Shown here piece by piece: positions 1 to 24,548 of a stretch of 24,548 nt of DNA. Position 1 is the stretch's first letter, and every line of letters starts with the position of its first letter. The stretch is from a virus, in the IMG/VR virus record IMGVR_UViG_3300048918_000412, positions 1-24,548 of that record. One strand, written 5' to 3'. The position numbers and the translations under genes were made by a program. The notes below the pieces were generated by a model. The model had not been told where the DNA came from. It was given only the letters and a program-made list of their open reading frames with translations, and made no database searches.

Positions 1-1
1 C

Positions 2-607
2 CTCGACTGGCTTTCGTTAGTCGCCTCACACGATGCGCAGGCCGCCCGAATCAACGCGAAGACACCGGCGCAGGTCGCGACGGCGAATGGGACACTGCCG
101 TTCACGACGGACTTGGGATATGCCGGCGACGGTACGACTGGGTATCTCGATACGGGTCTTGCCGACAATGCAGGCAGTCTGAATTATACGCTCAATAGTG
201 CGACGATTTTCGCATACATCAACAACGGCGCGGCGCTGCGCAGTATCGGCTTGCTTGCCTCCAGCAATACGCGCATCATCCCGAACAATGGCGGGAACGC
301 AAGTGCTGCGATAAACGGTGGCTCATCTAATCCCTATCCGGTTTCGGATGCCTTAGGGCTAACGACAGCGGTTCGTATCGACGCTTTGACGATCTCGGTT
401 TACCGGGGCGCGACGGCACTCGGCACGCTCGGAACGTCCGCCAGCACGGCACTTAGCGGGTCGACCTTTACAGCGTTGCGTAGCAATGCATCGTTCAGTA
501 CGGGTCGTCTTGCCGCCTTTGGGTTCGGGAGCGCCCTCGACGCCACCAAGGTCACGGCGCTCAATAGCCGCCTTTCCACGTTCCTGACCGCAATAGGGGG
601 CAACTGA
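2..607 (+). CDS. Phage tail/appendage-like structural protein, 5' end outside window
   Basis: The frame is open from the window edge, so this is the C-terminal ~201 residues of a longer protein. The visible part is rich in Gly, Ala, Ser, Thr and Asn, has almost no Cys, and alternates short hydrophobic and small residues as in beta-rich phage tail, fibre or LamG-like jelly-roll domains. No catalytic motif is seen. The stop TGA overlaps the ATG of the next gene (ATGA), so the two are probably translated together. The internal TTG at 113 could act as a start but there is no reason to prefer it. The role as a tail or receptor-contact protein is inferred from composition and from the neighbour; it could be any secreted beta-rich protein. 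Confidence 0.55.
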   Translation, partial: LDWLSLVASHDAQAARINAKTPAQVATANGTLPFTTDLGYAGDGTTGYLDTGLADNAGSLNYTLNSATIFAYINNGAALRSIGLLASSNTRIIPNNGGNASAAINGGSSNPYPVSDALGLTTAVRIDALTISVYRGATALGTLGTSASTALSGSTFTALRSNASFSTGRLAAFGFGSALDATKVTALNSRLSTFLTAIGGN

Positions 608-1074
608 TGGGCGAAATAGGTGCAGGCGTCCCCCAGGCCGTACTGGACGACATTTCGACGCTCAAGGCGGCCATGCAGACGATACCGCAGCCGGCCAGCG
701 CCGTGCCGCCGGGTGTCGCCGATGCAAGTGCGGTCGGTAATACCGCCCCGTACGCCCGTGCGGACCACACGCACGCCAGCAAGGCGCGGAAGGAAATCAA
801 GGCCATCTCGGCGACCGGACTCTATACTTGGACGTTCGCGACGGCCTTCGGTGCGGGCGTCGTGCCGGTCTGTAACGCTATCGCCGTCTGCCCGAGCGGG
901 ACGACCGACCTCGTGAACGTCCAGCAAGAAGGCGACGCGACCGCGACGAGCGTTACGTTTCGCGTGACGCGGTACCAACAGTCCGTCGTGTCGCTGATCG
1001 GCCTGACGATTCTGAGCGTAAATTCCGCGCTGCCCGGAGGTATCAAACTAGCGTTGCTGGCGCTCGAGCCGTAA
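607..1074 (+). CDS. Small tail-fibre-like phage protein
   Basis: 155 residues starting at an ATG that overlaps the previous stop. The N-terminal half carries a Pro/Ala/Val-rich stretch leading to YARADHTH (residues ~50-57); DHTH-type His motifs of this kind are common in phage tail-fibre shafts and collar regions. The C-terminal half (from KARKEIKAIS) is predicted beta-rich, with many Thr and Val residues and two isolated Cys. Gene order suggests it is the last gene of the virion/tail cluster. It converges with the minus-strand replication operon: its TAA at 1072-1074 lies four bases from the stop of the displaced polymerase fragment. Function is inferred, not proven. Confidence 0.6.
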   Translation: MGEIGAGVPQAVLDDISTLKAAMQTIPQPASAVPPGVADASAVGNTAPYARADHTHASKARKEIKAISATGLYTWTFATAFGAGVVPVCNAIAVCPSGTTDLVNVQQEGDATATSVTFRVTRYQQSVVSLIGLTILSVNSALPGGIKLALLALEP

Positions 1075-1079
1075 CGGCT
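1067..1079. terminator. Short hairpin at the convergent stop codons (weak)
   Basis: AGCCG-TAA-CGGCT forms a 5-bp stem with a 3-nt loop, exactly where the plus-strand tail gene and the minus-strand polymerase fragment converge. No T-tract follows on either strand, so it is at best a weak bidirectional terminator and may be chance. Confidence 0.2.
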
Positions 1080-1194
1080 AGGATTTCCGGAACCTACGAC
1101 CTCTCCACCCGCCGCTCGCCCGTACGGCCCACCCTTGCGCCCACCACGGCATCGTCGACATGAGCCGTTCGACTTCCTCGATCGACCCATAGCC
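1078..1194 (-). pseudogene. Displaced remnant of the DNA polymerase C-terminus
   Basis: Read on the minus strand from 1194 to the TAG at 1080-1078, this gives 38 residues (GYGSIEEVERLMSTMP at the start, ASGGWRGRRFRKS at the end) that align without gaps to the last 38 residues of the polymerase at 1779-3992: 26 of 38 identical by hand count, and mostly conservative changes elsewhere. It has no start codon and lies directly behind the HNH gene stop (TAA at 1204-1202). GC is 76/117 here against 56/117 for the same 38 codons plus stop in the live gene. It therefore looks like the original, GC-rich 3' end of the polymerase gene, cut off when the HNH element brought in a replacement tail. Confidence 0.85.
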
Positions 1195-1201
1195 AGCCGG
1201 T

Positions 1202-1813
1202 TTAGGGGGTGTGTTTGTTTTTCTTTGCGAGGTTTTCACGGGCCGTTAGAACCTGTAGATTCCAAGGCACGTGCAGTCCACAGACGACCGGCGATACGAG
1301 CGGTACGATATGGTCGACATGGTGTGGCTCGCCAGTTCCTTCTGCGCAAATGCGTGCCAACCAATACATCGCGGCCATTTGTTTTCTGTGCTCGCGAGTT
1401 AGCCAAGACGGCGCGGCTTGTTTCTGAACGCATTCTCTAAACCGATTATGTTCGGTAACCCGATTTCGGTTAGCGGCTTTCCATCTTCGATTAACTTCTC
1501 GAAGATGGTCGGAGTTTTCCTTACGATAACGACGTCCGGTTTCTTGATACCTATCGGGATTTTTTAGAACCCAAGCCTTAGCACGTACCGCCCGCTTGTC
1601 CGAATGACGATTAGCATAGTCCCGTTCTTTTCTACGACAGGATTCTATATTACGGTTACGCCAATTTCGAAGGGCTGAACGAGAACAAGGGCGGCAGTAC
1701 GCAGCCAATCCGTCACGCCTCGTCTTACAGGGCCCAAACATTGTAACGTCGTATACAACGTTACACGACGGACAAATTTTACCCTTTTCTATATCGTTTC
1801 CCACGCCATCCAC
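1202..1813 (-). CDS. HNH homing-type endonuclease
   Basis: 203 residues from a GTG at 1813; a GTG three codons later (1804) is an alternative start. The N-terminus has a zinc-binding pair C14-x2-C17 / C40-x2-C43 of the type found in phage HNH nucleases, followed by a long basic Arg/Lys/Asn-rich helical stretch (residues ~45-125) for DNA contact. The HNH fold is at the C-terminus: HHVDH (164-168), then GLHVPWN (179-185) and ENLAKKN (193-199), supplying the catalytic His and metal ligands. It overlaps the polymerase 3' end by 35 bp in another frame and ends two bases before polymerase-homologous sequence resumes. The gene is clearly AT-richer than its surroundings. It is probably a mobile nuclease that cuts polymerase genes lacking it; self-homing is inferred. 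Confidence 0.88.
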   Translation of the reverse strand: MDGVGNDIEKGKICPSCNVVYDVTMFGPCKTRRDGLAAYCRPCSRSALRNWRNRNIESCRRKERDYANRHSDKRAVRAKAWVLKNPDRYQETGRRYRKENSDHLREVNRRWKAANRNRVTEHNRFRECVQKQAAPSWLTREHRKQMAAMYWLARICAEGTGEPHHVDHIVPLVSPVVCGLHVPWNLQVLTARENLAKKNKHTP

Positions 1814-3992
1814 CTGATGCTGAAACTGGCCAATCCGAAGCCCATGCAGGCATAGATGACATGATTCGCTCTACTTCTTCAAGACTACCGAATCCGTATG
1901 GCACCTCAACCACGACCTCGTCGTAGACATGAAGTACGGTTGGGTAACCGGCGACGCGCAGCATAATGATCGCGTGCCGCAAAATGTCGTGCGCCACGGC
2001 CTGCACGATATTCTCGGTTAGTCGGCCGCCGTACGTTGACATGCGAACCCAACCCATGGCGCCGTATTTTGGGTTACTATTATGCGTTGAGTAGAGAATC
2101 GACACCTCGTCGGCGTTGCGGTCCGACTGCACGAGCCGCGGCTCGTGGTAAGTCAGGTCACGGCCCGACGGCAGCGTGATGACCAGCTTGTCGCGTGCGG
2201 ACAGGTACGTGAAGCCGATGCCGCGGAATTCCTGCCGCACGTCGGGTACGCGCAACGCACGGATGAACGCACCCTCGACGCCGTAGAGCTCGGCGTATTC
2301 GCGTCGCCAGGGCGGCCCGCGCCACTGCCCGCCCCAAAACTCGACGATGGCCGGCGAGGCGGCGCGCCAGGCGAGAATTTGCGCACGGATCGTCTCGTCG
2401 TCCTCGGTCGATCCGAACGCCTTGTACGAGCCGATCCAGCCGCCGAAGCCGCAGGCTAGCTCCGACACCTTGCCGATGTTCTGACGATCCGGGTGATGGT
2501 CGCCATGCTGCTCCTTGTACGCCAGGTATGACGCGAGCGGCACGCCGGTTATCTTGCTCGCGCCGACGAGGTATATCGGCTCGTGATTACGGAACGCGTC
2601 GATTCGCCACTGCTCGCCGGCCAGCATGGCCAGCACTACCGCTTCGATCGCGCTATAGTCGGACGCGATAAGGTCGTGCCCCTCGGCCGCAACGAACAGC
2701 CCGCGCACGCAGCCCGATATGGCGAGCAGGGCGTCGCCGAAAAACTGCTCGACCATTGCTAGCGAGTGCAGCGCCATGATTTCGAGCACGTCGTCGACGT
2801 ACCGCGTCTGCCAGGACGGACGTTGCTGGCGCACGTTATAGAAGCGAGCGCCGCACCACGGGCAGTCCGTTGCGGTCGGTCGCATGGGGCGTTTGCATGC
2901 CTCGCACTCGACCAGCTTCGGCCCGGCCTTCGGCAGGTTGAGCGGCTGGACCCCGCCGCCGCCCGTCGGCCGGCCCGTCCGCGCGCCGTGGTGTACGATC
3001 GTGTCGCGGATTCGATTATCCCGACACGTCGTATTTTCCAGCGCGTAAATTTTCTTGACGCTCGCCGAGCCGGTCAGCGCGCGAATTTCCAGCACGCGGC
3101 GTGCGTGCGGCGGCAGGTCGTCACGTGCGAGCGCCGCCTCGACTGCCTCGGCATCAAGCGTGTAGAGATGCACGCCCTGCGCGGCGAGCCACCCGCGCAC
3201 CGCCTCGACCTGCGACGGTTTCAAGCCACCGGTCAGCGCCTCGCACTCCGCGCCGTACTGGTCGAGCACCTGGTTGAGAATGACGATACAGTCACGTACG
3301 CCCGCACGATCGACGCCGATGCCACGTGCGTTGATTTCCTGGTCGATCAGCCAAAACCCAAGTTCGGCCGGCGTCATCGGGTCCATTGCGTCCGATGCGG
3401 CTTGTTCGACCTGCACGTCGCGTGCGCAATATTCGTACAGACGCATCGCGTCGTCCGGGTCGTCCTCCGGTCGGATCCGCAAGCGCGGGTCGCCCTTGGT
3501 CGGATTGCGCGGCACGGAAAACTTGTCGAGCAGCCGTTTGCCGTCCTTGTCCTTACGCGTGTCGAGCCGCAGCACGTCGCCGAGGTTGTCGAGCGCGCCG
3601 GGGAGGGACTGTACGCGTGCCGTCGCCATGCTGCAGCGCTGCACGTACGGCGGCAGCGGCGGCCAGCCGTATTTAGGGACGCAGACGTTCGTCCATATCA
3701 ACCGTTCGAACATCGCGTTATGCGACTCGATCGGTCGACCCGCCGCCACGTGTTCGAACAGGTCGACCGGGTTCGGCAAGCCGGGGCGCCAGAATTGCAC
3801 GCCTCGGCCGTCCGCCAGGTCGTACCGCCAACAAAGCACTTCGGTCGACGGGTGCTCGCTATACGCCGCGGCGCCGATCGCCGGCAGTCCCTTGCGTCGC
3901 GCGCCGGCGGGCGGTTGCCAGCGTCCGGTCGTTGCGTTCCAATCGTGTCCGGCCTCACTGTACGTTTCGCAGTCCTGCGCGGCGTGGGTCAC
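1779..3992 (-). CDS. Family A DNA polymerase with 3'-5' exonuclease domain
   Basis: 737 residues, GTG start at 3992, two bases after the upstream stop. The exonuclease domain shows D7-x-E9, SHNAMFERLIW (90-100) and YCARDVQVE (188-196). A zinc-ribbon-like insert, C363-x2-C366 / C377-x2-C380, lies between exonuclease and polymerase. Polymerase motif A is SDYSAIE (D445), the O-helix region is RQNIGK (503-508), and motif C is HVYDE (D691-E692). It is the replicative polymerase of the phage, extending primers at the fork. The last ~38 codons (1779-1892) are AT-rich and duplicate the 38-residue fragment at 1078-1194, so the present C-terminus appears to have been imported with the HNH gene. The enzyme should still be complete, because the catalytic motifs lie before the swap. 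Confidence 0.95.
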   Translation of the reverse strand: MTHAAQDCETYSEAGHDWNATTGRWQPPAGARRKGLPAIGAAAYSEHPSTEVLCWRYDLADGRGVQFWRPGLPNPVDLFEHVAAGRPIESHNAMFERLIWTNVCVPKYGWPPLPPYVQRCSMATARVQSLPGALDNLGDVLRLDTRKDKDGKRLLDKFSVPRNPTKGDPRLRIRPEDDPDDAMRLYEYCARDVQVEQAASDAMDPMTPAELGFWLIDQEINARGIGVDRAGVRDCIVILNQVLDQYGAECEALTGGLKPSQVEAVRGWLAAQGVHLYTLDAEAVEAALARDDLPPHARRVLEIRALTGSASVKKIYALENTTCRDNRIRDTIVHHGARTGRPTGGGGVQPLNLPKAGPKLVECEACKRPMRPTATDCPWCGARFYNVRQQRPSWQTRYVDDVLEIMALHSLAMVEQFFGDALLAISGCVRGLFVAAEGHDLIASDYSAIEAVVLAMLAGEQWRIDAFRNHEPIYLVGASKITGVPLASYLAYKEQHGDHHPDRQNIGKVSELACGFGGWIGSYKAFGSTEDDETIRAQILAWRAASPAIVEFWGGQWRGPPWRREYAELYGVEGAFIRALRVPDVRQEFRGIGFTYLSARDKLVITLPSGRDLTYHEPRLVQSDRNADEVSILYSTHNSNPKYGAMGWVRMSTYGGRLTENIVQAVAHDILRHAIIMLRVAGYPTVLHVYDEVVVEVPYGFGSLEEVERIMSSMPAWASDWPVSASGGWRGKRYRKG

Positions 3993-3993
3993 G

Positions 3994-4209
3994 TCAGCCC
4001 GTCACCGTACGCACGAGCGGCACGTCAGGACGCACCGCCGCGACCGGACGCGGGCAGCACGGGCAGATATGCACGCCGCCCGAGCAGTACCAGCCCATAT
4101 TGACGAGACCGTGGCCCGCCAGGATCGTACAGGAGTCCGGTGCCATCGTCGGGCACGTATCGCACTTGAGCCCGAGGTACTTGCCGTCGTCGTCGCGGTG
4201 TACGGTCAT
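3994..4209 (-). CDS. Small Cys-rich protein, putative zinc binder
   Basis: 71 residues starting at ATG 4209, whose first bases overlap the previous stop (ATGA). It holds a C-x2-C near the N-terminus (KCDTC), a further CT and YC, and an ICPCCP motif; the spacing fits one or two zinc sites. No catalytic motif is seen. It sits directly before the polymerase start (stop at 3996-3994, polymerase GTG at 3992), so the two are probably translationally coupled. Likely an accessory protein of the replication operon; the true function is unknown. Confidence 0.7.
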   Translation of the reverse strand: MTVHRDDDGKYLGLKCDTCPTMAPDSCTILAGHGLVNMGWYCSGGVHICPCCPRPVAAVRPDVPLVRTVTG

Positions 4210-4424
4210 TTCCAGTGGTCCCCCGCTTCGATCGCACGTGCCGCCGCACGGTACTCGTCCGCGCCCCGTGGTTCGAAATTTACCGCTTCCTCACGTTCGG
4301 CAACATCGGCCAGCCCGTGCAGATACGCGACGACCTTGGCACGCTCCATAGCGCCGGTGCGGGGCGAGGTGTCGAACCACGGGGCGCCGCCAAGCGCGAC
4401 GCCCCTTCCGTGTCCGACGATCAT
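4206..4424 (-). CDS. Small hypothetical protein in replication operon
   Basis: 72 residues starting at ATG 4424, which overlaps the stop of the ssDNA-binding-like gene (ATGA), and ending in an ATGA overlap with the next gene. It is helical and charged, with a Glu/Arg/Ala-rich second half (AEREEAVNFEPRGADEYR) and no Cys. No family is recognised. The double start/stop overlap and consistent coding bias support it being real. It may be an adaptor of the replication proteins, but nothing in the sequence shows this. Confidence 0.65.
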   Translation of the reverse strand: MIVGHGRGVALGGAPWFDTSPRTGAMERAKVVAYLHGLADVAEREEAVNFEPRGADEYRAAARAIEAGDHWK

Positions 4425-5314
4425 TGCATCATGCCCCCGGCACGCAACTGGTCGTCCGACCAGCCGGCGGCCTTGTATGCCTCGTACGTCACACCGTTCG
4501 CAGCGGGCAGCATGACGGGGGACGAGGCGGGCGGCGGGGGCGCCATGTACCCGTCGTACGGCGGGCTACCAGGGGCAGCAGTCGGCGAGACCGGCGGTGC
4601 CGAAGCTGCAGGCGGCGTAGGGCTTGCCGCAGGGGCAGGCGTAGGGTGCGCCGTGCTGGCCGGTGCCCCGCCCGCAGCGGGCGCGCCACGTGCGCCGAAC
4701 GCGGCGTTCGGGTCGATCTGCGTGGCGCTGGCGATGTACGGCCCCTCGCGTTCGAACGCGACCGCGCCGAGGTTCATGTACATGCCCGGCGATTCAGTCG
4801 ACTGGTTGCTCGCCGTCGTTCCGCTCGCCGACACGTAATCGCCGCACTTGACGACGCGGCCGGTGTGGATCGTCTCTTCCCAACCGTTGCGCCACTCCCA
4901 TACCTTCGGCGCGAACTGGCTGGCCATCTTGACGACCCAATGGCCGGCGAAACCTTCCTTCGACGAGTACGGGACCGCTTTATCGTCGAAGCCGTCGCCG
5001 TCGATAATCTTATTGCTGAACTTCGGGTTCGTGCAACCTGTGGGAAGCTCGGGACCGACGGCAGGGGCGCCGGGAACGGGCGTACCGAAATACTGCGGCC
5101 ATGCGGTGCGAGCGTCCGCGTCGAGCGCAGCCTTGACCGCCGGCCAGTTCGGATCGTTCTTCGGCACGGCAATGGCGAGGAAAAACTGGCCGGCGACCGG
5201 CTGGCCGGTCGCGGGGTTAATCTTGACCTGCTTCGTGCGGGGATCCTTGCTCGGTTGGCCAGGCTTGTGCGGGTCGCCCTGGACGATACGGCCCGTGATG
5301 GTAAATTCTGACAT
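4421..5314 (-). CDS. Phage ssDNA-binding protein, DUF2815-like
   Basis: 297 residues. ATG 5314 (MSEFTITG) is chosen because it follows the upstream stop by one base and has GAAGGGA about 10 bases upstream; the longer open frame to 5446 lies inside the neighbour. Residues ~1-185 form the conserved part: a basic N-terminus (KQVKINP), PKFSNKIIDGDGFDDK, the aromatic WVVKMASQF and KVWEWRNGW stretches, and the GDYVSASG and SPGMYMNLGAVAF strands typical of DUF2815/phage single-strand-binding proteins with an OB-like fold. The last ~110 residues are a Pro/Ala/Ser-rich disordered tail ending in a small conserved tip (YKAAGWSDDQLRAGGMM), as in SSB proteins that recruit partners by the tail. Role: coating single-stranded DNA for the nuclease and polymerase in this operon. 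Confidence 0.8.
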   Translation of the reverse strand: MSEFTITGRIVQGDPHKPGQPSKDPRTKQVKINPATGQPVAGQFFLAIAVPKNDPNWPAVKAALDADARTAWPQYFGTPVPGAPAVGPELPTGCTNPKFSNKIIDGDGFDDKAVPYSSKEGFAGHWVVKMASQFAPKVWEWRNGWEETIHTGRVVKCGDYVSASGTTASNQSTESPGMYMNLGAVAFEREGPYIASATQIDPNAAFGARGAPAAGGAPASTAHPTPAPAASPTPPAASAPPVSPTAAPGSPPYDGYMAPPPPASSPVMLPAANGVTYEAYKAAGWSDDQLRAGGMMQ

Positions 5315-5315
5315 A

Positions 5316-6494
5316 TTAGTTAGTCCCTTCGCTGTGTGAATCTCGCATTCCGAAAACCCGTACCGCCTGTTCGTCATCGGTCGAAACCAGCTTCGGCGAG
5401 GCGGGTGGAGTCGTGGAGTACGTGGCAATGACGGACTCGTCAACACCTAGTTTGCGCGCCTCGGCGGGCGTGACGAGCGCAAGGTCGGGTTTCGCCACGT
5501 CAACGCCGAACATCGCCGCGATACTGGCCACCTCGCGCGTCGTGCCGGGCTTCCACACGGTCCGCGGGTTCGTCCAGCCGAGCGACCAGAACGGCACGGA
5601 CTGGCCGGTGCGGATCAAGCCGAGGATCCGTTCGTCGAGCGCGTCTTTGCGTGCTTTCAGCCGGTCGAACGCCTGTGCGAGCATGCGCGCCTCAAGGCCG
5701 AGCGCGCCGGGCGACATGCCGGTCGACTGCGCGGCGTACGCGACGTCGATCGACGCGCCGCCGACCGCCTGGTTCGCCGCGCAATCCCACTGTGCACGGC
5801 AATCCCGGCAATGATCGCCCGTCATGCACTGCGCGCCGGGTTGCGACGCGGCGATAGCGGCCGTCCGTAGCGTCGTTGCGTAATCGCGCAGCGCCGCGCC
5901 GGACAGATACCATTGTCGCAACAGGCCGTCCGTCGAGTAACTGCGCGGTTGCGCGATATTGATGTAAATGCGCCAGGGGAACCACTCGTCGACCGGCACG
6001 CCTTCCGACTCAAGGATCGCGACGGCGTAGTCGATACACTGCCAGTTACGATACGCCGAGACGCCGCGGTGCCCGAATTTGAAGTCCCATTCGTACAGGT
6101 GGCGCGCTTCGCGGTCGAGGATATAGACGTCGCACGTCCCCCAGTTATCGGCATGGATCGTATCGGTCGCGTAGACGCGCTGTTCGACCCGTACCGTGCA
6201 ATTCGGCGTGCACGACGCGAGCGTGGCGAGCACGTCGTCGATGAGCGGCTGCACGCCCTCGAGCATCTCGCGCGTGACGGGGTGACCGTTCGGGGCGAGC
6301 TCGCCGAGCGGGGGTATCCAGCCGGTCGTGAGCATCTGTTCGAGCACCCAGTGCGCCGCGGTACCTTCGCGCGCGGCGGTCGACTCGGTGTCCTCGGGAT
6401 ACTTGAGTTCCATCGCCGGCGAGGCCGGGCAGGCGACCCAACGATGCGCGCTGGACGGGGCGAGGCGGGCGTGGGCGGGGGCGGCGTCAGTCAT
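5316..6494 (-). CDS. PD-(D/E)XK nuclease, DUF2800 / Cas4-RecB-like
   Basis: 392 residues, ATG at 6494 overlapping the previous stop. The N-terminus has ACPAS (C22) and EGTAAHWVLE (43-52), then a core strand LYEWDFKFG (D137 and K139 are the likely catalytic residues) and NWQCIDYAVAI (150-160). C22 together with C229, C232 and C238 fits the iron-sulfur cluster spacing known from Cas4 and AddB nucleases (one Cys far upstream, then C-x2-C-x5-C); C223 is extra. The family is found in many phages next to the DUF2815 ssDNA-binding protein and a family A polymerase, exactly as here. It probably works as an exonuclease in phage recombination or replication. Fe-S binding is inferred from spacing only. 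Confidence 0.85.
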   Translation of the reverse strand: MTDAAPAHARLAPSSAHRWVACPASPAMELKYPEDTESTAAREGTAAHWVLEQMLTTGWIPPLGELAPNGHPVTREMLEGVQPLIDDVLATLASCTPNCTVRVEQRVYATDTIHADNWGTCDVYILDREARHLYEWDFKFGHRGVSAYRNWQCIDYAVAILESEGVPVDEWFPWRIYINIAQPRSYSTDGLLRQWYLSGAALRDYATTLRTAAIAASQPGAQCMTGDHCRDCRAQWDCAANQAVGGASIDVAYAAQSTGMSPGALGLEARMLAQAFDRLKARKDALDERILGLIRTGQSVPFWSLGWTNPRTVWKPGTTREVASIAAMFGVDVAKPDLALVTPAEARKLGVDESVIATYSTTPPASPKLVSTDDEQAVRVFGMRDSHSEGTN

Positions 6495-6796
6495 GCCGCC
6501 GACGCCTTGCGGCGTTCCCGTAACTGCCGTTCGGCATGCTCGACGAACACGACGGGAATGTGCCGAATTTCACACTCCGGATAGAGCTTGCCGGTTAGCA
6601 GTCGGCACGTCGCCTCGTTATGGTTGCATTGCGGCGAGACGTTTTCCGACCGAAGGTATCCCCGTGTGACGGCGTAAAATACGACACCCTTTAGAGGATC
6701 GACCGTCCACCAGGCGTCGACAATCGCTTCGCCGTTCGCCGGCTGCACGGCCTGCTCGATCGGCACGTAGATTAAATGTTCGGATCGTACCGTCAT
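6491..6796 (-). CDS. Hypothetical protein, replication operon
   Basis: 101 residues from ATG 6796 with GAGGGA about 8-13 bases upstream (at ~6804-6809). It contains YVPIEQAVQPANGEAIVDAWW, a two-Cys stretch (PQCNHNEATCRLL) and a basic C-terminal helix (EHAERQLRERRKASAA). No family recognised. It overlaps the nuclease gene start (ATGA), which suggests coupled translation. It is separated from the upstream gene by a 56-bp gap with a perfect hairpin. Confidence 0.7.
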   Translation of the reverse strand: MTVRSEHLIYVPIEQAVQPANGEAIVDAWWTVDPLKGVVFYAVTRGYLRSENVSPQCNHNEATCRLLTGKLYPECEIRHIPVVFVEHAERQLRERRKASAA

Positions 6797-6818
6797 CGTC
6801 TATATCCCTCGTAAATTA

Positions 6819-6839
6819 ACGGGGCATCGCACGCCCCGT
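6819..6839 (-). terminator. Perfect hairpin between two operon genes, possible attenuator/terminator
   Basis: ACGGGGC and GCCCCGT form a perfect 7-bp stem around a 7-nt loop. Read on the minus strand (the transcribed direction) it is followed by TTAATTTAC, a partial U-rich run. It lies between the Pro/Ala-rich gene and the next gene, so it could reduce read-through into the replication genes or protect the mRNA end after processing. Confidence 0.5.
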
Positions 6840-6852
6840 GCGCGTCGTCTCG

Positions 6853-7608
6853 TTACTCCACCGGCCACGAGTCGTAGAACAAGTCCCACAACCCGGGCTG
6901 GTCCTTGAGCGCGGTAAAGCTGGCCGCGCCGACCGACGCCGCGTGCTCGTTGAGCTTGGCGTACACTGCGCCGGGCAGCGCGTTCATCGCCGTCACGAAC
7001 GCGGGGAACGTCGGGAAGCGGGCAGCGCCGTCGGCGGCAGGCGGCGGGGGCGGTGCGGCCTGCACGACAGGCGGGGGCGGCGGTGCGACCGGTTCAGGTG
7101 CAGCGGCGGCAACGTCCGGTCCAGACGCCGTGTCGGCAGGCACGGGCGTATCGGTCGAGACAGGCGGGGCAGTCGTCGGTTCGACGGGCGGCGCCGCAGG
7201 GGCAACCGAGGGTGCCGGCGCGTTTCCCCCACGCAACTCGGCGCTGACCGTGGCGAACGTCTCGTCGGTCACGCCGCGCCGCTTGCGCCATACGCCCTTG
7301 TCGGTCTGCGTCGGCGGCGTCGAGTGGATCCGGTCATCCCACGGCAGGCCCGTGGAGTCGGACGACGGGGAGCCCTCGCCACCACTCGGCGCACCAGTAG
7401 GGCGCCCGGCGACGCGGTCCGCCTCGGCCTGTAGGATCGCCTCGCTCGACGTGTGGTCGGCGATCGGGTGGTCGGCGGGAACGATGGGCGGCAGGGGTGC
7501 GGCCGCTACATGAAGCACGGGGGCTGGCGTGGCGGGCTGGCCGAACAGCCGGGCGAGCGCCTGAGCATCTCCCGAGTCGTCCGTGTTGAGAATGATCGTG
7601 ACTTGCAT
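6853..7608 (-). CDS. Phage hypothetical protein with Pro/Ala-rich linker
   Basis: 251 residues. ATG 7608 (MQVTIILNTDD) is chosen because it has a strong AAGGAG about 10 bases upstream; an upstream start at 7638 would overlap the promoter. Three parts are seen: an N-terminal region with the phage-typical LPWDDRIHSTPP and KGVWRKRRGV motifs (residues ~90-115), a long Pro/Ala/Val low-complexity linker (~130-195), and a conserved C-terminal domain (FVTAMNALPGAVYAKLNEHA onward). The LPWD.RIH...K..W..RRG pattern recurs in replication-region proteins of unrelated phages but its function is not known to me. It is the first gene of the minus-strand replication operon. Confidence 0.75.
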   Translation of the reverse strand: MQVTIILNTDDSGDAQALARLFGQPATPAPVLHVAAAPLPPIVPADHPIADHTSSEAILQAEADRVAGRPTGAPSGGEGSPSSDSTGLPWDDRIHSTPPTQTDKGVWRKRRGVTDETFATVSAELRGGNAPAPSVAPAAPPVEPTTAPPVSTDTPVPADTASGPDVAAAAPEPVAPPPPPVVQAAPPPPPAADGAARFPTFPAFVTAMNALPGAVYAKLNEHAASVGAASFTALKDQPGLWDLFYDSWPVE

Positions 7609-7638
7609 GCTGTTCGACTCCTTCGTGTTGACAGTCAC

Positions 7639-7667
7639 CGGCTAAACGGTAATGACGGGGCGGTCAA
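7639..7667 (-). promoter_or_regulatory. Promoter a (conserved-spacer family), minus strand
   Basis: On the minus strand: TTGACC (7667-7662), a 17-bp spacer GCCCCGTCATTACCGTT, and -10 TAGCCG (7644-7639). The start codon of the first operon gene follows at 7608, with the ribosome site between. It shares its -35, spacer length and spacer core with three other sites in the window. Confidence 0.7.
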
Positions 7668-7681
7668 TAGGAGAATTTACG

Positions 7682-7714
7682 ATGAACCGAATCGATTGGA
7701 CCAAGCCGCAGTGA
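7682..7714 (+). CDS. 10-residue leader peptide
   Basis: MNRIDWTKPQ then TGA. It has an excellent ribosome site, AGGAG at 7669-7673, eight bases before the ATG, better than most genes in the window. Its TGA overlaps a GTG (7711) that opens the next gene, so ribosomes finishing the leader could restart there. It is too short to be a typical protein; a coupling or attenuation leader is the likely role. The match could also be a start-site decoy. Confidence 0.55.
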   Translation: MNRIDWTKPQ

Positions 7715-7983
7715 CGCGCTGGTCGTCCGCCCACAAGCATCGTCGGCGCGTATCGTGGCGGGCGCGCCGCACCGCGCAGTTGCGTCGTGCGATCGAGTCG
7801 ACGTTACGATATGCCTTTGCGCAGCGTGGCGTTCTGACGCGTGCCGACGTAATCGCCGCGGTCGATAGCCTGTTCCCGCCGGTCGGCTATACGATACTGG
7901 ACGTGTCGCACGATCCGACGACCCGACGAGTCGACTGCACGATTGCCGAACTGCCGGTCTATCGTATCGACGTGACGGCCTGA
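7711..7983 (+). CDS. Small basic hypothetical protein upstream of the helicase
   Basis: 90 residues from GTG 7711, overlapping the leader stop. The open frame runs further upstream to 7453, but that part is the antisense of the neighbouring gene and the promoter, so the later start is preferred. The N-terminus is strongly basic (HKHRRRVSWRARR), followed by a compact domain with ESTLRYAFAQRGVLTRADV and VDSLFPPVGYTILDV. It may bind nucleic acid. It ends three bases before the helicase start. No family is recognised. Confidence 0.65.
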   Translation: MTRWSSAHKHRRRVSWRARRTAQLRRAIESTLRYAFAQRGVLTRADVIAAVDSLFPPVGYTILDVSHDPTTRRVDCTIAELPVYRIDVTA

Positions 7984-7985
7984 CC

Positions 7986-10781
7986 GTGGGACTCGTCTTA
8001 CGTCCCTATCAAGCCGACCTTGTCGACCGTACCGAACAGCAATGGCGGGCCGGTGCACGAACCGTGCTGATGCGGCTCGCTACCGGCGGCGGCAAGTGCC
8101 TGGCGCCCGGCACGCCGGTTATCATGGCGAACGGCGAGACGTGGCCCGTCGAGCGAGTCCGGCAAGGCGACCGCCTGCTCGCCCCCGGCGGCGGGTCTCG
8201 TCTCGTTTTGGGAACCTGCACCGGACGCGAGGCGATGTACCGCGTGACACCGACGAAGGGAGACGCGTTCGTATGTAACGAAAGCCATATATTGTCCCTG
8301 CAGCGAACCCAAAAACGTAAAGGCGACCCGGTATCGGCACCAATAAACATTTCCGTGCGAGAATATTTGACGAAAAATCCGACTTGGAAGCACCTGCACA
8401 AGGGGTATCGGGCGGCCGTCGATTTCCCCGAACAAAATCTCAATTCGGCGCTCCCTCCGTATCTTCTCGGTGTTTGGCTTGGCGACGGCGATTCTAACGG
8501 TCCAGTCGTCACGACAACCGACGGAGAGGTTCTTGGCGAAGTCATGCAATGGGCCGAATGCTGCGGTCTGAAAATGCGGGTCGAACAAGATAAGCGACGA
8601 CCGTCTCTCATGCGCTTACATTTGACGAAGGGTGCTAATCTCAAGGGTTCTTTTCGTTACGGGCAAAACCCGGTCCGTAACGCCCTAAAAGCTAACAACC
8701 TGATAAATAATAAACACGTTCCCCTATCGTATAAAACGGCGAGTCGAACGCAGCGACTCGATTTACTTGCCGGGCTAATGGACACGGATGGTTACAAGCA
8801 TCACGAAGGTTTCGATTATATTTCGGTACGCAAGACTCTTGCCGAAGACGTCGCATGGCTCTGCCGGTCTGTTGGATTAGCGGCGTATGTAAAAGACGCC
8901 TGGAAATCTTGCAACGGCGGCCGAAAGGCGCTTTATTATCGAGTTTCTATAAGCGGAGACTGCTCAATTATTCCGTGCCGTATCGCACGGAAACGGGCGG
9001 CCGTACGTGAGCAAATTAAACACGTGCTGCGCTTCGGTTTTACCGTCGAGCCGATCGGCGAGGGGGCTTACTGCGGATTTGAGTTGGACGGCGACGGCTT
9101 GTTCTTACTCGGAGATTTTACGGTAACGCACAACACGGTGTGTTTTGCCGACATTATCCAGCGCCATAACGGCGCGTCGTGCATGATCGTGCATCGTACC
9201 GAGCTCGTTACGCAAATATCGCTGACCTTGGCACGACTCGGGATCCGGCACGACGTCTTTGCCGCCGAACAGACGCGGCGCGCCATTGCCCGACTGCACG
9301 TCGACGAGCTTGGCACGTGCTACTACCAGCCCGGCGCGCGATGCGTCGTCGCGTCGGTCGACACGCTCGTACGCATGACCGGCGTCGAGTCGTGGGCGGC
9401 GCAGGTTACGTTATGGATTTGCGACGAGGGGCACCACGCGCTTGACGGGAACAAGTGGGGCAAGGTCATCTCGTTATTTCAGCACCCGCAGTGTCGCGGC
9501 CTGCTCCCCACCGCCACGCCGATACGCGCCGACGGCAAGGGCCTCGGCCGCTTGCAGTCGGATGGCTCGCCGGGCGATGGGTTTGCCGACGTGATGGTCG
9601 AAGGGCCCCCCGAGCGTTGGTTGATCGACGAGGGGTATCTGACCGATTACCGCGTCGTGTGCCCGCCGTCCGACCTGCAGATTGCCGGACTGCCCGGCGC
9701 GTCGGGTGACTGGTCGCCGGCGCAACTCAAGGCCGCGGCGCGCGCCTCGCATATCACGGGTGACCTGCCGCGCAGCTACATGGAATTTACGCCCTACGCC
9801 CTCGGCATATCGTTCTGCACGGACGTCGAGACGGCGATCGACACGTGCGAGGCGTATCGCGCGCTTGGCGTACGGGCCGAGACGATCACCGGCGAGACGC
9901 ACCCGGCGGTACGGCGCGACGTCTTTCGACGGTTCGAACGGCAACTCGCGATACCGCCCGAGCAGCGCGAGATAACGCAACTCTGCGTCGTCGATATCGT
10001 GTCGGAGGGGACGGACTTGCCGGTCTGCCAGGTCGGATCGTTCGGTCGCCCGTCCGAGGCGCTCGGCCTCGTGCGGCAACAGATGGGCCGTATCTTCCGT
10101 CCCGTCTACGCGCCCGGCCCGGACTTGACGACCACGCAGGGGCGGCTTGAGGCGATCGCCCTGTCCGACAAGCCGTACGCCTGGTTGATCGACCACGTCC
10201 GACACTTCGTCAAGCCGAACATCGGACCGCCTGACCGTCCGCGCGTCTGGACGCTCGACCGGCGCGACAAGCGCGGCAAGAGCGCCCCGGACGATGCGAT
10301 CCCGCTGCGCGTGTGCATCGGCTGTTACCAGCCGTACGAGCGGTTCTATCGTGCCTGCCCGTTCTGCGGACACGAGCCGGTCCCGGCGTCACGTGGCGGA
10401 CCGGAATTCGTCGACGGCGACCTTGCCCTGCTCGACGACGCCACGCTCGCCGCGCTACGAGGCGCCGTGGTGGACGTGACGCCGGCCGGACTCGCCAAGG
10501 CGGCCAGCGCGTGGGCGGCGACGGGCCTGCCGCAGGCGTTCGTCGCTTCGAACGGCCGGGCGTACAATCGCAAGATAGAGGCGCAGGTCGCGTTACGGGC
10601 CGCCATGGCGCAATGGGGCGGACGGGAGCACGCGGCGGGACGTGACGACGCGCAGATCCAGCGGCTATTTTACTTGCGGTTCGGACTGGACGTGCTGAGC
10701 GCGCAGGGGCTGGCCGCTACCGAGGCGAACGTGCTGCACGAAAAGGTGTTGACGGACCTGTCAGCACCCGCTAAACAGTGA
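7986..10781 (+). CDS. SF2 DNA helicase precursor containing an intein
   Basis: 931-residue precursor, GTG start at 7986, directly behind the previous stop. The mature helicase is 585 residues once a 346-residue intein (8097-9134) is removed. Splicing joins ATGGGK to TVCFA and restores Walker A (GGGKT). Other motifs: DEGHH (precursor 480-484), PTATPIRADG (motif III), VSEGTDLP (motif V), RQQMGRIFR (motif VI), and a C-terminal zinc ribbon (CIGC and CPFCGH). This is a DEAD/DEAH-type phage helicase that unwinds DNA or remodels forks. Without splicing the ATPase site is split, so activity depends on the intein. The last bases of the gene double as a promoter for the next unit. Confidence 0.93.
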   Translation: MGLVLRPYQADLVDRTEQQWRAGARTVLMRLATGGGKCLAPGTPVIMANGETWPVERVRQGDRLLAPGGGSRLVLGTCTGREAMYRVTPTKGDAFVCNESHILSLQRTQKRKGDPVSAPINISVREYLTKNPTWKHLHKGYRAAVDFPEQNLNSALPPYLLGVWLGDGDSNGPVVTTTDGEVLGEVMQWAECCGLKMRVEQDKRRPSLMRLHLTKGANLKGSFRYGQNPVRNALKANNLINNKHVPLSYKTASRTQRLDLLAGLMDTDGYKHHEGFDYISVRKTLAEDVAWLCRSVGLAAYVKDAWKSCNGGRKALYYRVSISGDCSIIPCRIARKRAAVREQIKHVLRFGFTVEPIGEGAYCGFELDGDGLFLLGDFTVTHNTVCFADIIQRHNGASCMIVHRTELVTQISLTLARLGIRHDVFAAEQTRRAIARLHVDELGTCYYQPGARCVVASVDTLVRMTGVESWAAQVTLWICDEGHHALDGNKWGKVISLFQHPQCRGLLPTATPIRADGKGLGRLQSDGSPGDGFADVMVEGPPERWLIDEGYLTDYRVVCPPSDLQIAGLPGASGDWSPAQLKAAARASHITGDLPRSYMEFTPYALGISFCTDVETAIDTCEAYRALGVRAETITGETHPAVRRDVFRRFERQLAIPPEQREITQLCVVDIVSEGTDLPVCQVGSFGRPSEALGLVRQQMGRIFRPVYAPGPDLTTTQGRLEAIALSDKPYAWLIDHVRHFVKPNIGPPDRPRVWTLDRRDKRGKSAPDDAIPLRVCIGCYQPYERFYRACPFCGHEPVPASRGGPEFVDGDLALLDDATLAALRGAVVDVTPAGLAKAASAWAATGLPQAFVASNGRAYNRKIEAQVALRAAMAQWGGREHAAGRDDAQIQRLFYLRFGLDVLSAQGLAATEANVLHEKVLTDLSAPAKQ
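8097..9134 (+). mobile_element. LAGLIDADG intein in the helicase Walker A motif
   Basis: Begins with C38 of the precursor (CLAPGTPVI, splicing block A) and ends FTVTHN (block G, N383); the +1 extein residue is Thr. ESHILSL resembles block B. Two LAGLIDADG-type helices are visible: LLGVWLGDGDS (160-170) and LAGLMDTDG (261-269), so the homing endonuclease looks complete, with both acidic residues present. Base composition is visibly AT-richer than the flanking exteins, as expected of a mobile insert. Insertion exactly in the P-loop codons is a well-known intein site in helicases and ATPases. Confidence 0.95.
10749..10777 (+). promoter_or_regulatory. Promoter d (conserved-spacer family)
   Basis: TTGACG (10749-10754), a 17-bp spacer GACCTGTCAGCACCCGC, and -10 TAAACA (10772-10777). 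It lies within the last codons of the helicase gene and points at the 10806 gene and the methyltransferase cluster. It is the most divergent of the four copies in the spacer. Confidence 0.6.
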
Positions 10782-10805
10782 TTCGCAACGAAGGGATACC
10801 GAGAC

Positions 10806-10922
10806 ATGCTTTTCATCATTCTGGTCGACGGCGAAGAATTTGGCGTTGGCACGGTCGACGAAATCGCCGCGCTGGCACGTGACGGCTATCTGCCCGAGGG
10901 CTACACGGTCGTGGCGGCGTAA
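10806..10922 (+). CDS. 38-residue hypothetical protein
   Basis: Starts at ATG 10806 with AAGGGA (10791-10796) nine bases upstream. It reads MLFIILVDGEEFGVG at the N-terminus, then an acidic helix-like stretch and GYTVVAA at the end. Its TAA overlaps the ATG of the next gene (TAATG). Too short for family assignment; the good ribosome site and tight coupling support a real gene, the first after promoter d. Confidence 0.6.
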   Translation: MLFIILVDGEEFGVGTVDEIAALARDGYLPEGYTVVAA

Positions 10923-11164
10923 TGGCCGAGCTGCAATGGATCGAGCGTGACGACGGGCGGTATTGGGTCGCCAAGCTCGGCACGGTGACAATCGGTCAAA
11001 TTTGGCGATACTCTGATAACTCCGGTTACGGCTGGCAGATTGACGGCGTTTCGATGCGTTGGATTGCCAAGGGACATGACGACAACGTGCAGTCGTATCA
11101 GTCGGCGCGTCGTGCCTTCCTACGTTCGTGGCGGATTTGGCGCGAACGGGCCGGTCTGGAATGA
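10922..11164 (+). CDS. Hypothetical protein, Trp-rich
   Basis: 80 residues, ATG 10922 overlapping the previous stop. Seven Trp residues are spread along the chain, in a beta-like first half (WIERDDGRYWVAKLG) and a basic helical end (SARRAFLRSWRIWRERAG). No motif is recognised. Its TGA overlaps the methyltransferase ATG (ATGA), so it is probably co-translated with it. Confidence 0.65.
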   Translation: MAELQWIERDDGRYWVAKLGTVTIGQIWRYSDNSGYGWQIDGVSMRWIAKGHDDNVQSYQSARRAFLRSWRIWRERAGLE

Positions 11165-12477
11165 ACGGCCTAGCGTATTACAACGAAAACGATCCGTTCG
11201 CTGCGGCGTGGCTGCGGCAACTTATCGCCGCCGGTCTGATCGCGCCGGGCGTCGTCGACGAACGCAGCATAGAGGATATCACGCCCGATGACGTCAGGGA
11301 TTTTACGCAATTCCACGCTTTTGCCGGAATCGGATGCTGGTCCCTCGCCTTGCGAAGAGCCGGATGGGACGATTCTTGGCCCTGTTGGACCGGCTCGGAA
11401 CCTTGCCAGCCTTTCAGCGCGGCAGGCAAGGGACGTGGGTTTGCTGACGAGCGGTACCTACGTCCGGTCTGGCACCATCTCATCGATCAGTGCCGCCCTG
11501 ACCTTATCCTTGGCGAACAGGTTTCGAGCAAGGACGGACTCGCTTGGCTCGACGCTATACAAGCTGACATGGAAGGAGCGGGTTACGCCTTCGGGTGTAT
11601 CGATATGTGCTCTGCGGGCGTCGGCGCGCCCCATATCCGACAGAGACTCAATTGGTTCGCTGTACGGCTTGGCGTCAGCCCCGTGGCTGACGCCAACGAC
11701 CAATACGAACGCGCAACCCGATACATCCCGACGGGGGCTTTCTTCGCCCGAGGGGCAAGCGAAACTGTCAGCATGGCCGACGGCACGAGCGACCGATGCG
11801 GAGAAAGCGGTACGGACGCCGGACGGGGCGGACCGGGAGACGGCGCGCAAGGGATCGCCGCAGGACGTATGTGCTGCGGCGATGCTGACCGGCTGGACGA
11901 CGACGACGACACGCGACCACAAGGACACGCCGGGAATGACGGCGCAGCGTACGGACGGGGCGAGCCGCAACGACCAGTTACCGCGCCAGGCGTACTTGGC
12001 GGGCTGGCCGACCTGCGTCGGATACGACGCAGCGAAAGCGGAGAACGCGATGTTGAAGCCCGGGGCGATGGTGCTCGGGAATGCGGCAATGCTATCTGGC
12101 TGGCCGACACCGATGGCGGGCAGTCAAGCGACCGAGGCATACAACGAAGCGGGCAACACGGACAGCGGGCGCAAGACCCAGGCGCTCGTTACGTGGAACG
12201 TATCGAACGGCCCGGCCCGGTTAACGGCGCGTGGCGAGATGCTGACTGGCTTTTCTGCCGGGACGATAAGTGGCGGCCAGTTGAATCCGGCACATTCCCG
12301 CTGGTTGATGGGACTGCCGGTCGAATGGTGCGAGGCGGCGATACGGGCGCACCGATCGATGCCGTCTCGTCGTCGGAAGCGCGTGTCGGTCGCCTCCGCG
12401 GCTACGGCAACGCCGTGAACGTCGAGCAAACCCGCATATTTATCGAATGCGTGATGGACGTGCTGAGCGATGGCTGA
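11161..12477 (+). CDS. C5-cytosine DNA methyltransferase (Dcm family)
   Basis: 438 residues, ATG 11161 preferred over an upstream start at 11128 because it overlaps the previous stop. Motif I is FAGIG (54-58), the catalytic motif IV is PCQPFS (C82), motif VI is EQV (119-121, usually ENV), motif VIII is [10 protein letters not shown], and the GYGNAV motif is near the C-terminus. It transfers a methyl group from S-adenosylmethionine to cytosine C5, probably protecting phage DNA from host restriction. Between ~residue 185 and 380 the protein is unusually Gly/Asp/Arg-rich and poorly ordered; this is where a second long reading frame overlaps (11288-12418). The [10 protein letters not shown] and [12 protein letters not shown] segments near the end are typical of this phage group. 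Confidence 0.9.
11288..12418 (+). CDS. Overprinted ORF inside the methyltransferase gene, family-like protein
   Basis: 376 residues in the +1 frame relative to the methyltransferase, ATG 11288, with GAGG about 12 bases upstream. It is not a random shadow by content: it shows LGLLTSGTY-like, [16 protein letters not shown] and ICALRASAR segments, repeated Trp-Pro boxes ([30 protein letters not shown]), [12 protein letters not shown], and the tail [19 protein letters not shown]. From memory, very similar segments are widely annotated in phages and prophages as stand-alone proteins or as the C-terminal part of 'cytosine methyltransferases'. So two protein-like frames share ~1.1 kb. Whether both are translated is not known; function of the second is unknown. 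Confidence 0.5.
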
Positions 12478-12940
12478 GGTGCTGAGCGTCACCGGCCACC
12501 GTCCGCCCCGTCTCGGCGGATACGGCCAGCACGTCACGCAGCGCCTGGACAGCCTCGCCCTGCGCACTGTCGCGGCGATGCGGCCCGACCGGCTCGTTAC
12601 CGGCATGGCGCTCGGTTGGGACCAGGCGTGCGCACGTGCCGCCCTGGCGCTCGATATTCCGTACGAGGCGATCGTGCCGGGCACCATCGGCGGGTACGAG
12701 CAGCTATGGCCGCCGGCCGCACGTGCGGAGTTTAACCGGCTGCTCGCACTGGCCGGCCGTGTCGAGATACGCGCGTACATGGGCGGCGCGGAAATCAAGG
12801 ACCGTAACGAACGCGTCGTCGAGCTCGGCACGTGGCTGCTCTCGCTATGGGACGGTACGCCGTCGGGCACCGGCAATACGGTCGAGATGGCGACACGGCG
12901 CGGACTGCCCGTGTGGAACGTATGGAAGGAGTGGGCGTGA
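12470..12940 (+). CDS. SLOG-family protein, DUF1273/YpsA-like
   Basis: 156 residues, ATG 12470 overlapping the methyltransferase end by 8 bp. GHRPPRLGGY at the N-terminus, then TGMALGWDQACARAALAL and the C-terminal DGTPSGTGNTVEMA, match the Rossmann-like SLOG/DUF1273 group that binds nucleotides or their derivatives. Members occur in phages and in defence-related operons. It shares an operon with the DNA methyltransferases, so a role in nucleotide sensing or counter-defence is possible but unproven. Confidence 0.8.
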   Translation: MAEVLSVTGHRPPRLGGYGQHVTQRLDSLALRTVAAMRPDRLVTGMALGWDQACARAALALDIPYEAIVPGTIGGYEQLWPPAARAEFNRLLALAGRVEIRAYMGGAEIKDRNERVVELGTWLLSLWDGTPSGTGNTVEMATRRGLPVWNVWKEWA

Positions 12941-13197
12941 TGGCGTTACTGACCGAACTTATGAGGGCGGCGGTACTGGCCGATACAATCGCTTCGCCAC
13001 GTACGGGCATTACACTCGTCTGTACGTCTGAGGGCGTTGAGGCTCGGGCCGTTCGGTTCGGCGGCGAGACCCGCACGTACATGACGCAATGGCGATTGCT
13101 CGACGCACGGCCCGACGGCGAACTTATCGGCGCGGTTCGGCTGCTCATACGGTGGGTACGTGAGATTCCAGAGCAATTGCCGGTCGAGCAATCATGA
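12940..13197 (+). CDS. Hypothetical protein
   Basis: 85 residues, ATG 12940 overlapping the SLOG gene stop (TGATG); the longer frame from 12832 is inside the neighbour. It begins MALLTELMRAAVLADTIA and has a beta-like middle (TLVCTSEGVEARAVRFGG) and a helical end. No motif is recognised. Its stop overlaps the nuclease gene ATG. Confidence 0.65.
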   Translation: MALLTELMRAAVLADTIASPRTGITLVCTSEGVEARAVRFGGETRTYMTQWRLLDARPDGELIGAVRLLIRWVREIPEQLPVEQS

Positions 13198-13559
13198 CCA
13201 GCGAAGCCGCCGTCCAAGCCGCCGTACGGCTAGAATATGCGCGCCGCGGTTACCGGCTGTTCCGCAATAACTCGGGCGCCCTGCGCGACGAGTCGGGACG
13301 GCTCGTACGGTTCGGCCTCGGCAACGACAGTCCGCAGATTAACGCCGTGCTGAAATCGTCCGACCTGATCGGCTGGCACCCGACGCTCGTTACGCCCGAG
13401 ATGGTCGGTACGTGCGTGGCTCGGTTCGTCAGTCTCGAATGTAAACCGCCTGGCTGGCATCTCACGCCGGGCGACAAGCGCGCGCAGGCGCAGGACGCGT
13501 GGCTACGGCTGGTCCTCGAGGGCGGCGGCGAGGCGCGGTTTATGACGGGGGTGGACTGA
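13194..13559 (+). CDS. VRR-NUC-like / PD-(D/E)XK nuclease
   Basis: 121 residues, ATG 13194 overlapping the previous stop. The pattern RNNSGALRDESGRLVRFGLG, SSDLIGW (Asp likely metal-binding), FVSLECKPPGW (E-x-K) and AQDAWLRLVLEGGGEA fits small phage VRR-NUC domain nucleases, which resolve or trim branched DNA. The acidic residue, E-x-K and C-terminal helix are in the expected order. It may act as a Holliday-junction or flap nuclease for phage DNA processing. Confidence 0.78.
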   Translation: MTSEAAVQAAVRLEYARRGYRLFRNNSGALRDESGRLVRFGLGNDSPQINAVLKSSDLIGWHPTLVTPEMVGTCVARFVSLECKPPGWHLTPGDKRAQAQDAWLRLVLEGGGEARFMTGVD

Positions 13560-13560
13560 C

Positions 13561-13803
13561 GTGGCTATAACAGTGACGAACTGCGCGAAGGATTACGCGC
13601 CCGAACAGGTGACCGGCCGATACGTTCGCTATGTGGGCGCCGGCGCGTACCGATGGTGCGAGACCGGCCCGACGACACGCGCGGGCTGGCGATACGATTT
13701 ACGACAAGGCGATTGCACGGTTGACGACCTGCCGCCAGGCGTCGCCATGGCCGCTATTGCGCGCCATGGCGCGTGGCCCTCGTACGTGGAGTGGCCGGCG
13801 TGA
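13561..13803 (+). CDS. Hypothetical protein
   Basis: 80 residues from GTG 13561, one base after the nuclease stop. It has two Tyr/Trp-rich strands (GRYVRYVGAGAYRWCE and GWRYDLRQGDC) and a C-terminal DLPPGVAMAAIARHG. No family is recognised. Its stop overlaps the next ATG (TGATG), so it is likely coupled to the methyltransferase downstream. Confidence 0.65.
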   Translation: MAITVTNCAKDYAPEQVTGRYVRYVGAGAYRWCETGPTTRAGWRYDLRQGDCTVDDLPPGVAMAAIARHGAWPSYVEWPA

Positions 13804-15185
13804 TGTACGAGATTCACAATATGGACTGCCGGCTCGCTATGTCGATGCTGCTCGACGCGGACAGTGTGGACAGTATCGTGACGGATCCCCCGTACGGCCT
13901 GTCGAAGGAACCGGACGCCGCCGAGGTTCTGCGACACTGGCTCGCCGGCGACGACTACACGCACGACGGCAACGGTTTCATGGGTAAGTCCTGGGATAGC
14001 TTCGTGCCCGGTCCGGCCGTGTGGCGCGAGGCGTACCGCGTGCTCAAGCCCGGCGGCTATCTGCTCGCGTTTTTCGGCACCCGCACGTACGACCTGGGCG
14101 TGATGGCGATACGTCTCGCCGGGTTTGAGATTCGCGACGAAATAGCGTGGTGTTACGGCTCGGGTTTTCCGAAATCGCTCAACATCGGCAAGGCCATCGC
14201 GAGCGGCACGGGTCGACCCGAGGATATTCGTCGTATGCAAATGGGCGACGCGTACGAGCCGTCGGGGCGGGGGCGAGCCAATTACGATCATGGCGGCGGT
14301 TCGGCGATGAACGGCACGAATAGTGGCGCCGCGGGTACGGCCTGGGACGGATGGGGAACCGCGCTCAAGCCGGCGCACGAACCGATCGTCGTTGCACGCA
14401 AGCCCTTGGCCGAACGCACCGTCGCGGCGAACGTGCTGGCGTGGGGGACGGGCGGTATTAACGTCGATGCGTGTCGGGTCGGTACGGATGGGGGCGGCAC
14501 GCACTGCTCGAATCGAGACGAAAACGGCAAGTGTCTCGGGCACCGCAACGCCGGCCAGTCGACCAGCGGCGAGACTTTCCACGGTCCCGACACCGCAGGC
14601 GGCCGTTTCCCACCGAACCTGATACATGACGGATCCGACGAGGTCGTCGCGTGCTTTCCGTCCAGTGCCGGGCAGCTTGCCAAGGCCAGCACGAGCGATA
14701 CGTTACGTGCAGGGCAGAACGTTTATGGAGTGATGACGCGCGGCTCGGGCGGCTCCGAGCCGCGCGCGGATACCGGCAGTGCGTGCCGTTTCTTCCCGTC
14801 GTGCCCGCTCGACGACGAGGATGTCGAGACGCAACGGTTGATCTATTGTGCCAAGGCGAGCCGTGCGGATCGTGACGAAGGGCTAGACGATCTGCCCGCT
14901 GTAACGACCGGCGACGGCCGGGCCGTCGCCGCGGACAACGCGTACCAACGGGGCAAAACCGCACGGCATAATCACCACGCCACGGTCAAACCGACCGCGC
15001 TGATGCGACATCTCGTGCGGCTCGTTACGCCACCGGGCGGCACGGTGCTCGACCCGTTCACGGGCAGCGGTTCGACCGGCAAAGCGGCCATCCTCGAGGG
15101 CTTCAATTTTATCGGCTGCGAGCTCGACACGGATTACGTGACGATCGCCGAGGCGCGCTGTGCGCACGCTAATCGTACTGCGTGA
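13803..15185 (+). CDS. Beta-class amino-methyltransferase (adenine-N6 or cytosine-N4)
   Basis: 460 residues from ATG 13803, which overlaps the previous stop; the 13773 start is inside the neighbour. The catalytic DPPYG (D28) comes first and the SAM-binding FTGSGSTGKAAI (from ~419) last, which is the beta-class order. The region between holds the target-recognition part, including AWCYGSGFPKSLNIGKAI and HHATVKPTALMRHL. This layout is common in phage and prophage methyltransferases that modify adenine or cytosine amino groups. DPPYG is shared by N6-adenine and N4-cytosine enzymes, so the base is not certain. With the C5 enzyme it could shield phage DNA against several host nucleases. Confidence 0.9.
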   Translation: MYEIHNMDCRLAMSMLLDADSVDSIVTDPPYGLSKEPDAAEVLRHWLAGDDYTHDGNGFMGKSWDSFVPGPAVWREAYRVLKPGGYLLAFFGTRTYDLGVMAIRLAGFEIRDEIAWCYGSGFPKSLNIGKAIASGTGRPEDIRRMQMGDAYEPSGRGRANYDHGGGSAMNGTNSGAAGTAWDGWGTALKPAHEPIVVARKPLAERTVAANVLAWGTGGINVDACRVGTDGGGTHCSNRDENGKCLGHRNAGQSTSGETFHGPDTAGGRFPPNLIHDGSDEVVACFPSSAGQLAKASTSDTLRAGQNVYGVMTRGSGGSEPRADTGSACRFFPSCPLDDEDVETQRLIYCAKASRADRDEGLDDLPAVTTGDGRAVAADNAYQRGKTARHNHHATVKPTALMRHLVRLVTPPGGTVLDPFTGSGSTGKAAILEGFNFIGCELDTDYVTIAEARCAHANRTA

Positions 15186-15627
15186 GCGACGACCCTCGAA
15201 TGACCGCCCATAGCGACGTGCCGTAATTCGGGTCAGTCGCGTAACGCGGTCGTGCCGGCGTGCCGCCCCCAAGCGCCATTGCGTATGCGCGAATGTCGGG
15301 CAGCGCTGCACGCGCGGCGGCATACGGCGCGCCCGTTGCGAGTAGTCGAGCATGCGCAAGGAACGCCTCGTCATCGCTGGCGAAAGCACGGAACGACTGG
15401 TTAACGAGCACGCGTACGCCCTTGTAAACCTCGTGCGTCGGAATCGACACGCTCGGCTGGCCGACTAGGGCTTTCATGCCGAAATAATTGTGCGGCCCGC
15501 TCGTCTTTGCACCCCATGCCGATTCCAACGCCCATTGCCCGAGACTGATCGACACCGGGGCGGCAGGATACGCAGCGGTCGCCCGTCGTGCTGCAGCGAT
15601 GATTCCGGCGGGTGGCTGTCGTCCCAT
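15169..15627 (-). CDS. Endolysin: glucosaminidase-type (GH73-like) lysozyme
   Basis: 152 residues; ATG 15627 (MGRQPPAG) is chosen over the longer frame because AGGA lies about 10 bases upstream and the upstream part overlaps promoter b. The domain shows SLGQWALESAWG (catalytic Glu expected in ALES), the HNYFGMKAL motif and a C-terminal WAVIR. These are hallmarks of the mannosyl-glycoprotein endo-beta-N-acetylglucosaminidase/FlgJ group, which cut peptidoglycan during lysis. No signal peptide or membrane segment is seen, so a holin is needed for release. It converges with the methyltransferase, overlapping it by 17 bp. Confidence 0.85.
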   Translation of the reverse strand: MGRQPPAGIIAAARRATAAYPAAPVSISLGQWALESAWGAKTSGPHNYFGMKALVGQPSVSIPTHEVYKGVRVLVNQSFRAFASDDEAFLAHARLLATGAPYAAARAALPDIRAYAMALGGGTPARPRYATDPNYGTSLWAVIRGSSLTQYD

Positions 15628-15628
15628 A

Positions 15629-15657
15629 TTGACCGTCCTGTCATTACCGTCTAGGGT
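15629..15657 (+). promoter_or_regulatory. Promoter b (conserved-spacer family)
   Basis: TTGACC (15629-15634), a 17-bp spacer GTCCTGTCATTACCGTC, and -10 TAGGGT (15652-15657). It points at the 15695 gene. GTCATTACC and GGTGCTGAC in and after the spacer form an imperfect inverted repeat (7 of 9 paired) across the -10, like an operator. Confidence 0.72.
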
Positions 15658-15694
15658 GCTGACGATATCACACGAACGGCAAGGACGCCACGTT

Positions 15695-15865
15695 ATGACG
15701 GAACAAGAGATACGAGACGACGAGCGCCGGAAGATCGTTGAGTCGATCCGGTCTCGCGTCGCCGCACGACGGGCCGACCATGCCACCTATCCGCACCCGC
15801 ACAATGAACAGAACACTGAGGTCATTGCCGGCGTAGCAGACTCCATCGAGCGGAGGCGTCTGTGA
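15695..15865 (+). CDS. 56-residue hypothetical protein
   Basis: Starts at ATG 15695 with AAGGAC about 9-14 bases upstream, some 38 bases behind promoter b. It is strongly charged (MTEQEIRDDERRKIVESIRS) and probably helical, with a PHPHNEQN segment later. No family recognised. Its TGA overlaps the next GTG (GTGA), so it is co-translated with the HTH protein. Confidence 0.6.
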   Translation: MTEQEIRDDERRKIVESIRSRVAARRADHATYPHPHNEQNTEVIAGVADSIERRRL

Positions 15866-16194
15866 CCGATCCCCGTAACGCCACGCGCGACGCGGCTATC
15901 CTCGCTGCGGCCCGTACGCTCGCGCTCGACGTCGGCCTGCACGGCATGACACGCGCCGCTCTGGCCGAACGTTCCGGCCTGTCTGCCGCCAGCGTGTCGA
16001 ATTTCGGCATCACGTCCGTATCGACCCTGCGCCACGGCGAGCACGGGCCGATCGTGCTTCGTGTCGTCGAGGCGCTGATGCGCCATGCCGTCGATACGGG
16101 CGACCTGCCGCTTGTCGCCGCCGGTATCGCCGCACGGCACCCCGTGGCGCTCGGCGCGCCCGAGCAGATGCGTATCGCGGCGCTTACGTCATGA
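15862..16194 (+). CDS. TetR-type helix-turn-helix regulator (small)
   Basis: 110 residues, GTG 15862 overlapping the previous stop. ILAAARTLALDVGLHGMTRA followed by ALAERSGLSAASVSNF is the classic TetR N-terminal HTH, including the typical L-H-G-M-T turn. The ligand-binding half is much shorter than in full TetR repressors (usually ~190-220 residues). It probably binds DNA. It is transcribed from promoter b, whose -10 is covered by an imperfect dyad, so autoregulation is possible. Its target is not shown by sequence alone. Confidence 0.75.
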   Translation: MTDPRNATRDAAILAAARTLALDVGLHGMTRAALAERSGLSAASVSNFGITSVSTLRHGEHGPIVLRVVEALMRHAVDTGDLPLVAAGIAARHPVALGAPEQMRIAALTS

Positions 16195-16562
16195 CCATCG
16201 ATAGAGAACAACAGGCTAGGGCGAGGGAGACTCTTCGCCTCACCGTCAAAGCATACAATGAGGCCGACGAGGATAACGACGTCACGATCTGGTCGGATGA
16301 AAGCGACGTTGTGGTGACAGCCATGCTCGCCTTCGCCGACGAAGCGCGCCTTGCTGAGAGGGCTAAGGTGCTCAGCGACGTGGGGCCTGATCTGGCCGCT
16401 ATTGGTTCCCGACCGGCGGCCAAGGTGCTCGCTTGGGCAAAGCCGCGTCCATGCTTCTACGTGAACGTCGGCACCCCCGATGGCTGCGTCTGTCTCGGTT
16501 GCCGTGAACAGGCCCTCCGCGCCACCGCCATCCGCACGCCCAACGAGGGGGAAGTATCGTGA
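16191..16562 (+). CDS. Hypothetical protein with C-terminal Cys cluster
   Basis: 123 residues, ATG 16191 overlapping the HTH gene stop. The first part is acidic and helical (KAYNEADEDNDVT), and the end carries C-x9-C-x-C-x2-C (PRPC ... GCVCLGC), possibly a zinc site. Unrecognised. This gene opens the ~3 kb run of small genes that use base words differently from the rest of the window. Confidence 0.65.
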   Translation: MTIDREQQARARETLRLTVKAYNEADEDNDVTIWSDESDVVVTAMLAFADEARLAERAKVLSDVGPDLAAIGSRPAAKVLAWAKPRPCFYVNVGTPDGCVCLGCREQALRATAIRTPNEGEVS

Positions 16563-16825
16563 CACCTTGGTCTTGGTGGGCAGGTAGCCCCGGAGAACCC
16601 ATTTACGACATCGCCGGCGATGAGCCAACGCGCGAGGCGGCGATCCGCGCCGCCTGTCGGGAGCTTAACGACGGGGACACGTTCCGCATTGTCGAGGCGC
16701 GTTGTTCGACCGCTGCCCGAAAATGGGATGACGAGGGGCCGGACCCGTTCCTTCGCGAGCGCAATCACGAGACGCTGACCGTTGGCCCCGCCCTGAGCGC
16801 AATCACCCCCGAGGACCACCAATGA
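16559..16825 (+). CDS. Hypothetical phage protein
   Basis: 88 residues, GTG 16559 in a GTGA overlap. PWSWWAGSPGEPIYDIAGD, then a helix TREAAIRAACRELNDGD and a strand FRIVEARCS. The WW-rich N-terminus and AAIRAACREL helix suggest a small alpha/beta fold. Unrecognised. Confidence 0.62.
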   Translation: MTPWSWWAGSPGEPIYDIAGDEPTREAAIRAACRELNDGDTFRIVEARCSTAARKWDDEGPDPFLRERNHETLTVGPALSAITPEDHQ

Positions 16826-17400
16826 CACAGACACCCGAACTGCTGGAGGTGATCCAGAGCGATCGTGAGGCGGCTGCTGAGTATATCGCAGGCGCGTTCG
16901 GCGAGCGGTATCGGAAGTCCGTCCTGAATGAAGGGCGCTGGCCTGGCCTGACGCAAGCCTTTGGCCGCCACCGCATCGAGCATGCCACTCCCTCCCGCGA
17001 GACGGCGGAGAAGGCGGAGCCGGATAGCGCCCCCTCGCCAGCACTGGTTGAGGCGTTGACCGATGGTATCTTGAAGCACGTCGCACAGACATACGGGCAT
17101 CGCGCAGATATTCTTTTCGATACGGCCAACGACGAGAACATCGCCGCGTTGACTGAAGCAGTCGGCAAAGCCCTCGCCGGTCTCGCCGCCACTCCCTCCC
17201 CCGTCGAGGGGCGGGGAGAGGTGGGCTGGCTGATCGAACGCGATGGTCCTCAAGGCCTCTCGTACGCGACCGCTCGATCGTGGACCGCGGATCACCTCAA
17301 AGCCCTACGGTTCGCGCGCGAAGTTGATGCCGACGCATTCGCCAAGTCGCGCGGCGACTGGTCAGCCGACATAAGGATCGCCGAACATGCCTGGAATTGA
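16822..17400 (+). CDS. Hypothetical protein with in-frame palindrome
   Basis: 192 residues, ATG 16822 overlapping the previous stop. An N-terminal helical part (ELLEVIQSDREAAAEYIAG) leads through a Ser/Pro linker (SAPSPALVEAL) to a C-terminal ARSWTADHLKALRFAREVDA domain, which resembles end domains of many unassigned phage proteins. The stretch ATPSPVEGRGEVG is encoded by a G/C palindrome (17192-17219) that looks like a decayed repetitive element inserted in frame. Its end overlaps the next gene by 14 bp. Confidence 0.6.
   Translation: MTQTPELLEVIQSDREAAAEYIAGAFGERYRKSVLNEGRWPGLTQAFGRHRIEHATPSRETAEKAEPDSAPSPALVEALTDGILKHVAQTYGHRADILFDTANDENIAALTEAVGKALAGLAATPSPVEGRGEVGWLIERDGPQGLSYATARSWTADHLKALRFAREVDADAFAKSRGDWSADIRIAEHAWN
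17192..17219. repeat. REP-like palindrome inside a gene
   Basis: CTCCCTCCCC and GGGGCGGGGAG pair imperfectly around CGTCGA. The sequence resembles the dispersed G/C-rich palindromes of bacterial chromosomes. Similar decayed units occur near gene ends at ~18093-18116 and, more weakly, ~18494-18518. Confidence 0.4.
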
Positions 17401-17647
17401 TCTTGCCGCCCTAGCCGAGCAGTGCCGCGCGCTCAACGAGCCCAATCAGGGGATGCGTTACCATGGCGGCCATAGCGGCGAGCGGCGCTATGACGAGCGC
17501 ACCGGCAAGCCATACTGGACACGCAGTGAGCCGGCTACGCTCACCGTCTACGGCCCGCGCGCCGTCCTGTTGAAGCAGATCATCGATAACTGCGGCGAGA
17601 TAGCCGACGCGATCCTCGCCGCCCTCCCGCTTCCCGATAAGGAGTAG
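17387..17647 (+). CDS. Hypothetical protein
   Basis: 86 residues from ATG 17387. N-terminal helix (LAALAEQCRALNEPNQG), a His/Arg middle (YHGGHSGERRYDERTG) and a C-terminal helix (IIDNCGEIADAILAAL). No known motif. Next gene starts 6 bases after its stop with its own AAGGAG. Confidence 0.6.
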   Translation: MPGIDLAALAEQCRALNEPNQGMRYHGGHSGERRYDERTGKPYWTRSEPATLTVYGPRAVLLKQIIDNCGEIADAILAALPLPDKE

Positions 17648-17652
17648 GGGCT

Positions 17653-18126
17653 ATGCGAAACAATGACTTAGCGATGCCTTCGGCCCGCGCTGGTCGGGCT
17701 CCGCCCCGAGCCGCTGCACGTCTCGGCCATTCGGCGACCATCACTATCGCGACCGCTTCGTTCAACGTGATGGGTGAGACTGTAACGACGCGTGCTATAG
17801 CAGATGCTATCGATGCGCTGGCGAACTTGCCGCTCTACTTCCGCGCTATCGAACTGGGCCGGTCATTGCTGCCGGATTGCGGGGGCCATCAGCGGCAAGA
17901 GGCGACCAACCGCCTGATGCAGCGATGGAGGAAGCTAGGCCTCGCCGCGTATTCTTCTCGCGGCTGGACGCTCACGAAAGGTTCGTGGGGCGCGCTCCAC
18001 GCGCAAGGGATCGAAGCCCGTAGGGCCGCGACTTTAGGCGCGGTTCACGAGAGCCCGGTCGGTGAAACCGATGCGCCCGAACAGGGTGCCACCCTTCCAC
18101 CCCACACTGGGGAAGGTCGGTTATGA
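17653..18126 (+). CDS. Hypothetical protein, possible winged-helix
   Basis: 157 residues. AAGGAG (17639-17644) eight bases before ATG 17653 supports this start, although the first ~38 residues are Ala/Arg-rich and might be a mis-extended part; ATG 17769 (MGETVTTRAIADAID) is the alternative. From there on ALANLPLYFRAIELGRSLLP, NRLMQRWRKLGLAAYSSRGW and LTKGSW resemble a winged-helix-like domain. The C-terminus (TLPPHTGEGRL) is encoded by a palindromic repeat. Function unknown. Confidence 0.5.
   Translation: MRNNDLAMPSARAGRAPPRAAARLGHSATITIATASFNVMGETVTTRAIADAIDALANLPLYFRAIELGRSLLPDCGGHQRQEATNRLMQRWRKLGLAAYSSRGWTLTKGSWGALHAQGIEARRAATLGAVHESPVGETDAPEQGATLPPHTGEGRL
18093..18116. repeat. Palindromic repeat at gene 3' end
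   Basis: CCTTCC and GGAAGG pair perfectly at the outer arms, around an inner CCCC/GG-type stem. It ends 6 bases before the ATG of the next gene and codes for the end of the preceding one. Confidence 0.4.
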
Positions 18127-18338
18127 GCGACGCAACGCGAGCGCGCCTGACAGAGCGCCAGCGCGCAATCTACGATTACTACTCGTCAGGCGGTCAGCGC
18201 GGCGACCTGTACACCCATTCCAAGCATGGGCGCGCTGGGATCATGAGGCCCGAGCGCGGCTATGGGAACGCGATGGCAGCGTGGCTTGCTGGCCGGGGTA
18301 CCCCCACCACTGAACAGCGACCCGAAGGTAAGGAATAG
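18123..18338 (+). CDS. Hypothetical protein
   Basis: 71 residues, ATG 18123 overlapping the previous stop. N-terminal helix (RARLTERQRAIYDYYSSGG), then a Gly-rich loop and GYGNAMAAWLAGRG. Charged and soluble-looking. Unrecognised. Confidence 0.6.
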   Translation: MSDATRARLTERQRAIYDYYSSGGQRGDLYTHSKHGRAGIMRPERGYGNAMAAWLAGRGTPTTEQRPEGKE

Positions 18339-18340
18339 GC

Positions 18341-18526
18341 ATGATGGCGAAGCAATGTTCATTTTGCGAGGCACTGGCCACGGAAACGGTTGTCGATGAC
18401 GACGACTTCTTCCCTTGCTGTGCAAAGTGTCGTGTCGCGTGGAACGGGAACCCTGGCTTCATTCGGCCGGACCCGCTGGCCCTCGCCGCCCACCCCTCTA
18501 CCAAGGGAGCAGAGAGCCATGAGTGA
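18341..18526 (+). CDS. Small zinc-finger-like protein
   Basis: 61 residues from ATG 18341, two bases behind the previous stop. C-x2-C (CSFC) and CCAKC give a four-Cys zinc site around an acidic loop (VVDDDDFFP). The C-terminal half is Pro/Ala-rich and shares its DNA with a decayed repeat. Likely a small DNA/RNA or protein adaptor; no family assigned. Confidence 0.6.
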   Translation: MMAKQCSFCEALATETVVDDDDFFPCCAKCRVAWNGNPGFIRPDPLALAAHPSTKGAESHE

Positions 18527-18761
18527 GATCGTAGAGCGCGTGGCGCGGGCGATGCTCCCGGCTTTCGCCCATATTCCAGACCCGGAGTATCGGTTGACGA
18601 TCGCCTCTTGCTGGGCCCGCGCCGCCATCGAGGCAATGCGCAAACCGACACCAGAGATGAACAGTGCTGGCAATCTCATGGACAGCCGCATCCGCTACGT
18701 GAACGCAACTGATGTTTGGCATGCCATGATCGACGCCGCCCTCCAACACAAGGAGCTATAG
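18519..18761 (+). CDS. Hypothetical phage protein (helical)
   Basis: 80 residues. ATG 18519 (MSEIVERVARAM) is chosen because it overlaps the previous stop and has AAGGGAG upstream; the longer frame begins in the neighbour. ERVARAMLPAF and WARAAIEAMRKPT helices match a loose family of phage proteins of unknown role. A second helix ends WHAMIDAALQHKEL. Confidence 0.65.
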   Translation: MSEIVERVARAMLPAFAHIPDPEYRLTIASCWARAAIEAMRKPTPEMNSAGNLMDSRIRYVNATDVWHAMIDAALQHKEL

Positions 18762-18765
18762 TGCC

Positions 18766-18987
18766 ATGACAGAGGAAGCGAACGATTGGATCGAGTGGGA
18801 CGGTGTCGGAGGGTGCCCCGTTGACCTCGATACGCTGGTATTCTGGCAATGCCGCCACGATCTAGCTCGCGACGAGCGGGTTTCGCGTCCTGCACGCATG
18901 CTCACGTGGTCTTGGTTCCCAAAGCATCCCGAGGCCGACATCATCGCTTACCGCATCGACCCGTCCAAAGGAGCGAAAAATGTCTGA
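18766..18987 (+). CDS. Hypothetical phage protein, Trp-rich
   Basis: 73 residues from ATG 18766, four bases behind the previous stop. WIEWDGVGGCPVDLDTLV, the RPARMLTWSW turn and ADIIAYRID form the small beta-rich pattern of a widespread phage accessory protein (the 'G.G.CPV....V...' type). No function is known to me. Confidence 0.68.
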   Translation: MTEEANDWIEWDGVGGCPVDLDTLVFWQCRHDLARDERVSRPARMLTWSWFPKHPEADIIAYRIDPSKGAKNV

Positions 18988-19210
18988 TGTCGCCGAACGC
19001 CCGAATGTCACCCTCGCCCGCTGGATCGCTACCGTCCATTACCGCACTGCAGGCGGACTGGTCGATGTACAGCATGACCTTGAGGAAATCGAGGAATTGC
19101 AGGAGCTGGTCGAGCGCGGGCCGCATTGGGATACGATAGAGCGCATAGAGATCGTTCGGGCCGATGGCTGCGAACGGCGGCTTACCGTCGAAGAGGCGGC
19201 TGCGCTATGA
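18980..19210 (+). CDS. Hypothetical protein
   Basis: 76 residues, ATG 18980 overlapping the previous gene by 8 bp. IATVHYRTAGGLVDVQHDL and EELQELVERGPHWDTIERI resemble small accessory proteins of Gram-negative phages. It is the last of the compositionally distinct small-gene run. A 9-codon ORF (19207-19236) overlaps its stop but has no clear support. Confidence 0.62.
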   Translation: MSDVAERPNVTLARWIATVHYRTAGGLVDVQHDLEEIEELQELVERGPHWDTIERIEIVRADGCERRLTVEEAAAL

Positions 19211-19430
19211 CAGCCTACAGGATCGTCCAGCCATGATAGAGGGAGGACACCTGACTTGACGACCAGACGAAACAGGGCGTAGCTGGACGGGCGGACAGTG
19301 CGTGACGGCACCCCAGCCAAGCGGAGCGCGCTTGACGTTCGGACCGAAATAACCGTATCTGGCGGAACGGGCGGGGGAACGCTACCAACGTATCCCCGCG
19401 CCCCGCAACATACCTGCGGAGCATGCAGAC
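19211..19430. other. 220-bp gap with no confident gene; possible weak promoter
   Basis: No convincing coding frame is seen. The frame from GTG 19298 reads through but lacks a ribosome site and overlaps the next gene. TTGACG at ~19332 followed 18 bases later by TATCTG could be a promoter for the PrimPol unit; it lacks the conserved spacer of promoters a-d, so it is only tentative. Confidence 0.25.
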
Positions 19431-19622
19431 ATGACGACACCACCCCTAGTACGCACCTGCGCTACGTGCAAGTTTTTCGTAACGCTCGACCTGCCCGAAT
19501 TCCCCGCCGCCGGTAGCTGCCGCAAGCGCGCGCCAGGGCATAACGGCTTTCCCCCTACGTCTCTCGCGCTATGGTGCGGCGAGCACAAAACGGCACACGC
19601 ATTCCTGACTCCGGCCGCCTAA
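19431..19622 (+). CDS. Small Cys-rich putative zinc-binding protein
   Basis: 63 residues, ATG 19431 with GGAG some 12 bases upstream. C-x2-C (CATC), then GSCRKRAP and WCGEHK provide four Cys for a zinc site; the spacing resembles small phage Zn-ribbon proteins near replication genes. Its TAA is two bases before the primase start. Confidence 0.66.
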   Translation: MTTPPLVRTCATCKFFVTLDLPEFPAAGSCRKRAPGHNGFPPTSLALWCGEHKTAHAFLTPAA

Positions 19623-19624
19623 CC

Positions 19625-21952
19625 GTGGCTGACTGGTCGCTTTACGCCACGCGCGGCTTTTCCCTCTTTCCCCTCGGCACGAACAGCAAGCGTCCGGCGA
19701 TCGACACGTGGGAGGAATACCAGACGCAACGCGCCGACGCCGCGCTCGTCGAAGCATGGTCGCGCAGCACGCTCAATACCGGCGTTGCGACTGGCGCCGT
19801 GTCGAATTGCTTCGTGCTCGACCTGGACGGCGACGAGGCGTGGACCGAGGCGCTACTGCGCGGCCTGCCCGATACGCTGACCGTCAAGACACCGCGCGGC
19901 CGACACTATTACTTCCGGCACCTCGGCTACCACATCGCCAATCGTGCCGGCCCGCGCTGGACGGGCGGGATCCTCGGTTGGGATATCCGCGGCGACGGCG
20001 GGTACGTCGTCGGACCGGGCTCGACGTACGTGCCGACACCGGCCGAAGCGGCCAAGGGCAAGCTCGCCGGGGCGTACGTCATCGAATCGAACGCACCGAT
20101 CGCACCGGCGCCCGCCTGGCTGGTCGAAATGCTCGGCCGCCGTCACGAGCCGGACGGGCCGCCGGTGCCGTCACGTGTCGCCGAGACGACTAGTCCGTAC
20201 GGTGCGGCGGCAATGCGTGCCGAGCTTGCCGACCTGCAGGCGGCACGGCCGGGCCACATCAACGACTCGGTTAACTATTCGACGTTCCGCATCGCGCAGC
20301 TTGTCGGCGGCGGCGAGATACGCGAGGACGAAGCGCGCGACTCGATCCTCGAGGCGCTGGCCGCGATGGGCGGTATCGACACGGAAGAAAAGACGCTCGG
20401 CACGATGGAACGCGCATGGGCGTCGGGCATCGATCGACCGCGCGCCGCGCCGCCCGCACCGACACCCGAGGCGATGTTCGGCACGCGCGAGGTGATCGAC
20501 CCGGTCGTCGAGGCGGCCAGCGCCGGCGAGCAGCCGCTCGCGCCGCCCCCACCGCCCGTGCCGTTCGGACCGGGGGTGGCCGCCCGTACCGTCGCCGGCG
20601 AGCTATTTCGTCAGTATTTTGACGGCGTCGTGTACGTAGCGACAACCAACGCCATGTTTTGCCCTGGCGGCGTATCGCTCGGCCAGTCGGCGTTCGACGG
20701 CATATACGCAGGCGCTGATTTCTATATCGGCGAAACTGGCGACAAGCCGGTCAAATCGCCGTGGGAAGCGTTTCGTAACTGCCAGTCCGTCTCGCTCCCG
20801 CGTGTCTATAACACGTGCTTCCGGCCCGAGCTCGGCGCGGGCGCGATTATCTATCTCGACGGCCTGCCGTGCCTCAATACCTACGTCCCAGCACGTGTGG
20901 CACGCACGGCGGGCGATCCGGCGCCGTTCGTCGATCATATCCGCCGCATGCTGCCCGCCGGACGCGACGCCGACCTGCTCTTGCACTGGATGGCGTCGTG
21001 CGTGCAGAACCCCGGCGTCAAGTTCCAGTGGTGGCCGTTCATTCAGGGCGTGAAGGGCAACGGCAAGACGCTCGTGCTGTCGTGCATGTTCGAAGCGGTC
21101 GGGGCGCGCTATTCGCATCTTGTCTCGCCGACCGCGATGGCCAAGACGGGCAACCAGTTCAACGGCTGGATCCGCGACAAGCTGCTGCTCGGCTTCGAAG
21201 AGATTTACACCGCGGACAGCCGGCGCGACACGGTTGAACTGCTCAAGGCGACGGTGACGAACAAACGGATCGCCGCCGAGTCGAAGGGCAGGGACCAGGA
21301 GACGGTCGACAATCGCGCCAACGGCATCTGCCTGTCGAACCACGCCGATGGCATGCCGATCGACGAGGACGAACGGCGCTTCGGCATGTTCTTCTGCGCG
21401 CAGCAACAGGTCGAGCACCTGGCACGCGACGGCATGAACGGCGACTACTTCCCGCGACTGTACAGGTGGCTCGACGAGGGGGGCTACGCGATCGTCTCGC
21501 ACTACCTGGCGACGATGCCGCTCGAGGCGGCGCTCGACCCGGCGGGCGACATGCACCGCGCACCCGAGACGAGCAGCACGGCGTACGCCATCGCCGAGTC
21601 GCGCGGGCCGCTCGAGCAGGAAATCCTCGAGGCGATCGAGGAAGGGCGGCCGGGCTTCACGAACGGTATTGTCCGTTCGTACGAATTGAAGGCGCTGGCG
21701 CAGGCCGTACGCCGGCCGCTTGCCGCCCGTCGCTACCGCGCGGTCATGCAGTCGCTCGGGTACGATATCCACCCCGCGATGCCCGAGGGACGGCCAAATA
21801 ACGCCTTCAAGGACGGCACGCGTCCACGCCTCTATTTCCGCCGCGGACACGACATGTTGCGCCTGGCGACCGCCGCCGAGGTGATCGCGGCGTACGAGGA
21901 AGCGGTCGTGGCGAGCGTGTCGGCCAACGTCGTTCCGTTCAAGCGACCGTGA
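19625..21952 (+). CDS. Bifunctional primase-polymerase with SF3-like helicase domain (DUF5906-type)
   Basis: 775 residues. GTG 19625 (VADWSLYATRGFSLFP) is preferred to an upstream start inside the neighbouring gene. The N-terminal AEP/PrimPol domain shows FPLGTNSKRP, VLDLDGDE (acidic metal site, ~64-71), TPRGRHYYF and a GDGGYVVGPGS loop. A Pro/Ala linker follows (~285-320). The C-terminal part is an SF3/phage helicase: GVKGNGKT Walker A (475-482), LLLGFEEIY, LSNHADGMPID and DERRFGMF. It should make primers and unwind DNA, acting as the initiator at the phage origin. Phages with this arrangement often lack a separate DnaG primase, as here. Confidence 0.92.
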   Translation: MADWSLYATRGFSLFPLGTNSKRPAIDTWEEYQTQRADAALVEAWSRSTLNTGVATGAVSNCFVLDLDGDEAWTEALLRGLPDTLTVKTPRGRHYYFRHLGYHIANRAGPRWTGGILGWDIRGDGGYVVGPGSTYVPTPAEAAKGKLAGAYVIESNAPIAPAPAWLVEMLGRRHEPDGPPVPSRVAETTSPYGAAAMRAELADLQAARPGHINDSVNYSTFRIAQLVGGGEIREDEARDSILEALAAMGGIDTEEKTLGTMERAWASGIDRPRAAPPAPTPEAMFGTREVIDPVVEAASAGEQPLAPPPPPVPFGPGVAARTVAGELFRQYFDGVVYVATTNAMFCPGGVSLGQSAFDGIYAGADFYIGETGDKPVKSPWEAFRNCQSVSLPRVYNTCFRPELGAGAIIYLDGLPCLNTYVPARVARTAGDPAPFVDHIRRMLPAGRDADLLLHWMASCVQNPGVKFQWWPFIQGVKGNGKTLVLSCMFEAVGARYSHLVSPTAMAKTGNQFNGWIRDKLLLGFEEIYTADSRRDTVELLKATVTNKRIAAESKGRDQETVDNRANGICLSNHADGMPIDEDERRFGMFFCAQQQVEHLARDGMNGDYFPRLYRWLDEGGYAIVSHYLATMPLEAALDPAGDMHRAPETSSTAYAIAESRGPLEQEILEAIEEGRPGFTNGIVRSYELKALAQAVRRPLAARRYRAVMQSLGYDIHPAMPEGRPNNAFKDGTRPRLYFRRGHDMLRLATAAEVIAAYEEAVVASVSANVVPFKRP

Positions 21953-22467
21953 CGGTCTGGTGCCTGTCGTCTAGCTCTTGCCCGTGGGCGCTTGCAGTCG
22001 TCGACGGGACCGGTCAGTTCGAAGGCTACGGCCCGCACTACTCGCGCCGCACGCCGGGCAGCAAAACGTTTACGGGCGTCGGCGAGGAAATCGTACTCAT
22101 ATCCTCCTGTGGTCGCGCCGTATGGGCGTGCGTCCGACAGAAAACGCCAGCCCGGCCAGGGTCAGGCGCAAGCCGAGGGCGTGAAGGCGAGCCGGACGCC
22201 GCGTGCCGCTATATCTGGCGCAACATGCTATTCCGCAATCTCGGCGCGGGCCTTAGCTCCGAACTGATCGAAAGCGCCACGGCCGAGACGTATCGACGGT
22301 GGGTCGAACGTTACGGTGCGTTACCTGCCGAGCGCCTACGCACCGAAATCGGGCTATCCGGCATCGCGAATAAAGCTAACCCCGGCTATTGCTACCTCAA
22401 GGCAGGATGGCTGCGCGACCGCATCGTGCGGGGCAAATTATATTTATGGGCGCCGGATCGTACGTAG
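21949..22467 (+). CDS. Phage hypothetical protein after PrimPol
   Basis: 172 residues, GTG 21949 in a GTGA overlap with the PrimPol stop. The first ~80 residues contain WCLSSSSCPW and a Gly-rich part; the C-terminal half has RNLGAGLSSELIESA, ERLRTEIGLS and NPGYCYLKAGW. The RN..(G)..SS.LI....NPG.C...AGW pattern recurs in phage proteins of unknown role. It is the last gene before a terminator and the AT-rich gap. Confidence 0.7.
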   Translation: MTVWCLSSSSCPWALAVVDGTGQFEGYGPHYSRRTPGSKTFTGVGEEIVLISSCGRAVWACVRQKTPARPGSGASRGREGEPDAACRYIWRNMLFRNLGAGLSSELIESATAETYRRWVERYGALPAERLRTEIGLSGIANKANPGYCYLKAGWLRDRIVRGKLYLWAPDRT

Positions 22468-22539
22468 CATCCATAGTACGGACGTTATCGGTATTCCGAT
22501 ATCGGCCCGTATATAAATTACTGTAAATTGCTACAATTG

Positions 22540-22563
22540 CTGGCCAAATATCGGCCGGTTTTT
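22540..22563 (+). terminator. Rho-independent terminator after the PrimPol unit
   Basis: CTGGCC and GGCCGG pair as a 6-bp stem (one G-T pair) around loop AAATATC, followed directly by TTTTT. It lies 72 bases after the last gene of the unit, as expected for the end of the early operon. Confidence 0.72.
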
Positions 22564-22788
22564 ACCCCGGATCAAGTCGTTGATTCTAAACGATTAACCC
22601 GCTACCCCGAATTCGAAATATCCGGCTATAGCGTGTGTGAGCGTGTGTGAGCGCGTAGCGCATGTGCACGTAATGTTTGCAGATATTCGGGTTATTCGGG
22701 TTATTCGGGGTATATAGTCGGTAAGTCTCTATAAGTACGTAATTTTTTCCAACCCGATAAATTTAACGTTTCGGGTTAATCCGGGTTA
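22563..22788. repeat. Iteron-like repeat array, TTCGGGTTA family
   Basis: Forward copies: TTCGGGTTA at 22686 and 22695 (directly tandem), TTCGGGGTA at 22704, TTCGGGTTA at 22770, TCCGGGTTA at 22780. Reverse copies: TACCCCGGA at 22563, TAACCCG at 22595, TACCCCGAA at 22603, AACCCGA at 22751. The last pairs with the 22770 copy as an inverted repeat. The words are absent elsewhere at this density. Confidence 0.6.
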
Positions 22789-22828
22789 TGCTTGCGCACG
22801 GCAAGAACGGGGCGTATTTGCGTACGGT

Positions 22829-23284
22829 ATGACGAGCGCCAATTCCGACACGACCGTTCCGGCTCGCGCGCAAGAGTCGCTGCTCGACGAAGTGTTCTTC
22901 GACCTCGTATCGTCCGGCGAGTTTCTGTCCGTCGCCTGCGAAGTCGTCGGCTGGAAAGTCCGCACGTTCTATGCGCGCCGCTACGCCGACGCCGAATTCG
23001 GCAAGCGGGTGGACGCGGCGGTCGAGGTGGGGCTTGACGCTCGGGCCGACCGTACCGCGCTGATCGCCCGCGGCGACAAGGCGGCCGGCTCGTCGGGCGA
23101 CTGGAAACGCGACCAGCTTATCGTCAAGCAAGAGAACTGGCTGCTATCGAAGCGGTCCGGCCGGTACGCCGATAAGCTGCAGGTCGACCAGCGCAGCGGC
23201 CCGCTACCGCCGCCGGCGTTCAGTGACGACCCGAACGAGGCGGCGCGCCAGTACCAGGAGTGGGTAAAATCCGGCGCCTGTTGA
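22829..23284 (+). CDS. Terminase small subunit-like HTH protein
   Basis: 151 residues from ATG 22829. SGEFLSVACEVVGWKVRTFY (~30-49) is a helix-turn-helix of the phage terminase-small-subunit kind, followed by ADAEFGKRVDAAV and a middle helix WKRDQLIVKQENWLLSKRSG-RYAD typical of the same proteins. The C-terminus is Pro-rich and acidic. The expected role is recognition of the packaging site on concatemeric DNA, handing it to the large subunit (not in the window). No good ribosome site is seen, and a 14-codon ORF ends on its ATG (ATGA), so coupled start is possible. A transcription factor of the same fold is the alternative. Confidence 0.7.
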   Translation: MTSANSDTTVPARAQESLLDEVFFDLVSSGEFLSVACEVVGWKVRTFYARRYADAEFGKRVDAAVEVGLDARADRTALIARGDKAAGSSGDWKRDQLIVKQENWLLSKRSGRYADKLQVDQRSGPLPPPAFSDDPNEAARQYQEWVKSGAC

Positions 23285-23309
23285 CAGGCCCGTCATTACG
23301 CGCTTAAGT
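23281..23309 (+). promoter_or_regulatory. Promoter c (conserved-spacer family)
   Basis: TTGACA (23281-23286), a 17-bp spacer GGCCCGTCATTACGCGC, and -10 TTAAGT (23304-23309). It overlaps the terminase stop and points at the small-gene run beginning at 23337. Confidence 0.7.
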
Positions 23310-23336
23310 CCGTCCCGAACGATAGGGACTGATTCG

Positions 23337-23495
23337 ATGATGCTGCAACGATCCAGCGAGTACGAAGCGAACGGGGCGCGCGATCGTCGTATCGCCCTGA
23401 CGCCGATGGCGCCCGACACAGGCAGTCCGTGGAACCCGTGGTGGTTCGTCGTCGGCGCGCTCGGCACGGTGCTGGTCGGGCTGGTGCTGCGATGA
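23337..23495 (+). CDS. Small single-span membrane protein
   Basis: 52 residues, tandem ATG codons at 23337 and 23340. A charged N-terminus (MMLQRSSEYEANGARDRR) is followed by NPWWFVVGALGTVLVGLVL, a clear membrane helix close to the C-terminus. Its position behind promoter c and before other tiny membrane proteins suggests a holin or antiholin, but no family is recognised. Its TGA overlaps the next ATG. Confidence 0.62.
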   Translation: MMLQRSSEYEANGARDRRIALTPMAPDTGSPWNPWWFVVGALGTVLVGLVLR

Positions 23496-23626
23496 CCGAT
23501 GCAGCCCCTCGCCGCCCGCATTGCCGCGTCTGCGCGGGCATGGGGAATGTCGTCGTTGACGAGCGGTACAAGCCGGTTCGATACGAGCTTTGCGCACGGT
23601 GCAACGGCACGGGGCGTGAGTCGTGA
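23492..23626 (+). CDS. Small DnaJ-type zinc-finger protein
   Basis: 44 residues, ATG 23492. CRVCAGMGNV and CARCNGTG give the two CxxCxGxG-like halves of a DnaJ central zinc finger. Such mini Zn proteins are common in phages. Start and stop overlap both neighbours (ATGA and GTGA). Confidence 0.65.
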   Translation: MTDAAPRRPHCRVCAGMGNVVVDERYKPVRYELCARCNGTGRES

Positions 23627-23727
23627 TTTACCGCCTCGCCTCGGCCGTGCTGATCGTCGTGACGCTCGTATGGGCCGTCATCCTGGTCGCCGGTATCGAT
23701 CATTACGTGCGGGTCGTGGGGCGATGA
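23623..23727 (+). CDS. 34-residue membrane peptide
   Basis: GTG 23623 in a GTGA overlap. MIYRLASAVLIVVTLVWAV is a strong membrane span that fills most of the peptide, followed by LVAGIDHYVRVVGR. Size and composition fit small lysis or superinfection-exclusion peptides. Confidence 0.58.
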   Translation: MIYRLASAVLIVVTLVWAVILVAGIDHYVRVVGR

Positions 23728-23861
23728 GAGAGTCGACGGTATTCATACTGGTGCTACTGGTGTTCGCAGTCCTTGAGTTGGCGTGCGGCAGCGCCGATCG
23801 TAACGCGATATTTCTTGCCGCTGCGATGGTCATTGCCGCCCTGCGAAACCGCGAGTCATGA
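23724..23861 (+). CDS. 45-residue membrane protein
   Basis: ATG 23724, overlapping the previous stop. STVFILVLLVFAVLELACGS is one membrane helix with a Cys at its end, and AIFLAAAMVIAAL is a second. It may be a lysis or membrane-modifying protein; the Cys does not match a strict lipobox (Glu at -3). Overlaps the next gene (ATGA). Confidence 0.6.
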   Translation: MRESTVFILVLLVFAVLELACGSADRNAIFLAAAMVIAALRNRES

Positions 23862-24040
23862 CCGTATCGCGCGCCAAGGCCGAGCGGGCGTTACGTGCGT
23901 ACGCACGGGGCGAGCGAGATTACCGAGGCTGCGTGACGGGGCGGGTGGCCGCGCCGCTACACGTGCACCGACGCGAGGGCGACGAAATGGCGTGCCGGTG
24001 CGGCAAGCGCTGGCCGATCGGGGAGGATCATCCGCAGTGA
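23858..24040 (+). CDS. Small basic protein with Cys pair
   Basis: 60 residues, ATG 23858. Basic helix (SRAKAERALRAYARGERDYR), then CVTGRVAAPLHVH and MACRCGKRW. One His-rich and one CRC site could bind metal. Stop overlaps the next GTG (GTGA). Confidence 0.6.
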   Translation: MTVSRAKAERALRAYARGERDYRGCVTGRVAAPLHVHRREGDEMACRCGKRWPIGEDHPQ

Positions 24041-24357
24041 CAGACAAACCGCTCGAGCAGCGCGACTACCCGATCCGTGCGGTCGGTCCGTGCATTTACC
24101 GCCGTACCGCCTCGTCGCCGCTCGCCGTGCTGGCGTCGCGTGACCTGGCCGCCGACATGGCCGATCGTCTCAACGCGACGTTGCTGCCGCCCGCACCCGA
24201 GCCGACGCAATGGCCGGCGCGGCGTACGCTCTGTCGTGACGATTGGCGCGATGGTGGCGAAACGTACGTTAAGCTCACGCCCGAGCAGCTTGAGACGCTG
24301 CGGGAGGGCGCCCGCGCCGAGCATAGCGTCGCGTACGTCACGCCGCCTCGCTCATGA
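24037..24357 (+). CDS. Hypothetical protein
   Basis: 106 residues, GTG 24037 in a GTGA overlap; the longer frame from 23773 belongs to the neighbours. YPIRAVGPCIYRRTASSPLA, LASRDLAADMADRLNATLLP and the C-terminal LTPEQLETLREGARAEHS show alternating strands and helices. Unrecognised. Confidence 0.6.
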   Translation: MTDKPLEQRDYPIRAVGPCIYRRTASSPLAVLASRDLAADMADRLNATLLPPAPEPTQWPARRTLCRDDWRDGGETYVKLTPEQLETLREGARAEHSVAYVTPPRS

Positions 24358-24548
24358 CCGCCAGCCCGTCCCGTAGCGACCAGTACGAGCGGCGTTTCGA
24401 GCGGTTCGCCGACCTGATCGCCGAGGGCGTGTCGATCAGCGTCGCCTCGGAACGGCTCGGGATTCACCGCGTCGCCGGATCCCGGTATTTCAAGCGAATG
24501 CGCGACGAGTGCGACGCGGGCGCCGACGGCGTGACGCGCGGAAAGTGG
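24354..24548 (+). CDS. HTH protein, 3' end outside window
   Basis: ATG 24354 overlapping the previous stop; 65 codons are visible and the frame is still open at the window edge. FADLIAEGVSISVASERLGI is a helix-turn-helix of the phage regulator/terminase type, followed by AGSRYFKRMRDECDAG. Partial, so the family cannot be decided. Confidence 0.6.
   Translation, partial: MTASPSRSDQYERRFERFADLIAEGVSISVASERLGIHRVAGSRYFKRMRDECDAGADGVTRGKW

Follow-up and report, generated by a model that had tools for sequence, protein, structure and literature searches.

The stretch of viral DNA analysed here (the window, 24,548 nucleotides) carries a family A DNA polymerase gene with two 3' ends, one in use and the other stranded behind an HNH endonuclease gene. 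The segment from 1901 to 1202 on the minus strand is quite likely a homing-endonuclease element made up of a DNA-divergent substitute for the last 40 codons of the polymerase (T') and an overlapping HNH gene of PHROG 1035. It also seems reasonably probable that phages harbour a general class of such splicing-free, end-swapping HNH homing elements, with the order A-B'-HNH-B at the 3' side of a gene or A-HNH-A'-B at the 5' side. Members of this class would bring a substitute copy of the shorter side and leave the gene full-length, the HNH gene would borrow the old start codon in the 5' form, and the substitute end would guard against the element's own enzyme and against recombinational loss. The features of the window are as follows.

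Positions 3992-1779, minus strand: family A DNA polymerase open reading frame (Pfam DNA_pol_A, E 3.7e-10).
Positions 1902-3992, minus strand: polymerase body to motif C (...HVYDEVVVEV), read as native (Pfam; GC3 0.808).
Positions 1779-1901, minus strand: live polymerase 3' end T', read as substituted (40 codons and stop; GC3 0.30).
Positions 1202-1813, minus strand: HNH endonuclease gene (203 codons, GTG start at 1813; PHROG 1035 'endonuclease VII', E 1.2e-20; GC3 0.448).
Positions 1201-1204, minus strand: junction, consisting of the HNH stop codon TAA (1204-1202) and one base, then the remnant (read directly).
Positions 1078-1200, minus strand: orphan polymerase 3' end T, read as native (40 codons and stop, still open; tblastn 27/39, GC3 0.75).

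The HNH open reading frame (1813-1202, minus strand) overlaps that of the polymerase by 35 nt. Its product has an N-terminal CxxC..CxxC zinc knuckle, a rod of helical repeats and a C-terminal HNH motif that reads HVDHIVPL..CGLHVPWNLQ..N..KKN. In the family alignment the catalytic DH, N and N are invariant and the zinc cysteines nearly so. The AlphaFold model (pLDDT 89) contains the N-terminal knuckle, a rod of helices of about 14 residues and a C-terminal strand-strand-helix region. All 13 HNH family members tested belong to PHROG 1035, and by its motif and zinc knuckle the predicted protein is classed with the free-standing HNH homing endonucleases of phages in this group. The Pfam HNH match lies below the cut-off, NCBIfam gave no match for the protein and PDB no significant one; a search of alphaproteobacterial genomes with the HNH profile returned nothing, in a run that had no positive control.

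The initial annotation had reported an orphan polymerase C-terminus after the HNH stop codon, and this is real, with its coordinates and identity counts correct. The open stretch at 1200-1078 (minus strand) translates as PAGYGSIEEVERLMSTMPWWAQGWAVRASGGWRGRRFRKS, followed by a stop. It shares 26 of 39 residues with the live tail in global alignment and 27 of 39 (69%) by tblastn, with E values of 1.4e-11 when searched in the set of loci and 9e-20 when searched in the 1.8 kb behind the polymerase itself. The start of the remnant had been placed at 1194, which is roughly right and not exact: homology begins one to two codons earlier, at PAGYGS, which matches the P-x-G-x-GS of the polymerase family, so the remnant starts at 1200. 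The break point in the recipient would accordingly lie at about 1200/1201. The orphan tail is altered at one invariant residue (RYRK to RFRK) and one near-invariant residue (WPV to WAV), and the changes at this tyrosine and proline are as would be expected of a piece released from selection. Among the other polymerase loci none of 185 has a second polymerase tail; the window alone has a full one.

The two tails differ sharply in base composition. The GC counts given initially, 56/117 for the live tail and 76/117 for the remnant, were reproduced exactly. T' as a whole has a GC content of 0.479 against 0.65 in the polymerase body, and its GC3 lies below that of any 40-codon window of the body (lowest 0.625 in 657 windows). 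The difference between tail and body, -0.173, is the lowest among 186 polymerase loci, the others having a mean of -0.003 (sd 0.043, lowest -0.134). The polymerase body is 62% identical to that of locus L002; the best match for the live tail is in L009 (74%), yet the L009 polymerase body is only 47% identical. On the simplest reading, the live tail and the HNH gene arrived jointly from another source and the orphan is native to the phage. Two tail copies flanking an HNH gene could also result if the polymerase tail had been duplicated locally in tandem, an HNH gene had then entered between the copies and these had diverged. This is highly unlikely, as a local duplicate would begin as phage-like DNA, whereas here the expressed copy is the compositionally odd one (GC3 0.30 against 0.81) and shares its oddness with the HNH gene; moreover, an amino acid shared by the two tails is encoded by the same codon at only 2 of 22 comparable positions.

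The HNH-less polymerase relatives L002-L006 (59-62% identical) have a single tail each, and no HNH-less relative carries both tails. None of the observations that the initial annotation had named as refuting its proposal was made. The remnant is no closer than the live tail to these relatives. Tail identities alone do not decide the polarity in the polymerase, as identity to the closest relatives without an HNH gene is only about 60%; that the live tail is foreign and the remnant native is the simplest reading of the base composition. The proposal of a [tail + HNH] unit inserted behind motif C thus stands as regards the foreign composition and the stranded native end. No phage record with both parts was recovered by a chimeric query of tail and HNH, and the T'+HNH pair was found in the polymerase of no other phage; therefore, its movement as a unit is something we infer.

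Other ways of lodging an endonuclease gene were considered for the window and rejected. The polymerase frame is complete without splicing and includes the full-length C-terminus with GGWRGKRYRKG. A group I intron is dismissed, as the window has no Rfam match and the frame is whole unspliced. An intein is dismissed, as the HNH gene is in a different frame and spans the polymerase stop codon and the DNA beyond it. A split gene of the nrdA/mobE type is dismissed, as the upstream polymerase frame keeps its full-length C-terminus.

Two further polymerase loci with an HNH gene, L035 and L095, were examined as tail duplications and rejected, since alignment with eight HNH-less relatives places the HNH gene at the polymerase end. 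An 'ERYHKD' echo in L035 is ambiguous, a similar non-coding motif being present there in HNH-less relatives. The last polymerase codons of L035 and L095 read AGY..VRYHKD, those of all eight HNH-less relatives AGW..RYHKD. A promoter-like TTGAC..AATAAT of this polymerase family is moved behind the HNH gene in both (L035:3282-3960, L095:5298-6130).

Recurrence of the architecture was assessed by a blind scan for the C-terminus of the upstream gene just downstream of the HNH gene, with 116 testable distinct loci. Six loci reached an E value of 1.3e-8 or lower, namely the window and the following five, in which gene names are from Pfam for L061, L090 and L269 and from homology for the rest.

L061 and L273: large terminase, repeated tail of 44 aa with 70 and 73% identity (E about 1e-21).
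L090: tail assembly chaperone, repeated tail of 52 aa with 46% identity (E 1.5e-16).
L314: tail assembly chaperone, repeated tail (E 1e-8).
L269/L270: major capsid protein, repeated tail (E 3e-11).

Host genes with the 3' form are thus of four kinds, those for polymerase, terminase, tail chaperone and capsid. In the control of 365 permuted gene/downstream pairs one value fell below 7e-5, and it belongs to a true chaperone homologue. The old tail starts at the HNH stop codon, give or take a few bases, in L061, L273, L090 and L314; in L269 the HNH frame continues into it, which gives the endonuclease the former capsid C-terminus as its own end. The live and old capsid ends agree at 18 of 20 residues, yet at only 4 of 17 comparable codons. 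For the chaperone gene of L090, identity with the tail of the relative L043 is 62% in the remnant and 44% in the live tail, a comparison that leans towards the remnant as the native end. The initial annotation had suggested a search for the tail and HNH pair in other phages: the architecture recurs in terminase, capsid and tail-chaperone genes, the same polymerase tail does not.

The window consists of one virus record, which is probably a fragment, and a chimeric contig could in principle produce such a junction. An assembly artefact is nevertheless extremely unlikely. The same architecture occurs in contigs of other origin; the HNH-remnant junction of L061 is also present in contig L266 and the junctions of L269 are common to L270, and the names of the paired contigs bear different sample numbers. 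The frames are open, and the old tail abuts exactly at the HNH stop codon every time. The cases with duplicated ends are uncultured contigs only: megablast of the window against phages gave no match, and none of 20 records from phage collections, comprising isolates and complete genomes, that encode this HNH family had duplicated gene ends, two weak tail scores among them (E 3e-4 and 5e-4) being within the range of the permuted control.

The expectation that HNH-less relatives continue directly into a tail like the remnant is borne out most clearly in the terminase, the polymerase relatives being only about 60% identical. HNH-less terminases (L360, L278 and the cultured Roseobacter phage CRP-6, in which the portal gene is directly behind the terminase) end in ..WEPLGS[IT]GSPDRLDA.., the type of both terminase remnants; in L061 and L273 the live tail is ..[YF]EP[ML]GK[HQ]KSPDRYDA... 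The remnants of L061 and L273 share their first codon (TGGGARCC), and their HNH proteins are only about 43% identical. Compared with L061, the tail of CRP-6 shows 88% identity with the remnant and 70% with the live tail. Because its body is only 51% identical to that of L061 in spite of the 88% match in the tail, co-conversion may have extended far upstream in the terminase; in the window the body appears native up to the junction.

The T' type of tail is common to the loosely related terminases L061, L072, L273, L318 and L075, which would suit a reversed polarity, with the live tail native and the HNH gene and downstream tail piece a foreign insert. Such a reading is very unlikely, for HNH-less terminase phages carry the downstream type, L075 excepted, and in the window the downstream piece shares the GC-richness of the phage, and the live tail the AT-richness of the HNH gene. 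The terminase of L075 (496-630) has the HNH-associated tail type and no HNH gene behind it; possibly the element was lost after the tail swap. L057 has one terminase with an HNH gene upstream (483-1013) and an HNH-like start directly behind (2424 onward).

A mirror form was found by a scan of gene starts, in loci L084 and L360. The HNH gene of L084 lies upstream of a gene starting MSWSYDPNNLSTTTSSGRLN, and the case in L360 is at a portal gene. In both, the HNH frame opens with the old first 19-20 codons of the gene, which then follows with a new, similar start. Including the capsid case, an old gene end is fused in frame to the HNH gene in three loci (L269, L084 and L360).

These arrangements can be accounted for by a homing cycle. 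In a mixed infection, the HNH enzyme would cut an element-free polymerase gene just behind motif C, at what is now the remnant start. The upstream broken end would be extended with the donor as template, from the conserved body across T' and the HNH gene, and the downstream end would be rejoined at the HNH stop codon, stranding the recipient's own tail T. The polymerase would thereby retain a working C-terminus without splicing, and T' would lack the uninterrupted target. The cleavage, the position of the cut, the mobility and the immunity conferred by T' are what we infer from the sequences.

An accidental, one-sided repair is a serious possibility, somewhat short of an even chance. Here the HNH gene would normally sit neatly after a stop codon, and in a diverged cross the upstream join would be homologous and the downstream join illegitimate, leaving the tail as a passenger and the remnant as a scar. 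This is one form of the same event, set apart by the passenger status of the tail, and the confidences in the two overlap. Clean terminase-HNH pairs with an ATGA-type overlap exist (L078, L267, L305, L309 and L357), as do the polymerase-HNH pairs L035, L095 and L060, and several relatives have a native terminase tail with the HNH gene set neatly after its stop codon. Furthermore the L061 sister L072, with 87% identity in the terminase and 95% in the next gene, has the live tail type and the HNH gene without a remnant, so that the remnant is no fixed part and can be lost or need not form. Both the clean pairs and L072 lean towards the remnant being a scar left when repair was one-sided. Against accident, the terminase remnants share a start codon in two loci, and the 5' mirror cases and in-frame fusions (L269, L084, L360) look like a repeated architecture, not random joins. 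The recurrent borders, the fusions and the 5' form thus lean towards the substitute tail as a built part of the unit.

Further endonuclease inserts were seen in relatives. The polymerases of L009 (5438-6289), L010 (5582-6406) and L011 (6315-7169) have in-frame inserts at the same site (GK..ELAC) with intein-like ends, CFGPxTQVLTxRGYVDI ... TPDH ... VYDIxxAGPxNRFTIxTxSGHLxVHN. These inserts encode an HNH protein in another, overlapping frame, like the hidden HNH of ShiLan (PMC11855218) but with splicing-type motifs. A GIY-YIG-like frame (L011:4936-5592) separates the first and second pieces of the L011 polymerase, which thus has at least two endonuclease inserts. In phages LP.1, RF1, Alux-21, D69, D181 and CRP-2, the 3' end of the HNH gene overlaps the start of the next gene by about 8-14 nt (L423:2898, L345:2865, L430:2976, L351:2838, L426:2889, L438:2511 and 3165); the next genes encode terminase, polymerase, tape measure, tail proteins and primase, and in CRP-2 the HNH gene also overlaps the end of an upstream integrase.

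The likeness to duplicated C-termini in fungal mitochondria that was noted at the outset is a close one, for the mORF gene hybrids (Allomyces macrogynus atp6; Glomus atp6, atp9, cox2 and nad3) have the same architecture (PMC3630166). In these hybrids, an endonuclease ORF and a foreign C-terminus sit in an essential gene and the native C-terminus is stranded downstream, the protein being conserved and divergence mostly synonymous; the Glomus atp6 case has a LAGLIDADG ORF and about 1 kb between the copies (PMC3630166). Their defining arrangement, a divergent C-terminus upstream and the native one downstream, is found in the window and in the other genes. The phage cases differ in the HNH type of endonuclease, the overlapping frames, the remnant directly at the endonuclease stop codon and the 5' mirror form.

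Among phage systems, the available part of PMC2988022 describes the intronless homing of T4 seg and mob genes, in which a stand-alone HNH or GIY-YIG gene lies beside conserved genes and flanking sequence is co-converted. Free-standing phage homing endonucleases resemble the present elements in adjoining conserved genes and differ in that the same part of that source describes no duplicated gene end. It also covers genes in pieces (mobE in nrdA of Aeh1, seg in gene 43 of phage 25), which likewise have an endonuclease in an essential phage gene without splicing; theirs, however, is a gene of two reassembling polypeptides, whereas here there is one full-length frame. The hidden HNH of the ShiLan type is inserted in a phage gene without an intron and read through in frame, with no duplicated gene end, unlike the window (PMC11855218). 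Intergenic elements, introns, split genes and hidden HNHs, and no duplicated gene ends, are described in the available portions of the phage literature on homing endonucleases (PMC2988022, PMC10448857, PMC12724721, PMC11855218). No phage case of end-swapping was found in the literature, mostly that outside subscription journals.

From these comparisons, a splicing-free way of living in essential genes by means of a substitute end looks like a recurrent habit of selfish endonucleases in phages. Selfish endonuclease genes in essential phage genes persist as introns, inteins or tolerated splits, and the finding would add a further solution, parallel to that in fungal mitochondria. The first base of the remnant marks the presumed cut, which would make the target site readable. 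Such elements would explain sudden, localised end replacement in polymerase, terminase, capsid, portal and tail-chaperone genes, and such replacement can mislead phylogenies and gene calling.
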